NCBI RefSeq assembly: GCF_002257585.1
Contig: NZ_CP022743.1
Location: 4,836,001-4,900,000, forward strand
Source: Mucilaginibacter xinganensis
GTDB lineage: Bacteria > Bacteroidota > Bacteroidia > Sphingobacteriales > Sphingobacteriaceae
Reading direction: 5' to 3'
DNA: 64,000 nt
A model generated the notes under the pieces. It saw only the letters and a list, made by a program, of their open reading frames with translations. It was not told the DNA's origin and did no database searches. Below are positions 1 to 64,000 of the stretch, in pieces (the first letter of the stretch is position 1; each line of letters starts with the position of its first letter). The translations under genes were made by a program, and so were the position numbers.

Positions 1-629
1 CAACACAAGCATTAATGGAGGGGCAGGAAGCGGAACGAAGCCGCCTTGCCAAAGACCTTCATGACGGGCTTGGGGGTATATTAACGGGTACTAAATATTC
101 TTTAAGCAGTATGAAACAAAACATGATTATTAGTGCAGATAATGCTGCAGCCTTTGAAAAAACGATGAACATGCTGGATCAGTCAATTACCGAACTTAGG
201 CGTGTGGCACATAACATGATGCCGGAAAGTTTGCTTAAATTGAGCCTGAACGATGCGCTTGAAGATTACTGCAACCAGGTAACAAACAGCGGTGCCCTGC
301 CAATAACCTATCAAAGCTTCGGAATAGAGAAGCTTACTACCGATGAAGCTATAAAAATAGCTGTTTACCGCATTGTTCAGGAGTTAATAAACAATGTGGT
401 AAAGCATGCCGCCGCCAAAAGCGCAATTGTTCAGATAGCACTTAAAGAAAATCTGTTAGGAATAACAGTTGAAGATGATGGTAAGGGTATTGAATTATCA
501 GTGCTGTCAGTTGCAGAGGGTATGGGGTACAAAAATTTAAAGAGCCGGGTCGATTTTTTAAAAGGAAATATAGATGTGAAATCAGAGCCGGGTAAAGGAA
601 CTTCAGTTTTTATTCAATTACCGGTTTAA
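1..629 (+). CDS. NarL-family sensor histidine kinase, C-terminal part (cut by window start)
   Basis: The frame is open to the left edge, so the N-terminal sensor part is missing. What remains is a HisKA_3 dimerisation and phosphoacceptor helix (AKDLHDGLGG, His codon at about 60-62) and a HATPase_c domain with an N box (ELINNVVKHA), G1 box (EDDGKGI) and a C-terminal GKGTSVFIQLP segment. This family autophosphorylates on His and passes the phosphate to a LuxR/NarL-type regulator. The regulator gene starts 1 base after this stop codon, so the two almost certainly form one operon and one two-component pair. The signal sensed cannot be judged because the input domain lies outside the window; in Bacteroidota such kinases often carry TPR or 7TM input domains. 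Confidence 0.93.
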   Translation, partial: TQALMEGQEAERSRLAKDLHDGLGGILTGTKYSLSSMKQNMIISADNAAAFEKTMNMLDQSITELRRVAHNMMPESLLKLSLNDALEDYCNQVTNSGALPITYQSFGIEKLTTDEAIKIAVYRIVQELINNVVKHAAAKSAIVQIALKENLLGITVEDDGKGIELSVLSVAEGMGYKNLKSRVDFLKGNIDVKSEPGKGTSVFIQLPV

Positions 630-630
630 T

Positions 631-1245
631 ATGATAAAGATCATCCAGGTTGAGGACCATTGCTTAGTAACAGAAGGCGTAAGAACGTTTATTGCTGCAG
701 AGCCTGACATGGAATATGCAGCATCATGCAACAGCGGCGAAAACTTGGTGCAGGTATTGCAAAGCCGGCAGCCTGATGTTATTTTGATGGATATAAACCT
801 GCCTGATACAACAGGGATTGAGTTATGCAAGCTGGTAAAGGACAAATACCCGGGCGTAATGGTTTTAGCATTAAGTATAAATAACCAGCCGGGAATTATC
901 CGTAAAATGACCGAAAGCGGTGCCAGCGGCTATGTTTTAAAAGACGCATCACGGCAGGAAATAATTGACGCTATAAGAACCGTGGCAAAAGGCAAAACAT
1001 ATTTCAGCCGTTCTGTATCCACAGCGCTGCGCAAAACCGATACCGCCGACCTGCCGCCTCTTACCCGCCGCGAAAGGGAAGTACTTGAGTTGATTGCCGA
1101 TGGCTATACCAACTCGCAAATTGCCGAGTCGCTTTTTGTGGATGTTACCACTATTGATTTTCACCGCAAAAACATGCTGTCGAAATATAAGGTAAAAAAT
1201 ACGGCAGCCTTGATAAAGGTGGCGGTTAGCAATAATTTAATTTGA
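631..1245 (+). CDS. NarL/LuxR-family response regulator
   Basis: The 204-residue protein has the usual two-domain layout. The N-terminal receiver carries the acidic pair E8-D9, the phosphoacceptor Asp54 (LMDINLP) and a conserved K near residue 105 (VLKDAS). The C-terminal part from about residue 140 is a LuxR-type helix-turn-helix (LTRREREVLELIADGYTNSQ). Family knowledge: phosphorylation at Asp54 promotes dimerisation and DNA binding. It sits directly behind the kinase fragment with a 1-base gap, so it is the cognate regulator. Targets are unknown; the divergently placed downstream CPBP gene is not an obvious target. Confidence 0.95.
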   Translation: MIKIIQVEDHCLVTEGVRTFIAAEPDMEYAASCNSGENLVQVLQSRQPDVILMDINLPDTTGIELCKLVKDKYPGVMVLALSINNQPGIIRKMTESGASGYVLKDASRQEIIDAIRTVAKGKTYFSRSVSTALRKTDTADLPPLTRREREVLELIADGYTNSQIAESLFVDVTTIDFHRKNMLSKYKVKNTAALIKVAVSNNLI

Positions 1246-1255
1246 TGCAGTGGTA

Positions 1256-2170
1256 TTAAATGCCCTGGGTTGCTATTTCATCAGGAAGTTGGTAGCTGCC
1301 GTTACCTGGCTGGGCTAATTCCCCTCTCCTGCTCCAAAAGTAAACTGCGGTAATAAGGCATATCACCGGTAATACAGCGCCAAACTCATCAATAAAATAT
1401 TTGGTGTGCCCGGTGTCTTTTGTAAGTGGCGAAAAAAAGTTCTGGATAAACAGGTTGTGGCTTGCATGAAGTATTGCTGCCGCCCATAAGCTGCCCGATT
1501 TGAGCCTGAACCAGGTAAAAACAAAGCTGATGCTTACCACCATAACCGTAAAACAGGTAAGCCCATACCAGGCAGGCGTGCCGCTGTTATAATCGGCAAA
1601 AATAAGGATTGGAAAATGCCAAAAGGCCCAGATAAAGCCCACAATTAATGAGGTTTTGGTGTAGCTGGCGTTTTTATACAATTCAGGCACTAAAAATCCG
1701 CGCCAGCCAATTTCCTCACCCAAACCGGTCGACAGGCTTGCCGCCATACCTATTATCCCCGTAAAAATAAAATAAAGAAATATGACCATTCCGTTTGGCA
1801 AATGATCCCACCCAAATGCTTTTGCAATTTGCGCTACCGCTTCGGCGTTATAAAAACCACCCCAGCCCGTTACCCAGATTATTAAATAGGCCACCAGGCT
1901 ATAAATCAGGGGCACCAGGTAAGCCCATAACATATATCGGGGATTGTTCCAGCCTCCCCAGCCAAGATTTGCGATTTTCCGTTTTAATATTTTACTGGTG
2001 ATAAAAGCTGACAACGCAGGCGCCCACATTAGCCCGGTAACATACATGCCATAACCGCTGCCAAGTTTACCGGTATGTATCACCAAAAAATAGTAAATGG
2101 AACTTATTCCAAATGTGATCAGCAAAAATAGCGTAATTGCTTTACGGCTTTGGCCTGCAGGCTGTTCCAT
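1256..2170 (-). CDS. CPBP-family intramembrane metalloprotease (CAAX protease-like)
   Basis: A 304-residue polytopic membrane protein with about eight hydrophobic segments. The three motifs of the CPBP/Abi family are present: EEIGWRG (E152, E153, R157), FWHFP (H185) and a C-terminal H-A-S-H-N (H235). In studied relatives these bind a catalytic metal ion inside the membrane. Bacterial members are linked to prenyl-protein-like processing, bacteriocin immunity or signalling, but the substrate here is unknown. The gene is convergent with the preceding response regulator and stands alone. Confidence 0.88.
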   Translation of the reverse strand: MEQPAGQSRKAITLFLLITFGISSIYYFLVIHTGKLGSGYGMYVTGLMWAPALSAFITSKILKRKIANLGWGGWNNPRYMLWAYLVPLIYSLVAYLIIWVTGWGGFYNAEAVAQIAKAFGWDHLPNGMVIFLYFIFTGIIGMAASLSTGLGEEIGWRGFLVPELYKNASYTKTSLIVGFIWAFWHFPILIFADYNSGTPAWYGLTCFTVMVVSISFVFTWFRLKSGSLWAAAILHASHNLFIQNFFSPLTKDTGHTKYFIDEFGAVLPVICLITAVYFWSRRGELAQPGNGSYQLPDEIATQGI

Positions 2171-2252
2171 ATAGGTTGAAGGTTTTAGTGATAATGAATA
2201 TTATAATAAATGTAAATAAAATTAATCAACAAAAAACATGACCGAATTTTAT

Positions 2253-3329
2253 TTACTGCACTGTTACTGCATCATTAACCAGTTTTTTCAATTCAAAGTA
2301 ACGTTCGTTACGGCCTGTATTTTTTATATAAAATGTCATTAAAAAAGCAGTGTATTTTCTATTGTTATTAACCCAGGGAAAGCTCCCAAACAGGCCCGGG
2401 CTGCTAACCGTATTATCCCCCATAATCCATTCACCGTACCCATAGCCCAAGCCTTTTGCTTCAGCAGGAGTATAAGCAATTTTTATATCGGGAGTGAGCC
2501 TGTTTACCTGCATTTGGGTGATACTGTTTTCGCTAAGGATTCTTTTGTCATTAAAAACGCCTTTACTTTTTATCATCACCAAAAAATTAAGGTAATCCTC
2601 TGGCGTGCTTATGGCCCCACCCGCAGGTAAAGCAACTTTGCCTTTACCAAAATCCGTATTCTTCATATTTAACGGGCGGGCAATGCGTTCGGAAAATAGT
2701 GTTTCAAAGCTTTTACCGCTGATCTTTTCTAAAACAGCGCCGGCAATTTGCAGGCCAACGTTGCTATAATGAAACACCTTACCGGGCTCACCTTCCACCG
2801 GCATTTTTGCTATATCGTCTATCGCATCATCCATGCTATTTGCTGTCTTCATCTCCGCAAGACTTTCCTTCAATTTAGGTGCTTCAATGCCTGTTAAGTG
2901 TGAAAGACATTGGCCTATGGTGACTTTTCCTTTTCCATGCGCTGTTAAAACAGGAAGGTATTTGCCAACCGTATCGGTAAGCTTTAATTTGCCTTCATCA
3001 ACAAAAGTCATTATTAACGCGGCGCTTAACCATTTGCTGCAACTGGCAACAGGCTGGCGCGTTGATGGTGTATAATCATCCAGATCGGCAGTCTTTCCCT
3101 GTTTGCGGGCAAAATATTTATTGGCCATTTTTTGCCGCAAATTCATATCATTCACAGCATGCGAATAAATCATTTTTCCGTCTTTGTAAATTACCAGTAT
3201 TGCTCTTCCACCCATTTCGCTGGTATTTTCGGCAAGCCATGCGTCTGTTTTTTTAAAATCATATTGCGCTTTAACTATGCTACAGTAAAACAAGAGCGTT
3301 GCGGCTAAAAATATTTTTCTTAATGTCAT
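2253..3329 (-). CDS. Secreted serine hydrolase, class C beta-lactamase family
   Basis: The start chosen is the ATG at 3329, which begins a normal signal peptide (MTLRKIFLAATLLFYCSIVKAQ); the open frame runs 25 codons further upstream but that extension is not signal-like. The mature part has the beta-lactamase/transpeptidase-like fold motifs: S-C-S-K (Ser96, Lys99 of the 358-residue product) and Y-S-N (Tyr188). The third KTG/HTG-type motif is not clear; G-L-F-G-S-F occupies that region. Such proteins are usually esterases, D-amino-acid peptidases or penicillin-binding-like hydrolases and rarely true beta-lactamases. The substrate cannot be told from sequence. Confidence 0.86.
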   Translation of the reverse strand: MTLRKIFLAATLLFYCSIVKAQYDFKKTDAWLAENTSEMGGRAILVIYKDGKMIYSHAVNDMNLRQKMANKYFARKQGKTADLDDYTPSTRQPVASCSKWLSAALIMTFVDEGKLKLTDTVGKYLPVLTAHGKGKVTIGQCLSHLTGIEAPKLKESLAEMKTANSMDDAIDDIAKMPVEGEPGKVFHYSNVGLQIAGAVLEKISGKSFETLFSERIARPLNMKNTDFGKGKVALPAGGAISTPEDYLNFLVMIKSKGVFNDKRILSENSITQMQVNRLTPDIKIAYTPAEAKGLGYGYGEWIMGDNTVSSPGLFGSFPWVNNNRKYTAFLMTFYIKNTGRNERYFELKKLVNDAVTVQ

Positions 3330-3485
3330 GGTGCTTAAAACTAACTTAAGATAAACATAAGTAAAATATGTTTTTATAAGGGAAAAGTTAAGGTTAAACT
3401 GCAAAAACAGGGGCTGAAGGATTTTATCTTAAGTGTGATTGACTAATTGCGGCTAAAAGTACAATTGCAATATGTTGCCGGTTTA

Positions 3486-3517
3486 TTGTTAAACCGATGG
3501 TTAATTTTTTACATTTG
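3486..3517 (+). promoter_or_regulatory. Predicted Bacteroidota-type promoter of the GH127 gene
   Basis: TTG at 3486-3488 and a perfect TAnnTTTG element (TACATTTG, 3510-3517) are separated by 21 bases, matching the sigma-ABfr consensus layout. The start codon lies 23 bases downstream at 3540. This is a motif match only. Confidence 0.55.
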
Positions 3518-3539
3518 AAACTACGATAAATTCAATTTT

Positions 3540-5600
3540 ATGATGAGAATGATTTCACCCACAGCTAAAGCTCTTGCATTGATTTGTTTGATTATAGTTA
3601 GCACAAAATCTTTTTCTCAATCAGCAATTGCTGTAAAACAAATTAAAAACAATTTACATAACAGTTATTATGTATCAAATAAGGCACCGCTAACACCTCA
3701 ATATTTTATTAAGCTGCCGGTAACGGCTATAAAACAGGAAGGCTGGCTAAAAAAGCAACTGGAATTGCAACGCGATGGGCTGACCGGTAACCTGGGTGAA
3801 ATAAGTGTGTGGCTTTCAAAAACCGATAATGCATGGGTAAATAAAAGCGGCAAGGGTAAATATGGATGGGAAGAGCTACCCTATTGGCTAAAAGGCTATG
3901 GCGATATGGCGTACATGCTAAAGGACCCCAAAATGCTGAAGGAAACAAAATTTTGGATTGATGCTGTTATAAATAATCAAAGAGCCAATGGTGATTTTGG
4001 TCCGCTTAATGAGACTAAGCCCGGCAGGCGCGACCTTTGGGGAAATATGCCAATGCTTTGGTGCCTGCAATCGTATTATGAATATTCAAATGATCCGAGG
4101 GTATTAAAGCTAATGACCGCTTATTATAAATATGAAATGAGCGTTCCCGACAATTTATTTTTAAAAGACTATTGGGAAAACAGCAGAGGCGGCGATAACC
4201 TGATCAGTGTTTATTGGCTATATAACCGTACCGGCGAAAGTTGGCTGCTGGATTTGGCAACAAAAATCGATAAAAATACAGCTAATTGGCGCCAGGCAAA
4301 TAATTTACCAAACTGGCACAATGTAAACGTTGCCCAATCATTCAGGGAGCCTGCAACATTTTGGATGCAAAGTAAAAATCCGGCCGACCTGCAAGCCAGC
4401 TATACCGACTTTAAACTGATCCGTGATATTTATGGGCAGGTACCGGGTGGTATGTTTGGGGCTGATGAAAATGCACGCAAGGGCTATGATGATCCGCGCC
4501 AGGCGGTTGAAACCTGCGGCATGGTTGAACAAATGACCTCAGATGAGTTTTTACTCCAATATACCGGCGATACTTTTTGGGCTGATAACTGCGAGGATGT
4601 AGCATTTAACACCTTCCCGGCTGCTTTTATGCCCGATTACCGCGGACTACGCTATTTAACCGCACCGAACATGGTAGTTAGCGATAGCAAGAACCACGCA
4701 CCGGGGATTGATAATGACGGTCCTTTTTTAAACATGAACCCTTTCAGCAGCCGTTGCTGCCAGCACAACCATGCAGCAGGCTGGGTGTATTATGCTGAAA
4801 ACAGCTGGATGGCCACTCCGGATAACGGGCTGGCAGATCAGCTTTACGCAGCAGGTTCTGTTACCGCAAAAGCCGGAAATGGCAAACTTGTAACTATTGT
4901 TACTACAACTCAATATCCATTTAATGACCAGGTTGAGCTGAAGGTTTTAACCGCCGGGGCGAACACCTTTCCAATTTACTTACGGATCCCTGCCTGGTGC
5001 AGCGATGCCAGCCTGCAAGTAAATGGCAGGGCAATTGCCGTTAATGCGCAAGGCGGCCAATACATTAAGCTAAGCAATAATTGGAAAAACGGAGACAGGA
5101 TAACACTGCACCTGCCAATGAAAATTGCAACCCGAGAATGGGAAAAGAACAAAAATAGTGTAAGTGTAAATTATGGCCCGCTCACATTTTCATTGAAAAT
5201 TGATGAAAAGTACGTAAAGAACACCAATAGCAGGGAAACCGCAGTTGCCGATGCCAAATGGCAGGAAAGTGCCGATCCGGCAAAGTGGCCAACGTTCGAG
5301 ATTTACCCCGCCTCGGTATGGAACTACGGATTACTTTTAAATAAAGGTAATCCTGCTGAATCGTTTTCCATTGAAAAAAGAGCGTGGCCAAAAGATAATA
5401 ATCCGTTTACTAACACCAATGCGCCAATAACACTGATAGCAAAAGGAAAACAGATTCCTGAATGGAAGATTGACCAATATGGCCTGTGCGGGTTACTTCC
5501 GGTTAGTCCTGTAAAAACAGCGGAACCGAAAACAAGTATCACATTGGTGCCAATGGGAGGTGCCAGGTTACGCATTTCGTCATTTCCGGTGGTACAGTAG
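3540..5600 (+). CDS. Secreted GH127-type beta-L-arabinofuranosidase (DUF1680 family)
   Basis: A 686-residue protein with a signal peptide (about residues 1-27, ending F-S-Q-S). The body is an (alpha/alpha)6-barrel-like region followed by beta-domains. The characteristic zinc/catalytic set of GH127 is visible: E324 and C326 in E-T-C-G-M-V-E and the Cys pair C406-C407 in S-S-R-C-C-Q-H-N; in the characterised bifidobacterial HypBA1 the equivalent Glu and three Cys bind zinc and one Cys is the nucleophile. Expected reaction: release of L-arabinofuranose from plant or glycoprotein glycans in the periplasm. No SusC/SusD pair is adjacent, so it is not in an obvious polysaccharide utilisation locus. 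GH146 is the main alternative family. Confidence 0.88.
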   Translation: MMRMISPTAKALALICLIIVSTKSFSQSAIAVKQIKNNLHNSYYVSNKAPLTPQYFIKLPVTAIKQEGWLKKQLELQRDGLTGNLGEISVWLSKTDNAWVNKSGKGKYGWEELPYWLKGYGDMAYMLKDPKMLKETKFWIDAVINNQRANGDFGPLNETKPGRRDLWGNMPMLWCLQSYYEYSNDPRVLKLMTAYYKYEMSVPDNLFLKDYWENSRGGDNLISVYWLYNRTGESWLLDLATKIDKNTANWRQANNLPNWHNVNVAQSFREPATFWMQSKNPADLQASYTDFKLIRDIYGQVPGGMFGADENARKGYDDPRQAVETCGMVEQMTSDEFLLQYTGDTFWADNCEDVAFNTFPAAFMPDYRGLRYLTAPNMVVSDSKNHAPGIDNDGPFLNMNPFSSRCCQHNHAAGWVYYAENSWMATPDNGLADQLYAAGSVTAKAGNGKLVTIVTTTQYPFNDQVELKVLTAGANTFPIYLRIPAWCSDASLQVNGRAIAVNAQGGQYIKLSNNWKNGDRITLHLPMKIATREWEKNKNSVSVNYGPLTFSLKIDEKYVKNTNSRETAVADAKWQESADPAKWPTFEIYPASVWNYGLLLNKGNPAESFSIEKRAWPKDNNPFTNTNAPITLIAKGKQIPEWKIDQYGLCGLLPVSPVKTAEPKTSITLVPMGGARLRISSFPVVQ

Positions 5601-5835
5601 TTTTAGGCTTTTTACATTTTCAGTCTGATACTTACAGGGAATAAAACGGTCGCCGGAAACGTAAGATTTCGCATTCCACGATGGGGATTTTTAATCCTTG
5701 GTTTTGGACCACGTGCTAAAGCTCCTAAGGCTTACTAAACTGCCATTGTTTTTTTTATACTCGTCATTCCGAACGTAACAAATGTTACCGTTTAGCTTTT
5801 TTGGCAACCTTAATTTTGTTGCAAATAAAAAGCTA

Positions 5836-7179
5836 ATGAGCCGGATAAAATATCTTATTGCAATTCCTGTTGCTACATGCTTCCTTTTTTATGCATTTAC
5901 CAGCAAAGTTGCCGCGCAGGAAGTCTCCAAATACCTTAGTCTTAACGAAGCCATTTCTGCTACACTAACTAATAATAAAGACATTCATCTTGCCCTGATT
6001 GATGAAAGTATAGCGGCAGCCAATTATAGGCAAACAGCGGCTATTTTTCTGCCGCAGGTTAATCTTTCTTATACCGCTATGCGCACAAATGACCCGCTAA
6101 GTTCATTTGGATTTAAACTGGAGCAGCGATCGATTTCACAAGGTGATTTTAATCCTGCGCTTTTGAACAATCCTAACGCTACTGCCGATTATATGGCTAA
6201 ACTGGAAGTACAGCAGCCATTGATCAATATAGATATGCTGTATCAGCGTAAGGGGGCGCAAAAACAAACCGAGGTTTATAAATACAAAACGGACCGCACT
6301 AAAGAATCTTTGATTTTCGAGGTGCAGAAAGCATACCTGCAATTACAACTTGCATACGATGCTTTAAAGGTTTCAGCTGGGGCATTACAAACTGCAAAAT
6401 CAGTTTATACTTTTACTGATAATCATTTCAAACAAGGATTAATTCAAAAGTCGGACCTGTTAAATGCCCAAGTACATGTTACTGGTGTTGAAAGCAACCG
6501 GGCCAAAGCACAAAGCGCCATAAAAAACGCATCTGATTATCTCGGCCTTTTAATGGGGCAGCCAACTGGCACTATTTATAAAATTAATGGCGATTTCCAG
6601 CCTGCAGGATCGGCTGCGGACACTGTTAAGCAAATACTAGCGGACAGATCTGACTTTATGGCCATGCAAAAAGCAATTGAAGCATCTGGCTTAATGATCA
6701 AATCGAGCCAGATGAGTTATCTGCCGAAACTTAATGCATTTGGCAATTACCAGTATAACGATAGCCGTTTAAACGGCTTCGGTGCAAACGCTTACTTGTT
6801 TGGTCTGCAGTTATCCTGGAATATTTTTAATGGGAATAAAACAAAGAACGTTATCTCAGCTCAAAAATTAGAACGCGATAAACTCACTATTCAGCTGGTA
6901 CAGCAAAAAGATCAGAGTAAGTCGGAGCAGGATAAAGCTTACCGGGACCTTTCAGATGCCAGGTTTGAAATAGAACAGGAAAAAAGTGCTATTGAACAGG
7001 CATCAGAATCGTTACGCATTTTACAAAACCGGTATAACCAGGGCCTGGTAAATACAACTGATGTACTTATGGCTGATACCCAGCTTTCGCAATTAAAATT
7101 CTCGCTCGCCCAGGCGCAGTTTACCGTCAATGTTACCAGGGCATATATTCAATTATTAACCTCAACTACTACCAAATAA
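5836..7179 (+). CDS. TolC-family outer-membrane efflux protein
   Basis: The start is placed at the ATG at 5836, which gives a signal peptide (MSRIKYLIAIPVATCFLFYA, cleavage after A-A-Q); the 18 upstream codons in frame are not signal-like. The 447-residue product has the two repeated OEP domains with long amphipathic coiled-coil helices rich in Gln, Ala and Lys, typical of the trimeric channel-tunnel. It is the first gene of a three-gene efflux cassette: the adaptor starts 11 bases downstream and the RND pump 5 bases after that. It forms the outer-membrane exit duct for the pump. Confidence 0.92.
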   Translation: MSRIKYLIAIPVATCFLFYAFTSKVAAQEVSKYLSLNEAISATLTNNKDIHLALIDESIAAANYRQTAAIFLPQVNLSYTAMRTNDPLSSFGFKLEQRSISQGDFNPALLNNPNATADYMAKLEVQQPLINIDMLYQRKGAQKQTEVYKYKTDRTKESLIFEVQKAYLQLQLAYDALKVSAGALQTAKSVYTFTDNHFKQGLIQKSDLLNAQVHVTGVESNRAKAQSAIKNASDYLGLLMGQPTGTIYKINGDFQPAGSAADTVKQILADRSDFMAMQKAIEASGLMIKSSQMSYLPKLNAFGNYQYNDSRLNGFGANAYLFGLQLSWNIFNGNKTKNVISAQKLERDKLTIQLVQQKDQSKSEQDKAYRDLSDARFEIEQEKSAIEQASESLRILQNRYNQGLVNTTDVLMADTQLSQLKFSLAQAQFTVNVTRAYIQLLTSTTTK

Positions 7180-7190
7180 ACGATCAGAAC

Positions 7191-8297
7191 ATGAGATTAG
7201 CCATTAACTACAACAGGGCCTTACAACTATTTACCGTTATAGGTTTACTGATCATCAGTTCCTGTTCATCCAATGAAAAAAAAGATACACAAACCGGTGC
7301 CGATACCGCATTATTGGTTACGGTAAGCCAGCCTTCGGCAGATACAAAACAAGGATTAACCGTAAGCGGCCAGGTAGAAGCAGCCCAATCGGCCAATATC
7401 AGCACCCGGGTAATGGGCTATATCACCCGGATCAATGTCAAAGTCGGCGACCGGGTGAGTAAAGGGCAATTACTGGCGACCATCAGCAACGACGATATCC
7501 TGGCAAAAAGGGCCCAGGCCGACGCGATGATTGCAGAAGCAAATGCAGGATTCAAGAATGCCCAAAAGGACTATGACCGTTTTACTGCATTGTATCAGCA
7601 GCAAAGTGCCTCGGCCAAGGAGCTTGATAATATTACGCTGCAATACAGTTCAGCCAAAGCAAGGCTTGAAGCTGCCAAACAACAGCGCAACGAAGTGAAC
7701 GCCATGCTCAGCTATACCAATTTGACTGCGCCCTTTGCCGGCACCGTTACCCAAAAAATGATGGATGCAGGTAGCATGGCGAATCCCGGCATGCCGCTGC
7801 TGACTATTGAACAAAGCGGTAGCTACCAGGTAAGCGCATCGGTACCGGAAAGTGAGATCAGTCTGATCCACGAAGGCGCATCGGCCATAATAACGATCGA
7901 CGCCATCCATAAAGTGATCAATGGCAAAGTAGCGCAGATTGGCCAGTCATCCCAAAATACAGGTGGCCAGTATATGATCAAGATACATATTCCTGATACT
8001 GAAAAAAAAGGCCTGTTTGCAGGTATGTACGCCAACGTGAATATTCCGCTCGCACAGACCATAAAAACAAATATCAGCGACCAGGTAATGGTTCCGGTGT
8101 CGGCTATTGAATATAAGGACCAGCTAACTGGTCTTTATACCATCGGCAGCAACCAAACTGCCTTGCTGCGCTGGGTAAGGTTAGGCAGAACACAAGGAAA
8201 TCAGGTAGAGGTATTAAGCGGGCTCGCAGCAAATGAACAATTTATTGTGAGCGCAGAAGGCAGATTATACAACGGCGTAGCTGTTAAAATAAAATAA
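7191..8297 (+). CDS. RND efflux periplasmic adaptor (membrane fusion protein), lipoprotein
   Basis: A 368-residue protein with a lipoprotein signal: hydrophobic stretch followed by I-I-S-S-C with Cys25 as the likely lipidated residue. Downstream are the biotinyl-lipoyl-like half domains (NISTRVMGYITRINVKVGD and the later Y-T-N-L-T-A-P-F-A-G-T segment), an alpha-hairpin between them (about 95-165) and a C-terminal beta-barrel and membrane-proximal region. It links the TolC-type duct to the inner-membrane pump. The spacing to both neighbours is only 11 and 5 bases, so the three genes are one transcript. Confidence 0.94.
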   Translation: MRLAINYNRALQLFTVIGLLIISSCSSNEKKDTQTGADTALLVTVSQPSADTKQGLTVSGQVEAAQSANISTRVMGYITRINVKVGDRVSKGQLLATISNDDILAKRAQADAMIAEANAGFKNAQKDYDRFTALYQQQSASAKELDNITLQYSSAKARLEAAKQQRNEVNAMLSYTNLTAPFAGTVTQKMMDAGSMANPGMPLLTIEQSGSYQVSASVPESEISLIHEGASAIITIDAIHKVINGKVAQIGQSSQNTGGQYMIKIHIPDTEKKGLFAGMYANVNIPLAQTIKTNISDQVMVPVSAIEYKDQLTGLYTIGSNQTALLRWVRLGRTQGNQVEVLSGLAANEQFIVSAEGRLYNGVAVKIK

Positions 8298-8302
8298 TTG
8301 AC

Positions 8303-11300
8303 ATGAAAGACGGATTTGCAGGAAATATAGCCAGGGCTTTTATACAGTCGAAATTAACGATACTGTTAATGATCGCCTTTTTACTCATCGGGGGGTACAG
8401 CACGTTCTTAATTCCGCGCGAAGAAGAACCGCAAATAAAGGTACCCATGGCCGATATTTTTATTGGATATCCCGGCGCATCGCCTAAGGATGTGGAAACC
8501 AAGGTTTCGGCGCCGATCGAAAAAATGATCTCTAATATTAAGGGCGTAGAATACGTGTACTCCACCTCTATGCAGGGACAGGCCATGGTGATCGCACAGT
8601 TTAAGGTGGGCGAAGACGTGGAACGGTCACTGGTGAAACTATACAGCGAGCTGATGAAAAATATGGATAAAATGCCGCAGGGCGTTACACTTCCATTGAT
8701 CAAGACCAGGGCCATTGATGACGTACCCGTTTTAGGTTTAACGCTATGGAGCGATAAGTATGACGACTACCAACTAAAACAGATGGGCCAGGAACTGGCT
8801 AACGAAGTAAAAAAGATAAATGACGTATCGGATGTTAACATTATTGGTGGCCGTAACCGTGAGGTAAAAGTATTATTGGATAAGAACAAGATGGCCGACA
8901 ACCATGTGGATTTTTTATCGCTTAGTAAACAAATACAAGGCAGCAATATGCAATTACCGGGTGGGACTTTGCTACAGAAAGATACTGCATTTTCGGTAGA
9001 GACCGGGAACTTCCTCACCTCGTCAGACGATGTTGGCAATTTAGTTGTAGGCATTAACCAGCAGCAGCCTGTTTACCTGAAGCAAATAGCTAAAGTTAAT
9101 GAGGGCGCTGAAACGCCTAATCAATATGTACTGTTTGGCTACGGAAAAGCAGATGTCGCCAACACCCATGCTTTCAAGTCCAATTATCCTGCCATCACGC
9201 TTTCTGTTGCCAAGAAGAAAGGTGCGGATGCGATGAAGTTATCAGAACAGATCCTAAATAAAGTTGAACATTTGAAGCATAGCCTTTTACCAAACGATGT
9301 GCATTTAACGGTTACCCGTAATTACGGCGAAAGTGCGTCCGACAAAGTAGGCGAATTATTGTTCCACTTGTTTATTGCTATAGTGGTGGTAACGGTGTTC
9401 GTGATGCTGGCCATGGGCTGGCGCGGTGGCCTGGTGGTATTTTTATCGGTGCCGGTGACGTTTGCGCTTACCTTATTTGCCTACTATTTCATGGACTACA
9501 CGCTTAACCGGATTACGTTGTTTGCACTGGTGTTTATAACCGGCATCGTGGTGGATGATTCTATTATCATTGCTGAGAACATGCACCGGCACTTTAAAAT
9601 GAAAAAGCTGCCACCGTTGCAGGCCGCTATCTATGCTATTAATGAAGTAGGTAATCCTACTATCCTTGCCACATTCACCGTTATTGCGGCTGTATTACCT
9701 ATGGCTTTTGTATCCGGCATGATGGGCCCCTACATGAGCCCGATGCCGATCGGTGCATCCATTGCCATGATCTTATCGCTGATTGTTGCACTAACCCTAA
9801 CGCCATATCTGGGTTATATCTTTCTGCGCGAAAAGGAAAATCATGGTATTGCTCCCGCAGAAAGCAAACCAAAGCTACTGGAAGAAAGCCGGATTTATAA
9901 AATATACCGTTCATCCATCCAGCCCTTGCTGGAAAGCCGCTGGAAACGCTGGACCTTTATCCTGAGCATTGTAGTGATCCTATTTGCATCGCTGTCTATG
10001 TTTTATACAAAAGCGGTTGCCGTTAAAATGCTGCCCTTTGACAACAAGAACGAGTTCCAGTTGGTAATCGATATGCCGGAAGGCACAACCCTCGAAAAGA
10101 CGCAGGCGGTAGCTAAAGACATCGGCGCCTATGTATCGGGGCAGGCGTTAGTCAGAAATTATGAAACCTATATCGGCACTTCAGCGCCTATCAGCTTTAA
10201 CGGGTTGGTGCGTCATTACGATTTAAGACGTGGCGACAATGTAGCCGATATACAGGTTAACCTGGTAGATAAAAAAGACCGCAGTATCCAAAGCCACGGT
10301 ATAGCTAAAGAGGTGCGGGGCCCGATCCAGGCCATCGCTAAAAAATATAATGCCAATGTGAAGATAGTGGAAGTACCGCCTGGACCTCCCGTGCTGTCAA
10401 CCCTGGTAGCGGAAATTTATGGGCCAGACTATAATCAACAGATCAAAGTGGCCAGACAGGTGAAGGACCTGATGAACAAAACATCCAATGTGGTAGATGT
10501 AGACTGGATGGTGGAAGCTGACCAGCCGGAATACCATATCGAAGTAAATAAAGAAAAAGCCATGCGCTATGGTATCGCCACTGCGCAGGTAGCCGCAACA
10601 GTTAACGCCGGATTATCTGGCATGGCAGTTGGCAATATCTCGCAACCTGCCGCGTATAACCAAACCGCGATCAAACTGCAATTAAGCGATGCCGATAAGA
10701 GCAGCATAGACGACGTGCTGAATTTAAAAGTGATCGGCATGCAGGAAAATGCAGTGCCGGTAAAAGATCTGGTTACAGTAACCCGTCAGATCAAGCCTAA
10801 AAGCATTTATCGCAAAAATCAAAAAGAAGTAGTTTATGTTCTCGGCGATATGGCCGGTAACCTGGAAAGCCCGTCTTATGCGATTTGGGATGTATCTGAT
10901 CATTTAAAAACAGTAACAGTACCAAAAGGATTTTCATTGAAAGAGGAATATACGCATCAGCCGGAACTGGAAGATAATTACAGCTTGAAATGGGACGGCG
11001 AATGGCAGATCACTTTTGAGGTATTTCGCGACCTGGGGATAGCCTTTGCCGTAGTGATCATTATGATCTATATCCTGATTGTGGGCTGGTTTCAGAATTT
11101 TACCGTGCCGCTGGTCATGTTGGCAGCTATCCCATTATCCTTAATAGGGATTGTTTTAGGCCACTGGATGCTGCACGCTTATTTTACCGCCACATCGATG
11201 ATCGGTTTTATCGCTCTCGCCGGGGTAATGGTACGAAACTCCATATTGCTGATCGATTTCATCAACATCAGGCTTGATGAGGGTATCCCGTTAAAACAAG

Positions 11301-11515
11301 CCATTATTGAAGCCGGTGCGGTACGGACAACGCCTATACTATTAACCGCAGGAGCGGTAGCATTGGGTGCGGTAATTATTTTGTTTGATCCGATTTTCCA
11401 GGGATTGGCAATTTCACTAATGGGGGGCACGGTTACATCTACCTTCCTTACACTAATCGTAGTGCCTTTGTTATATTTCAAGATGATGCGAAATAACAAT
11501 CCTGTTAAAAATTAA
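8303..11515 (+). CDS. RND-family efflux transporter permease (AcrB/MexF-like)
   Basis: A 1070-residue pump with the AcrB layout: TM1 near residues 18-36, a large periplasmic loop, TM2-TM6, TM7, a second periplasmic loop and TM8-TM12. The proton-relay Asp pair is present in G-I-V-V-D-D-S-I-I-I-A-E-N (about residues 405-425) and a second-half relay region is seen near the C-terminus. P-R-E-E-E-P and the GYPGASPKDVE segment are characteristic of HAE1-type pumps with acriflavin-resistance annotation; a heavy-metal (CzcA) role is less likely because the usual metal motifs are not seen. Substrates cannot be predicted. It completes the tolC-adaptor-pump operon. Confidence 0.94.
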   Translation: MKDGFAGNIARAFIQSKLTILLMIAFLLIGGYSTFLIPREEEPQIKVPMADIFIGYPGASPKDVETKVSAPIEKMISNIKGVEYVYSTSMQGQAMVIAQFKVGEDVERSLVKLYSELMKNMDKMPQGVTLPLIKTRAIDDVPVLGLTLWSDKYDDYQLKQMGQELANEVKKINDVSDVNIIGGRNREVKVLLDKNKMADNHVDFLSLSKQIQGSNMQLPGGTLLQKDTAFSVETGNFLTSSDDVGNLVVGINQQQPVYLKQIAKVNEGAETPNQYVLFGYGKADVANTHAFKSNYPAITLSVAKKKGADAMKLSEQILNKVEHLKHSLLPNDVHLTVTRNYGESASDKVGELLFHLFIAIVVVTVFVMLAMGWRGGLVVFLSVPVTFALTLFAYYFMDYTLNRITLFALVFITGIVVDDSIIIAENMHRHFKMKKLPPLQAAIYAINEVGNPTILATFTVIAAVLPMAFVSGMMGPYMSPMPIGASIAMILSLIVALTLTPYLGYIFLREKENHGIAPAESKPKLLEESRIYKIYRSSIQPLLESRWKRWTFILSIVVILFASLSMFYTKAVAVKMLPFDNKNEFQLVIDMPEGTTLEKTQAVAKDIGAYVSGQALVRNYETYIGTSAPISFNGLVRHYDLRRGDNVADIQVNLVDKKDRSIQSHGIAKEVRGPIQAIAKKYNANVKIVEVPPGPPVLSTLVAEIYGPDYNQQIKVARQVKDLMNKTSNVVDVDWMVEADQPEYHIEVNKEKAMRYGIATAQVAATVNAGLSGMAVGNISQPAAYNQTAIKLQLSDADKSSIDDVLNLKVIGMQENAVPVKDLVTVTRQIKPKSIYRKNQKEVVYVLGDMAGNLESPSYAIWDVSDHLKTVTVPKGFSLKEEYTHQPELEDNYSLKWDGEWQITFEVFRDLGIAFAVVIIMIYILIVGWFQNFTVPLVMLAAIPLSLIGIVLGHWMLHAYFTATSMIGFIALAGVMVRNSILLIDFINIRLDEGIPLKQAIIEAGAVRTTPILLTAGAVALGAVIILFDPIFQGLAISLMGGTVTSTFLTLIVVPLLYFKMMRNNNPVKN

Positions 11516-11538
11516 ATTAATTATTAACGATAAATAAT

Positions 11539-11721
11539 ATGAAAGAGAGAATTGTAAGGGCCGTTGCCGGAACTTTGGTGTTGGCCAGCATTGCCTTGGC
11601 TTATTATGTAAACCTTAACTGGATTTGGTTAGCGGTGTTTGTAGGGATTAATTTGCTGCAATCGTCCTTTACTAAATTCTGCCCGCTCGAGAAGATTTTA
11701 ATAGCACTAAAGGTAAAGTAG
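11539..11721 (+). CDS. Small DUF2892 (YgaP-like transmembrane) protein
   Basis: A 60-residue protein with two hydrophobic segments and the family signature S-F-T-K-F-C-P-L-E-K-I-L around Cys48. DUF2892 corresponds to the membrane hairpin of E. coli YgaP, where it is fused to a rhodanese domain. It starts 23 bases after the RND pump and is followed after 16 bases by a DUF983 gene, so it may be co-transcribed with the efflux cassette. A rhodanese is encoded about 900 bases downstream, which fits a loose sulfur-handling group. Exact function is unknown. Confidence 0.8.
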   Translation: MKERIVRAVAGTLVLASIALAYYVNLNWIWLAVFVGINLLQSSFTKFCPLEKILIALKVK

Positions 11722-11737
11722 CCTGACAAAACAAAAC

Positions 11738-12154
11738 ATGAATAAAGTTAAAGAAAATGAATTAAAAATGTGGCCCTCAATTGTACATGCCCGGTGCCCC
11801 AGGTGCAGGGTTGGCAAAATCTATGAAAACCCCATGTACAGTTTGACGGGGCAAAAAATGCTTAAGAAATGCCCGCACTGCGGTATGATTTATGAAAGGG
11901 AACCCGGCTATTTTTATGCAGCTATGTATGTAAGTTATGCTTTTATAGTGGCTGAACTGGTTTCCCTGTCGGTTGGAACCTCTGTATTGACAGGCAGTAC
12001 CAATCCCTGGTTGTACACCGCTGTATTGTTATCAGTGGTGGCGGTTTTGTCACCTTTCAATTTAAGATATTCCAGGGTATTGCTGCTACACTGGTTTACG
12101 CCGGGGCTACACTATCGCCCTGAGTTAAGTAAACATTTGCCTCACCAGCAGTAA
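11738..12154 (+). CDS. DUF983 membrane protein with two CxxC motifs
   Basis: The 138-residue protein begins with a small zinc-ribbon-like region: C-P-R-C (Cys20, Cys23) and C-P-H-C (Cys45, Cys48), followed by P-G-Y-F-Y-A-A-M-Y-V-S-Y and two transmembrane helices. That is the DUF983 pattern, common in Bacteroidota and alpha-proteobacteria and of unproven function; metal binding or thiol chemistry is an inference from the four Cys. It lies 16 bases behind the DUF2892 gene in the same direction. Confidence 0.85.
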   Translation: MNKVKENELKMWPSIVHARCPRCRVGKIYENPMYSLTGQKMLKKCPHCGMIYEREPGYFYAAMYVSYAFIVAELVSLSVGTSVLTGSTNPWLYTAVLLSVVAVLSPFNLRYSRVLLLHWFTPGLHYRPELSKHLPHQQ

Positions 12155-12314
12155 AATATTTACGATGAAATGTGAAAAAGCTAATTATCGCTGGCATCTG
12201 CATATGTAACGTTTATTACCAAAGCAACATAAAATTTGGGGTAAGTTTGCCTATGAAATATAATTTGAGACAAGCAGCCGCAATAAGCAGGCGCATTATA
12301 AACCGAACAAGAAA

Positions 12315-12548
12315 ATGAAAAAAGCTATTTTAAGTAATTGGTCATTTAGCCGCGCTTTGCGTATGGTAATGGGTATTGTAATATTATATCAGGCTATTAC
12401 TACTGGAGAAATATTAATCGGTTTGGCTGGTTTGCTTTTTACAGCTATGGCAGTATTTAACGCCGGCTGTTGTGGCTCCGAATGCTATGTGCCGTTAAAA
12501 AAAGAGCCCGCCAATTCCAAAGAGGTCACCTATGACGAAATAGTTTAA
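12315..12548 (+). CDS. Small membrane protein with Cys-rich segment, YgaP/DUF2892-like
   Basis: A 77-residue protein with two predicted membrane helices (about 17-30 and 33-48) followed by N-A-G-C-C-G-S-E-C-Y, giving Cys52, Cys53 and Cys57. The layout resembles the DUF2892 hairpin but with a distinct Cys cluster; similar short proteins are often found beside single-domain rhodaneses in Bacteroidota, as here (rhodanese starts 72 bases downstream). A role in sulfane-sulfur or metal handling at the inner membrane is an inference. It has a 160-base gap before it, so it may have its own promoter. Confidence 0.72.
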   Translation: MKKAILSNWSFSRALRMVMGIVILYQAITTGEILIGLAGLLFTAMAVFNAGCCGSECYVPLKKEPANSKEVTYDEIV

Positions 12549-12620
12549 CACATAGACAGGGCTTATTGTAGAACAAGAATCGCGTTAAATTTCGAAAAAT
12601 GCGATTATAAAATTTAAAAA

Positions 12621-12935
12621 ATGATAAACATACTTAAACAGTTATTTGGCGGCTCAACACCGGTAGATTTAGAGAATATTATAAACGGAGGCGCTTTTTT
12701 AGTAGATGTGAGAACGCCGGGTGAGTTTGCCGGCGGCCATGTAAAGGGCTCGGTAAATATCCCCTTAGATAAGGTTAGTTCACAGTTAACCAAATTCAGA
12801 AACAAAAAAAACATTGTTGTTTTTTGCCAAAGTGGCGGAAGAAGCGGACAAGCAAAAATAATTTTAGAGCAAAATGGAATAGCCAATGTGGTGAATGGTG
12901 GCACCTGGAATAAAGTGAACCAATTTGTTAAATAA
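12621..12935 (+). CDS. Rhodanese-like sulfurtransferase, single domain
   Basis: A 104-residue single rhodanese domain. Visible marks are the V-D-V-R-T-P-G-E-F-A-G-G-H-V segment and the active-site loop C-Q-S-G-G-R-S with the catalytic Cys69. These enzymes accept sulfane sulfur on the Cys as a persulfide and pass it on, with thiosulfate or protein/low-molecular-weight persulfides as donors. There is no signal peptide, so it is probably cytoplasmic. The preceding Cys-rich membrane peptide and the DUF2892/DUF983 genes suggest a common sulfur-related task. Confidence 0.92.
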   Translation: MINILKQLFGGSTPVDLENIINGGAFLVDVRTPGEFAGGHVKGSVNIPLDKVSSQLTKFRNKKNIVVFCQSGGRSGQAKIILEQNGIANVVNGGTWNKVNQFVK

Positions 12936-13191
12936 CATGAATTCCATACAAATATTAATGAAACATGTTTATTATCAGCTACTTACATATTTTCGCTCCT
13001 TAATAAAAAGCAAATGAACTGATAATCAGCATGTTTCATATCGTTCCGGGTGTTCCGCATGCGAAAATGGAACGCGCCAGCGGTGTGAATTACATAAACT
13101 TGGCTCATCTGAAACCAGGTTGCCCGCGGTTGCAAAGCGGTTTAGGTGTTAGGCCCCCTTTTGCTTAGATTAAACTAAAGATAACTAAACC
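12936..13191. other. Intergenic stretch with dispersed repeat copy A
   Basis: No gene was recognised. The stretch holds repeat copy A (12958-13075, listed separately) and then GC-richer sequence up to 13150 in which no reading frame or RNA fold is recognised. Confidence 0.5.
12958..13075 (-). repeat. Dispersed palindromic repeat, copy A
   Basis: On the minus strand this reads in order GTTCCATTTT, GGAACACCCGGAAC, TGAAACATGCTGATTATCAG, then after a spacer TGTAAGTAGCTGATAAT. The same blocks in the same order occur on the plus strand at 29410-29515. The outer arms here are themselves inverted: ATGAAACATG...ATTATCAG at 12958-12978 faces CTGATAATCAGCATGTTTCAT's start at 13019-13039 with two mismatches, so the transcript could fold into a long hairpin. 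The family was not recognised; a non-autonomous mobile repeat is the best guess. Confidence 0.6.
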
Positions 13192-13428
13192 TCATCCCAG
13201 CTTTCCTATTACATCAAGATTCTGAAAAACCCAATCATCGTGCGGAGCGTCACCAAGTTCGGGTGTAAGGTCCTGCCCGGCCCAGTGTTCGTAATGCTTG
13301 CCATTACGCCAAAGCCTGCTAAGTGATACATCATAAATCACTCCTTTGTAAGCTATCCATACTTCAGGCTTATCCTGCCCGTTGCGCAGGGCAAGTTGTG
13401 ATTTTGAATAAACGGGGAGTATCTCCAT
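13192..13428 (-). CDS. Cytochrome b5-like heme/steroid-binding domain protein
   Basis: The start is the ATG at 13428; the frame can be read five codons further up only from a TTG. The 78-residue product matches the short prokaryotic cytochrome b5-like group: V-W-I-A-Y-K-G-V-I-Y-D-V-S, then L-W-R-N-G-K-H-Y-E-H-W-A-G-Q-D-L-T and A-P-H. His48 and His63 are the probable heme ligands by analogy with the family; His45 is close by. It has no signal peptide or membrane anchor, so a soluble one-electron carrier or ligand-binding role is likely. Redox partners are not encoded next to it. Confidence 0.82.
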   Translation of the reverse strand: MEILPVYSKSQLALRNGQDKPEVWIAYKGVIYDVSLSRLWRNGKHYEHWAGQDLTPELGDAPHDDWVFQNLDVIGKLG

Positions 13429-13564
13429 GAGGCTAAAATACAAAAAAGTGAATTAACTTATCGGTACTAAAACAGATTAGGAATTGTGGGATTATCTCAG
13501 CTTACGCATCTCTCATGCAGCGTATTCAGGACCTAAAACCGATAATTTACAACGGCGGGTGCGC

Positions 13565-13604
13565 AAAAAAAATGTCGGAGGAGATGACATCCGCCGACAT
13601 TTTT
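13565..13604 (-). terminator. Rho-independent terminator of the lipocalin-like gene
   Basis: Perfect 11-bp arms (AAAAATGTCGG at 13568-13578 and CCGACATTTTT at 13594-13604) with a 15-base loop. On the minus strand the hairpin is followed by a run of U, directly downstream of the stop codon at 13624. Confidence 0.75.
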
Positions 13605-13623
13605 AGTTTTATTAATTTACGTA

Positions 13624-14112
13624 TTACTTTGTTTTTGTAAACGAGTAAATAATATAAGCAGTTTTATTAGCTATAGTAACAGGTGATTTTAAAGTCATAC
13701 TGTTACCATCATTAGCAGCTACAACCATCTGATAGCCTTCAGTTACTTTTTGTGCTTTATCGCCTTCAAAAAGTTTTTTAAACTGAAACAATTGGTTACT
13801 GCCCGAATTATTATTTACTGACCAGAATATAGTTTGAGATGTACCATTTTGTAAAGTATAAATACCATTACCACTATTAGTAAGTTTCCAGGTACTACCA
13901 ACAAAATCCTGCGGCGGGGCCTGGTCAAATACATTTTGAACGGCTTGCTGCACTATACCGTCATAACTAACATTATTTATGGTCCAGGTACCGGTAAATT
14001 TACCACGGGAAACATTACTGGCGCCTGTTACAGCGTTTTTAGATGATGAACAAGCTGATAATACAACAGTAAAGGCTAAAACTGTAAAAGTAAATTGGAT
14101 TAATTTTTTCAT
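13624..14112 (-). CDS. Lipocalin-like lipoprotein
   Basis: A 162-residue protein with a lipoprotein signal (V-V-L-S-A-C, lipidated Cys21), followed by a short Ser-rich linker and a beta-rich domain with F-T-G-T-W-T-I-N-N-V near the start, the G-x-W pattern of bacterial lipocalin-like proteins. The remainder is rich in Asn, Gly, Ser and Thr, as is usual for these Bacteroidota surface or periplasmic lipoproteins. Ligand and role are unknown. It has its own terminator and sits alone between bshA and the cytochrome b5-like gene. Confidence 0.78.
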   Translation of the reverse strand: MKKLIQFTFTVLAFTVVLSACSSSKNAVTGASNVSRGKFTGTWTINNVSYDGIVQQAVQNVFDQAPPQDFVGSTWKLTNSGNGIYTLQNGTSQTIFWSVNNNSGSNQLFQFKKLFEGDKAQKVTEGYQMVVAANDGNSMTLKSPVTIANKTAYIIYSFTKTK

Positions 14113-14172
14113 GACTTTGTTTATTTAACATGCCTAAGCATAAATCCTGCCAAATTAATAAAACTCATAGTT

Positions 14173-15312
14173 TTAAGCCTGTTGTTTCACCTTTTCTAAA
14201 ACCTCGAGATAATAATTTTCATAGATAGGAAGTATGTTGGCCAGGTCAAATACTTTGGCGCGTGCCAGGGCGTTGTCTTTAAAAGTTTGCAACCTTTCTG
14301 CATCCTCTAATATATAGATTGATTTTTCGGCCATTCCTGCAACATCGCCAACATCTTTTAAAAAGCCTGTCTCTCCGTCAACATTCAACTCGGGCAAGCC
14401 GCCGGCATTTGAGCTAACAACCGGAACTTTGCAAGCCATAGCTTCCAGCGCCGCCAAACCAAAGCTTTCTGATTCCGAAGGCATCAGGAACAGATCTGAC
14501 ACTGAAAGTATTTCTTCTATAGCATCTTGTTTACCCAGAAACCGTACTTCGTCACAAACGTTAAGGTCACGGGCAAGCTGTTCACAATAGGAACGTTCAA
14601 CGCCATCGCCAACCATCAGCAGCTTTGACGGGATCTTTTCAACTATTTTAGCAAAGATCCTGATTACGTCATGCGTACGCTTTACCTTCCTAAAATTTGA
14701 AGTGTGCACAATTATCTTTTCGCCCGATGGCGCAATTGCCTTTTTAAAGTGATCCTTAGCTTTCAGGTTAAACCGCTTCAGATCAATAAAGTTGGGGATT
14801 ACCCTAATATCGTTCTCTATTTCAAAAAAATTATAGGTATCGTTCCTTAAATGCTCGGAGACCGCGGTAACGCCATCCGATTTATTAATAGAGAAAGTAA
14901 CCACCGGTTTAAAGGTACGATCTTTGCCTACCAGCGTAATATCAGTACCGTGCAGCGTAGTAACCACGGGGATATAGATGCCATAGGTCATCAGGATCTG
15001 CTTGGCCATAAAGGCAGCCGAGGCATGCGGAATAGCATAATGTACGTGCAAAATATCCAGCTTTTCAAACCTAACCACATCAACCAGCCGGCTAGCCAGT
15101 GCAAGCTCATAAGGCGGAAAATCAAAAAGCGGATAGTTAGATACGGATACTTCGTGATAAAAAAGATTTTCGGAGAACAGGTCCAGCCTTGCGGGCTGGT
15201 TATAGGTTACAAAATGAACCTGGTGACCACGGTCGGCCAGGGCTTTGCCCAGCTCAGTGGCTACAACCCCGCTCCCACCAAAGGTTGGGTAACAAACTAT
15301 TCCAATTTTCAT
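14173..15312 (-). CDS. bshA: BshA, N-acetyl-alpha-D-glucosaminyl L-malate synthase
   Basis: A 379-residue GT4-family, GT-B-fold glycosyltransferase. The N-terminal signature K-I-G-I-V-C-Y-P-T-F-G-G-S-G-V-V-A-T-E-L is that of BshA, and the C-terminal half has the GT4 motif E-S-E-S-F-G-L-A-A-L-E-A-M. It makes GlcNAc-malate from UDP-GlcNAc and L-malate, the first step of bacillithiol synthesis. The third-step gene bshC is found at 36682-38274 in the same window, which supports the call; the deacetylase gene bshB is not visible here. The gene stands alone. A 12-bp palindrome lies about 34 bases upstream of the start. Confidence 0.95.
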   Translation of the reverse strand: MKIGIVCYPTFGGSGVVATELGKALADRGHQVHFVTYNQPARLDLFSENLFYHEVSVSNYPLFDFPPYELALASRLVDVVRFEKLDILHVHYAIPHASAAFMAKQILMTYGIYIPVVTTLHGTDITLVGKDRTFKPVVTFSINKSDGVTAVSEHLRNDTYNFFEIENDIRVIPNFIDLKRFNLKAKDHFKKAIAPSGEKIIVHTSNFRKVKRTHDVIRIFAKIVEKIPSKLLMVGDGVERSYCEQLARDLNVCDEVRFLGKQDAIEEILSVSDLFLMPSESESFGLAALEAMACKVPVVSSNAGGLPELNVDGETGFLKDVGDVAGMAEKSIYILEDAERLQTFKDNALARAKVFDLANILPIYENYYLEVLEKVKQQA

Positions 15313-15507
15313 TGATGTTTTTTAAATGAGATGAACCTGCTTTAGCGTAAATTTACGTTTTTTACCGAAGCTAATTCACTACTACAAGTTTAACAGCAAT
15401 TTATGGGAATAGTGTTACCCGGATGTAAAATGATTTGTCTTGATTTGGGATTTCGGATATTCGATTTCCGGGCTAAGTTTGAAATATAATATCCAAATCA
15501 CTTTCCT

Positions 15508-17328
15508 TTACATTCCTTTTTGTATCGCCTGGTAAACCACATCCTGAATTCTGGGCCTTATGTTCAGGCTGGATAGCTTGCTGCTTACATTAGGATGCAC
15601 ACGGTTTGATAAAAATATGTAAACCAGGTTATACTTAGGGTCAACCCATACACAAGTTCCGGTAAAGCCCGTATGCCCATACGTTTCCGGCGATGCCATT
15701 TGCGAAGGATAATGCCGGTCTGATACCGGGTCCCATCTGTCAAACCCTAAACCCCGCCTGCTCACTGCCGACTGTTTTGCAGTAAATTGATCTATCGTTT
15801 CGGGTTTTATATATTGAACACCTCCGTAGGTTCCGCGGTTAAGCATCATCTGGTATAAAATAGCCAGGTCATTTGCACTGGCAAACAAGCCGGCATGCCC
15901 GGCCACACCTCCCATTAAAGCAGCAGTAGGATCATGCACATAACCATCAAGCAATGCATGGCGGTCCTTTTTATCATCTTCTGTTGGCGGGATCTGATCA
16001 GGTGTAAAACGATAAAGTGGCAAAAAGCCTGCAGTTTGCATCCCAAGTGGCCGGTAAAGTTCTTCCTGAACAAATACATTAAGCGGAGTTGCAGTAAGTG
16101 TTTCTTCAATTTGTTGCATAAAACACATACTCAAATCACTGTAAACGTATTGTCCACGCGTTCTGAGGGGTGAGTTTAACATTTCGGGCCACATCACCTC
16201 TTTAAAATAGTCCTTCCGTAAAAAATAATTATCATTTACCTTGGTGGGGAAAAAAGCTGATGAATCAGTTGAATGATCTGTAGCTTTTATTTTATCAAAA
16301 GTAGGGATATCAGGAATAAGGCCCGCCTGGTGCTCCAGTACCTCACGCACCTTAATATCATTTTTATTGGTTTTTCGGGCTAAGGGCAGATAATAACCAA
16401 CGGTAGAATCAACGTTCATTTTACCCTGATCAGTTAGCATCATGGCTTCCATAGTAGTTGCCGAGATTTTGGTCATTGAGGCCACGTCAAAAATATCAGT
16501 CAGTTTATCAGGCAGTGTTTTGCTGTAGGTGTGGTAGCCGTAAGCTTTGTTAAATATCACTTTGCCATCTTTTGCTACCAAAACAACACAGCCGGGCGTC
16601 GCCTGGTTTAGCATGGCCTCGCTTGCTATATTATCAATCCCAATCAGATTTTCCGACTTTATACCCACCTCTTCGGGCACCGTATAGGTTAGGCGGTTCT
16701 TTACCGTTACAAAACCCATCCCCGCTTTATATATGGGAGAGATATCACGGCTTAATTTTTGTGTTACGGCAACACCGCCGAAAATAGCTTGCGCACTGTA
16801 AAAGGCAGAAACAGGCGATACACGTTCACACCAAATAACGGGGGCGGTTACATTTGTTAATTTTGCCAGACTATTCCTGCTGCCGAATAAAGCAACCACC
16901 ACATTTTTGACCCTTTTATTGCTATTGATAAAGTCGATGATCTGCGGATTATTTAAGTCTACATCGTTTAGCTGCACCACCAGCGTATTATAAAACTTCA
17001 GATCTGATGAAAGATCGTCCAAATTTTTTAAACCGGTGTAATCACCACCTTTATATATCGCTACTTTGGCATACTTGTTTAAAAGACTATCGAACCCGGC
17101 GGCATACAAATTTGCGAAATGAACACTGGCAATTTTTTGTTCATCCAGGTTTTGCAACGGAATCAGGTAAGATGAATTATTTAATAGTACTGTCGATTTT
17201 TCAACCAACTTTTCTTCATTTACATATGCAAGTCCCGTGAATGGCGGATTTTGTGCGCAGGCCGAGTTAAATAATACAAATCCTGCTAAAACTATTAATG
17301 GGTATAACCGCCATTTATTTTTTCTCAT
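15508..17328 (-). CDS. Exported serine hydrolase: GH3 C-terminal-like domain plus class C beta-lactamase domain
   Basis: A 606-residue protein with an N-terminal export signal (hydrophobic stretch then F-N-S-A-C-A-Q; Cys24 could be lipidated). Residues about 35-210 resemble the C-terminal alpha/beta sandwich of GH3 glycosidases (V-V-V-A-L-F-G-S-R, N-V-T-A-P-V-I-W-C), and residues about 220-600 are a beta-lactamase-like domain with S-M-T-K (Ser284, Lys287), Y-S-D (Tyr396) and H-T-G (His552). In Bacteroidota this pair is often the tail of a much longer protein with a GH3 N-terminal catalytic domain; that domain is absent here. Its start overlaps the amidohydrolase stop by 14 bases, so translation is probably coupled. 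A peptidoglycan-related role is an inference. Confidence 0.85.
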   Translation of the reverse strand: MRKNKWRLYPLIVLAGFVLFNSACAQNPPFTGLAYVNEEKLVEKSTVLLNNSSYLIPLQNLDEQKIASVHFANLYAAGFDSLLNKYAKVAIYKGGDYTGLKNLDDLSSDLKFYNTLVVQLNDVDLNNPQIIDFINSNKRVKNVVVALFGSRNSLAKLTNVTAPVIWCERVSPVSAFYSAQAIFGGVAVTQKLSRDISPIYKAGMGFVTVKNRLTYTVPEEVGIKSENLIGIDNIASEAMLNQATPGCVVLVAKDGKVIFNKAYGYHTYSKTLPDKLTDIFDVASMTKISATTMEAMMLTDQGKMNVDSTVGYYLPLARKTNKNDIKVREVLEHQAGLIPDIPTFDKIKATDHSTDSSAFFPTKVNDNYFLRKDYFKEVMWPEMLNSPLRTRGQYVYSDLSMCFMQQIEETLTATPLNVFVQEELYRPLGMQTAGFLPLYRFTPDQIPPTEDDKKDRHALLDGYVHDPTAALMGGVAGHAGLFASANDLAILYQMMLNRGTYGGVQYIKPETIDQFTAKQSAVSRRGLGFDRWDPVSDRHYPSQMASPETYGHTGFTGTCVWVDPKYNLVYIFLSNRVHPNVSSKLSSLNIRPRIQDVVYQAIQKGM

Positions 17329-18946
17329 ACACCTGTTCTCCGTTTATAAATGTTTTTAAAACTTTAATATTAGGTAATACTGACCCTTTTGCCTTCATAA
17401 TATCATTATCCAATACTACAAAATCGGCATATTTTCCGGGTTCAATACTTCCCTTTTCTTTTTCTTCAAAATTTGCTTTTGCCGCCCAGATGGTTATGCC
17501 CTGCAGTGCTTGTTTGCGGCTTATTGCATTTTCCATCTGGAACCCGTCCTCAGGCATGCCTTTCAGGTCCTTGCGCTCAACTGCTGCGTAAAACGTGTAC
17601 ATTGGGTTAATATTTTCAACTGGAAAATCTGTACCCAGCGGCAGCCAGCCATTTTGGTTAAGCAATTGCTTGTAAGCATACGCTGTTTTTAAACGAGCCT
17701 TCCCGAGACGGGTAACTGCCCAATTCATATCTGACGTAGCATGGGTTGGCTGTACAGATGGTACAATATTATAATCGCCAAAGTACTTAACATCTTCCGG
17801 TGCTACAATCTGTGAGTGTTCAATTCGCCAGCGTTTATCATTTTTACCCTTTAATACGCTTGCGTAGATCTTTAAGATCACCCTGTTTGCTGAATCGCCA
17901 ATGGCATGGGTACACATCTGGAAACCATGATCAGCTATTTTTTTTGCAACTTCTTCAAAATGCTTTGGCTGACTCAATAAAAAGCCGCGCCAGTTCTTTT
18001 GGTCGGCATAAGGCTGCAACAGGCATGCTCCGCGCGATCCAAGTGCACCATCAGCATAAACCTTGAAAGCGCGCACATTAAGCGATGGCGTTTTGTAAGC
18101 GCCCCGTTTAAACAGGTATTCATAATTTTCTTCGGCATCTGAAAGCATCACGTACATGCGCATTTTTAATGCACCCTTGTGCTGTAACGATGCAATGGTG
18201 TTTACCATGGTAAATGGCAGGCCGCAATCGTCAACAGTGGTTAAGCCCACTGCGAAACAGTTTTTTTGTGCGCCTAAAAAGGCTGACTGAGTGACCTGCT
18301 CTGTAGGCGGCGGTATTTTGCGGGTAATAATACCTTGCGCATTATCAATCATTAATCCCGTAAGTTTGCCGTTTATTGTTTCAATTTTGCCCCCTATAAT
18401 AGTTTGCCCCGGCTTAACGCCTGCTATATTCAATGCGGCCTGGTTAACCATAACGGCATGACCGTCAATCCGGCTTAATATCACCGGACGCGCAGGAAAT
18501 AACGAATCCAGCTTAGCCTTATCCGGAAATTGTTTTACTTTCCATTTATTTTGATCCCAACCGCGGCCAACTATCCAGCCTTCAGGGTTTTTAGCAGCGA
18601 ATGACCGCACAGAATCTATCACCTCCTGCCAGCTTTTTGTGGTATCCAGGTCGGCCTCCTGCAAGCCCAGGCCATATTCATAAAAGTGTGCATGTGCATC
18701 AATAAAACCCGGATATACCGGTTTGCCACCGGCATCAACTACCTGGCGAGCTTTATATTTTTCCTGCAAAGTATCCGCATTGCCTACCGCTATAATTTTT
18801 CCGGCGTTTACCACAAAAGCCTCCGCAGTACTAAATTTACTGTCCACGGTATAAACCAGGGCATTTTTTACCAGCAGGTCGGCATTGTATTCCTTTTGTT
18901 TACAAGCCATTGCCAGCAATAACAGAACGGGCAAAAATTTCTTCAT
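17315..18946 (-). CDS. Amidohydrolase family lipoprotein (YtcJ-like)
   Basis: The start at 18946 gives a lipoprotein signal (M-K-K-F-L-P-V-L-L-L-L-A-M-A-C, Cys15); the frame opens five codons earlier. The 543-residue product has the metal-dependent hydrolase marks: F-I-D-A-H-A-H-F (His85, His87), a central H-A-I-G-D-S-A-N-R and a C-terminal G-T-D-F-P-V-E-N. It belongs to the amidohydrolase_3 / YtcJ group, of which most members have no known substrate. It is the first gene of a two-gene unit and its last 14 bases overlap the serine hydrolase start, so the two exported enzymes may act on the same material. Confidence 0.9.
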   Translation of the reverse strand: MKKFLPVLLLLAMACKQKEYNADLLVKNALVYTVDSKFSTAEAFVVNAGKIIAVGNADTLQEKYKARQVVDAGGKPVYPGFIDAHAHFYEYGLGLQEADLDTTKSWQEVIDSVRSFAAKNPEGWIVGRGWDQNKWKVKQFPDKAKLDSLFPARPVILSRIDGHAVMVNQAALNIAGVKPGQTIIGGKIETINGKLTGLMIDNAQGIITRKIPPPTEQVTQSAFLGAQKNCFAVGLTTVDDCGLPFTMVNTIASLQHKGALKMRMYVMLSDAEENYEYLFKRGAYKTPSLNVRAFKVYADGALGSRGACLLQPYADQKNWRGFLLSQPKHFEEVAKKIADHGFQMCTHAIGDSANRVILKIYASVLKGKNDKRWRIEHSQIVAPEDVKYFGDYNIVPSVQPTHATSDMNWAVTRLGKARLKTAYAYKQLLNQNGWLPLGTDFPVENINPMYTFYAAVERKDLKGMPEDGFQMENAISRKQALQGITIWAAKANFEEKEKGSIEPGKYADFVVLDNDIMKAKGSVLPNIKVLKTFINGEQVYEKK

Positions 18947-19337
18947 AGGATATGTTTGCATTAAAAATTGTAAGCTACAAAAGTATATACAAAATCAAAT
19001 GCAGAAAGTTATGCGGGAAAATAATTAATTTGATCTTTTTAGCCGACAGAGAAGCTGTCACTATCTAAGCCCCTCTGTGTTCATGGAAAAAAGCAGTAGG
19101 AGAGCCTGGTGAGAAAGTAAACCCTACCTTTAAATTTATACTGAAGTAATGGCGTTAATATTATTCGCAGATTTCACTTATCCTGTCAATACTGCACATT
19201 TTTCCATTATAAATCGTTTGGTATATAAATTGATTGAACGCGATGATTTGTTTTAGGCGAAGCGAGTAATATCTTGAGTTATGCCATCAAATATTTAATT
19301 TAGCATCGAAAACGCAATTGAAGGGAATTTTTACAAA
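18947..19337. other. Divergent intergenic region between the amidohydrolase and mutL
   Basis: About 390 bases without a recognised gene; it must hold the promoters of both flanking genes. A 35-codon open frame at 19149-19256 was seen but not accepted. Confidence 0.5.
19274..19303 (+). promoter_or_regulatory. Predicted promoter of mutL
   Basis: TTG at 19274-19276, a 19-base spacer and TAATTTAG at 19296-19303, which matches TAnnTTTG except for one base. The mutL start codon is 34 bases downstream. Motif match only. Confidence 0.4.
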
Positions 19338-21188
19338 ATGTCAGACATCATACAGCTTTTACCAGATTCCGTTGCCAACCAGATAGCCGCAGGCGAAGTA
19401 GTGCAAAGGCCGGCATCGGCGGTAAAAGAACTTATAGAGAATTCGATAGACGCAGGGGCAGACAAGATCCAACTTATAGTAAAAGAAGCGGGAAAATCAC
19501 TAATCCAGATTATAGACAACGGTTGTGGCATGAGCGTTACCGATGCACGCATGTGCTTTGAGCGGCACGCTACCTCGAAGATCCGTAAGGCGGAAGATCT
19601 TTTTGCCATCCGTACAATGGGTTTCCGCGGCGAGGCCATGGCGTCAATAGCCGCAATTGCACAGGTTGAGCTAAAAACCCGCAGGATAGAAGACGAACTG
19701 GGTACTTGTATTTTTATCGAAGGATCGGAGGTAGTAAGCCAGGAAGCGTGCTCTGCCAACCCGGGTACCTCCATATCCATCAAAAATTTATTTTACAATA
19801 CCCCCGCCCGCCGCAACTTTTTAAAAAGCAACGCGGTAGAAATGCGGTATATTATTGATGAACTGCAACGCATAGCGCTGGCTAACCCGCAGGTATTTTT
19901 CACCCTGCATCATAATGGACAGGAAGTTTATCATTTACCTGCTACAACGTTAAAGCAACGCATCATCCACTTGTTCGGCAATAATTACAATGAACGCCTG
20001 GTACCGGTAGAAGAAGATACTACGGTGGTTAAGCTGCAGGGCTTTGTAGGCAAGCCGGAATTTGCCAAAAGGACGCGCGGAGAACAATTCTTTTTTGTAA
20101 ACCACCGTTTTATAAAAGACGCTTATTTGAATCATGCGGTGCTGATGGCGTTTAAAGAACTGTTACCGGAAGATACTTTTCCGCTGTATGTGCTGTTTAT
20201 TGAAATTGACCCCGCTAAAATTGACATCAATGTTCATCCTACAAAAACAGAAATAAAATACCAGGACGAACAGACGATATATGCTATCATCCGATCGGCA
20301 GTAAAGCGTTCATTGGGTCGGTATAATATTACACCCAGTTTGGATTTTGACCAGGAGAACAGCATTGAACACCTGGTTACGCTTAAACCGTTGGAAGAAA
20401 TTGTTGCGCCAACAATTTCTTTTAACCCTGATTTTAATCCGTTCAACACTTATAACGACAGGGAAGCGCCTGCTTTGCGCAGCAGCGGCGACTACCGCAG
20501 CTCACCCATTCCAAAAAACTGGGATACGCTTTATGAGATCAGCAAAAGGGAGAGCAGCATACAGCAGGAGATGCATGAAGAAAAAACCATTGCTGTTGAT
20601 GAACACGAAGTAAACAAGCCAAGCGAGCGGCAGCTTTTCCAGATTCAAAACAGGTTTATACTTTCGCAGATAAAATCAGGATTTATGTTGATTCATCAGC
20701 AGGCGGCTCATGAGCGGATTTTATACGAACGCTTTTTGCAACAACTGCAAAATCATTCCGGGATTAGCCAGCAAAGCCTGTTCCCGCAATCGGTTACATT
20801 AAATAGCAGCGATTTTGAGTTATTAAAAGAACTTTTACCCGATATTCGTGCGCTGGGATTTGACATCAGGGAATTTGGCAAAAATACGGTAGTGATTGAA
20901 GGTATCCCCGCTGATTTGAACAATGCCTCGGAACATGAAATATTGGAACAATTACTGGAAGGATTTAAAAATAACCAGTCGATATTAAAGCTGGACAAGC
21001 GCGACAGCCTGGCGAGGAGTTTGGCACGAAATGCTGCAACAAAAGCGGGCGTAAAGATGTCATTAGAAGAAATGAATATATTGATAGACCAGCTTTTTGC
21101 CTGCCAGATGCCAAATCTTGCACTGAATGGTAAGCTGGTAATTACTACTTTTACACTGAACGAACTTTTAGAACGATTTGAAAAATAA
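19338..21188 (+). CDS. mutL: MutL, DNA mismatch repair ATPase
   Basis: A 616-residue protein. The GHKL ATPase domain is complete: E-L-I-E-N-S-I-D-A-G, D-N-G-C-G-M, T-M-G-F-R-G-E-A and the F-V-N-H-R-F-I segment. The C-terminal dimerisation domain starts near residue 430. Where endonuclease-active MutL has DQHAxxER-type metal-site residues, this protein reads L-I-H-Q-Q-A-A-H-E-R (His453 in place of Asp), and the final C-P-H-G-R-P-like motif is replaced by A-L-N-G-K-L. The nicking activity may therefore be weak or absent, though that is inference. It couples MutS mismatch recognition to repair. It heads a likely operon with two rhomboids and an EEP protein. Confidence 0.95.
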   Translation: MSDIIQLLPDSVANQIAAGEVVQRPASAVKELIENSIDAGADKIQLIVKEAGKSLIQIIDNGCGMSVTDARMCFERHATSKIRKAEDLFAIRTMGFRGEAMASIAAIAQVELKTRRIEDELGTCIFIEGSEVVSQEACSANPGTSISIKNLFYNTPARRNFLKSNAVEMRYIIDELQRIALANPQVFFTLHHNGQEVYHLPATTLKQRIIHLFGNNYNERLVPVEEDTTVVKLQGFVGKPEFAKRTRGEQFFFVNHRFIKDAYLNHAVLMAFKELLPEDTFPLYVLFIEIDPAKIDINVHPTKTEIKYQDEQTIYAIIRSAVKRSLGRYNITPSLDFDQENSIEHLVTLKPLEEIVAPTISFNPDFNPFNTYNDREAPALRSSGDYRSSPIPKNWDTLYEISKRESSIQQEMHEEKTIAVDEHEVNKPSERQLFQIQNRFILSQIKSGFMLIHQQAAHERILYERFLQQLQNHSGISQQSLFPQSVTLNSSDFELLKELLPDIRALGFDIREFGKNTVVIEGIPADLNNASEHEILEQLLEGFKNNQSILKLDKRDSLARSLARNAATKAGVKMSLEEMNILIDQLFACQMPNLALNGKLVITTFTLNELLERFEK

Positions 21189-21215
21189 CCGCAGAAGGCG
21201 GTATAATTTATAACT

Positions 21216-21920
21216 ATGAGCGCATACAGGCAATCACCCTTCGCTAATTTAACACCGGTTGTAAAAAACCTGCTGATCATTAACCTTATTTGCTTTTTAC
21301 CATTCGTACTCATGAGTGATGCAAATTATAGTGAACTGGTTGTAAAAAACTTTGGCGCGTTTTATTTTAACTCACCCTTTTTCAGAGTATGGCAAATACT
21401 CACCTACATGTTTTTACATGGGGGCTGGCAGCACATTTTGTTTAACATGTTTGCCCTTTTTTCATTCGGCCCGATATTGGAATATTCTATTGGTCCGAAA
21501 CGTTTTCTGAACCTTTATTTAATTTGTGGAATCGGTGCTATTATTTTACAGATGGTTGTGCAAGCGCTAGAAGTACACGCCATGACCGGTGCCTTTACGG
21601 TACCGCCTTTCAGTATTGCAGACCCATCTGTTCCGGAAAAATTAAAAGCGATTTATTTTGGACCGGTGGTAGGCGCGTCAGGTGCAATATTCGGACTGCT
21701 GGTGGCTTTTGGGATGCTTTTTCCCAATATGGAGTTAATGATGTTGTTTGTACCTGTACCTATAAAGGCAAAATACCTGATAGTAGTTTATATTTTGATT
21801 GAGCTTTATCTCGGCTTTAGTCAGTACGCCGGCGATTCGGTGGCCCACTTTGCACACCTGGGTGGTGCACTGCTCGGTTTTATCCTCATAAAAACCTGGG
21901 GGTTACAGCGGATTCAATAA
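21216..21920 (+). CDS. Rhomboid-family intramembrane serine protease (first of two)
   Basis: A 234-residue, six- or seven-helix membrane protein. The rhomboid elements are present: H-G-G-W-Q-H-I-L-F-N-M-F in the L1/TM2 region, the catalytic serine in G-A-S-G-A-I-F-G (Ser155) and the catalytic histidine in A-H-L-G-G-A-L-L-G (His214). A loop of about 30 residues near 118-145 is longer than in the second copy. These enzymes cleave transmembrane substrates within the inner membrane; the substrate is unknown. It starts 27 bases after mutL and is followed by a second rhomboid, an order often seen in Bacteroidota. Confidence 0.92.
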   Translation: MSAYRQSPFANLTPVVKNLLIINLICFLPFVLMSDANYSELVVKNFGAFYFNSPFFRVWQILTYMFLHGGWQHILFNMFALFSFGPILEYSIGPKRFLNLYLICGIGAIILQMVVQALEVHAMTGAFTVPPFSIADPSVPEKLKAIYFGPVVGASGAIFGLLVAFGMLFPNMELMMLFVPVPIKAKYLIVVYILIELYLGFSQYAGDSVAHFAHLGGALLGFILIKTWGLQRIQ

Positions 21921-22028
21921 TTACAGCCGGGCAAATAATGTCTGGTACTGTTTGTAAATTGTAAAATAGGAAACAGGCAACAACTTTTTTAAGGAATAAA
22001 AGTTATCAGCTAATAAAGCATCAATATC

Positions 22029-22886
22029 ATGAGCACGCTCTGGCAAAACATACAATACAAAGTACTGCGATCAGACAGTAAACTAAACCTGCTTATCGGT
22101 ATTAATGTATTTGTTTTTTTGCTGATTAATATTGCTGATACCTTAGGAAAGTTTTTTTTCAAAACCGGCATTATTGATTTTTACAGCACGGAGTATCTTT
22201 TATTACCCTCCAATTTACACACGCTGCTTACCCATTTCTGGACACCGCTAACGTACATGTTTATGCATGCGGGAATTTTTCATATCCTGTTCAACATGCT
22301 GTGGCTTTACTGGTTTGGGCAGATATTTGAAGAATACCTGGGTAAAAAGCGCACTGTTGGCCTTTACCTCATGGGTGGCCTGGCAGGTGCTTTCCTGTTT
22401 GTATTATGCTATAACACGGTTCCGTTATTTGCCAATCAAAGCGTTCCATTGGTAGGCGCATCAGCAAGTGTAATGGCCATTATAATCGGCACAGCTACTT
22501 TGCTGCCTGATTATACGATCTCCCTGATCTTAATTGGCCCGGTTAAATTAAAATGGATAGCCCTCTTCATTATCATCATTGACTTTTTTGGAATAGTGGG
22601 ACCTAATGCCGGCGGCGAACTGGCTCACCTTGGGGGCGCTCTGATGGGATTTATTTATATTAAGCAGGTGCAAAAAGGCAACGACTGGATTGCGGGAATC
22701 ACAAACTTATTTAAGCCTAAATCCAAATTAAAAGTAGTCTCAAAAAATTCTTCAGGAAAATCAACCGGAAAGCCGCGACAAGAAGAAATAGACCTTATAT
22801 TAGATAAAATTTCACAATCGGGATATGACAGCCTGAATAAACAGGAAAGAGAAACATTATTCCGGGCGAGCAATAATGAAGGGTAA
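22029..22886 (+). CDS. Rhomboid-family intramembrane serine protease (second of two)
   Basis: A 285-residue protein with the same fold: H-A-G-I-F-H-I-L-F-N-M-L, catalytic Ser145 in G-A-S-A-S-V-M-A and His200 in A-H-L-G-G-A-L-M-G. After the last helix there is a cytoplasmic, Lys/Ser-rich tail of about 70 residues ending in an acidic, helical segment that is missing in the first copy and may bind a partner. Its last 11 bases overlap the next gene, which implies translational coupling to the EEP protein. Confidence 0.92.
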   Translation: MSTLWQNIQYKVLRSDSKLNLLIGINVFVFLLINIADTLGKFFFKTGIIDFYSTEYLLLPSNLHTLLTHFWTPLTYMFMHAGIFHILFNMLWLYWFGQIFEEYLGKKRTVGLYLMGGLAGAFLFVLCYNTVPLFANQSVPLVGASASVMAIIIGTATLLPDYTISLILIGPVKLKWIALFIIIIDFFGIVGPNAGGELAHLGGALMGFIYIKQVQKGNDWIAGITNLFKPKSKLKVVSKNSSGKSTGKPRQEEIDLILDKISQSGYDSLNKQERETLFRASNNEG

Positions 22887-23988
22887 AAGAAAACTAAATC
22901 TTTTTGATAAAATAATCCTTTGGCTAAACTGCCTGCTGTGCCTTGCGTTACTGATCAGCTACCTCGCTCCCGTTGTTGACCCTAAAACTTTTTGGGTGGT
23001 TGCTTTTTTTGGCCTTGCTTATCCTCCGCTGTTGTTAGGCAGCCTGATATTTATAATTTACTGGATCCTGCGAAAAAACTGGTATTTTATTGTTTCGGTT
23101 TTATGTATCGCGATAGGTTATAGTGTATTGCTTAATAACTTCCAGTTGCATGGCCCCTCATCCTACTCCAACGGGCCAAATCAAACAGTGATAAATATGA
23201 TGACGTATAACGTCCATAATTTTAAACGTTATGGTGCGAATAACGATATCTCAACCAAGCACGAGATCCTGCAGGTAATTAATGAAAGCCAGCCGGATGT
23301 AATAGGGATACAGGAGTTTTACACGCGCAAGGCAGGCCAGTATGATATGCGCGACTCCATCCTAAGGATAATGGGAACCACCTGGTATTATTTTGAACCC
23401 GCCGTGGCCAACACTCAGGAGGCAATCGGGATCGCTATTTTTTCAAAGTTTCCCATCGTGGCGCACGGGTTTGTTCCGTTTGCCAATAAAATGGGTGAAA
23501 ATGCGTGTCTTTATATTGATATAAAAAAAGGCGATATACAGTTCAGGGTTTACAGCGTGCACCTGCAATCCATTCGCTTTGATAATGAAGATTATAAGTA
23601 CCTGAATAGTATAGCCAAACAAGGCAGTAAGACAGATGGGTCATCGGCCCGCAGATTGGGAAGTAAATTAAAAACCGCATTCATAAAACGCAGTGACCAG
23701 GTAAAAAAAATAAAAGAACATGCAGCGCAGTGCCCTTACCCTTATATTATTTCCGGCGATTTTAATGACACTCCTGCCTCATACGCTGTTAATCAAATGG
23801 CAAAAGGAATAAAGAATGCCTTTCGGGAAGGAGGAGCGGGTTTTGGCCGCACCTACAATGGCGATTTCCCCAACTACCAGATAGACTATATTATGGCGAG
23901 CCCGCAATTTGATGTCCGCAGCTACCAGATCATTGAAAAAAAACTTTCAGACCATTACCCGGTTAAGAGCGATTTGGTATTACGTTAG
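22876..23988 (+). CDS. Membrane-anchored endonuclease/exonuclease/phosphatase (EEP) family protein
   Basis: A 370-residue protein with three N-terminal hydrophobic segments (about 13-90) followed by an EEP (DNase I-like) domain. Catalytic landmarks are M-M-T-Y-N-V-H-N-F, the metal-binding Glu in I-G-I-Q-E-F, S-G-D-F-N-D-T-P, D-Y-I-M-A-S and S-D-H-Y-P-V. The family includes nucleases, phosphatases and sphingomyelinase-like enzymes; the membrane anchor places the active domain outside the cytoplasm, which favours a lipid or nucleic-acid phosphodiesterase role without deciding it. It overlaps the second rhomboid by 11 bases and ends in a stop codon that overlaps the convergent DUF885 stop. Confidence 0.88.
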   Translation: MKGKRKLNLFDKIILWLNCLLCLALLISYLAPVVDPKTFWVVAFFGLAYPPLLLGSLIFIIYWILRKNWYFIVSVLCIAIGYSVLLNNFQLHGPSSYSNGPNQTVINMMTYNVHNFKRYGANNDISTKHEILQVINESQPDVIGIQEFYTRKAGQYDMRDSILRIMGTTWYYFEPAVANTQEAIGIAIFSKFPIVAHGFVPFANKMGENACLYIDIKKGDIQFRVYSVHLQSIRFDNEDYKYLNSIAKQGSKTDGSSARRLGSKLKTAFIKRSDQVKKIKEHAAQCPYPYIISGDFNDTPASYAVNQMAKGIKNAFREGGAGFGRTYNGDFPNYQIDYIMASPQFDVRSYQIIEKKLSDHYPVKSDLVLR

Positions 23989-25280
23989 CCGTTATTCAGC
24001 ACACTTTCCTTCGCCATAAATACTGGCAGCGAACCGAGATTAAGAATCTGGTCGTGAAAATTTTTGATGTTAAACTTATTACCTTCCCTTTTTTGTAGCA
24101 ATTGTTTCCATTGTATAATCTGGTCGGCACCATATTTATAGGTAATGCATTGAGCCGGCCAACGTTTTACCCTTGCAATTTCGCGCATGGCTATATCATC
24201 CTGATTTTTGATGTTTTTTTTCCAGAAGGCAAGTGCCTGCTCATCAGTCCAGCCATAATAGTTCAGTCCAATGTCCATAGGCACCCGCACTGATCTCACC
24301 AGATCCCATTCCCATTTACCAAGCTCATCATACGGTGTTTTATAAACTCCCAGATCTTTGCCCAACTCTTCGCAATAAGCACCCCAGCCTTCTTCCAGCC
24401 CCATGTAATAAAATAGTTGCTGTACTTTTGATTGTTTTAAGGAAGCGTTTATGGACGCTTTATAATGATGCCCGGGTACCGCTTCATGAATAAAAAGCCA
24501 TCCGATTTGCCTTGTATTATAAGGTTTGTTAAATTGATTGTAATAAAATACGTTTTCATCATAATATCCGGGCACCTGGGCCATCGCTTCGTTAGCACCT
24601 TTTTCAATTCTTACAGGAGGGATGTTATGTTCGTTAAATAAGTAATGAAGGTGGTTGTACACAACTGCTCTTGTCTGTTCAAAGTGCACCATCACCACCC
24701 TGGCATCAACTATAAAAAAAGACGAGTCATTTAAATGCTTATAAAAAGCATCGTCGTCCATCCCGCTTTGTTTTTGGATGACACTTATTTGCGCTTGCAC
24801 CCTTTTTACTTCCGCTAACCCGAATTGATAAATTTCATCAGGAGTAACATTTGCGCTTAGCCAGTTCTTTAAAAAGTAGGAATACCAGGCTTTGCCGTTA
24901 GGAATGGTGTACAGCCCGGTAGCCGGAACTTCCTTTATCCCGGCTGCATTCCATTGTTTTTCAAGCGCAAGCCTTTCCAAATTCAGTTCGGTTTCATACG
25001 CTATCAGTTCATAATCCTTTTTTTGACTGCTGCTTAAACTGGTTACGGCTATTTGTTTTTGTTCTGACCTGATCGATTCAAAAAAATTTATCTGTTTTTT
25101 AATTTGATCTGCCGGTTTTATTTGTTTCAGCATATTCACATAACTCAGCTCCAGTTGCGGAATTTTGAGTTCTTTATAACCGCTCACAAACTTATCAGCG
25201 AAAGCATCAAAGGTTTCGCCGCTTTTAAAACCGGTTAAACAAAGCAAAATTGGGATAAGAAAAATTGGCCTAATCTTCAT
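23985..25280 (-). CDS. Secreted DUF885 family peptidase-like protein
   Basis: The start at 25280 gives an export signal (M-K-I-R-P-I-F-L-I-P-I-L-L-C-L-T-G-F); the open frame begins eight codons earlier. The 431-residue product carries the DUF885 hallmark H-E-A-V-P-G-H-H near residue 270, a gluzincin-like HExxxGH metal site, and an E-G-W-G-A-Y-C-E-E segment with a likely third metal ligand. Related proteins are annotated as putative carboxypeptidases, but activity is rarely shown. It is convergent with the EEP gene, and the two stop codons share bases. Confidence 0.85.
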   Translation of the reverse strand: MKIRPIFLIPILLCLTGFKSGETFDAFADKFVSGYKELKIPQLELSYVNMLKQIKPADQIKKQINFFESIRSEQKQIAVTSLSSSQKKDYELIAYETELNLERLALEKQWNAAGIKEVPATGLYTIPNGKAWYSYFLKNWLSANVTPDEIYQFGLAEVKRVQAQISVIQKQSGMDDDAFYKHLNDSSFFIVDARVVMVHFEQTRAVVYNHLHYLFNEHNIPPVRIEKGANEAMAQVPGYYDENVFYYNQFNKPYNTRQIGWLFIHEAVPGHHYKASINASLKQSKVQQLFYYMGLEEGWGAYCEELGKDLGVYKTPYDELGKWEWDLVRSVRVPMDIGLNYYGWTDEQALAFWKKNIKNQDDIAMREIARVKRWPAQCITYKYGADQIIQWKQLLQKREGNKFNIKNFHDQILNLGSLPVFMAKESVLNNG

Positions 25281-26043
25281 GAAATAATGAAATACGTTCT
25301 GCAAATTATTAAGAATAAAAATAATTAATTAAAAATACATTAAAAGGCGGATGACAACACCCTATTTTACCATTTAAACCAGCGAATCAAGTCTATTACA
25401 GAAACCCTTTAAAACAAGTAAAGCCCCTGATGGGCAGGGGCCTTTACTAACCAATTATAAACCTAAATTATGAGAAGACTTTGTTAATATTTTTATGGTG
25501 TAAAAGTAACACTATCTTTTGATATAAATCAATTTTTTTTGTAATTTATTTGTAAAAAAGTTATTTACTCCTATTCGATTATCAAAAATACAAACATTTT
25601 GTTAAAAATATAACAATTTGTAAAAAAAAATTAAAAATTATATTTATTAATCTATTATGAAAGGATTTATAACAAAAAATAGCTTTAAATATCATGTCAT
25701 ATTGATAAAAATCAATTAAAAATTAAAAATTAGTCAAAAAAATCAATTGATTTTAAAAAAAATAGGCTTATCAAATAAAAATACAACTGAATAAAGAAAT
25801 TATAATGATAAAATCAACACTATCTTGTTTTATTTTAAAAAAAACCATATCCTAAGAAAAAAAGCTTAAATTTTTAATTTACCTAAAACCGCTCTTTAAT
25901 AAATTCAGATTTTTGTAAAGCAAAAAAGGAATTAAAAAAAACCGAAGGTGGGAGTTAATGAAAGCGGTTCCGCAAAATATTGCGAAAATAAAACATCATT
26001 TTAAAAATGCTTTACCACTTTTGCGGTTAATTCAATACACCCT
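25281..26043. other. Long AT-rich intergenic region
   Basis: About 760 bases with no normal gene. The part from 25490 to 25930 is mostly A and T by eye, with many short A and T runs and no recognised RNA fold. Three things stand out and are listed apart: a hairpin at 25418-25447, a five-codon ORF at 25470-25487 and a 29-codon ORF at 25958-26047 that overlaps the MFS start. Confidence 0.6.
25418..25487 (+). ncRNA. Candidate leader or small RNA: strong hairpin plus five-codon ORF
   Basis: GTAAAGCCCCTG (25418-25429), a 5-base loop and CAGGGGCCTTTAC (25435-25447) form a 12-bp stem with one bulged base. Downstream, an A-rich start region typical of Bacteroidota precedes ATGAGAAGACTTTGTTAA (25470-25487), encoding M-R-R-L-C. 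No gene ends close enough upstream for this to be a terminator: both neighbours point away or end over a kilobase off. Function is unknown. Confidence 0.35.
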
Positions 26044-26047
26044 ATGA
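25958..26047 (+). CDS. Possible 29-residue leader peptide overlapping the MFS start
   Basis: An ATG preceded by a purine-rich GGTGGGAG opens a 29-codon frame rich in Lys, Leu and His (starts M-K-A-V-P-Q-N-I-A-K-I-K-H-H-F) whose TGA overlaps the MFS ATG as ATGA. That arrangement would allow translational coupling. It may equally be chance in a non-coding leader. Confidence 0.25.
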   Translation: MKAVPQNIAKIKHHFKNALPLLRLIQYTL

Positions 26048-27249
26048 CTAACACTGCAGCAATTAAAAAACATCCTGAACTAACCCCCCTTACGTTGTGG
26101 ATAATGACCATTGCAACAGGCCTGGTGGTAGCTAACTTATATTATAATCAGCCACTGCTTGAGGACATAGCCCGCACTTACCATACTACCCGTGCAAAAG
26201 CCGGGCAGGTTTCTGTGCTTACCCAAATAGGTTACGCTACGGGCCTGTTTTTCCTGGCTCCATTGGCAGATATGGTAAAACGAAAACGATTAATGGTGAT
26301 TGTGTTTGCCTTTATTATTTCCTCGTTATTGCTTACTGCCACAGCAGCATCAATTAATGTACTTATAATTGCCAGCTTCCTGATAGGCGCAACTTCCATG
26401 ATCCCTCAAATATTAGTTCCGATGGCAGCGCACCTGGCCAAACCAAACGAGCGCGGGAAAAAGATAGGCGTTATTATGAGTGGCTTGCTGATAGGAATTC
26501 TTTTGTCAAGAACGTTTAGCGGTTACATTGGCGAATATTTTGGCTGGCGCGCCGTATACTATATTGCGGCTGGTATAATGCTGCTGATGTGGGCAATGGT
26601 AGGTTTGTTTTTGCCGGAGGTTGAACCCGATTACAAAGGTACCTACCGGCAATTAATGGCATCACTGGCGCACCTTGTCAGGCATGAACCCAAACTGCGC
26701 CTGGCAGCACTCCGAGGCGCATTGTGCTTTGCTTGTTTCAGCGCGTTCTGGACAACCATCGTATTTTTATTAAAGCAAAATTTCGATATGGGCAGCAGCG
26801 TAGCGGGCGAGTTTGGCCTGGTTGGCGCATTCGGCGCAATTGCAGCGGGATTAATGGGCAGGTTGAGCGACCGGATGGATGCCTACAAACTATCGGGCTT
26901 TACATTATTACTGATCCTGATCTCATTTATCATATTCATTTTTTCGGCGCATAGCATTATAGGTTTAATAATAGGTGTAATTGTAATGGACATGGGCGTA
27001 CAAGCAACGCATATCTCTAATCAATCTATAATTTTCGCGCTAAAGCCCGAGGCACGCAACCGCATTAATACCATTTATATGGTTACTTATTTTATTGGCG
27101 GATCTGTAGGAACCTTTTTTGCCACACAACTCTGGAAAAGTTACCAGTGGAACGGCGTATGTATTACGGGCATTACCATATCAGTTATTACACTTATTAT
27201 CCATTTTGCCAATCATCCAAAACCAATACAAAAAACTACAACTGTATAG
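26044..27249 (+). CDS. Major facilitator superfamily transporter
   Basis: A 401-residue protein with 12 predicted membrane helices and the MFS loop 2-3 motif A-P-L-A-D-M-V-K-R-K-R (usual form GxLaDrxGrkr) near residue 75. The first helix carries A-N-L-Y-Y-N-Q-P-L-L, characteristic of the MFS group related to the DHA1 arabinose/drug exporters such as YnfM-like proteins in Bacteroidota. Substrate is unknown; efflux of a small molecule is most likely. It stands alone behind a very long AT-rich leader. Confidence 0.9.
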   Translation: MTNTAAIKKHPELTPLTLWIMTIATGLVVANLYYNQPLLEDIARTYHTTRAKAGQVSVLTQIGYATGLFFLAPLADMVKRKRLMVIVFAFIISSLLLTATAASINVLIIASFLIGATSMIPQILVPMAAHLAKPNERGKKIGVIMSGLLIGILLSRTFSGYIGEYFGWRAVYYIAAGIMLLMWAMVGLFLPEVEPDYKGTYRQLMASLAHLVRHEPKLRLAALRGALCFACFSAFWTTIVFLLKQNFDMGSSVAGEFGLVGAFGAIAAGLMGRLSDRMDAYKLSGFTLLLILISFIIFIFSAHSIIGLIIGVIVMDMGVQATHISNQSIIFALKPEARNRINTIYMVTYFIGGSVGTFFATQLWKSYQWNGVCITGITISVITLIIHFANHPKPIQKTTTV

Positions 27250-27442
27250 TTTTTCTGACTACCGTTTATGATTACTGTACTAAAAACCCATACAATAATT
27301 GCAAACCCACTTCCGTCAACAAGTGTTTAAAAATCCCTTTACCACTGATTATCATACAGTTGTAAAATTCATCTGATCCAACAAGCACTTATCGCAAATG
27401 CACCATCCTTTTTTGGCATTAATTTGGAATACTATCTATCAA

Positions 27443-27637
27443 ATGCAATACAGGATGGAACTTGATAGCAAACAGCGCGAAAGCAACGAAAAAGAATGGG
27501 AAAACCCTGTTGAGCCTGCAAACACATCAGATGAGCGGGACAAAGAGCAACTTTTAAGACAGTACAAGGAAGCGAAAAGAAGAAAAGACAACTTGACAGA
27601 GAATCAAAACGACAAAACTGAAAAACAAACTAAATAA
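27443..27637 (+). CDS. Small highly charged hypothetical protein
   Basis: A frame of 64 codons from the ATG at 27443; a second ATG lies at 27455 and the frame opens at 27398. The product is almost wholly polar, rich in Glu, Lys, Asn, Asp and Gln (E-K-E-W-E-N-P-V-E-P-A-N, then L-L-R-Q-Y-K-E-A-K-R-R-K-D), and probably disordered or helical. No family was recognised. A TAATTTGG sequence about 15-25 bases upstream of the ATG resembles a promoter -7 element. It is followed by another small ORF and a terminator. Confidence 0.5.
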   Translation: MQYRMELDSKQRESNEKEWENPVEPANTSDERDKEQLLRQYKEAKRRKDNLTENQNDKTEKQTK

Positions 27638-27664
27638 ACTATTAACTACCAAATAAGCTCACCT

Positions 27665-27826
27665 ATGAAAAATTTAAAAAAACCAGCCGCAAGTAAATTA
27701 TTGGTAAAGTTTGACAACGAATTAATGAGCATTTTGACTCATGACTTAAAATTATTTATGGCAAAAAATCCGTTTTTAGCAAGCAACAAACAGGCTATAC
27801 CACAACAATCGTTGTCAGTAGCCTGA
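27665..27826 (+). CDS. 53-residue hypothetical peptide
   Basis: ATG at 27665, stop at 27824-27826. The product starts M-K-N-L-K-K-P-A-A-S-K-L-L-V-K-F and has a mixed charged and hydrophobic body ending in a polar tail (Q-A-I-P-Q-Q-S-L-S-V-A). There is no signal peptide or membrane segment. The start has an A-rich upstream region (ACTACCAAATAAGCTCACCT) and the gene lies 27 bases after the charged small ORF and just before a good terminator, which argues for a real transcript. No family was recognised, and no modification enzyme sits nearby to support a peptide natural product. Confidence 0.45.
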   Translation: MKNLKKPAASKLLVKFDNELMSILTHDLKLFMAKNPFLASNKQAIPQQSLSVA

Positions 27827-27877
27827 CCATCATATACTATCTACCTACTAAAAACAGTAACATCACCTGTGAAAACG

Positions 27878-27913
27878 ATAGAGCTTTGCAATTTTGCAGG
27901 GCTCTATTTTTTT
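27878..27913 (+). terminator. Rho-independent terminator behind the two small ORFs
   Basis: ATAGAGC (27878-27884) pairs with GCTCTAT (27901-27907), with further inner pairing, followed by seven T (27907-27913). The right arm covers the lpxB stop codon of the opposite strand. Confidence 0.7.
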
Positions 27914-29016
27914 GTGGCGTATTTTATAATCAGTTCGGCAGTTTGGGCTGAAGCGCCGGGTTTACCCATTTTTTCGTCGAGCTTATCATAGTTAGCCAGC
28001 ATCTGCAGGCGATAAGTTTTATTATCGATGATTGCGTTCAGTTCCTCGGTAATTTTCAAGGCAGAACAGTCCGCCTGAATTAGTTCCTTCACTACCAAAC
28101 TATCCATAATCAGGTTAACCAGCGAGATGAATTTTATTTTAACTACCATGCGGGCAATGCCGATGGATATCGGGTGCCCCTTGTAAACTACTACCTGCGG
28201 CACATTAAACAAAGCGGTTTCCAACGTTGCCGTTCCGGAGGCGACAATGGCAGCAGCAGAATTGTAGAGCAGATCGTAAGTTGAATTAAACAAAACCGGG
28301 ATGTTTTTCCCTTCTAAAAACTGATTGTAATAGCCCTTATTAAAGGATGGTGCACCTGCAATCACGAACTGGTGATCCGGGAATTGACCTGTTACACCCA
28401 GCATTGCAGGCAATAAACGGCTGATCTCCTGCTTGCGACTACCAGGAAGCAAGGCAATTATTTTTTTTGATGACAGGCTATTGTTTTTTATAAAATTTTC
28501 ATCCGGCTTAAAATCAGCAACGGCATCAAGCAACGGATTACCTACATAGTCAACCTCCATTCCCCAGGCCCTATAAAAATCGACTTCAAATGGGAGGATA
28601 CAAAACAGGTGATCAACTATGCGTTTAATTTTAAGCACCCGTTTTTGGTTCCAGGCCCAAACCTTTGGCGAGATATAATAGCAAACCAGCAGGTTATTAT
28701 TTTTGGCAAATTCCGCAATCTTTAAATTAAAGCCCGGAAAATCTATCAATATCAAAACATCCGGCTGCCAGGCTCCAATATCAGCCTTGCAAAACTTCAG
28801 GTTTTTTAAGATAGCATTCAGGTTAAGCGCTACCTCAATAAATCCCATAAAGGCCATATCGGCATAATGCTTTACCAGGGTGCCGCCTTCCGCCTGCATC
28901 AGGTCACCGCCAAAAAAACGAAATTCGGCCTGTGGATCTTTCTCCTTTAAGGCTTTCATCAAATTAGCCCCGTGCAAATCGCCCGAAGCTTCGCCGGCTA
29001 CCAGGTAATATTTCAT
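27904..29016 (-). CDS. lpxB: LpxB, lipid-A-disaccharide synthase
   Basis: A 370-residue GT19 glycosyltransferase. The N-terminal V-A-G-E-A-S-G-D-L-H-G-A-N-L and the I-D-F-P-G-F-N-L-K-I and Y-Y-I-S-P-K-V-W-A-W segments are diagnostic. The enzyme joins UDP-2,3-diacylglucosamine and lipid X to give the lipid A disaccharide at the inner-membrane surface. A small membrane-protein gene overlaps its start by 4 bases, and surE lies upstream on the same strand, a common order in Bacteroidota, but here the order is broken by a 438-base stretch with a repeat. Confidence 0.97.
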   Translation of the reverse strand: MKYYLVAGEASGDLHGANLMKALKEKDPQAEFRFFGGDLMQAEGGTLVKHYADMAFMGFIEVALNLNAILKNLKFCKADIGAWQPDVLILIDFPGFNLKIAEFAKNNNLLVCYYISPKVWAWNQKRVLKIKRIVDHLFCILPFEVDFYRAWGMEVDYVGNPLLDAVADFKPDENFIKNNSLSSKKIIALLPGSRKQEISRLLPAMLGVTGQFPDHQFVIAGAPSFNKGYYNQFLEGKNIPVLFNSTYDLLYNSAAAIVASGTATLETALFNVPQVVVYKGHPISIGIARMVVKIKFISLVNLIMDSLVVKELIQADCSALKITEELNAIIDNKTYRLQMLANYDKLDEKMGKPGASAQTAELIIKYATKK

Positions 29017-29276
29017 CGCAGGTGAACTTTAAAGATGAATACCAGCAGCATCACAATAAACGTAGCGAGCATTATACCCCGGGCAGTTTGATCAAACTCC
29101 TTTTTAAGCAATATCCGCATCATAATAAGGTTAAGCGCAATAGCTACAAAGAACGGAAGCGCCGGCTTGTTAATGATATATATGTTGTAGCTGAAGTAAT
29201 AAGCAGTAATCCATGCAATTACCGGGAAGATTATACCCGCTAAAACACCTGTAAAAAAACCATTTTTGTTTAACAT
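29013..29276 (-). CDS. Small membrane protein upstream of lpxB
   Basis: From the ATG at 29276 the product has 87 residues with three hydrophobic segments (about 8-27, 33-52 and 67-84) and a short basic end (F-K-V-H-L-R). The frame opens 21 codons earlier, but that part is not hydrophobic and lies near the repeat. It overlaps lpxB by 4 bases (ATGA type), so the two are translated together. No family name was recognised; a link to lipid A or surface glycolipid synthesis is inference from position only. Confidence 0.7.
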   Translation of the reverse strand: MLNKNGFFTGVLAGIIFPVIAWITAYYFSYNIYIINKPALPFFVAIALNLIMMRILLKKEFDQTARGIMLATFIVMLLVFIFKVHLR

Positions 29277-29409
29277 AAGATGCAAATGTCCAAAAGAAAA
29301 TATGCAATTAACTTGGGTTCGACACCCGCGAACGGTCACCTTAACTTAAACCAACCCTTCTTCAGCACCGTAAGCCGAGGCGCAGGTTTATGTTTCATGC
29401 CAACAAAGT

Positions 29410-29515
29410 GTTCCATTTTTGTAAGTGGAACACCTGGAACAAAGTGAAACATGCTGATTATCAACTATTTCACTTTGTTCCAAAAACAAAACAGTTGTAA
29501 GTAACTGATAATCAA
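29410..29515 (+). repeat. Dispersed palindromic repeat, copy B
   Basis: Shares with copy A (12958-13075, opposite strand) the ordered blocks GTTCCATTTT, GGAACACCTGGAAC, TGAAACATGCTGATTATCA and TGTAAGTAACTGATAAT. Within it GGAACAAAGTGAAA (29436-29449) and TTTCACTTTGTTCC (29468-29481) form a perfect 14-bp inverted repeat with an 18-base loop. It separates surE from the lpxB unit. Confidence 0.6.
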
Positions 29516-29601
29516 ATACTACACTGCCAGCCTGTAGTCGAACTTACGTTAATTAAAATTTGCGCTAATTTAGCTTTTAACGATGAACTATTTAAAGACA
29601 A

Positions 29602-29697
29602 TTAATAAGAGGAGCGTTTACCACCATAAGTATCAACCATTACAAAATGCAAAGGCGAGTTGAAAGATTTGCTAACGAGGTTTGCCAGCGGATACAT
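29602..29697 (-). pseudogene. Coding-like fragment after surE
   Basis: A 31-codon frame (from ATG at 29697; the frame is open back to the surE end) that reads like the C-terminus of a protein: M-Y-P-L-A-N-L-V-S-K-S-F-N-S-P-L-H-F and then V-D-T-Y-G-G-K-R. The composition is that of a folded protein, unlike the surrounding non-coding sequence. It may be a gene remnant left when the repeat entered, or a very short gene. The family was not recognised. Confidence 0.3.
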
Positions 29698-29714
29698 CCC
29701 ACCCTTGTAAACAC

Positions 29715-30488
29715 TTATACCTTAAACTCCCAGCTATTTAAAACAGGTATGGCATGGTGAGCCGTCATATCAAACTGCACCGGCACTACAGATACATAGT
29801 GATGCTCCAATGCCCAAACATCCGTTTCTTCCCCGTTGTCGTTCATTTGAAAAACACCGGTTAACCAGTAATACGGCCGCTTGTGCGGATCCATGCGCTC
29901 ATCAAACTCCTCGGCCCATTTGGCGTTGGCCTGGCGGCAGATCTTTATTCCTTTTATGTGCGCACCAGCCGGAAAATTTACATTTAACAACGTGGCAGTA
30001 GGCAAGCCGTTATCTAAAACCTGCTGTGCAAGTTCCTTCACGTATTTTATACAGTGCGAGAAATCTGCCTGTAACGTATAATCGTCTAATGAAAATCCGA
30101 TTGACGGGATACTTTCAATAGCGCCCTCAACAGCTGCTGACATAGTCCCCGAGTAAAGGATATTAATCGAATTATTTAGTCCGTGGTTAATACCTGACAC
30201 ACACAGGTCTGGCTTTTTGCCTTTAAAGATCTTATTTACAGCGAGCTTAACGCAATCTACCGGTGTGCCGGAGCAGCGATACATTTCCATCCCCTCATAA
30301 ATATCTACCTGGTCTAACCGCAGGGGTTTGCCTATTGTTATAGCGTGCCCCATTCCTGACTGTGGGCTGTCCGGCGCTACTACTACAACCCTGCCAATTT
30401 CGGCCATGGCATCCATTAACGCCTTTATTCCGGGGGCGGTTATTCCGTCGTCATTTACTACAAGAATGGTGGGTTTGGATTTTTTCAT
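29715..30488 (-). CDS. surE: SurE, 5'/3'-nucleotidase
   Basis: A 257-residue protein with the SurE metal-binding start V-V-N-D-D-G-I-T-A-P-G (Asp13, Asp14), followed by V-V-A-P-D-S-P-Q-S-G-M-G-H-A, S-G-T-P-V-D-C-V and S-G-I-N-H-G-L-N (metal-binding Asn). The family dephosphorylates nucleoside 5'- and 3'-monophosphates and is tied to stationary-phase survival. Length is normal. It is cytoplasmic and lies upstream of the lpxB unit on the same strand. Confidence 0.96.
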   Translation of the reverse strand: MKKSKPTILVVNDDGITAPGIKALMDAMAEIGRVVVVAPDSPQSGMGHAITIGKPLRLDQVDIYEGMEMYRCSGTPVDCVKLAVNKIFKGKKPDLCVSGINHGLNNSINILYSGTMSAAVEGAIESIPSIGFSLDDYTLQADFSHCIKYVKELAQQVLDNGLPTATLLNVNFPAGAHIKGIKICRQANAKWAEEFDERMDPHKRPYYWLTGVFQMNDNGEETDVWALEHHYVSVVPVQFDMTAHHAIPVLNSWEFKV

Positions 30489-30635
30489 TAAGCTGATTTA
30501 TTATTTAAAGACTTGAAAGCCATTACAGGCCAGTGTTTCTAAACAGTGCCAAAATTAGTTATATTTGATTTAAGCTTGCTGCTTAAAAGAAAGAAATTAA
30601 CCCTTGTTGACTTATATGTCGGCCAATAGTTGTAA

Positions 30636-30664
30636 CAAAAAAAGGGAAGCTTTTTGCCTCCCCT
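30636..30664 (-). terminator. Terminator of the CsbD-like gene
   Basis: On the minus strand AGGGGAGGC and GCTTCCCT pair (one G-U) around an AAAAA loop and are followed by seven U (complement of 30637-30643). It lies 20 bases after the stop codon. Confidence 0.7.
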
Positions 30665-30684
30665 AACCTTTGATATCAAGCTTA

Positions 30685-30870
30685 TTATAAGCTATTGATC
30701 CATTTTACCAGTTCATCGCGGGATTTACCCGTTTTTTGCTGAAGCTTTCCTAAGGTTTCATCATCCTTACCTTCTTCATGCACCAGGTCATCGTCAGTAA
30801 GATCACCGTAGGCTTGTTTTATTTTACCTTTAACCACGTTCCAGCCGCCTTTTAATTCTAATTTGTCCAT
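30685..30870 (-). CDS. CsbD-family stress protein
   Basis: A 61-residue hydrophilic protein that matches the CsbD pattern: [20 protein letters not shown]-near the start, then D-D-D-L and a G-K-L-Q-Q-K-T-G tail. In Bacillus CsbD is induced by the general stress factor sigma-B; in Bacteroidota its role is not established. It is monocistronic with its own terminator. Confidence 0.9.
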
Positions 30871-30983
30871 GATGTTTTTTATTTAAGATGTATAGTATTA
30901 TAACATCCCGGACATTAATTGGTTTTTAGAAAAGCAAAACAGGATGGCAAAGATCGGTAGCCAAAACCATCAAACAGCTTAAA

Positions 30984-32897
30984 CTATAGCGCACCTTCTT
31001 TAATTTCATCCACCACAGCTGGATCAAGCAAGGTTGACGTGTCACCCAGGTTACTGGTATCACCTTCTGCAATTTTCCTTAAGATCCGCCGCATGATCTT
31101 TCCGGAACGTGTTTTCGGCAAGCCGCTTACAAACTGGATCTTATCCGGTTTTGCAATAGCGCCAATGATGCGCGATACCGTCATGATGATATCCTTACGC
31201 GCAAGTTCGTCATCGCCATGCTTATTAGGACAAACCACAAAAGCATAAACACCCTGCCCTTTTATATCATGCGGGTAACCCACCACTGCTGATTCCACTA
31301 CGCTGCTGTGCATATTAATGGCATTCTCTACCTCGGCAGTGCCAATGCGGTGTCCCGACACATTGAGCACGTCATCAACACGCCCGGTAATCCTATAATA
31401 ACCATCTTCATCGCGTAAGCAGCCATCTCCAGTAAAGTATAAATTCTCATAAGTTGCAAAATAGGTTGTACGGCAGCGTTCATGATCACCATAGGTGGTG
31501 CGTAACATTCCCGGCCACGGAAAGCGGATACATAAATTACCGCTAACGCCGTTGCCTTCAACTATATTCCCATTCTCGTCAACCAGCACCGGCTGTACAC
31601 CGGGCAATGGCAAAGTAGCATACCCGGGTTTTGTTGGCGTAATACCAGCTATCGGCGAGATCATAAATCCGCCTGTTTCTGTCTGCCACCAGGTATCAAC
31701 AATAGGGCATTTGCCCATACCTATCTTTTCATCAAACCAATGCCAGGCCTCCTCGTTTATAGGCTCGCCCACGGAACCCAATTTTCTTAACGAACTAAAA
31801 TTCTTTCCTTTTAATACGTCATCGCCAAAGCTCATTAATGAGCGGATAGCCGTAGGTGCGGTATAAAGTATATTAACTTCGTATTTTTCAACAATATCCC
31901 AAAAGCGCCCCGGAGTTGGCCAGGAAGGAATTCCCTCGAACATTACCGTAGTTGCGCCCTGGCTTAACGGCCCGTAAGCAATATAGGAGTGGCCGGTGAT
32001 CCAGCCGATATCAGCTGTACAAAAGTAAACTTCACCCGGCTCGTACTGAAACGCATTGGCAAATGTATAGCCGGTATAAACCATATAACCGCCACAGGTA
32101 TGTACTACACCTTTTGGCTTTCCGGTTGAACCTGATGTGTAAAGGATGAACAGCATATCCTCGGCATCCATCACTTCGGGCGGGCATTCTAAATTTCCCT
32201 GGGTTTCTATCTTCTGGATCTCATCTTCCCACCAAACATCACGGCCCTTGATCATTGAAACCGGGGTACGGCTGCGGGTAAGCACAATAACCCTTTCAAT
32301 TGTAGGGCATTGCACCAGCGCATCGTCAATAATATTTTTTAAAGGAATTGGCTTGTTACCCCGAAAACCACCATCAGCGGTAATGATCAGCTTACAGGCA
32401 GCGTCATTGATCCTGTCGGCAATAGATTGCGCCGAAAAGCCACCAAATACCACAGAATGAACAGCGCCGATGCGGGCGCAGGCCAGCACCGCGATGGCCA
32501 GCTCAGGCACCATGGGCATATAGATACAGATCCGGTCGCCTTTTTTTGCACCGTTGTTTTTCAGAACGTTGGCAAACTGGCAAACCTTGTCATACAACTG
32601 CTGGTAGGTTAATACCCGGTGATGTTCCTGCGGATCGTTGGGTTCCCATAAAATAGCAGGTTTATCACCCAGTGCTTCCAAATGGCGGTCCAGGCAATTC
32701 TCCGTAATATTAAGTTTTGCACCCTGGAACCATTTAATAGAGGGATCTTTAAAATTCCAATCAAGCACTTTATCCCATTTTTTACGCCACAAAAAATTGT
32801 TGGCTATGCTTTCCCAAAACTGTTCGGGATGCTCCACGCTTTGCTGATAAACTTGTTTGTATTCTTCAAAAGAGGAGATCTTCATTGAGGTTTTCAT
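30984..32897 (-). CDS. acs: Acetyl-CoA synthetase (AMP-forming)
   Basis: A 637-residue adenylate-forming enzyme (633 if it starts at the second Met, 32885). The P-loop-like Y-T-S-G-S-T-G-K-P-K-G, the D-T-W-W-Q-T-E-T-G-G segment, the hinge G-R-V-D-D-V-L-N-V-S-G-H and the C-terminal acetyl-lysine site T-R-S-G-K-I-M-R-R are all present. It activates acetate to acetyl-CoA through acetyl-AMP; the tryptophan in W-W-Q-T-E-T is typical of acetate rather than longer acids. The C-terminal Lys is the usual site of regulatory acetylation. It is monocistronic. Confidence 0.96.
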   Translation of the reverse strand: MKTSMKISSFEEYKQVYQQSVEHPEQFWESIANNFLWRKKWDKVLDWNFKDPSIKWFQGAKLNITENCLDRHLEALGDKPAILWEPNDPQEHHRVLTYQQLYDKVCQFANVLKNNGAKKGDRICIYMPMVPELAIAVLACARIGAVHSVVFGGFSAQSIADRINDAACKLIITADGGFRGNKPIPLKNIIDDALVQCPTIERVIVLTRSRTPVSMIKGRDVWWEDEIQKIETQGNLECPPEVMDAEDMLFILYTSGSTGKPKGVVHTCGGYMVYTGYTFANAFQYEPGEVYFCTADIGWITGHSYIAYGPLSQGATTVMFEGIPSWPTPGRFWDIVEKYEVNILYTAPTAIRSLMSFGDDVLKGKNFSSLRKLGSVGEPINEEAWHWFDEKIGMGKCPIVDTWWQTETGGFMISPIAGITPTKPGYATLPLPGVQPVLVDENGNIVEGNGVSGNLCIRFPWPGMLRTTYGDHERCRTTYFATYENLYFTGDGCLRDEDGYYRITGRVDDVLNVSGHRIGTAEVENAINMHSSVVESAVVGYPHDIKGQGVYAFVVCPNKHGDDELARKDIIMTVSRIIGAIAKPDKIQFVSGLPKTRSGKIMRRILRKIAEGDTSNLGDTSTLLDPAVVDEIKEGAL

Positions 32898-32935
32898 TAT
32901 CTATGAAATTGGTGGCGTAAATTAGTAATTTTTGT

Positions 32936-33100
32936 GTGAAGCGAATAATAAATCAAAGCTTTTTAAAATATTTTAAGAAGTTTAAAATAACCTCGTTCCT
33001 GCTGATATTCGCCACCGTGCAGGCTGGAACAGTAACCGTTTTATTTATATTTTCCCTAACATCATTAACATCCTGTAAACAAGGCGATTCGGATTTATAA
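32936..33100 (+). CDS. Possible small lipoprotein
   Basis: A 54-codon frame with a GTG start and no ATG. It has a basic N-terminus (K-R-I-I-N-Q and K-Y-F-K-K-F-K), a hydrophobic stretch and L-T-S-C-K-Q-G-D-S-D-L, which looks like a lipobox followed by a short polar end. That order is what a lipoprotein signal needs, but the mature peptide would be only about eight residues, as in entericidin-type peptides. The GTG start and lack of relatives known to me keep confidence low. Confidence 0.3.
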   Translation: MKRIINQSFLKYFKKFKITSFLLIFATVQAGTVTVLFIFSLTSLTSCKQGDSDL

Positions 33101-33220
33101 AAAGCAGATCACTTTCGCAGTGAAGTCAACTTTTATTAATTTAATGCATAGTACTACTAACCTTAATTATGTGCAAAACTATCCCTCTAAAACAATTTGA
33201 AAAAATATTTTAAAACAGTA

Positions 33221-33251
33221 TTGCCTATTTCACATAAAATCCTGATATTTG
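33221..33251 (+). promoter_or_regulatory. Predicted promoter of the rpmB operon
   Basis: TTG at 33221-33223, a 20-base spacer, then GATATTTG at 33244-33251, one base off TAnnTTTG. The rpmB ATG follows 40 bases downstream. Motif match only. Confidence 0.45.
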
Positions 33252-33290
33252 CAAACTCTTTACAAAAAGGGATAATTAAAAAGATTTGTC

Positions 33291-33524
33291 ATGTCAAGAA
33301 TTTGTGATCTAACAGGAAAAGGATCTTTAGTAGGTAACAACGTTTCTAACTCAAACGTTAAAACCAAACGCAGATTTCATCCAAACTTAAAACTTAAGAA
33401 GTTTTATATTCCTGAGGAAGATAAATGGATAACCTTAAAGGTATCCACTTCAGCTGTTAAAACTATCAGCAAAAACGGTATAACTGCTTGTATCAATAAA
33501 TTTGTAAAAAAAGGATACATTTAA
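33291..33524 (+). CDS. rpmB: 50S ribosomal protein L28
   Basis: A 77-residue basic protein beginning [10 protein letters not shown], followed by the [14 protein letters not shown] segment, the L28 signature. It is the first gene of a conserved Bacteroidota operon rpmB-rpmG-DUF4295. Length is normal. Confidence 0.97.
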
Positions 33525-33595
33525 TAGGTTATAATTAAAGGTTAGTGACAAGCGATTGTTACAGCATTTAATTATAACCATAAACATAAAAGGAA

Positions 33596-33778
33596 ATGGC
33601 TAAGAAAGGCAATAGAGTTCAGGTAATTTTAGAATGCACCGAGCACAAAACAAGCGGAATGCCTGGTATGTCTCGTTACATTACTACCAAGAACAAGAAA
33701 AATACGACAGAAAGACTGGAAATGAGAAAATTCAACCCGGTTTTAAGAAAAGTAACTGTTCACAAAGAGATTAAGTAA
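33596..33778 (+). CDS. rpmG: 50S ribosomal protein L33
   Basis: A 60-residue basic protein with [17 protein letters not shown] and [10 protein letters not shown], as in L33. The four zinc-ribbon Cys of the C+ form are missing, leaving only the one Cys, so this is the zinc-independent (C-) type. It lies 71 bases after rpmB and 37 bases before the DUF4295 gene. Confidence 0.96.
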
Positions 33779-33815
33779 TTGTTACTAGTTTACTAATAAC
33801 GCTAATTAAAAAAAC

Positions 33816-33977
33816 ATGGCAAAGAAAGTAGTTGCAACGCTAAAAGTAGCAGGTAAAGGCAAAGAGTTTTCAAAAGTTATTACAATGGCTAAGTCACCAC
33901 GTACTGGTGCTTACTCATTCAAAGAACAAATCGTAGCTAACGATTTTGTTAAGGATGCGATAGCCGGCAAATTATAA
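33816..33977 (+). CDS. DUF4295 small basic protein
   Basis: A 53-residue basic protein (M-A-K-K-V-V-A-T-L-K-V, then S-P-R-T-G-A-Y-S-F-K and I-V-A-N-D-F-V-K-D). This is the DUF4295 family, found in Bacteroidota directly after rpmB and rpmG, as here. Its constant place in a ribosomal operon and its basic nature suggest a ribosome-associated role, not proven. It was found by reading the frame directly because it is short. Confidence 0.93.
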   Translation: MAKKVVATLKVAGKGKEFSKVITMAKSPRTGAYSFKEQIVANDFVKDAIAGKL

Positions 33978-33999
33978 TAACAATTTTTGATCAAAATAT

Positions 34000-34034
34000 A
34001 AAAGCCATCTTGTTTATACGGGAAGGCTTTTTTT
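34000..34034 (+). terminator. Terminator of the rpmB-rpmG-DUF4295 operon
   Basis: AAAAGCC (34000-34006) pairs with GGCTTTT (34024-34030), with an inner CTT/AAG pairing, followed by a T run. It lies 22 bases after the DUF4295 stop. Confidence 0.7.
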
Positions 34035-34137
34035 GTTGAGGCAATTTTGATGTGCTATTGATTATGTCTGTACCGTTACAATCATCAGGTATTAAATCCG
34101 CACATTTGCATAGCTATACACTTGCACAATAAAAGAT

Positions 34138-35103
34138 ATGGGATTATTTGATTTTTTCAAAAAAAAGGAAAGCACTCCGCAAGAACAGGAAGCGCTGGAT
34201 ACCGGTTTAGAAAAAACAAAGGATAACTTTTTTTCAAAAATAACCAAGGTAATAGCCGGAAAATCAAGCGTTGATGATGACGTGCTTGATGACCTGGAAG
34301 AGGTACTGGTAACGTCAGACGTTGGCGTTAAAACCACGCTGAAAATTATTGAGCGCATCCAGGCGCGGGTTGCCCGGGATAAATACATCGGCACATCTGA
34401 GCTGAATAGTCTTTTAAAGGATGAAATTCAGCAACTACTGGCCGAAAACAACAGTAACGACTTTACAAACTTTGAATATGGCAGCCACAAGCCCTATGTA
34501 ATAATGGTTGTGGGTGTAAATGGCGTAGGTAAAACCACTACCATTGGCAAACTGGCGCATAAGCTTAAGCAGGCCGGAAACAAAGTGGTATTAGGGGCGG
34601 CTGATACCTTTCGTGCCGCGGCTGTTGCGCAAATTCAACTTTGGGGCGAACGCGTGGGTGTAAAAGTTGTGGCACAGGCTATGGGGTCTGACCCTGCCTC
34701 GGTTGCTTATGATACGTTGCGTTCAGCGGTTGCTAATGGCGATGATGTAGCAATTATTGATACTGCCGGCCGCTTACACAACAAAGTGGGCCTGATGAAC
34801 GAGCTTACCAAGATCAAGAATGTGATGCAAAAGGTTGTTCCCGGTGCCCCGCATGAAATATTACTGGTATTGGATGCTTCAACCGGGCAAAATGCAATTG
34901 AGCAATGCAAGCAATTTACTGAGGCTACCGATGTTAATGCGCTGGCTCTAACCAAGCTTGATGGTACGGCAAAAGGCGGTGTAGTGATTGGAATTTCGGA
35001 TCAGTTTAAGATCCCGGTAAAATATATAGGTGTTGGTGAAAGCATGAACGATTTGCAGTTGTTTGACAGGCAGGAGTTCGTGAACAGCCTTTTTAAACAA
35101 TAA
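34138..35103 (+). CDS. ftsY: FtsY, signal recognition particle receptor GTPase
   Basis: A 321-residue SRP GTPase with N, G and M-less layout: helical N domain (about 20-110), P-loop G-V-N-G-V-G-K-T-T-T-I-G-K, D-T-F-R-A-A-A-V-A-Q, D-T-A-G-R and T-K-L-D-G-T-A-K-G-G. The acidic A domain of E. coli FtsY is almost absent, as is usual in Bacteroidota. It docks SRP-ribosome complexes to the Sec translocon at the inner membrane. A REP-like element separates it from rimO. Confidence 0.96.
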   Translation: MGLFDFFKKKESTPQEQEALDTGLEKTKDNFFSKITKVIAGKSSVDDDVLDDLEEVLVTSDVGVKTTLKIIERIQARVARDKYIGTSELNSLLKDEIQQLLAENNSNDFTNFEYGSHKPYVIMVVGVNGVGKTTTIGKLAHKLKQAGNKVVLGAADTFRAAAVAQIQLWGERVGVKVVAQAMGSDPASVAYDTLRSAVANGDDVAIIDTAGRLHNKVGLMNELTKIKNVMQKVVPGAPHEILLVLDASTGQNAIEQCKQFTEATDVNALALTKLDGTAKGGVVIGISDQFKIPVKYIGVGESMNDLQLFDRQEFVNSLFKQ

Positions 35104-35120
35104 AAATTAAATAACACCGT

Positions 35121-35203
35121 CCTTGAAAGAAACGAAGCAGCCTTTGGCCTGCAGAGCCGCTCTGAATAGTTCAGCGGTCCCTTCGTTCCTCGCAATGACG
35201 CTT
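35121..35203. repeat. REP-like palindromic intergenic element
   Basis: Outer arms AACGAAG (35131-35137) and CTTCGTT (35181-35187) enclose two smaller stem-loops (35137-35152 and 35157-35177). The right end, read on the minus strand as CGTCATTGCGAGGAACGAAG, is a sequence I know as widespread between genes in Sphingobacteria and Flavobacteria. Confidence 0.6.
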
Positions 35204-35210
35204 TAGATAA

Positions 35211-36548
35211 GTGATGAGGACAAAATCAATTAGCACTCCTGCGGTTACCAGTAAGCCACGTGTAAATGTAGTTACTTTAGGCTGTAGCAAAAACATATAC
35301 GATTCCGAGATCCTGATGGGACAGCTGAAAGGCAACCATTTTGATGTGGTGCACGAGGCGGAGAAGGTAAATAGCAATGATATTATTGTAATTAATACCT
35401 GCGGATTTATTGACAATGCCAAGCAAGAATCTATAGATACGATTTTACAATACAGCGAGCTTAAAGAACAGGGTAAAGTTGGCAAAGTAATTGTTACCGG
35501 CTGCCTTTCTGAACGCTACAAACCGGAACTTGAAGCAGAGATAGCTAATGTAGATTCGTGGTTTGGCACTAATGACCTGCAAAACCTATTAAGTTCTGTT
35601 GGTGCCGATTATAAGCATGAGCTGATTGGCGAACGACTGTTAACCACTCCAAAACATTTTGCCTACTTTAAAATAGCCGAAGGCTGTAATCGCCCCTGCT
35701 CATTTTGCGCCATCCCGCTAATGAGAGGCAAGCACTTAAGTTCACCTATTGACCAACTGGTTAAAGATGCACAAGCTTTAGCTAAAAACGGCACAAAGGA
35801 ACTGATACTGATTGCACAGGACCTAACCTATTACGGGCTCGACCTGTATGGCAAACGTAACCTGGATGAGCTGCTTCGCCGTTTATCTGATGTTAATGGT
35901 ATTGAATGGATCAGGCTGCAGTATGCATACCCTTCAGGCTTCCCTATCGAGATCCTGGATGTGATGAACGAGCGCGACAACATCTGTAAATACATGGATA
36001 TGCCGTTGCAGCACATCAGCGATGATATGCTTAAATCCATGCGCCGCGGTATCACCAAACAAAAAACTATTGACGTAGTAAACCAGATTCGTGATAAAGT
36101 ACCCGGCATAGCCATGCGTACCACGTTGATAACAGGCTACCCGGGCGAAACTGAAAAAGATTTTGAAGAAATGCAGCAATGGGTTGAGGATACCAAATTC
36201 GACCGTTTAGGCTGTTTCACCTACTCGCACGAAGAAAAAACACATGCCTATGCATTGGTTGATGATGTGCCAGAAGAAGTAAAACAGCAAAGAGCCGATG
36301 CCATAATGGAAATTCAACAAGGCATTTCTTTTGATAAGAACCAGGAAAAAATCGGCAATACCTATAAAGTTTTGGTTGATAAAAAAGATGGCGCTTACTT
36401 TGTTGGCCGTACGGAATATGATTCGCCTGAAGTGGATAACGAGGTGTTAATTGACGCCAGCATTGATTATGCCACCGTTGGCAGCTTTGTTAATGTAAAA
36501 ATTGACACAGCTGAAGACTTTGATCTTTATGGACATATTGTAAAATAA
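35211..36548 (+). CDS. rimO: RimO, ribosomal protein S12 methylthiotransferase
   Basis: A 445-residue radical SAM methylthiotransferase. It has the UPF0004 domain with V-T-L-G-C-S-K-N and two further Cys, the radical SAM triad C-N-R-P-C-S-F-C-A-I-P (4Fe-4S ligands) and a C-terminal TRAM domain ending D-L-Y-G-H-I-V-K. The L-G-C-S-K-N-x-x-D-S-E start distinguishes RimO from MiaB. It methylthiolates an Asp of ribosomal protein S12. A start a few codons downstream is possible but the full frame fits the family. Confidence 0.95.
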   Translation: MMRTKSISTPAVTSKPRVNVVTLGCSKNIYDSEILMGQLKGNHFDVVHEAEKVNSNDIIVINTCGFIDNAKQESIDTILQYSELKEQGKVGKVIVTGCLSERYKPELEAEIANVDSWFGTNDLQNLLSSVGADYKHELIGERLLTTPKHFAYFKIAEGCNRPCSFCAIPLMRGKHLSSPIDQLVKDAQALAKNGTKELILIAQDLTYYGLDLYGKRNLDELLRRLSDVNGIEWIRLQYAYPSGFPIEILDVMNERDNICKYMDMPLQHISDDMLKSMRRGITKQKTIDVVNQIRDKVPGIAMRTTLITGYPGETEKDFEEMQQWVEDTKFDRLGCFTYSHEEKTHAYALVDDVPEEVKQQRADAIMEIQQGISFDKNQEKIGNTYKVLVDKKDGAYFVGRTEYDSPEVDNEVLIDASIDYATVGSFVNVKIDTAEDFDLYGHIVK

Positions 36549-36681
36549 ACCCCTTTTGATTTATCGGATGTTTATTTTATAATTTTAAAGTATAAATTCG
36601 ACAGCTTAACAGTGGATGGCAGCTTGATGCTTATACCGGGTTCCCCTAAGTCCGGATATAATATCCTGCATCCTAAATCAA

Positions 36682-38274
36682 ATGATGGACTCAGCCTGTA
36701 TAAACTACAAAGACACGGGATTTTTTTCCCAAACGGTTATTGATTACCTGGACGATGTCCCTGCACTTCGCCCATATTATGGTTACCGCCCGGATCTGAG
36801 CGGATTTGCCGCACTGCTTAAAAACAAAAAAGTTATTGCGGACCGTTCCGTTCTTGTTAAAGTACTGGCTGATCAATACCTCCATATGCCCACGGCGGAT
36901 GAGGTTCAACACAACATTTCCCTTTTAAACAACAGTAATTCCTACACCATTACAACCGGGCACCAGCTTAACATATTTGCCGGCCCGCTATACTTTATTT
37001 ACAAAATTGTTACCGCCATTAAGTTAGCCGGCCAGTTAAAAGAACAATTCCCCGACAAGGATTTTGTTCCGGTTTACTGGATGGCGTCGGAAGATCATGA
37101 CTTTGCCGAAATTAACTACACCAACATAGGCGGTAAAAAAGTACACTGGTGGTACGAAGCATCGGGCGCTACGGGCAGGATTAACCCGGATACCATGCGC
37201 CAGGCACTTAACCAGTATAAAGGCGCTCTGGGAATTGAACGCCATGCCAATGAACTTGCCGAAATTGTAGAAACTGCCTACACCAAATTTGATAAACTTG
37301 CTGACGCTACCCGTTACCTGGTTAACGCTTTGTTTGGCCGGTATGGCCTGGTTATTATTGATGCGGATGATCATCGCTTTAAGCAATCATTTGCACCAGT
37401 AATTGAACAGGACATTATTGAGCAAAACAGCTTTAAGCATATTGATGATACTAATAAAAAATTGCACGAGATAGGTGTACACATCCAGGTAAATCCCCGC
37501 GAGATCAATTTCTTTTACCTGATGGACGGATTGCGCGAGCGTATAGTTTTTGAACACGACACCTACAAGGTATTAAACAGCGAGATCAGCTTTACCGAAT
37601 CAGAATTAAAAGCCGAAATAAACCTTTATCCGGAACGATTTAGTCCTAATGTTGTAATGCGCCCGCTTTACCAGGAATACATTCTTCCAAACATAGCCTA
37701 TATAGGCGGCGGTGCCGAAGTGGTTTACTGGCTGGAACTAAAATCAAACTTTGAGCACTATAAAGTTGACTTCCCTATCCTTATCCTGCGCAATTCGGGA
37801 CTGGTGATCAATAAGGAAACGGCATCGAAAATTGCTAAAATGGAGCTGCAGCCTGCCGATTTATTTAAAAGCAGCGACGATATTAAAAACGATTGGGTAA
37901 AAAAACATAGCGCGCACAATTTAACGCTTGCTGAAGAATGGCGCGAACTAACCAGCGTTTTTGAAAAGATAAAACTACGGGCCTATAAAATTGATAATAC
38001 TTTGGCCCCATCTGCCGAAGCGGTACAGGCCAGGCTGAAACATGCCATTGATAACCTGGAGAAAAAACTGGTAAAGGCTGAAAAGCGCAACTATCATATC
38101 CGGTTGGAGCAGGTTGAACATATTAAAAGTGATATTTTCCCAAAAAACAGCCTGCAGGAACGAACTGAAAATTTTGGACTGTTTTATGTAAAATGGGGCC
38201 GGGATTTTATTGATGAGCTTGTGCGCCACTTTGAACCGTTGGATTTTAATTTTACCGTGTTGACGGAGAAATAA
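36682..38274 (+). CDS. bshC: BshC, putative cysteine ligase of bacillithiol synthesis
   Basis: A 530-residue protein with the BshC hallmarks: T-G-H-Q-L-N-I-F-A-G-P-L-Y-F-I-Y-K, V-P-V-Y-W-M-A-S-E-D-H-D-F-A-E and a long Lys-rich coiled coil near residues 440-490. BshC adds L-cysteine to GlcN-malate, the last step to bacillithiol. With bshA at 14173-15312 it shows that the organism makes this thiol. The two genes are 21 kb apart, as in other Bacteroidota, so not an operon. An alpha/beta hydrolase frame starts 11 bases downstream and may be co-transcribed. Confidence 0.95.
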   Translation: MMDSACINYKDTGFFSQTVIDYLDDVPALRPYYGYRPDLSGFAALLKNKKVIADRSVLVKVLADQYLHMPTADEVQHNISLLNNSNSYTITTGHQLNIFAGPLYFIYKIVTAIKLAGQLKEQFPDKDFVPVYWMASEDHDFAEINYTNIGGKKVHWWYEASGATGRINPDTMRQALNQYKGALGIERHANELAEIVETAYTKFDKLADATRYLVNALFGRYGLVIIDADDHRFKQSFAPVIEQDIIEQNSFKHIDDTNKKLHEIGVHIQVNPREINFFYLMDGLRERIVFEHDTYKVLNSEISFTESELKAEINLYPERFSPNVVMRPLYQEYILPNIAYIGGGAEVVYWLELKSNFEHYKVDFPILILRNSGLVINKETASKIAKMELQPADLFKSSDDIKNDWVKKHSAHNLTLAEEWRELTSVFEKIKLRAYKIDNTLAPSAEAVQARLKHAIDNLEKKLVKAEKRNYHIRLEQVEHIKSDIFPKNSLQERTENFGLFYVKWGRDFIDELVRHFEPLDFNFTVLTEK

Positions 38275-38285
38275 GATACTTTTAT

Positions 38286-38822
38286 ATGACCTTCCAATCT
38301 ACCATCCTCATCATCCCCGGTCTTGGCAACTCAGGACCGCAGCATTGGCAGTCTGTCTGGGAAAACAAGTTTAATTTTAAGCGGGTTGAACAGCAGGAAT
38401 GGGATACTCCCGTTTGTGATGACTGGATTGAGTCAATTAATAACGAAGTCAGCAAATACGACCCGGCCAATGTGATCCTGGTTGGGCATAGCCTGGCATG
38501 TACCACCATTGCCTATTGGGCGTAAAAATTCAACGTTAAAATTAAAGCTGCCCTGTTAGTTGGCCCAAGTGACACAGAAGCGGATACCTACCCGCCCGGA
38601 ACCAGCGGCTTTAAACCTGTACCCTTGTTTACACTTCCGTTCAAATCAATAGTTGTGGCAAGCACTAATGATTATTATGTAACCTATGAGCGTGCCACGC
38701 TTTTTGCGGAAAGTTGGGGTGCCGACCTGGTGAATATTGGCGATGCGGGCCATATTAATGTGGCATCCGGCTTTGGAGAATGGAATGAAGGCCTGGAGAT
38801 ATTGAAATGGCTGGACAGCTAA
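38286..38822 (+). pseudogene. RBBP9/YdeN-type alpha/beta hydrolase broken by an in-frame stop
   Basis: One continuous frame of 178 sense codons with a single TAA at 38523-38525. The first part has I-P-G-L-G-N-S-G-P-Q-H-W and the nucleophile elbow G-H-S-L-A-C; the part after the stop goes on in the same frame with A-A-L-L-V-G-P-S-D, the acid in S-T-N-D-Y-Y and the His in D-A-G-H-I-N-V, so the Asp and His of the triad are cut off. Joined, it has normal length for the family (serine hydrolases of unknown substrate). A CAA-to-TAA change would explain it, as would a sequencing error. Confidence 0.88.
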
Positions 38823-38848
38823 TACCATCCTGACTGCTATATTTGCAG

Positions 38849-39922
38849 ATGCTTATCTCCGAATCTTCATTACGCGGTTTCACACACAAGATCTTTCTTT
38901 CTATGGGTTGCAGTGACGAACATGCTTCGCTGGCTGCTGATGTATTGTTACAGGCTGACCTGCGGGGAATTGATTCGCACGGTGTTGCACGACTGATAGG
39001 CTATGTGCGCCTTTGGGAAAGTAAAAGAATAAATACCAACCCTAAGATCACCATCGTTCATGAAACGCCCACCACGGCCACGGTTGACGGAGATGCGGGA
39101 CTTGGACTGGTGGTGGCCCCCTTTGCAATGCGGCTGGCCATCCAAAAAGCCGGACAGTATGGCTCGGGCTGGGTATCGGTACGAAATTCCAATCATTTCG
39201 GCATTGCGGGTTATCACAGTTTACTTGCTGTTGAAAAAGAGATGATCGGCATTGCCATGACCAATGCTAGTCCGCTGGTTGCCCCTACGTACTCCAATGA
39301 ACGCCTGCTGGGCACCAATCCAATGTGCTATGCCTTCCCGGCCGGCAAGTACCCGCCGGTTGTGGTTGATATGGCTACATCGGCCGCCGCTAACGGTAAG
39401 CTGGAAATTGCCCAGCGTGCCGGAAAACCCGTTCCGGAAGGGTGGATCCAGGATGCAAAAGGAAATTACACTACCGATCCGCATGCCTTAAAAAGCGGAG
39501 GATCACTGTTGCCGCTCGGCAGTGATAAGGAACACGGCAGCCATAAGGGATTCGGCTTAAGTGCCGTGGTCGATATTTTTTCAGCAGTATTGTCAGGGGC
39601 TAATTACGGGCCCTGGGTACCGCCATTTGTTGCTTTTTTACAGCCACCGGCAGATCCTGTCGGGCTTGGGATAGGCCATTTTGTAGGTGCTATGCGGGTA
39701 GATGGATTTCGCCCGGTAGACGAGTTTAAAATACACATGGATAACTGGATCGGCAGGTTTAAATCAGCATCAACCATTGATCCCGACCAAAAAGTCATTA
39801 TCCCCGGCGAACCGGAACTGGAAGCGGCAAAAGAAAGAAAAACTAAGGGTATCCCGCTGGTTGATGCTGTGGTTGCTGATTTGAACGGCTTGGCGAAGAG
39901 GTTCGGAATAGAAGAGTTATAA
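38849..39922 (+). CDS. Ldh-family NAD(P)-dependent oxidoreductase (malate/L-lactate dehydrogenase type 2)
   Basis: The ATG at 38849 is used; two more codons open upstream from a TTG. The 357-residue protein matches the Ldh_2 family (DpkA, YiaK, sulfolactate dehydrogenase): L-Q-A-D-L-R-G-I-D-S-H-G-V-A-R-L near the start, R-N-S-N-H-F-G-I-A-G-Y and D-M-A-T-S-A-A-A-N-G-K. The His in D-S-H-G is a known catalytic residue of the group. These enzymes reduce or oxidise 2-oxo/2-hydroxy acids; the exact substrate cannot be told. It stands alone. Confidence 0.9.
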   Translation: MLISESSLRGFTHKIFLSMGCSDEHASLAADVLLQADLRGIDSHGVARLIGYVRLWESKRINTNPKITIVHETPTTATVDGDAGLGLVVAPFAMRLAIQKAGQYGSGWVSVRNSNHFGIAGYHSLLAVEKEMIGIAMTNASPLVAPTYSNERLLGTNPMCYAFPAGKYPPVVVDMATSAAANGKLEIAQRAGKPVPEGWIQDAKGNYTTDPHALKSGGSLLPLGSDKEHGSHKGFGLSAVVDIFSAVLSGANYGPWVPPFVAFLQPPADPVGLGIGHFVGAMRVDGFRPVDEFKIHMDNWIGRFKSASTIDPDQKVIIPGEPELEAAKERKTKGIPLVDAVVADLNGLAKRFGIEEL

Positions 39923-39967
39923 ATTTTGTTATTTAAGGTAATATTAAAAACCCGACAAGGCAACAGA

Positions 39968-41419
39968 CTATTTTATCAACCTGAAAATCCTGCTCCACCT
40001 GGTTTGATGTAAAAAGCCGGCAGTTTCGTCGGTACTCATCCAGATAAACAAAGCCTTGCCCACAATATGATCTTCCGGCACCAGGCCCCAAAAGCGGGAA
40101 TCTTCTGAATTATGACGATTATCTCCCATCATCCAGTAATAATCCTGCTTAAAAGTATAGGCCATGGCTAGTCTACCGTTGATCATCAAATTTTTCCCTG
40201 ACATCGCCACTTTATTATATTCATAAACTTCAATAGCCCGTTTGTATAATGGGATAGTTAAACTATCCAGCATGACTGTCCAGCCTTTTTTAGGGACGAT
40301 GATCGGGCCAAGGTTGTCCACGTTCCATTTGAAATGATCATCGTGGGGAAATATTCGCGGATCAGCGGTATAAAGCGGCTGAAAATATTCCCTTACAATT
40401 TTTACGTTGCTATAGCTCCCTAATTTTCTTGCAGCTTGCCGGGTCATCAGCATTTCATAATTATCATTGCCAAATTGCTGGCTTTGTTCAATATGCAGCT
40501 GTCTTAAAACCAGCGAGTCAACAGGAGCTCCATTAGTGTTTACAAGAAAAGCCTGTTGGGCCTCCGCAGGTTCATTCATCATTTTGCCATTGATATACAC
40601 CCGGGCATTTATTAAGCGCAGGGTATCGCCGGGTTCTGCCTGGCATCGCTTAATAAAATTTTCACGTTTATCAACCGGGCGGTAATATGGCGAGTCCGCA
40701 TCCACCGGGTAATTGAAAACTACCACATCGCCCCTTTTAACATGCGTTATACCCGGCAAGCGGAAATACGGCAGCCTGATCCCGCCCCAATAGGCGGGGG
40801 TATTTATAAGCGGCATGGTATGATGGGCAAAAGGAAAAGCTACCGGCGTTATGGGCATGCGGGCACCGTAGTTAATTTTGCTTACAAATAAATAATCGCC
40901 AATTAAAAGCGAACTTTCCATTGATCCGCTTGGGATCACATACGCCTCGATAAATAGCGATCGAATGAGCGTTGCAGCAACTGTGGCGAACAGAATAGCT
41001 CCAGACCATTCCCGTACCGCAGAGTTTGTTAAGTTTTCGTGTTGAATTTCTTTAAACTCCCTGCTTGCCGATGGTCCCAGGTATTTGGTTTTTTTTTCAA
41101 GGCCCCATTTAGGCAGGTAAATAAAAGGCAACACAAATGCCGCCGCCTGCTGCCTGATGCTAAATTTGCCATACGATTTAATAAAATCAATATAAACACC
41201 AATCCCGGCTACTACATTAATTACAGGAACCGCAAGCCAGATAAGCCACCATGCTGGCCGGCCGCTTAACCTTAACATTATATAAAAAGAGTATATCGGA
41301 ACGAGTGCTTCCCAGCCGGGCCGGCCGGCTTTTTTAAACAACATCCATTGCCCTGCCAAACACAGAACAATGGATGGAACGAGGACAAGAAAAATCCCCG
41401 GTAAAGTAGTTGTTTCCAA
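39968..41419 (-). CDS. lepB: Signal peptidase I with N-terminal DUF5684-like membrane domain
   Basis: A 483-residue fusion. Residues 1-110 form about four membrane helices ([14 protein letters not shown] is typical of DUF5684), followed by an S26 signal peptidase with catalytic Ser166 (P-S-G-S-M-E-S-S-L) and Lys257 (R-E-N-F-I-K-R-C). The conserved [11 protein letters not shown] box D is near residue 435. It removes signal peptides from Sec-exported proteins on the periplasmic face. Its start codon is the base after the stop of the other lepB, so both are translated from one mRNA. Confidence 0.93.
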
Positions 41420-42568
41420 TTAATTGATCCCTCTGAACAACCGGCTCCAGCGGATCTTGCTGAAGAATGATGCGGTATCATCCCAGCTCATCCAAATAAA
41501 TAAAGCTTTACCCACAATATGATCTTCGGGAACAAATCCCCAAAAGCGCGAGTCGTCAGAATCGTGACGGTTATCGCCCATCATCCAGAAGTAATTCATT
41601 TTAAAGGTATAGCTGTCGGCTTTTTTGCCATTAATAAATATATCGCTACCCTTAACCTCTATTTTGCTATTTTCATAAGTACGGATACAACGCTCGTAAA
41701 GCGGGTAGGTCATGCTGTCCAACTTTACCGTCCAGCCTTTTTTAGGGATGATTATAGGGCCGTAATTATCCACGCTCCATTTAAAATCGGGCTGCCTACC
41801 GTTGAGCATCAGGTTTGGTGGCCCAACCGGGTGCCCCGGGTTTGTAGGGTAAACCGGTCCGTTAGGATCAGTTACGCCTTTTTGCGAAAGGATTTGTTTA
41901 AACGATTTGATATTCGAATAGCTTTTTAACTTATCGGCGCTTTCCTTTGTCATCGCCTGGTAGCTGTGCCCTTCATAAAGTGTAATTTTCAACTCGTCAG
42001 TAATTTGCGGGTTAAGGTCAACGCCATTGGTGTTGTAGCTGTATTCCATTTGCTCGCCCGGAGGATTGGGGGCGGCTTTACCGTTAACATAAACCTGCCC
42101 GTCAACAACGCTTAAAGTATCGCCAGGTGCGCCCTGGCAACGTTTTATAAAGTTTTCACGTTTGTCAACCGGTCTGTAAAATGGCGAATCCGCATCCATA
42201 GGATAATTAAACACTACCACATCGCCTTTTTTTACATCGCTTAAGCCCGGCAGGCGGTAGTAAGGGAGTTGTATGCCGTCCCAATAAGCCTTGGTATTAA
42301 TAAGCGGCATGGTGTGGTGTGCAAACGGAAACGCTATTGGCGTTATAGGTGTGCGGGCGCCGTAGTTAACCTTGCTTACAAATAAAAAGTCGCCAACAAG
42401 CAGCGATCTTTCCATGGAAGGTGTGGGGATTACATAGGCTTCTATAAAAAACGTACGAATCAGCGTTGCTGCTATCACCGCAAAAACAATAGCATCGGTC
42501 CATTCGCGCACTGCGCTTTTCTTCTTTTTGGGGGTATCTTTCTTTTTACTCCAGAATTTCCAGTTCAT
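41420..42568 (-). CDS. lepB: Signal peptidase I
   Basis: A 382-residue S26 signal peptidase with a single N-terminal anchor (about 22-42), catalytic Ser51 in I-P-T-P-S-M-E-R-S-L and Lys142 in R-E-N-F-I-K-R-C, and box D G-D-N-R-H-D-S-D-D-S-R. The insert between boxes C and D is long and Pro/Gly-rich, as usual for Bacteroidota. It is the upstream member of a tandem pair and has high similarity to the second copy in the catalytic core, pointing to duplication. It lies behind dapB on the same strand. Confidence 0.95.
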   Translation of the reverse strand: MNWKFWSKKKDTPKKKKSAVREWTDAIVFAVIAATLIRTFFIEAYVIPTPSMERSLLVGDFLFVSKVNYGARTPITPIAFPFAHHTMPLINTKAYWDGIQLPYYRLPGLSDVKKGDVVVFNYPMDADSPFYRPVDKRENFIKRCQGAPGDTLSVVDGQVYVNGKAAPNPPGEQMEYSYNTNGVDLNPQITDELKITLYEGHSYQAMTKESADKLKSYSNIKSFKQILSQKGVTDPNGPVYPTNPGHPVGPPNLMLNGRQPDFKWSVDNYGPIIIPKKGWTVKLDSMTYPLYERCIRTYENSKIEVKGSDIFINGKKADSYTFKMNYFWMMGDNRHDSDDSRFWGFVPEDHIVGKALFIWMSWDDTASFFSKIRWSRLFRGIN

Positions 42569-42702
42569 GTTTACAATATTGGGAATTTATTATCAGTTTT
42601 AAGAGCGGTGACCCAGGAAATCAACAATCAGGACGAAAAACTTAGTGTTCGGCTGTGTAATGATCTTTTGACATTGGTTACCCGCTCTTGCGTTGTTATA
42701 TT

Positions 42703-43452
42703 TTATTTAAAGTCAAACATATCATTAACCGAATAAAACCCGGTTTTTCCCTGGATCCACTCAGCGGCCAAAACGGCACCCAATGCGAAGCCATTGCGGT
42801 TATGCGCGGTATGTTTAAATTCTATCGAGTCGATCTCTGAATCATAAATAACGGTATGTGTTCCTGGCACACCGTCAATCCGGAACGATTCGATAAGTAG
42901 CTGGTCGCCTTTTACATTATCATCGCTATTTTCAGCACCATCCGCTGTAAGTACATTCACCCAGTCTTTTTTTGAATCCAGGTTATCAATAATTCCTTCT
43001 GCAATGGTAATAGCGGTACCGCTTGGCGAATCGAGTTTTTGTGTATGGTGGATCTCTTCTATCTGCACATCATAATACGGGTAGTTATTCATCAGCTTTG
43101 CAAGCACCTTGTTTACATGGAAAAATATGTTTACACCCACACTAAAGTTTGTGGCATACAGCATAGCTGTACTGCTGCGCTCATATTGTTCTTTTAATTG
43201 TTGTATGTTGCTGTACCAGCCGGTTGTACCCACAATAACAGGCACGCCCGCGTTAAGGCAATGCTCAATATTACCCAGTACGGTGTGAGGGGTGCTAAAC
43301 TCTATTGCAACATCTGCCAGTTGCAGGTTTTCAGCCGTAAGTTCATGCTGGTTATCCTGGTCAATTTTTAATACTATTTCATGCTTACGGTCGGTAGCTA
43401 TCTTTTCAATGATCTTGCCCATCTTTCCGTATCCTAATAACGCAATCTTCAT
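42703..43452 (-). CDS. dapB: DapB, 4-hydroxy-tetrahydrodipicolinate reductase
   Basis: A 249-residue NAD(P)H-dependent reductase. It has the nucleotide-binding start L-G-Y-G-K-M-G-K-I-I-E, V-G-T-T-G-W and the substrate motif I-E-E-I-H-H-T-Q-K-L-D-S-P-S-G-T-A with the catalytic His and Lys. It makes tetrahydrodipicolinate for lysine and diaminopimelate (peptidoglycan) synthesis. It lies between DUF5683 and the lepB pair in the conserved parA-parB-DUF5683-dapB-lepB order. Confidence 0.96.
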   Translation of the reverse strand: MKIALLGYGKMGKIIEKIATDRKHEIVLKIDQDNQHELTAENLQLADVAIEFSTPHTVLGNIEHCLNAGVPVIVGTTGWYSNIQQLKEQYERSSTAMLYATNFSVGVNIFFHVNKVLAKLMNNYPYYDVQIEEIHHTQKLDSPSGTAITIAEGIIDNLDSKKDWVNVLTADGAENSDDNVKGDQLLIESFRIDGVPGTHTVIYDSEIDSIEFKHTAHNRNGFALGAVLAAEWIQGKTGFYSVNDMFDFK

Positions 43453-43532
43453 GCTGATTTTTTATTGTTTTGATATAATGCTAACAAACATACTAATTGA
43501 TTATTAAGCAAGATAAGCAGCCTGGATAATTA

Positions 43533-44228
43533 TCAAAGCGTAAAGGTAATTTTTATCCCGGGAATATATGAAAAAGCAGAAGTTTGGGCATAGGTAACCG
43601 GCTGATTGATCAGTCCGGGAGTAACCCGCATCGAAAAGTTATTATCGAGGGTATAGCTGTGAATAAATTTTGCATCAATATAAGCGTCAACCGCATTAAT
43701 GCCCCAAAAAACAACAGCACCCAGTATGCATAGGTCGCGGTTACGGCGATAAGCGTCTTTGGCATCATAAATCGCCTGATCCTGGACGTTTGCCGCCTTA
43801 TATTGCATGTATTCCGCATAGTAAGGATCTCCGGGAGCGGGTACAACCAAATGATTCCGGTATATAGACAGCTGCAAAAATTCCTTATAATATTTTGCGT
43901 TGAAGGCAATACCTGCCCCAAATGAACCAAGCACACCATATATAATCGGCACTTTCCAGATCTTATGATTATATACCTGCCCCCAGCCCGGAATAATTAA
44001 CGACCTCATTACTGCCTTATGCGGGCTATGCAAAGTATCGGGATGGTAAACTTTTGCCTTACGAATTTTGGGCACCTTAGACTGTACCACATCAGTGTCC
44101 TGCCGGCTGGCTTTAAGCGTATCCATTTTACTTTTTACAACTATTTTACCTGTTGTATCAGGGTTTTGAGCCCTTGCAGTAAAAATAAATCCGGCCAGAA
44201 GCCAGATAGTCAGCAAATATTTATACAT
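43533..44228 (-). CDS. DUF5683 membrane or outer-membrane protein
   Basis: A 231-residue protein with a signal peptide (residues 1-20, ending A-R-A-Q), a Lys/Asp/Thr-rich linker and then S-L-I-I-P-G-W-G-Q-V-Y-N-H-K, the DUF5683 signature, followed by hydrophobic segments near residues 95-120 and 160-180. Function is unknown. Its fixed place between parB and dapB in Bacteroidota suggests an envelope role. It is followed by 80 bases before dapB. Confidence 0.9.
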   Translation of the reverse strand: MYKYLLTIWLLAGFIFTARAQNPDTTGKIVVKSKMDTLKASRQDTDVVQSKVPKIRKAKVYHPDTLHSPHKAVMRSLIIPGWGQVYNHKIWKVPIIYGVLGSFGAGIAFNAKYYKEFLQLSIYRNHLVVPAPGDPYYAEYMQYKAANVQDQAIYDAKDAYRRNRDLCILGAVVFWGINAVDAYIDAKFIHSYTLDNNFSMRVTPGLINQPVTYAQTSAFSYIPGIKITFTL

Positions 44229-44267
44229 CTGTTATATTAAAAACCTTTTGATTCAAAGGGATGAAGT

Positions 44268-45182
44268 TTACCAATCCATAATTTCGAGGATACGGTTAAG
44301 ATCGCTTTCTGATAGAAAAGGGATCTCAATAGTACCCCGGCCCTGCCCGGCTATTTTCAATTTAACCCGGGTGCTAAATTTAGAGGCCAGGTCATCCTGT
44401 ATTTTTTGAACCTGGAAAGAGATCGGCTCAGGTTGTTTTCCTTCCTTTTTTATAGGAGACCTTTGCATTTCACGAACCAGTTCTTCTGTTTTACGAACGG
44501 ATAAACCCTGTTGAATAATATGTTGATGCAGATATATTTGTTTGGCGGGGTCATCAATGGTTATCAGCGCCCTGGCATGGCCCATAGTTATCTCATTATC
44601 ACGAATGGATTTCTGGATAGCGGGCGGCAGCTTCAACAAGCGCAGGTAATTGGTTACGGTTGAACGGTTTTTACTTACCCGCACACCTAACTCTTCCTGT
44701 TTAAGGCTGCATTCTTCCAGCATGCGCTGCAAGCTTATAGCCACTTCAATGGCATTCAGGTCTTCACGCTGAATATTTTCAATAAGCGCCATTTCCAGCA
44801 TCTGCTGATCATTGGCAGAGCGGATATAGGCAGGGATCTGTGTTAAGCCTGCTAGTTTTGAAGCACGAAAGCGGCGCTCGCCCGAGATCAGCTGGTAACT
44901 GTGGGCATTTAAACGCCTAACCGTAATGGGCTGGATAAGCCCCTGCAATTTTATAGAATCGGCCAGTTCAGCCAGGGCCTGCTGGTCAAAATCCGTACGG
45001 GGCTGAAAGGGGTTAACCTCTATCTCTGATAATTTTATCTCGTTTACTGAACCAGGGTTGTTACCTGCAGGTTCTGATAAAACACTTGCCTTATTGTGAT
45101 TTTGATTTTGGTTAACACTTTCCGAGTCATTCAACAATGCACTTAATCCTCTTCCTAATGCGTTTCTTTTTTCTGCACTCAT
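44268..45182 (-). CDS. parB: ParB, chromosome partition protein
   Basis: A 304-residue ParB/Spo0J-type CTPase and DNA-binding protein. It has the N-terminal G-L-S-A-L-L-N region, Box I (N-P-F-Q-P-R), the CTP-binding G-E-R-R-F-R-A-S motif, a helix-turn-helix (R-V-S-K-N-R-S-T-V-T-N-Y-L-R) and a C-terminal dimerisation part. It loads onto parS sites near the origin and spreads as clamps. Together with parA it forms the chromosome partition unit; no clear parS site was seen in this window. Confidence 0.96.
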   Translation of the reverse strand: MSAEKRNALGRGLSALLNDSESVNQNQNHNKASVLSEPAGNNPGSVNEIKLSEIEVNPFQPRTDFDQQALAELADSIKLQGLIQPITVRRLNAHSYQLISGERRFRASKLAGLTQIPAYIRSANDQQMLEMALIENIQREDLNAIEVAISLQRMLEECSLKQEELGVRVSKNRSTVTNYLRLLKLPPAIQKSIRDNEITMGHARALITIDDPAKQIYLHQHIIQQGLSVRKTEELVREMQRSPIKKEGKQPEPISFQVQKIQDDLASKFSTRVKLKIAGQGRGTIEIPFLSESDLNRILEIMDW

Positions 45183-45188
45183 CTTTTA

Positions 45189-45992
45189 TTATACTATCGC
45201 TGTGTTTGTGGTGGTTTCTTCTTTAACCAAACCATTCTTGCGTAAAATCTCGCGGGCCAGGTTTAAATAATTGATGGCGCCTTTACTGGTGGCATCATGC
45301 ATAATCACCGAAATTCCAAAACTTGGTGCCTCGCTCAATCGTGTATTACGCTGAATAATGGTATCAAATACCATATCTTCAAAGTGGCTTCTAACCTCTT
45401 CAACCACCTGGTTAGACAAGCGCAGCCTTACATCATACATGGTTAATAAAATACCTTCTATCTCCAGTTTTGGGTTTAACCTTGATTGAACAATTTTTAT
45501 GGTGTTTAACAGCTTGCCCAAACCTTCCAACGCAAAATACTCGCATTGTACCGGGATAATAACAGAATCGGCAGCTGTTAAAGCATTTATAGTGATCAAA
45601 CCTAATGATGGTGAACAGTCAATGATAATGAAGTCATAATCATCACGAATACTGTTAAGCACCGCCTTCATTTTATATTCACGATCGGTAAGATTTATCA
45701 TTTCAATCTCGGCACCTACCAGGTCAATATGTGCCGGCAGGAGGTCGAGATTAGGCGTGTCGGTTTTCTGAATAGCCTCGCGGGGATCGATCTGATTTAT
45801 AATGCACTCGTAAATGCTATTCTTTATATTCCTTGGATCAAACCCAATACCCGAGGTTGAATTAGCTTGCGGATCGGCGTCAACCAATAATGTTTTAAAC
45901 TCCAATACGGCTAAACTTGCGGCCAGGTTTATGGATGATGTAGTTTTACCCACACCGCCTTTTTGATTGGCCAAAGCAATAATTTTACTCAT
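45189..45992 (-). CDS. parA: ParA, chromosome partition ATPase (Soj)
   Basis: A 267-residue deviant Walker ATPase: A-N-Q-K-G-G-V-G-K-T-T-S-S-I-N-L at the start, L-V-D-A-D-P-Q-A-N-S-T-S-G and I-I-D-C-S-P-S-L-G. The ATP-bound dimer binds DNA and moves ParB-parS complexes. It starts the parAB unit, with 6 bases between it and parB. The 279 bases upstream are shared with the divergent FMN reductase and show nothing recognised beyond AT-rich promoter-like sequence. Confidence 0.97.
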   Translation of the reverse strand: MSKIIALANQKGGVGKTTSSINLAASLAVLEFKTLLVDADPQANSTSGIGFDPRNIKNSIYECIINQIDPREAIQKTDTPNLDLLPAHIDLVGAEIEMINLTDREYKMKAVLNSIRDDYDFIIIDCSPSLGLITINALTAADSVIIPVQCEYFALEGLGKLLNTIKIVQSRLNPKLEIEGILLTMYDVRLRLSNQVVEEVRSHFEDMVFDTIIQRNTRLSEAPSFGISVIMHDATSKGAINYLNLAREILRKNGLVKEETTTNTAIV

Positions 45993-46271
45993 TTTATATG
46001 TTAAAAAATTTATAAATGGGTTTTAATAGCAACGAAATATAGGAACTGAACTTTATACTTTCCTAAACTTTTTGGTGCGCGATAAAGATACAGATTTAAA
46101 TAATTCAGAAATCCACAGGTTTTGCCTATTTACAAACAAAGTTAAGGCCTAATGCAAAGAAATATTTTATAAAAACTTATTTATCATCTCTAAGATTACA
46201 AAACTTCGTAAGTGTTTACATGATTATTTGTTTACTTTGTTCTGCTGTGAATAAATATCACTATTCACTAC

Positions 46272-46811
46272 ATGCCGTTTAAATCAATGCTTACTACCAT
46301 CATATCATCCACAAATCGCCCCAACAGTTCAACTTATAAACTGGCGCAATATTACCAGCAAAGGTTGAAGGAAAAAGGTTGCGTTGCAGGTATACTTTCA
46401 CTTAGTCAATTACCGGCAAATATTATTGAAAGCGACCTGTACGGTAAACGCAGTGCCGCGTTTCAGCCCGTACAGGATATTGTTTCGCAAACAGAAAAAT
46501 TCTTGTTTATTATCCCTGAGTACAACGGTAGTTTCCCGGGCGTTTTAAAAGTTTTTATGGATGCCTGCGATTTTCCCGAAAGCTTTTACGACAAAAAAGC
46601 AGCACTTACTGGTTTGTCATCCGGCAAGTATGGCAACATTCGCGGCATTGATCATTTTACCGGTGTGTGCCATTATATGCACCTGCAGGTAATGCCGTTA
46701 AAAATCCACATCGGCAGCATCAACAAAGAGTTTGATGCTGATAATAAGCTCTTTCAACCTGACACCCTAAAGTTTACCGATGAGCAAATGGATAAATTTA
46801 TTTTGTTCTAA
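46272..46811 (+). CDS. NAD(P)H-dependent FMN reductase family protein
   Basis: A 179-residue flavodoxin-like protein (174 if it starts at the second Met, 46287). The FMN-phosphate loop is I-I-S-S-T-N-R-P-N-S-S-T, and F-I-I-P-E-Y-N-G-S-F-P-G-V-L-K is the P-E-Y-N motif of the NADPH-dependent FMN reductase group that includes azoreductase-like and chromate reductase enzymes. It reduces FMN, quinones or azo compounds with NAD(P)H. Physiological substrate is unknown. It is convergent with the VIT gene, and a hairpin lies between them. Confidence 0.9.
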   Translation: MPFKSMLTTIISSTNRPNSSTYKLAQYYQQRLKEKGCVAGILSLSQLPANIIESDLYGKRSAAFQPVQDIVSQTEKFLFIIPEYNGSFPGVLKVFMDACDFPESFYDKKAALTGLSSGKYGNIRGIDHFTGVCHYMHLQVMPLKIHIGSINKEFDADNKLFQPDTLKFTDEQMDKFILF

Positions 46812-46832
46812 ATTATCGTCCCCGGTAATTTT

Positions 46833-46858
46833 GCCTGCCTTTCTGAGTTTTGGCAGGC
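46833..46858. terminator. Hairpin between convergent genes, likely terminator
   Basis: Perfect 7-bp arms GCCTGCC (46833-46839) and GGCAGGC (46852-46858) lie between the stops of the FMN reductase and VIT genes. There is only a weak T run on either side. Confidence 0.5.
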
Positions 46859-46873
46859 TTGTATAGTAAAACG

Positions 46874-47581
46874 TTACGCTGCATTAATCAATTTAGCCAT
46901 TATAAACGCAGCGGCAGCTGCCAGGGCGCCAATAAACAGCACCTTAACTGCGCCTAAAAATGCAGGCTGCCCTGTAACTTTGCTTTTGAAATATCCGAAA
47001 ACAAACAGGCAAACCATCGTTATACCGCAGGAATAATATAATGCAGTTTGCGAATCATGCTCAAAAAAATAGGGTGAAAGCGGAATAATACCGCCAACAA
47101 TGTAGGAAACACCTATAGTTATTGCGCTTTGGGTAGCGCGGTTGGCCAGTGGTTTTTCCAGGCCAAGTTCATACCGCATCATAAAATCAACCCACTTGTC
47201 TTTATCTTTTGCCATTTCATCTGCGATTTGATGCTGCAAATGTTCAGACAGCCCAAAATCAGCAAACACCTCTCTTACTTCCTGCTTTTCCTGCTCGGGT
47301 ACCCGTTCAATTTCTTCATACTCGCGCTTTAGTTCAGATGTGTAGTGATCAGATTCTGTGCGTCCGGCCAAAAAACCACCAAGCCCCATGGCAATAGAAC
47401 CGGCAACAATTTCGGCTATACCAGCTGTTACTACAATTCCCGAAGAATTCACTGCACCGCTCAAGCCGGCGGCAAGCGCAAAAGGAACGGTTAATCCATC
47501 GGACATGCCGATAACGATATCACGAATAGTATCGGAGCTTTTTAAATGTTGTTCATGATGCATTGCTAAATGTACAACCAT
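46874..47581 (-). CDS. VIT1/CCC1-family transporter
   Basis: A 235-residue protein with five predicted helices. The first has D-I-V-I-G-M-S-D-G-L-T-V-P-F-A-L-A, the family signature, with E-I-V-A-G-S-I-A-M-G in the second. A cytoplasmic, Glu-rich helical part (about 80-130) fits the metal-binding domain of plant VIT1. Relatives export Fe2+ or Mn2+ from the cytoplasm. The start at 47563 (M-H-H-E-Q-H) is an alternative. Iron or manganese detoxification is the likely role. Confidence 0.9.
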   Translation of the reverse strand: MVVHLAMHHEQHLKSSDTIRDIVIGMSDGLTVPFALAAGLSGAVNSSGIVVTAGIAEIVAGSIAMGLGGFLAGRTESDHYTSELKREYEEIERVPEQEKQEVREVFADFGLSEHLQHQIADEMAKDKDKWVDFMMRYELGLEKPLANRATQSAITIGVSYIVGGIIPLSPYFFEHDSQTALYYSCGITMVCLFVFGYFKSKVTGQPAFLGAVKVLFIGALAAAAAFIMAKLINAA

Positions 47582-47705
47582 AGCGGAACACCATCATTAT
47601 AAATGCACAATTTATGATTAGTCTTAATTAAATGCTGCTGAATTTTATAAATAAAAGACTTGAATTTTATTTTCGCGAAATAACCAGTGAGTCAAAAAGC
47701 CCTAC

Positions 47706-49646
47706 TCACCGTAAAATATATACCCACCCTGAACGCTTTGGCGTATTATTTTTAAGGTCAATGATGTAGTAATAGGTCCCTCCGGGCAGGACCGCGCCAT
47801 TATATTTACCGTCCCAGGCTTTAGCGTAACCTGTACTTTGATATACTTTTTGGCCATATCTATTAAAAACCATAATACTACTTTCGGGGTACGTTATTAA
47901 AGCCTCTATATTCCAGGTATCATTAACGCCATCGTTATTTGGTGAGAATGCATTAGGCACGGTTATTTTCTTATAAACCCGCACAAAAACATTGCTGCTA
48001 ACGGTACCACAATTTTGTGACACTATATGCAGGGTATAAGTAATATCATCAGCCGGACTAGCGGTGGGGGTTAATAAGTTAGGATTATCAAGCGCAGTTG
48101 CTGGTGTCCAATAAACATTGGTAATTTCATCTCCCTTTATGATTCCGTTCAGCTTTACCGACTGCCCCTGAAAGATGTTTTTATTGCCACCACCATCGGC
48201 AACCGGATTTTGTCTAACGGTTACGGTTACTGTTTTTGAATCATCGTTACACCCATCATTACTAACATCAACATTGTAAGTTGTAGTTTCAAGCGGCCTT
48301 GCTACCGGATTGGGGATATCATCGTGATCCAACCCAGTGGACGGTGTCCATTTATAGTACAAACCTCCAGAAGCGCTGAGTTGTGTGCCCTCACCTGCAC
48401 AAACTGCAATATTATTACTAATGCCAGCTACAATTTTTGGTGCAATTTTAACCTGTACATGTACAGGTGCGGCGGAGCATCCTCTATCAGATGTTGCTAC
48501 CACTGTATAAATACCTTCATTTGCCCGGGTAACATTGTTAATTACAAGCGGATTTTGAGTTGTTGATGCAAGGTTAGGCCCCGACCAAACGTAAGTTACG
48601 CCGCCAGTAGCTGTCAGCGTCAGCTGATTTCCCTCACAAAATATTTGAGGGTCAATCGGTCGCACTACTGGCAGCGGAATTACATTAACGGTTAAAGGCG
48701 GCGAGTAAACCCGGCAATTAACCGATGAAATATCCGAACCGTTTGACACGCCAAGCCGGTATTGATAAACACCTTTAATTGCGTTATTAAATGATGGAAA
48801 ATAAGCATTGGTATTTGCGCCTCCTATATCTGTCCACCCACTCCCGTTCGTATTAACCTGCCATTGCAGCACCGGATTATTGCCGGTAACACTTGCCTTT
48901 AGTGTATAGGTAGCCGTTTGCCCTTCGCACAATTCCTGTGAAGGCTGCCCGGTTGACGTTCCGAAACCTGATTGAATAAGCGGCCCACAGGCGCGGAAGG
49001 TAATATCATCCAGTGCCAGATCGTTACCGCATCCACCAGGAGCGTTGTTTATCATTTTTACAATAACGCTGGTAACATTTGCAGGCGTAGTGAAAAATGT
49101 TCCATATTGTTTCCATTTAACATCGTCCGTTGGCACAATATCGCCCGTATTATAGGTCTTAAGGACCTCGCCGGTAGTGGTTTCAATAGAAAAAGTAATA
49201 TTAGGCCGGGTAGAAGCGCCACCGCAGGCCGAGGGAAGGATTAGATTAACGATATAGGCTGCAAATTCGTAGGTGGTATTGGGGCAAAGCTGACCAGCGT
49301 CTGCCTTTTGCGTGTAAAACAAGCCGGGATTGTTTGATGCGTTTACAATCATCATATAACCGTTTGGATTTCCGGTATGATCGGTTCCTAAAGCATGCCA
49401 GGTATTGGCAAAGCAGCCATCGGTGTGGCTGGCTATGGTGTAGCTTCCGTCATCGGGGCAGTCATTCCCAACAAAATTATAATTGGTTACGCCTGTGCCT
49501 AACCCTGTCCCCTGTCCAGTACCTGAACCAAAATCCTGGTTAATGACCGGATCACCCAGACTGCCGGTGCAAACCTGCGCCAAGCCCTGCAGAGCAAACG
49601 CCATACCTGTTACCAGAAAAAATAATTTTAGCCAAATAGGTCTCAT
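47706..49646 (-). CDS. Secreted Ig/PKD-type protein with T9SS type B sorting domain
   Basis: The start at 49646 gives a signal peptide ending G-L-A-Q; the open frame reaches 21 codons further. The 646-residue product has an N-terminal beta-sandwich domain with a Cys pattern (about 20-220), several Ig-like or PKD-like repeats (P-x-V-C-E-G-x-x-x-x-L-x-A-x-G-G type near 320-520) and a C-terminal domain V-P-N-A-F-S-P-N-N-D-G-V-N-D then F-N-R-Y-G-Q-K-V and G-T-Y-Y-Y-I-I, the gliding motility-associated (type B) sorting signal of the type IX system. It is therefore exported across the outer membrane and may stay on the cell surface, perhaps as an adhesin. Confidence 0.92.
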   Translation of the reverse strand: MRPIWLKLFFLVTGMAFALQGLAQVCTGSLGDPVINQDFGSGTGQGTGLGTGVTNYNFVGNDCPDDGSYTIASHTDGCFANTWHALGTDHTGNPNGYMMIVNASNNPGLFYTQKADAGQLCPNTTYEFAAYIVNLILPSACGGASTRPNITFSIETTTGEVLKTYNTGDIVPTDDVKWKQYGTFFTTPANVTSVIVKMINNAPGGCGNDLALDDITFRACGPLIQSGFGTSTGQPSQELCEGQTATYTLKASVTGNNPVLQWQVNTNGSGWTDIGGANTNAYFPSFNNAIKGVYQYRLGVSNGSDISSVNCRVYSPPLTVNVIPLPVVRPIDPQIFCEGNQLTLTATGGVTYVWSGPNLASTTQNPLVINNVTRANEGIYTVVATSDRGCSAAPVHVQVKIAPKIVAGISNNIAVCAGEGTQLSASGGLYYKWTPSTGLDHDDIPNPVARPLETTTYNVDVSNDGCNDDSKTVTVTVRQNPVADGGGNKNIFQGQSVKLNGIIKGDEITNVYWTPATALDNPNLLTPTASPADDITYTLHIVSQNCGTVSSNVFVRVYKKITVPNAFSPNNDGVNDTWNIEALITYPESSIMVFNRYGQKVYQSTGYAKAWDGKYNGAVLPGGTYYYIIDLKNNTPKRSGWVYILR

Positions 49647-49824
49647 CAACAGGAAAATAACGCCTGGGATTGGTTTAAATTCAAAAGTAGTGTAATTACA
49701 CAGTCCCATGGAGAAAATTTAGAAAAACTGCTGATTATTAGCAAAGTTGATACAGAAAGCAGTATTTTTCCCTTCCAAAAACAAAAAAATAGCTTCCGGG
49801 TTTAAATTTAAGCTATTCAGCTAC

Positions 49825-51144
49825 ATGATGAGGTACCGCAACGCATTATTCACTATTACAACCGGGGTAATTATTACCGGTTGTTCCTTAAAAAGACCTG
49901 ATCCGGCTAAAGCTGATGCTGTCACTACGCCGTCCGGGCAACCGGTTAAATTAGCGGCTCCCTACCAAACGAAATCAACACGAAATTTTTGTGAAGTGAT
50001 TGGGTGGCCAAAAGGCAAACTGCCCATTGCTCCCGCAGGGTTTAAAGTGAATTTATATGCTGATGGATTAGATAACCCCCGAAATATTTATGTAACACCC
50101 AATGGTGACATTTTGGTATCAGAAGCCAATACCGAAATCAGCGGAATAAAAAGAGTTGGCGCAAACATTATTGGTGCAAGCGCTTCACAAAATTACAACA
50201 AGAGCGCAAACCGGGTTACCTTGCTAAGAGACACCAACGGCGATGGTATAGCTGATATAAAAAAGATCTTTTTAAGCGGATTGAATAAGCCTTATGGAAT
50301 GCTTATTTTAAATGGCTGGTTTTATGTAGCCAATACTGACGCTTTATGGCGTTATCCCTACAAAGCCGGCCAAACCGGGATAACCGGCCGGGGACAAAAA
50401 ATACTTAACCTGCCTGCAGGCGGTTACAATAACCATTGGACGCGAAATTTAAGAGCCAATAAAGACGGAAGCAAGATCTATATTTCGGTAGGATCAGGAA
50501 CCAACGATGCCGAGCATGGTATGGAGGTGGAAGCCCGCAGAGCTGATATCCTGGAAATAGACCCTGATGGTAAACATGAGCAGATATATGCCGCCGGCCT
50601 GCGAAATCCGGCGGGTCTTGATTTTGAACCAGCCACCAATGTGTTGTTTACCGCTGTTAATGAGCGCGACGATTTGGGCGATAACCTGGTACCCGATTAC
50701 TTAACAAGCGTAAAAGAAAATGGCTTTTACGGCTGGCCGTTTGCCTACTTTGGAAAACATGAAGACCCTGATCATATAGGTGAACGACCTGACCTGGTAA
50801 GAAAATCAATTACACCGGATCTGGCTCTGGGTTCGCATACCGCTTCACTGGGATTAGCCTTTTATACGGGCAATAAATTTCCTGCAAAGTACCATGGCGG
50901 CGCATTTATTGGGCAGCACGGGTCATGGAACAGTTCAAAACTGGTTGGTTATAAGGTGGTGTTCGCGCCATTCATCAATGGCAAACCTAATGGTGCACTT
51001 GAAGATTTTTTAACCGGCTTTGTTGCTGATGAGGCCAAAGGCAAAGTATATGGCCGCCCGGTAGGGGTTGCCGTTTTGCCGGATGGGACAATATTGGTGG
51101 CCGATGACACCAGCAACAGGATTTGGCGGGTATCGGCGCTATAG
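49825..51144 (+). CDS. PQQ-type sugar dehydrogenase / sorbosone dehydrogenase family lipoprotein
   Basis: The ATG at 49825 gives a lipoprotein signal (I-I-T-G-C-S-L-K-R); upstream codons open only from TTG. The 439-residue product is a beta-propeller with G-L-D-N-P-R-N-I-Y-V, R-N-L-R-A-N-K-D-G-S-K and H-G-S-W-N-S-S-K, as in the soluble aldose/L-sorbosone dehydrogenase group. Relatives bind PQQ and calcium and oxidise sugars in the periplasm. PQQ synthesis genes are not in the window, so the cofactor may come from outside. A TonB-dependent receptor gene follows after 100 bases. Confidence 0.87.
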   Translation: MMRYRNALFTITTGVIITGCSLKRPDPAKADAVTTPSGQPVKLAAPYQTKSTRNFCEVIGWPKGKLPIAPAGFKVNLYADGLDNPRNIYVTPNGDILVSEANTEISGIKRVGANIIGASASQNYNKSANRVTLLRDTNGDGIADIKKIFLSGLNKPYGMLILNGWFYVANTDALWRYPYKAGQTGITGRGQKILNLPAGGYNNHWTRNLRANKDGSKIYISVGSGTNDAEHGMEVEARRADILEIDPDGKHEQIYAAGLRNPAGLDFEPATNVLFTAVNERDDLGDNLVPDYLTSVKENGFYGWPFAYFGKHEDPDHIGERPDLVRKSITPDLALGSHTASLGLAFYTGNKFPAKYHGGAFIGQHGSWNSSKLVGYKVVFAPFINGKPNGALEDFLTGFVADEAKGKVYGRPVGVAVLPDGTILVADDTSNRIWRVSAL

Positions 51145-51244
51145 AAAATACCGGCCGCTCTCCTGTTGATCATACACATGGAGTGATACAAAGCATCATT
51201 ACTTTTACATTTAAATAAGCTATTTTTGAGGCCCAATTACTTCA

Positions 51245-53332
51245 ATGATTAAACACTGCCTTAGCTTATTTTTTACGCTTGCCGCTGCATTAGGTGCTCA
51301 TGCCCAAAACGATCCTTTAAAGCATAAAAACGATACAATTAAACAACTGGAACCTGTTATTGTAAGGGGTTACTTATCTGACCAGCCATTGCTGAGCGTT
51401 CCAGCGTCGGTAAGCACCATCAGCAAGGCGCAATTAAGCGTACAGCCTGATAATTCATTTGTTTCGGCGCTCAACAGTGTGCCCGGCGTAAGGGCGGAGG
51501 AAAGGTCGCCGGGAAGCTACAGGCTATCAATCAGGGGAAGCCTGTTGCGTTCGCCCTTTGGGATCCGGGACGTTAAGGTTTACTATGACGAAATACCGCT
51601 TACAGATGCAGGCGGGAACACTTATCTGAATGCCATTGACATCAACGCCATTAATCATATCGAGATCTTGAAAGGTCCTGATGGCAGTTTGTTTGGCGCT
51701 AATTCAGGCGGGGTGGTTTTATTAAGCCCGGTGAACCGGCGTTCCGATAGTAATTTTGTATCACTGGGGCTAAACGGCGGCTCGTATGGCCTGGTGCATG
51801 AAAACGCAGCTTTACAAAACCAGTCGGGCAATTATCGTTTAAATTTAAACCAGGGATATGAAAGCTATGGCGGTTACCGGCAACACAGCTATATGCAGCG
51901 CCATTTTATCCAGGCAGTAAATCGCTGGACGTATGCCGGCAAGGACGAATTGCGCGCACTGGCTTTTTATTCTGATTTGAACTATCAAACACCCGGCGGA
52001 CTAACATTGGCACAGTACCAAACTAATCCGCAATCTGCAAGACTGCCTACGAAATTTACTCCTGGCGCTATTGATCAAAAAATTGGTATTGGCACTAAAA
52101 CGCTGCTGGGCGGTGTAGTGAATGAGCTGCACCTAAGCAACAGGCTCAGAAATGTGCTTTCTGTTTTTGGTACTTATGTTGACTTTTCAAATCCGTTTAT
52201 CACTAATTACGAACAACGTTATGAAGGCACCTACGGCCTGCGAACTTATTTTGAGTTCAGCAGCGAAAAACATATCAATTACGGCTGGAAGCTAAATTTG
52301 GGCGTGGAATGGCAGCAGACCAATGCGGACATCAATAACTATGGTAACCGTAAAGGCATAAGGGATACTGCCCAAACGCTCGACAAGATCAACACCAACC
52401 AACATTTCTTTTTTACGCGATATGCCTTTGACTTTTATAAGCGCTGGCATGCTGAAGCGGCACTGAGCCTTAATTTTTATGATTATAACTTCAGGAACGT
52501 TTATCCATATGTAGAAGGGGGATTTACCAACCGGCACTTCACCCCTCAGCTGATGCCAAGGATAGCTATCTCATATGATGTAACGGATAACTTTATTTGG
52601 CGGGCCTCTGTAAGCCGCGGGTATTCAACCCCGACAACCGCCGAGATCAGGCCCACGAATAATATCATCAACACTAATTTACAGGCACAATCCGGGTGGA
52701 ACTATGAAACAGGGTTTCGCTTACGCAATGCTGACCAAAGTATGTTTTTAGATGCTTCGGTATTCTATTACATTTTGCAAAACGCTATTGTACGGCGTTT
52801 AACCGCTGGCGAAACGGAATATTACATTAATGCAGGCGGAACCCACCAGCCGGGGATTGAATTGTATTTTTCAGATTGGATCATCCGGCAAGATGGATCC
52901 GGCTTCATCAGGGGCCTGCAGTTTAATGAATCGTTAACGCTGAACAAATTTACTTTTAGCGGCAATTACCATGATGCCACAGCAAATTATTCAGGCAATA
53001 AATTAACCGGAGTTCCGGGGCAGGTGATCGTTTCAAGTTTACAGATTAAATTTCCGCAACGCCTTTACTTATTTGCAGAACACAACTATACCGGCCGCAT
53101 TCCGCTTACTGACGCCAATACGGTTTTTGCATCGCACTATAACCTTTTACAGGCAAGAGCAGGATGGCAATTTATTGTTAACACTAAAACTAAATTTGAT
53201 TTATATGCCGGCGCCGGCAACCTGCTCAATGAAAAATATAGCCTGGGAAATGATCTGAACGCCGTGGGCAACAGATATTATAACCCTGCGCCGCTGCGCA
53301 ATTATTTCATTGGCTTTAACGCAGGGTTTTAA
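51245..53332 (+). CDS. TonB-dependent outer-membrane receptor
   Basis: A 695-residue protein with a signal peptide (M-I-K-H-C-L-S-L-F-F-T-L-A-A-A-L-G-A), a plug domain (V-S-T-I-S-K-A-Q-L, R-L-S-I-R-G-S-L-L-R-S-P-F-G-I-R, I-E-I-L-K-G-P-D) and a 22-strand barrel ending in an aromatic residue (F-I-G-F-N-A-G-F). Without the CarboxypepD_reg N-terminal extension of SusC, it belongs to the FecA/IutA-like siderophore or cofactor receptor group. It may take up the cofactor or substrate used by the PQQ-type dehydrogenase next to it, an inference from position. No riboswitch was seen upstream. Confidence 0.93.
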   Translation: MIKHCLSLFFTLAAALGAHAQNDPLKHKNDTIKQLEPVIVRGYLSDQPLLSVPASVSTISKAQLSVQPDNSFVSALNSVPGVRAEERSPGSYRLSIRGSLLRSPFGIRDVKVYYDEIPLTDAGGNTYLNAIDINAINHIEILKGPDGSLFGANSGGVVLLSPVNRRSDSNFVSLGLNGGSYGLVHENAALQNQSGNYRLNLNQGYESYGGYRQHSYMQRHFIQAVNRWTYAGKDELRALAFYSDLNYQTPGGLTLAQYQTNPQSARLPTKFTPGAIDQKIGIGTKTLLGGVVNELHLSNRLRNVLSVFGTYVDFSNPFITNYEQRYEGTYGLRTYFEFSSEKHINYGWKLNLGVEWQQTNADINNYGNRKGIRDTAQTLDKINTNQHFFFTRYAFDFYKRWHAEAALSLNFYDYNFRNVYPYVEGGFTNRHFTPQLMPRIAISYDVTDNFIWRASVSRGYSTPTTAEIRPTNNIINTNLQAQSGWNYETGFRLRNADQSMFLDASVFYYILQNAIVRRLTAGETEYYINAGGTHQPGIELYFSDWIIRQDGSGFIRGLQFNESLTLNKFTFSGNYHDATANYSGNKLTGVPGQVIVSSLQIKFPQRLYLFAEHNYTGRIPLTDANTVFASHYNLLQARAGWQFIVNTKTKFDLYAGAGNLLNEKYSLGNDLNAVGNRYYNPAPLRNYFIGFNAGF

Positions 53333-53378
53333 TTTAATTAGCAACAAAAGCAACCTCAAATGCCCTTGTTACGGTTTG

Positions 53379-55946
53379 TTAGGGAGTAACAGGTTCTGAA
53401 ACGCTGCTACCTCGTCCTTTAGTATCAAACGCTCTGAATTTTACGGTGCTTTTATCTATTGTAACAGCATCGTTATATAGGTTGCTCTTTGTATCCGGGT
53501 CTTTACCGTTGGTGGTGTAACGAATAATTAAGCCCGGGAATTGAATATTGGCTTTATACTTGCCGTCCTGCAGCGTAACCCCTGGTTTTGGGATTCTATA
53601 ATTATAGCCGCCGTTGTAATAGCTTAAACGTGGCAACTCGCGTTTGCCTAACACGTTTAAAAACGTTACCCAATCTTTTTCATAAAGCGAATCGCTTTTC
53701 ATTTCGCTCTTTTCGGTGGCCCAGGCAGGGTCACTGCTCCATGCCCGTTCCGCAAATCCAAATACTCTTGGCAACAGCATGTATTCAAGGCGTTCAGTGC
53801 TTTTTATATTTTCGCCCCAAACTGCACTTTGCAGGCCTAAAATATTGCTTTTCCCATAGTCGGTCAGTCGTTGTTTGCCTATAAATATGTTCCTGTTCAG
53901 CGGCAGTCCATCCCGGTCAACCTTTGAGTTTTTAAAATAGTCAAAAGGAATAAAGGAGAAAGGTTTATCAATGTCAGAGAAAGCGCCCCAATAATAACCC
54001 GGCTCGTCAAATGATTTATAATGGGCCATATCAAAATACATATTAGTTACACAGGTAAGCACTGTTTTATACCCGGCGTTCGCCAGCTTATAGGCCAGGT
54101 CTTCGTTACCGCCGCCAAGTGTATTGTTCCAAACCTCGGCCTGCAGGTGTTCAGGCATAAAATCGGGATTAGGTACATACACAGGGTTACCATCCAAAAC
54201 AGTTTTGCGCAATGCCATTTCTTCCCATCCTGAAAGGTAAAGCCCTTTTGCCTTTACCAATTGATTTACCCTGCCGTAAAAGTAATACCATAGATCGCCG
54301 GTATTTTTAATTTCGGGATGCGTGGCTTTTATCGCGAGGTAAGCCGGCGATTTTTCCCAAACATGGGCGGGCACTTCATCACCGCCAAAGTTGATGGTTT
54401 TTAACGGCACCCCGGCTTCTTTGTACATACTTACAATATCACCAATTACGGTTTCCACAAAATTATAGGCGGATGGCAGCGATACATCAATTACATTATC
54501 TGTCCAATATTGAGCGGTGCTGTATTCTGATTTGTCGTTCGGAGCGTAAAGCAGGTATTTTTCTGCTTTAGCTTTTTTACCTTCAGCAATCAACCTATCG
54601 TAGCGGGCATTCATTGATTTAATGGCAGCACGCGCATGGCCGGGGGCTTCGATTTCCGGGATCACCAAGATATGCAATTTATCTGCATATTTAAGAATCT
54701 CTATATAATCTGCCCGCGTGTAAAAGCCGGTACCTGTTTTATTATCAAGCTCGCCCCCCGAACCGTGCGAGGCTGGTAAAAAGTGTTTGCTATCAAGCGT
54801 ATGTCCGCGTTTGGCGCCCACTGCCGTAAGTTCGGGCAGCGACGGAATTTCCAGCCTCCACCCTTCATCTTCCGTTAAATGGAAGTGAAAAACGTTTATT
54901 TTATAAAGCGCCAGCACATCAAGCACTCTGAAGATCTCCTTTTTAGGCTGAAAGTTACGGCCAACATCAAGCATGAAGGCGCGGTAACCGAAACGGGGCT
55001 CATCTTTCACTTCAACACATGGAATTTGAATTTCTTTTTGAGGATGAGCAAAAGCGGCGGGGGGAATAAGTATTTTCAGCGATTGGATGCCGTAGAAAGC
55101 CCCTGCCGGGGTTGAGGTACTAATAAAAATTCCATAGTTGGTAACTTTTAATGAATACCCTTCCGCGCCGTAACCCTTAACAAAATTTATTTGTGCTGCT
55201 TTTAAATTTTTAGATTTTGAACTTTCAGGGACCACTAATTTATCACTGATGACAGATTGGATAGATGACTTTAAAAGGCTTATTTCTTTGTTAAATACCC
55301 CATCGTCAATCACACCGGAACCTACCAAAATACTTTTATCTATTGTAAAACTCCCGCCCGTTTCCTCATAACTCACCGGGGTTGGGAAAATCTTAGTCAA
55401 TTGCTGTTCCGGCATATTTGTTATATTCTTATTCTGATCGTAAATTATTGCCGGGGTTATCAACCCTTTATAATTTGGTTTAAAGGGCTTAATGGTGAAC
55501 GCACCCGTGTTGTAACCTTTATCAGGCTGGTTGTCCCAAACTATATAAAACCCTTCTGGGCCGTCGGTAACGGTTATTACAGGGTCTTCGGCAATAAATT
55601 CGATGCGAACGGATTGCCCGGGCCTAATTTCGGTAAAAGTTGCCGTTGGCGTAAGGCTGAAAAGGTCGCCGTTTACAAATTTGATCATTGCATTTCCTGT
55701 AACCGTTTGCTCTGTAATAAGCCGTGCTGAGTTAAAATACATTTTCCAGCCACTTACGGGTAAAACATTTTTGCCATTATTGGTAATTGTAATGGCATTT
55801 AGCGATTGCGGCTTATTCTGGTAATCATTTTGCAGTGCTTCCCACGTAATACTCAAATCGTGTGCGTTAAACTTTGGTTCGTTAGCAGCCCGGGCAGCGT
55901 GGTTTAAGCAAAGCGCCATTATTAATAAAACACAGAAGTATCGCAT
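53379..55946 (-). CDS. GH20 beta-N-acetylhexosaminidase
   Basis: An 855-residue secreted enzyme: signal peptide to about residue 20, a CHB_HEX-type carbohydrate-binding domain (about 25-155), a GH20b domain, the (beta/alpha)8 catalytic domain with the Asp-Glu pair Asp523-Glu524 in N-F-G-G-D-E-V-P-A-H-V-W, and a C-terminal chitobiase-like domain with Y-T-T-N-G-K-D-P-D. It removes terminal GlcNAc or GalNAc from chitooligosaccharides, peptidoglycan fragments or glycans by substrate-assisted catalysis. It is convergent with the TonB receptor and not part of a visible SusCD locus. Confidence 0.94.
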   Translation of the reverse strand: MRYFCVLLIMALCLNHAARAANEPKFNAHDLSITWEALQNDYQNKPQSLNAITITNNGKNVLPVSGWKMYFNSARLITEQTVTGNAMIKFVNGDLFSLTPTATFTEIRPGQSVRIEFIAEDPVITVTDGPEGFYIVWDNQPDKGYNTGAFTIKPFKPNYKGLITPAIIYDQNKNITNMPEQQLTKIFPTPVSYEETGGSFTIDKSILVGSGVIDDGVFNKEISLLKSSIQSVISDKLVVPESSKSKNLKAAQINFVKGYGAEGYSLKVTNYGIFISTSTPAGAFYGIQSLKILIPPAAFAHPQKEIQIPCVEVKDEPRFGYRAFMLDVGRNFQPKKEIFRVLDVLALYKINVFHFHLTEDEGWRLEIPSLPELTAVGAKRGHTLDSKHFLPASHGSGGELDNKTGTGFYTRADYIEILKYADKLHILVIPEIEAPGHARAAIKSMNARYDRLIAEGKKAKAEKYLLYAPNDKSEYSTAQYWTDNVIDVSLPSAYNFVETVIGDIVSMYKEAGVPLKTINFGGDEVPAHVWEKSPAYLAIKATHPEIKNTGDLWYYFYGRVNQLVKAKGLYLSGWEEMALRKTVLDGNPVYVPNPDFMPEHLQAEVWNNTLGGGNEDLAYKLANAGYKTVLTCVTNMYFDMAHYKSFDEPGYYWGAFSDIDKPFSFIPFDYFKNSKVDRDGLPLNRNIFIGKQRLTDYGKSNILGLQSAVWGENIKSTERLEYMLLPRVFGFAERAWSSDPAWATEKSEMKSDSLYEKDWVTFLNVLGKRELPRLSYYNGGYNYRIPKPGVTLQDGKYKANIQFPGLIIRYTTNGKDPDTKSNLYNDAVTIDKSTVKFRAFDTKGRGSSVSEPVTP

Positions 55947-56280
55947 AAAATAATTATTAGGTTGTGAATGAGGTAGTAAATATAAACTATTTATAAAAAT
56001 TCAATAACTTTTTAAAATATTTTAAAAAGTGTATTTATGACGCGTAAAAGACTCCATAACCGACGGGCGGCTTGTGAATACCGATTAAAGCCTTTTTGTG
56101 CACGATTAATACGGTTAAACCATCTATAAATTGGTAAAACACTGCTAAACGATTGATTTTTGGCATCGGTCTATTTTGTATAAGCGGTGGTCTATTTAGT
56201 TTTTTCAGACGGCTAAATACTTGTTGCTTTGAATATTGAAAACAACAAACACACAAAATCAACCACTAAAAAACAAGAAA
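55947..56280. other. Divergent intergenic region
   Basis: About 330 bases between the GH20 and GIN-domain genes, AT-rich near 55960-56030. It must hold both promoters; TTGTTGCTTTG at about 56221 resembles a -7 region but is not a full match. Nothing else was seen. Confidence 0.4.
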
Positions 56281-56886
56281 ATGAAAACATCAATTTTAAC
56301 CATCGCAATCCTTTTCGCAACTATATTAGGCATCAGTCAATCATCTTACGCGGCAAGCGGCAGTAACCTTGAAGAAACAACTACCATAACAAACGTAAGC
56401 AACATCAGTGAAATTGAAATACATGGCAATGTGGAACTTTACTTATCAGACGGTGCGGCTGACCAGGTAAAAGTTTACAATAAATACTACTCGGACAACG
56501 CATTGGTACAGGATCAAAATGGCTTACTCCGAATTTCATCATACAGCACGCAAAGGCTTAGAGTTTGGGTAACTGTTAGCCAGCTTCAAAAACTAAGTAT
56601 TTATGACAACGTGCTGGTAAAATCATTTGGAAAAATTTCATCCATTGACCTGGATGTAAAATTGTACAACAACGCGGCAGCGCAACTGGACATGGACACA
56701 TTTGCAGCGAGCATATCTTTAAATGACCAGACCAAAGCCGACCTTAAGGGTAACATTACTGAAGGCAAACTAAAATATGATCAATCTGCTTTTTTAAACA
56801 TCAGTCAATTAAACATCCAGCATCTTACTAAAACAGAAAATTTCAACATGGATGATAATAGCTTGGCTGAACTCGCCGTCATTTGA
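56281..56886 (+). CDS. GIN-domain (DUF2807) exported protein
   Basis: The ATG at 56281 starts a signal peptide (M-K-T-S-I-L-T-I-A-I-L-F-A-T-I-L-G-I, cleaved near S-S-Y-A-A); 15 more codons open upstream. The 201-residue product is a right-handed beta-helix-like repeat of the putative auto-transporter adhesin head GIN family: I-E-I-H-G-N-V-E-L-Y-L-S-D-G and repeated short beta strands with D-x-x-x-K-L-Y-N-N. Role is unknown, with adhesion suggested by the family name only. It has its own terminator. Confidence 0.85.
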   Translation: MKTSILTIAILFATILGISQSSYAASGSNLEETTTITNVSNISEIEIHGNVELYLSDGAADQVKVYNKYYSDNALVQDQNGLLRISSYSTQRLRVWVTVSQLQKLSIYDNVLVKSFGKISSIDLDVKLYNNAAAQLDMDTFAASISLNDQTKADLKGNITEGKLKYDQSAFLNISQLNIQHLTKTENFNMDDNSLAELAVI

Positions 56887-56899
56887 ATTGGCATCCTTG

Positions 56900-56940
56900 A
56901 AAAAACCCCCGCTGAACATTTGTTTCACCGGGAGTTTTTT
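56900..56940 (+). terminator. Strong terminator of the GIN-domain gene
   Basis: AAAAAACCCCCGCTGAA (56900-56916) pairs with TTCACCGGGAGTTTTTT (56924-56940), 15 of 17 positions matching, followed by T-rich sequence; 14 bases after the stop. Confidence 0.85.
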
Positions 56941-57110
56941 ATTGACGTTTCAGGATACTTAAAAAATAAAAAGAGATTGTTTTTTTACTTTAACTATACG
57001 TTAAAATACGATAACAGATATTCCTCTTACTATTAGTTTCCCTATTTTAGCTATGCTAAATTGAGCGATCAAGATTTTGCATTACCTGATTTTGCCGGAA
57101 ACACATATTT

Positions 57111-60100
57111 ATGAGCCAATCCATTAAAAAAAACTCATTCAAATCATTCAAAATAGCCGGTATTGCCATCGGGAGTTTAATCATCCTTTTATTTGCGCTG
57201 CCCTACTTATTTCCGCAAACGGTTAGCAATAAAATAAAGCAATGGGCCAATGGCAGTATTAACGGGCAACTGGAGTTTTCAAAAACAGGACTATCGTTCT
57301 TTAAGCATTTCCCCAATCTTACCCTTACACTGTATGACCTTGATCTTAAGGGCAGCGCCCCGTTTCAAAAAGACACGCTGGTTGCAGCCAAAGAAGTTTC
57401 GTTTGGAATTGACCTGAGCACGCTATTTCAAAAAAAACTTACCATAAACAAAATTTTCCTTAGTAATGCCTTCATTAATATCCAATCGGACAGTTTAGGG
57501 CGGGTAAATTATAACGTTTATAAATCAAAAAATGAGGCCAAAGCTCCTGTCGATACCGGAAGTGCGTCCTTAGGTATTAACCAGATCCTGATTGAAAATA
57601 GCCGCCTTGTTTATAACGACCGCTCGTTACCCATGAAATTTGTTGCCCGCGGTGTTAATTATACCGGGAAAGGTGATTTGAGTAAAGATGTATTTGACCT
57701 TTATACCCACACCGAAATGCAATCGGTAGATTTTTATTATTTTGATGTGCCTTACGTACTTAATAAAAAGCTGAATGCCGATCTCATCACAAAGATAAAT
57801 ACCAAATCACTCGCCTTCGTTTTTCAAAAGAACGACCTGCTGCTTAACAAACTGCCCGTGAATTTTATAGGGAAGTTTGCGTTTTTGAAAAATGGATACA
57901 GTATGGATTTTAACGTAAACTCAGATGACAGCGATTTGCATGATATTATAACGGCCTTACCTCCCGAATATTTAAAATGGCTGGATAAAACAGATGTTAA
58001 AGGTACCGGGAACATCAAGCTTAAACTGGCGGGCTTATATAATGCGGCCGATAGCACGCTACCCAGCCTTAGCTTAAAAGTAAAGATTCGTAACGGGTAT
58101 ATAAACAATCAAAAATCCCCGTCACCGGTTAGTAACCTGTACATGGATTTTGAAACACAATTACCCGGCCTCGATCCTGATAGTTTAAAAGTTAATTTAG
58201 ACTCGCTGCATTTTAACATGGGCAAGGATTATTTAAATGCTATATTAAAAATTAAAGGTGCTAAAACGCCTGACATTTATGCCAAAATAAACAGCGAACT
58301 TGACCTTGAAAAATGGAACATGGCATTTGGGATAAAGGCCGTCACTTTAAAGGGCCAATATGCACTGCACTTACTGGCGCAGGGAAAATATGCCACAAGT
58401 ATCAGGCGGACCAGAGGCATTCACCCAAGGGTTGATACCGTTATTACCAGCATACCGAAATTCAACCTAAAATCCGCATTCAGTAACGGATACATCAAAT
58501 ATGCAAAGCTGCCGGAAGCAGTGAAGAATATTAGCTTTAATGTGAACGCCGCGTGCCCGGATAATAACTACCAGCACAGCAGCTTTGATATTGACAACCT
58601 TAATGCAAACGTTTTGAACAACTTTATAAAGGGAAGTTTTAAAATGACCGCAGGGCCGGGCTTCCCGGTTAATGCACAATTGCAGGCTAAATTTAACCTT
58701 GCCGACCTCAAAAAAGTTTACCCTGTTGACAGTCTCGGGATTGCACTCGCCGGAAATCTTAATGCTGATCTGCAGACCAAAGGGCATTATTTACCAGCCA
58801 GGAAGATTTTCCCGGTTACTAAAGTGAATGTTGTGCTGCAAAACGGCTCAATCCAAACTAAATACTACCCTCACCCCATTCAAAACATACAGGTAAATAC
58901 AAGTATCACCAATAGCACCGGAACACTGGCGGGGCTTAAGGTTAATATAAAGCCTGTATCATTTGTGTTTGAAGGCAAGCCTTTCACATTTAAGGCCGAT
59001 CTGAAAAACTTTGACAACATCGATTATAAAATCGCCTCGTCGGGCACACTTGATATAGGCAAAATTTACCAGGTATTTGCCATTAAGGGTTATAATGTGA
59101 AGGGGCAAATAAAAACCAGGTTATCGTTAAGAGGCAGGCAAAGCGATGCCACTGCCGGCAATTATGCAAAGCTTCATAATTCAGGTACGATGGATGTTAG
59201 AGACGTGACGCTCACTTCTGACCTTTTCCCTAAACCATTTTTGATTAACAACGGTAAATTTAGCTTTAAAGAGGATAAAATGATGTTCGACGCTTTTAAA
59301 GCTACTTATGGTCAATCAATTATAACCTTAAACGGCGCGCTTTCAAACGTTATTGAGTATGCGACCAAGCCGGGCGCAACGCTTAAAGGCGACTTAAACT
59401 TTGAAAGCCCTATTTTTATCGTTGATGATTTTATGGCTTTTGCGAATACCTCACCAACGCAAAGCGGGCACCGCGGATCAGCTGTATCAGGGGTTGTTAT
59501 GGTCCCTAAAACATTGGATTTAAATCTTACAGCCGATGTAAAAAAAGTGAGGTACAATGGGATGGACCTGAAAGACGCCAAAGGGCAAATGACCATTAGC
59601 AATGGTAACATTGTTTTAAAACAAACCGGCTTTACCATAATTGATGCCCCTGTAACAATGGATGCCACCTATAGCAGCCTAAGCACAAAAAAGGCGTTGT
59701 TTGATTACCATATCAGCGCTAAAGAGTTTGATATAAAACGAGCTTATAATGAGATCAGGCTATTTCATGACATGGCCTCTTCTGCAAAAAGCGCTTCAGG
59801 GCAGGTAGCACTTGATTACCAGTTAAAAGGAAGGCTAAACGCTAATATGCAACCAGTATATCCATCGTTAAAAGGCAGAGGTGTACTATCTGTTAAAAAA
59901 GTATCGGTACACGGGTTTAAGCTTTTTAATAGCGTAAGCAATAAAACAGATCATAAAATTGACAGCGGTGATGTTTCAAAAGTAAATATTGAAACTACTA
60001 TAGCCAATAATATCATCAACATTAAACAAACCAGGATGCGTATGGCCGGGTTCAGGCTTAAATTTTCGGGACAGGTTAGTTTCGATAATGTATTGAACCT

Positions 60101-60242
60101 TCAATTCAGGCTGGGGTTGCCCCCTTTTGGTATTTTTGGGATTCCGATGACCATTACCGGAACACAGGCGAACCCAAAGATCCGTTTAGGAAAGGCAAAA
60201 AAAGACGACGAGATTAAGGAGACAGAGGATAACGGAGAATAA
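57111..60242 (+). CDS. AsmA-family large envelope protein
   Basis: A 1043-residue protein with one N-terminal membrane helix (about 17-33: I-A-G-I-A-I-G-S-L-I-I-L-L-F-A-L) and a very long, repetitive beta-rich periplasmic part, the AsmA/TamB-like bridge layout. The C-terminus has the AsmA-like end: F-R-L-G-L-P-P-F-G-I-F-G-I-P-M-T-I-T-G-T, then an acidic Lys/Glu-rich tail. Family members in E. coli (TamB, YdbH, YhdP) carry phospholipids between membranes or help outer-membrane assembly; the same is likely here. It is monocistronic and convergent with the TPR gene. Confidence 0.88.
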   Translation: MSQSIKKNSFKSFKIAGIAIGSLIILLFALPYLFPQTVSNKIKQWANGSINGQLEFSKTGLSFFKHFPNLTLTLYDLDLKGSAPFQKDTLVAAKEVSFGIDLSTLFQKKLTINKIFLSNAFINIQSDSLGRVNYNVYKSKNEAKAPVDTGSASLGINQILIENSRLVYNDRSLPMKFVARGVNYTGKGDLSKDVFDLYTHTEMQSVDFYYFDVPYVLNKKLNADLITKINTKSLAFVFQKNDLLLNKLPVNFIGKFAFLKNGYSMDFNVNSDDSDLHDIITALPPEYLKWLDKTDVKGTGNIKLKLAGLYNAADSTLPSLSLKVKIRNGYINNQKSPSPVSNLYMDFETQLPGLDPDSLKVNLDSLHFNMGKDYLNAILKIKGAKTPDIYAKINSELDLEKWNMAFGIKAVTLKGQYALHLLAQGKYATSIRRTRGIHPRVDTVITSIPKFNLKSAFSNGYIKYAKLPEAVKNISFNVNAACPDNNYQHSSFDIDNLNANVLNNFIKGSFKMTAGPGFPVNAQLQAKFNLADLKKVYPVDSLGIALAGNLNADLQTKGHYLPARKIFPVTKVNVVLQNGSIQTKYYPHPIQNIQVNTSITNSTGTLAGLKVNIKPVSFVFEGKPFTFKADLKNFDNIDYKIASSGTLDIGKIYQVFAIKGYNVKGQIKTRLSLRGRQSDATAGNYAKLHNSGTMDVRDVTLTSDLFPKPFLINNGKFSFKEDKMMFDAFKATYGQSIITLNGALSNVIEYATKPGATLKGDLNFESPIFIVDDFMAFANTSPTQSGHRGSAVSGVVMVPKTLDLNLTADVKKVRYNGMDLKDAKGQMTISNGNIVLKQTGFTIIDAPVTMDATYSSLSTKKALFDYHISAKEFDIKRAYNEIRLFHDMASSAKSASGQVALDYQLKGRLNANMQPVYPSLKGRGVLSVKKVSVHGFKLFNSVSNKTDHKIDSGDVSKVNIETTIANNIINIKQTRMRMAGFRLKFSGQVSFDNVLNLQFRLGLPPFGIFGIPMTITGTQANPKIRLGKAKKDDEIKETEDNGE

Positions 60243-60260
60243 CGGCCGGGAACCACACGA

Positions 60261-61637
60261 CTATTTTCCTGGATTAGCCGCAGGCTTACTTTTTCCGCTT
60301 GTTTGAGGTTGATGATGTTTCACATTAACAAGTTTTTGCTTTAACCAATGGGTTAGCCGGTGATGCATGGGCACCAATATTGCTGCTAAAATTACCAGTA
60401 TTACTAACTCAAGTACCGGCAAATGGTTGCTGATCTGCTGTACAAGCGGATGGATCAGCAACGTAATAAATTCAAAAACCAGCAAAAGCGAAGTTACACC
60501 CATAAATTCTATCACCTTTGGGTGCGTGTGGCTTTTGCTTAACACTAATAATATTAAAAAGAAGAACGGGATAAAGACGGCAATGGCTATCAATTGCAGG
60601 TTAAAGATCCGTTTTTCAGATTCGCGTTTTTCTTCTTCTCTAATTTCCTCCTGCCTGGTAGTTTCGTTAAAACTTAAGGTCTGGATCTGTTTTATTCTCT
60701 CAGCATTAAACATGCTGTCTTTGGCAGCGTTCGCGATTTTAAGATACCTTAACTCCAGGTGTTCATTTTTACCGGAATAAGTATGCGCCAGCAGGTCGCT
60801 GGCATTAAAAATACCTTCTGCATATTGGCTCTTATTTGCGGCATCAAGCGCGTAGTCGGCATAAACAATGCTTGAATCAGCCTGTTCCGCCTTTTTGTAC
60901 AACCGGGCGATGCTGTTATAGGTATCGGCCAATCCGCTTTTATCGTTGTTTTTAATGGCATATTGTACGCTCAATCTATAATAATCAAGCGCCAGATCTT
61001 TATGCCCCATTTTATAATTGATATCCCCTAAAATTGACAACGTATTCTGCAATGTTGTTTGATCGTTCATTGCCTGTTGAATAGTATAGGCTTGCATTTC
61101 AAAATTCAACGCAGAATCTATCTTGTTAAGTTTAATGTAGCAATTGCCGATATTTGAAAGAATAGCGCTTAAACTCTTCCGGTCATGAATTGACTCAGCA
61201 ATTGTTTTGGCCTTGAAATGATACTTTAAGGCTTTGTTATTGTCGTTTTGATCTGAGTAGATAATGCCTATATTATTCAGGCTTGCCAACTCGCCGGACA
61301 GGTCTTTAATCTCCTCCCTTATTTTCAAAGAGGCAAGAAAAACCGAAAGCGCCTTATCATATTTTCCATGCTGCATCAACACAACGCCCAGCCTGTTCAG
61401 GCAATCGCCTTCGCCCTTACTGTAATTAATGGTTCTTGAAATATCAAGTCCCTGTTGGGCATAAATCAAAGCACTGTCGGGCCGCACTGATTGTACAAGA
61501 AGGCTCCGCTTTACAAGTAGCCTTACTTTCAGCGTGTCGCCACCGGGAGATTCAGCATAAAATTTTACCGAATTAATAACATTTACCCGCCCGCATAAAA
61601 AATTAAAAAGAAAGCATAGAAAAAGAATAAAACCCAT
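60261..61637 (-). CDS. TPR-repeat membrane protein without output domain
   Basis: A 458-residue protein with an N-terminal hydrophobic stretch (signal or anchor, about 1-14), then about seven tetratricopeptide repeats (e.g. A-L-S-V-F-L-A-S-L-K-I-R, G-N-C-Y-I-K-L-N-K-I-D-S-A-L) to residue 300, a charged coiled linker (E-E-I-R-E-E-E-K-R-E-S-E-K-R) and three hydrophobic helices at 343-430. In Bacteroidota such TPR parts often precede a histidine kinase; here the kinase is replaced by the membrane segment and a short basic tail. A scaffold or sensor function is inferred. A small repeat-peptide gene lies 80 bases upstream on the same strand. Confidence 0.82.
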   Translation of the reverse strand: MGFILFLCFLFNFLCGRVNVINSVKFYAESPGGDTLKVRLLVKRSLLVQSVRPDSALIYAQQGLDISRTINYSKGEGDCLNRLGVVLMQHGKYDKALSVFLASLKIREEIKDLSGELASLNNIGIIYSDQNDNNKALKYHFKAKTIAESIHDRKSLSAILSNIGNCYIKLNKIDSALNFEMQAYTIQQAMNDQTTLQNTLSILGDINYKMGHKDLALDYYRLSVQYAIKNNDKSGLADTYNSIARLYKKAEQADSSIVYADYALDAANKSQYAEGIFNASDLLAHTYSGKNEHLELRYLKIANAAKDSMFNAERIKQIQTLSFNETTRQEEIREEEKRESEKRIFNLQLIAIAVFIPFFFLILLVLSKSHTHPKVIEFMGVTSLLLVFEFITLLIHPLVQQISNHLPVLELVILVILAAILVPMHHRLTHWLKQKLVNVKHHQPQTSGKSKPAANPGK

Positions 61638-61718
61638 TTTCCGGTTAAATAAGTGGATGAGTTAAACAGTTAAGGGATGAAAAAGACGGGCAAATTAGCA
61701 CAAAGCAGCTTTACCTGC

Positions 61719-61892
61719 TTATTCAGCTTGCGCTTCCGGTTTCTCCTCATCAGGCGCAGCTGCCTCATTTTCTGCCGTGGCATCAATTTCAGGGGCATTG
61801 TCCAACCCTATGGGCGTACTTTTGTCTTTAAATCCTATAGGTGTATTTTTATCAATAAAACTACTCCGGGTATCATCACCAAGCTCTGCCAT
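61719..61892 (-). CDS. 57-residue acidic peptide with DKxTPIG repeat
   Basis: An ATG at 61892 opens a 57-codon frame: M-A-E-L-G-D-D-T-R-S, then two copies of a short unit, D-K-N-T-P-I-G-F and D-K-S-T-P-I-G-L, and an acidic Ala/Glu/Pro-rich tail (A-A-A-P-D-E-E-K-P-E-A-Q). There is no signal peptide. The repeat and biased composition argue for a real gene over the competing frame on the plus strand, which is Cys/Arg/Phe-rich and typical of an antisense reading. No family was recognised. It lies upstream of the TPR gene on the same strand. Confidence 0.6.
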   Translation of the reverse strand: MAELGDDTRSSFIDKNTPIGFKDKSTPIGLDNAPEIDATAENEAAAPDEEKPEAQAE

Positions 61893-62140
61893 GATCTTAA
61901 GAATTTAATAATTTACCAATATTAGTATTCTATAAAAATAAGAATATTCATATTAAGAAACAATATTTTGTATTTATTTAATAAACAGAAATACAGTCAT
62001 AACGTTTTATCCCTCAAGGTAGTAGCTAAGCTAATTTAATAACTATAACAATGATCTTCTTTTAAATAACATGGTTATTTAAAAGCCCGGTAGCAAAAAA
62101 ATATTAATACATTAACACAACCGACAAATATAAATATCCA

Positions 62141-62758
62141 TCATATTTGAACCTGGTGAATAGGGTACACAAATTCTAGGTAAAGGAAGAAAAATGCGAT
62201 AGCCATGGCCAGGATGATAAGACCAATAACCGCTGAATTGATTTTTATCCCGTCTTTGCTGATTTCGAACGTATTGCTACCTGACAAAGATATATCCGTT
62301 TCAGTTTTTTCGTCGGCAGAAGTATTTGTAATTGTTGAGATAGCATCGGATCCCTGCGAGACGATTGCCCTTTTGGCATCATGATGTTTTCGCAGCATCT
62401 CGTGGGTAAATTCGAACTGTTTATAGGATAAAAACAAACCGGTAAGCACAATAAATATTACTACAATAAATATAATCATTGACATAATGTATTGTAAATT
62501 AAACACCTTTCGCCAGTGTTTATTTATAAACTCAGCTTGCTTCAAATTTATCTCCCGGATTTTCTTATTGTAAACTTCATCTGTATAATTAACTGAAGCC
62601 GATGAGGCATGATCGTAATCTTCGGAATCCCGATCCATCAATGAAAGTGCGGCATTTGGCTGCATTTTATTGTTTGACTGTGCAGGGTTAGCGCTTGAAA
62701 TGACAGCGTTAAAAAAGCAAACAAAAAATATTAAAATTAATTTCGCCCCAGTCATCAT
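62141..62758 (-). CDS. Hypothetical exported membrane protein
   Basis: A 205-residue protein with a signal peptide (M-M-T-G-A-K-L-I-L-I-F-F-V-C-F-F), a polar region, a membrane helix near 90-112 (M-S-M-I-I-F-I-V-V-I-F-I-V-L-T-G-L-F), a cytoplasmic part with F-E-I-S-K-D-G-I-K-I-N-S, and a last helix near 175-195. No family was recognised. It follows a Pro-rich exported protein by 13 bases on the same strand, so the two probably share a transcript and an envelope task. Confidence 0.65.
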   Translation of the reverse strand: MMTGAKLILIFFVCFFNAVISSANPAQSNNKMQPNAALSLMDRDSEDYDHASSASVNYTDEVYNKKIREINLKQAEFINKHWRKVFNLQYIMSMIIFIVVIFIVLTGLFLSYKQFEFTHEMLRKHHDAKRAIVSQGSDAISTITNTSADEKTETDISLSGSNTFEISKDGIKINSAVIGLIILAMAIAFFFLYLEFVYPIHQVQI

Positions 62759-62771
62759 AAGCTACTTATAT

Positions 62772-63107
62772 TTATTTTAAAAATATTTTATAATATTTTT
62801 TTCTGACTTTTAACAATCCAAAAGGATTACCCGACGGCACGAGTTTCGCTTCCTTTTTACGATAAAGGGTAAAGTCGCGGTCATTTAATATATGTGCTAT
62901 TTTCAATAAATAGTCGTTAGCTTCTTTGAGCACCGCAACGGTATCTGCAACATTAACAGGAACATCCATCTGCATTTTAGGCATAGGCATCGTTGCGGGA
63001 GGTGGCGGTGGCGTCGGTGGTGGGGATTGAGGCGCGCGATGCTGTTGAGCCTTTACAACTACAATGCCCAATACAAAAGCACCTGTTATTACAAATTTAA
63101 TTTTCAT
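62772..63107 (-). CDS. Hypothetical Pro-rich exported protein
   Basis: A 111-residue protein with a signal peptide (M-K-I-K-F-V-I-T-G-A-F-V-L-G-I-V-V-V-K-A), a Pro-rich run (about 26-45, P-P-P-T-P-P-P-P-P), a Met-rich stretch (M-P-M-P-K-M-Q-M) and a helical, basic C-terminal part ending K-K-Y-Y-K-I-F. The Met-rich run could bind Cu(I), a speculation. No family was recognised. It is the upstream gene of the pair with the 205-residue membrane protein. Confidence 0.6.
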   Translation of the reverse strand: MKIKFVITGAFVLGIVVVKAQQHRAPQSPPPTPPPPPATMPMPKMQMDVPVNVADTVAVLKEANDYLLKIAHILNDRDFTLYRKKEAKLVPSGNPFGLLKVRKKYYKIFLK

Positions 63108-63301
63108 AATGAGATTAATGCAAATAGGGCATATCTAAGTTAAAAAATATATTTTTAAATAATAATATATTTTTTAACTTATTATTAGCTTATATATCCA
63201 ACTTCTTATAAGTTACCGGCAAGTCAAATTGCCAGGCAATTAAGCTGAATGCACTTATTTTGCCTATCTTAGTATATAGAATCGATAGAAGTTGAATTTA
63301 T

Positions 63302-63766
63302 ATGGCTAATGATAAAATAACCGTATTGTATGTAGATGACGAAGACAATAACCTGTTTTCTCTTAAAGCTACCTTCCGGATAAAATACAACGTACTTACC
63401 GCGGTTAGCGGCGATGCTGCCCTGGAAATATTGGACACTATAAAGGTACATATCATTATCACCGACCAGCGCATGCCGGGAATGACCGGCGTCGCCTTCC
63501 TGGAGAAGGTTTTAGAAAAATACCCTGATCCGATGAGGATTCTTTTAACTGGTTATGCTGATATGGAAGCGGTAGTGGACGCTGTTAATAAGGGGAAAAT
63601 TTTTCATTACCTGGCTAAACCATGGAATGAAGAAGAATTGGATTTAACCATACAATCGGCTTATGCAAAGTACCTGGAAAGAGCAGAGTTAAAAGTAACC
63701 AACCAAAAACTGGAAGTATCAAATGAACAGCTTGAATTTTTGCTCAGGCAAAAATTACTTTCCTAA
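63302..63766 (+). CDS. Single-domain response regulator with coiled-coil tail
   Basis: A 154-residue receiver with the acidic pocket D12-D13, phosphoacceptor Asp55 (I-I-T-D-Q-R-M-P-G-M-T-G), T-G-Y-A-D and the Lys in L-A-K-P-W-N. This W-N variant after the K-P is typical of the RpfG/cyclic-di-GMP phosphodiesterase receiver group. Here the effector domain is absent: after about residue 125 only a helical coiled-coil tail (N-Q-K-L-E-V-S-N-E-Q-L-E-F-L-L) follows. It may pass a phosphate on or regulate a partner by binding. It is convergent with a second receiver gene. Confidence 0.9.
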   Translation: MANDKITVLYVDDEDNNLFSLKATFRIKYNVLTAVSGDAALEILDTIKVHIIITDQRMPGMTGVAFLEKVLEKYPDPMRILLTGYADMEAVVDAVNKGKIFHYLAKPWNEEELDLTIQSAYAKYLERAELKVTNQKLEVSNEQLEFLLRQKLLS

Positions 63767-63774
63767 ATGCTTCA

Positions 63775-64000
63775 TTAAATTGATAATCCTATCCGTCCCA
63801 GTAGTAAAACCAGTTTTTCAATAGTAAGCGGCTTTTCTATAATGCTGTTTACCGTTTCTTTTTTAAACTCCCCAGAGATATCCCTTATGGTTTTCATAGA
63901 TGGCAGTATTGACAATATAATTATCACATAATTATTGCGGACCTCCTCAGGGAGATTTTCAAAAGCTTCGATAAATTGATAGCCGTTCATCAAAGGCATT
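63775..64000 (-). CDS. Response regulator receiver, C-terminal part (cut by window end)
   Basis: The frame runs off the right edge. The visible part begins at the conserved M-P-L-M-N-G-Y-Q-F just after the phosphoacceptor Asp and contains the I-I-L-S-I-L segment and the E-K-P-L motif with the conserved Lys, then ends in about 15 residues with no output domain. It is a single-domain or C-terminal receiver of the CheY type seen next to kinases in Bacteroidota. Its stop lies 9 bases from that of the other receiver gene. Confidence 0.85.
   Translation of the reverse strand, partial: MPLMNGYQFIEAFENLPEEVRNNYVIIILSILPSMKTIRDISGEFKKETVNSIIEKPLTIEKLVLLLGRIGLSI

Follow-up and report, generated by a model that had tools for sequence, protein, structure and literature searches.

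Pairing a peptide gene with a TPR gene is a standard way of signalling by peptides in Firmicutes. Known RRNPP pairs have the receptor gene first. In Rap-Phr pairs, an Asp in the receptor groove is bridged by salt contact to a basic pheromone residue and an Asn in the groove holds the backbone (e.g., Asp192 and Asn225 of RapJ; PMC3601965), and repeated pheromones within one propeptide occur in Rap systems of phages (PMC11343458). Exceptions to the Sec-type export leader of most RRNPP(A) propeptides are SHP, PrgQ, and SIP (PMC10075063, PMC6565748), of which SIP is described as a leaderless secreted peptide signal in Streptococcus (PMC6565748). The large RRNPP survey, going by its available text, covered complete genomes of Firmicutes only (PMC10075063), and the titles and abstract openings of the literature on peptide-TPR signalling in Bacteroidota (mostly without subscription papers) contained no such pair. 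The closest described systems in Bacteroidota itself are TPR-bearing sensors such as the FimS-type histidine kinase, and a group of TPR-three-TM proteins of Sphingobacteriaceae and a few other Bacteroidia (30-39% identity to the protein studied here), hereafter paralogs.

The window analyzed here is a 64,000-nucleotide stretch of Mucilaginibacter xinganensis DNA, in which a small peptide gene adjoins the gene of a TPR membrane protein. The features of the locus are as follows.

61933..61963, minus strand: promoter-like element TTG-N20-TATTTTTA (relaxed pattern scan)
61719..61892, minus strand: small acidic protein of 57 aa (translation, cross-species comparison)
61833..61853, minus strand: motif copy 1, DKNTPIG (translation, pattern searches)
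61806..61826, minus strand: motif copy 2, DKSTPIG (translation, pattern searches)
61638..61718, minus strand: gap of 81 nt from the peptide stop to the TPR start, without a promoter-like site (promoter-pattern scan)
60261..61637, minus strand: TPR membrane protein of 458 aa (Pfam TPR_12, E = 1.2e-22; AlphaFold2; hydropathy)
60711..61541, minus strand: TPR superhelix, residues 33-309 (AlphaFold2 model, alignment)
60324..60611, minus strand: three-TM C-terminal domain, residues 343-438, also in paralogs (alignment, fold search)

The 57-codon frame at 61719-61892 on the minus strand is open from ATG to stop, with the product MAELGDDTRSSFIDKNTPIGFKDKSTPIGLDNAPEIDATAENEAAAPDEEKPEAQAE, and it is a real gene. 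The first-pass annotation had described a minus-strand frame of this length with two near-identical DKxTPIG units and an acidic tail, and all of these are present as claimed; the units are spaced by 27 nt (nine residues), and the product, which is probably unstructured, has 15 D/E against 5 K/R residues with the acidic part in its tail. A degenerate motif pattern with one mismatch allowed had two matches in the window, both in the peptide, against a mean of 0.14 in shuffled windows, where two matches were reached in 1 of 100 shuffles. Across the whole 5.3 Mb genome, the exact degenerate motif likewise had two matches, both in this peptide. The peptide is previously unnamed; searches of Pfam, NCBIfam, and PADLOC at E <= 1 gave nothing for it, and five motif strings had no occurrence in the literature searched by text (mostly without subscription papers).

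A protein search of 149 genomes of the genus detected the peptide (E <= 0.01) in six, its own genome included, and four weak matches of this search carried DKNTSMG twice each and also lay upstream of a TPR gene; orthologous loci were therefore gathered with the TPR protein as query. TPR orthologs with 55-75% identity were found in 29 of the 149 Mucilaginibacter genomes (that of the window included) and in two further genomes from two other genera of the family (399 genomes sampled), with a gap in the identities of homologues below the orthologs down to 39%. Upstream DNA was available for 30 of these 31 orthologs, the contig of the remaining one (genome G105) starting at the gene. Directly upstream of the TPR gene and on the same strand, each of the 30 loci has an ORF of 49-73 residues with at least one motif copy, 27-160 nt ahead of the TPR start codon. 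The same test yielded no motif ORF in the 17 paralog frames with enough upstream DNA (from a set of 19 frames in 16 loci, two frames having less than 70 nt upstream) and none at 1,280 places drawn at random from the neighbourhoods, with the peptides of the pair itself excluded. A DNA pattern that allows N, S, or G as the third residue matched 38 places in the 149 genus genomes, 35 of them in the paired ORF by hand count. The peptide and the TPR gene are strictly linked, and the position just upstream of a same-strand TPR gene, which had been noted for the window alone, is thus kept at every ortholog locus with upstream DNA. The homologues anticipated in Sphingobacteriaceae exist in Mucilaginibacter and two other genera, but not in the family at large. 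Among 395 genomes sampled from the class, three relatives besides the TPR protein of the window were found at E <= 1e-60, one of them belonging to the family, and as these reach just 32-34% identity, there is no ortholog outside the family in this sample. The pair is accessory, with the TPR ortholog present in 29 of 149 genus genomes.

The motif consensus is DKNT(S/P)(M/I)G, of which a regular expression retrieved 53 copies in the 30 loci (D in 45, K in 52, N in 47, T in 49, S/P in 51, M/I in 51, and G in 50 copies), with one copy in eleven loci, two in fifteen, and three in four. A few copies are degenerate (e.g., NNNTQTG, SKNTSTG); the motif of L022 is DKNTFMG, and the three copies of L034 end in D. 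The motif lies near the N-terminus in most peptides and forms the last residues in L024, L030, L032, L034, and L035, with the acidic part preceding it in L024, L030, and L032. The sequence outside the motif is unconserved and mostly acidic, the net charge being -2 to -13 in 29 of the 30 peptides (the exception, L036, is at +3). The motif is the sole widely conserved part of the peptide, and the variable copy number, place, and flanking sequence are indicative that conservation applies to a short linear motif and not to a domain. From sequence and hydropathy reading, no N-terminal hydrophobic leader is visible in any of the 30 peptides; their most hydrophobic 12-residue stretch (1.78, in L010) is at an internal position.

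We then estimated selection in 15 pairwise comparisons among six peptides of equal length, and dN/dS was 0.09-0.27 in 14 of them; the fifteenth pair, L014/L015, gave 0.51 from very few substitutions (dS 0.028). The window peptide against L009 had a dN of 0.38 and a dS of 2.0, which is saturated. Between motif copies within one gene, 65 synonymous codon differences stand against 23 non-synonymous ones. Judging from these substitutions, the peptide frame is under purifying selection across species. The first-pass annotation would have been refuted by a lack of homologues or by a non-coding pattern of substitution; homologues were found and the dN/dS is coding-like, and its suggestion that repeat number might vary with the frame kept open was borne out by genes with 1, 2, or 3 copies.

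Pattern searches for related peptides elsewhere covered the 149 genus genomes and 351 family genomes; matches away from the pair were inspected at 32 loci, nine, and four further places, and the other matches of the genus search were judged by the third codon. Those read and not part of the pair were long proteins, frames opposite longer ones, or short frames not adjoining a TPR gene, and they were set aside. A DKLTSIG segment was found in 21 of the 32 loci read (L041, L043-L048, L050-L053, L056, L059-L061, L063-L067, L069), which share the conserved segment DKLTSIGFYE of a protein that we take to be formiminoglutamase; this match is considered a coincidence because position 3 is Leu. DKHTSMG, at two places, lies outside the pair within what is presumably the Obg GTPase, and another off-pair match is presumably a histidine kinase.

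The 458-aa partner begins with a signal-peptide-like helix (residues 2-28), followed by the TPR region of about seven hairpins at a 40-residue spacing, by a long helix, and by three TM helices with a short tail behind them. Its AlphaFold2 model has a mean pLDDT of 87 and a pTM of 0.72. From the sequence, hydropathy, the charges around the hydrophobic helices, and this model, we predict a TPR domain that faces away from the cytoplasm and a short tail that lies within it. The TPR model was top-ranked with LGN by Foldseek, and VIA-align superposed it on TSK (Z 28.1, rmsd 3.2, 276 aligned), APPBP2 (27.1, 3.4, 297), Rap-phi3T with RGHTS (25.9, 4.7, 291), RapF-PhrF (24.1, 4.5, 292), Rap-phi105 with ERPVGT (23.5, 5.4, 298), NprR-NprX (22.7, 4.1, 283), and AimR (19.9, 5.5, 258). 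As TPR folds are alike and many non-signalling proteins fit just as well, TSK and APPBP2 ranking above Rap and LGN leading in Foldseek, these scores show a peptide-binding type of fold and not kinship with Rap. The TPR region matched the HK_Porph_FimS model with E = 1.5e-13 and 49.9 bits, far below the cut-off of 600, and in this it resembles the FimS-type histidine kinases; unlike these, the protein has no Pfam kinase domain match in its 458 aa, ends in three TM helices, and is accompanied by a motif peptide. With the paralogs it shares the architecture and the TM residues E389, P397, and P423, but its orthologs differ from them in having the motif peptide and different groove residues. A fold search of the three-TM domain against the PDB returned no match at E <= 0.001. 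As side observations, E389, P397, and P423 are invariant in all 48 aligned orthologs and paralogs, and H396, H425, and H426 are present in 90% or more of those sequences. Two to four paralogs are clustered in G131:C22, G251:C44, and G136:C35 (L092, L073, and L077), where no motif peptide was found wherever upstream sequence was present.

The TPR positions 2, 5, 9, 12, 13, 33, and 34 are described, in the available text of the source, as the most variable and ligand-facing ones, and in HOP positions 2, 5, 6, 9, 12, and 13 contact peptides (PMC1261162). We compared 22 of the 31 orthologs with 18 of the 19 paralog frames (L081 left out) over five hairpins of clear register; the orthologs left out were the near-copies L014, L018, L022, L023, L027, and L032, as well as L028 and two sequences that are broken or truncated (L035 and L036). 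A residue was called ortholog-specific when present in at least 90% of orthologs and at most 25% of paralogs. Such residues occupy 10 of 25 sites at positions 2, 5, 9, 12, and 13 versus 13 of 145 elsewhere (one-sided Fisher p = 2.7e-4), and with position 6 added 13 of 30 versus 10 of 140 (p = 4.6e-6), p-values that are indicative given the kinship of the orthologs, the dependence among sites, and a register table viewed beforehand. The five ligand positions were applied after that table had been viewed and later confirmed in PMC1261162. Other thresholds gave p = 8.8e-5 to 0.0041 in the five-position test, and a comparison of helix A with helix B, which makes no use of the published positions, showed no significant enrichment (p = 0.21). 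Conservation among orthologs as such is alike in the groove (12 of 25) and outside (65 of 145), and the groove positions of paralogs are rarely conserved (1 of 25 at 70%, versus 30 of 145 elsewhere). The ortholog-specific groove residues are 85 (V), 88 (W; M in the window), 125 (I), 165 (N), 198 (N), 201 (S), 205 (D), 208 (Y), 238 (D), and 241 (N), with Asp205, Asp238, Asn165, and Asn241 in all 22 orthologs tested. The orthologs thus fix positions that generally vary in TPRs, as would be expected with one shared ligand, and this comparison of alignments indirectly supports the motif as a constant ligand of the TPR groove. The conserved groove may also serve a ligand other than the peptide. Columns 118, 121, and 122 (groove) and 146 correlate with the motif type, PI or SM. 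We rejected this as evidence of motif-groove coevolution: the trees need 2-3 type changes and give 1-2 independent pairs, so that the correlation is inseparable from shared descent and proves nothing.

Compared with RRNPP(A) systems (Rap-Phr, NprR-NprX, AimR-AimP), the locus is alike in that a small peptide gene adjoins a TPR receptor gene and, at the level of the modelled fold, in the peptide-binding TPR fold of the putative receptor. The motif is short and polar, with a Lys among its first residues, and in this it resembles Phr peptides, which are described as carrying a basic residue (PMC3601965); the repeated units within one propeptide resemble those reported for Rap systems (PMC11343458). 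The motif Lys is almost invariant and the groove offers Asp205, Asp238, Asn165, and Asn241, which may be comparable to Rap-Phr. The locus is unlike RRNPP(A) in that the receptor is predicted not to be cytoplasmic, given its signal-peptide-like start and three hydrophobic C-terminal helices, shows neither an HTH nor a phosphatase bundle, with no Pfam match at E <= 1 to an HTH or Rap-type effector domain, and belongs to a Bacteroidota host. The peptide gene comes first here, the motif is not fixed at the C-terminus, and none of the 30 propeptides has a visible Sec-type export leader, unlike most RRNPP(A) systems.

We propose, at what we judge to be even odds, that the motif is the ligand of the TPR protein, recognised in the concave groove, and that the pair works like RRNPP without being a member. 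The first-pass idea that the peptide could be a partner of the TPR protein is supported in part. Conceivably, the short protein would present 1-3 copies of the linear motif DKNT(P/S)(I/M)G; the peptide, or motif-bearing fragments of it, might get to the periplasmic side through some export route or when sibling cells lyse, bind the membrane-anchored TPR domain, and thereby pass a signal through the three-TM domain to an output. A more specific version is tentative and, in our opinion, somewhat doubtful, namely a Gram-negative counterpart of RRNPP in which a leaderless, multi-copy signal released by Mucilaginibacter cells is sensed directly in the periplasm by the membrane-anchored TPR receptor, the two genes travelling as a unit found at many chromosomal places. 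By analogy with the repeats of phage Rap systems and with SIP, a signal would be compatible both with the repeats and with the absent leader. The weakest point of the proposal is the encounter of the peptide with an outward-facing TPR domain, since with no visible signal peptide and the TPR domain predicted outside, the partners may not meet without an export step.

If the peptide does not leave the cell, another explanation applies, which we hold to be unlikely though it survives best among the alternatives: the small protein would stay cytoplasmic, either as an accessory subunit at the cytoplasmic loop or the often basic C-terminal tail of the TPR protein or as a multivalent scaffold for a motif-reading third protein. 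The missing leader and the acidic charge of nearly all peptides agree with this, as do the C-tails of the orthologs, which are more basic (median +4, n=29) than those of paralogs (+1, n=19; Mann-Whitney p = 0.004). However, 6 of the 29 ortholog tails have a charge of 0 or below (among them L012, which the end of its contig truncates), and the peptide of L036 is positively charged, so a basic tail as partner of the acidic peptide is not universal. Moreover, the tails look unconserved while the motif is conserved, and the groove enrichment points to the opposite side of the membrane.

A conserved, repeated core in a variable context, in a two-gene unit with a multi-TM membrane protein, could also belong to a multi-core precursor from which a modified or antibacterial peptide of ribosomal origin is made, with the membrane protein as immunity or processing factor; the TM part even has a very weak match to the NCBIfam Bf21 immunity family (E = 0.088). 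We regard this as quite improbable from the gene neighbourhoods, of which 17 were compared (the last 14 kb of the window and 16 regions of 18-19.5 kb). The TPR cluster is the only one common to all 17, the next commonest being in 7, and the search for a conserved third gene (maturase, transporter, or kinase) came to nothing. There is thus no shared maturase, protease, or transporter and, within these 14-19.5 kb, no adjacent modifying enzyme or dedicated transporter of the RiPP kind; the peptide, in addition, has no conserved leader, carries the motif at either end, and lacks any match to the family models searched. The automatic gene picker missed the peptide in four neighbourhoods, the window's included, and a targeted ORF search found all four. 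Neighbour genes are shared by near relatives only: the window and L112 share an AsmA-like gene, a response regulator, and others, some of which are in L108, and L100, L101, and L104 share a set of their own. Near the pair are also a 205-aa protein with hydrophobic stretches, which adjoins it (62141-62758, minus strand), and a 111-aa proline-rich protein (62772-63107, minus strand), both below the Pfam cut-off and with no relative in the other 16 neighbourhoods.

The promoter scan, which compared 160 nt upstream of the peptide with 160 nt after it, found TTG-N18-22-TAnnTTT(A/G) in 24 of 30 loci, 67-126 nt before the peptide start codon, and in 0 of 30 after the peptide; shuffled upstream sequences had on average 0.9 sites per 30, with a maximum of 4 in 300 rounds, the relaxed pattern having been set after viewing the sequences and the control being a single-base shuffle. 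The element of the window fits what we take to be the Bacteroidota promoter type TTTG / TAnnTTTG. A strict two-box pattern had fewer matches in the window than expected by chance, and none at the peptide gene. The best explanation is that the peptide and TPR genes form one two-gene unit, for which the promoter-like site ahead of the pair and the lack of a third gene common to the 17 neighbourhoods both speak. The spacer of many loci (e.g., L011-L016, L018, L019, L021, L022, L026, L027, and L070) has an NYTATCAG-like stretch after the TTG box, absent in the window's locus, which is possibly a regulator site; its strict form TTTGnTTAYCW was found in 8 of 30 loci. 

The constant position upstream of the TPR gene, always on the same strand and 27-160 nt before its start, would suit a leader peptide that acts in cis, its translation controlling the TPR gene. 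A leader working by stalling or attenuation should stay at a fixed place relative to the next gene, whereas here 1-3 motif copies lie towards the start or right at the end, and synonymous codons are freely exchanged between copies in the same gene (the 65 versus 23 differences above), so that we find leader control highly unlikely. A chance open frame without function, for which its shortness and lack of a family-model match might speak, is refuted in practice by the low dN/dS in 14 of 15 pairs and by linkage at 30 of 30 loci against none of the random places.

If the ligand reading is true, the pair would give Bacteroidota a simple example of peptide sensing, with one seven-residue motif and an outward-facing groove, in which the sequence already defines the motif, its partner, and the residues to change.
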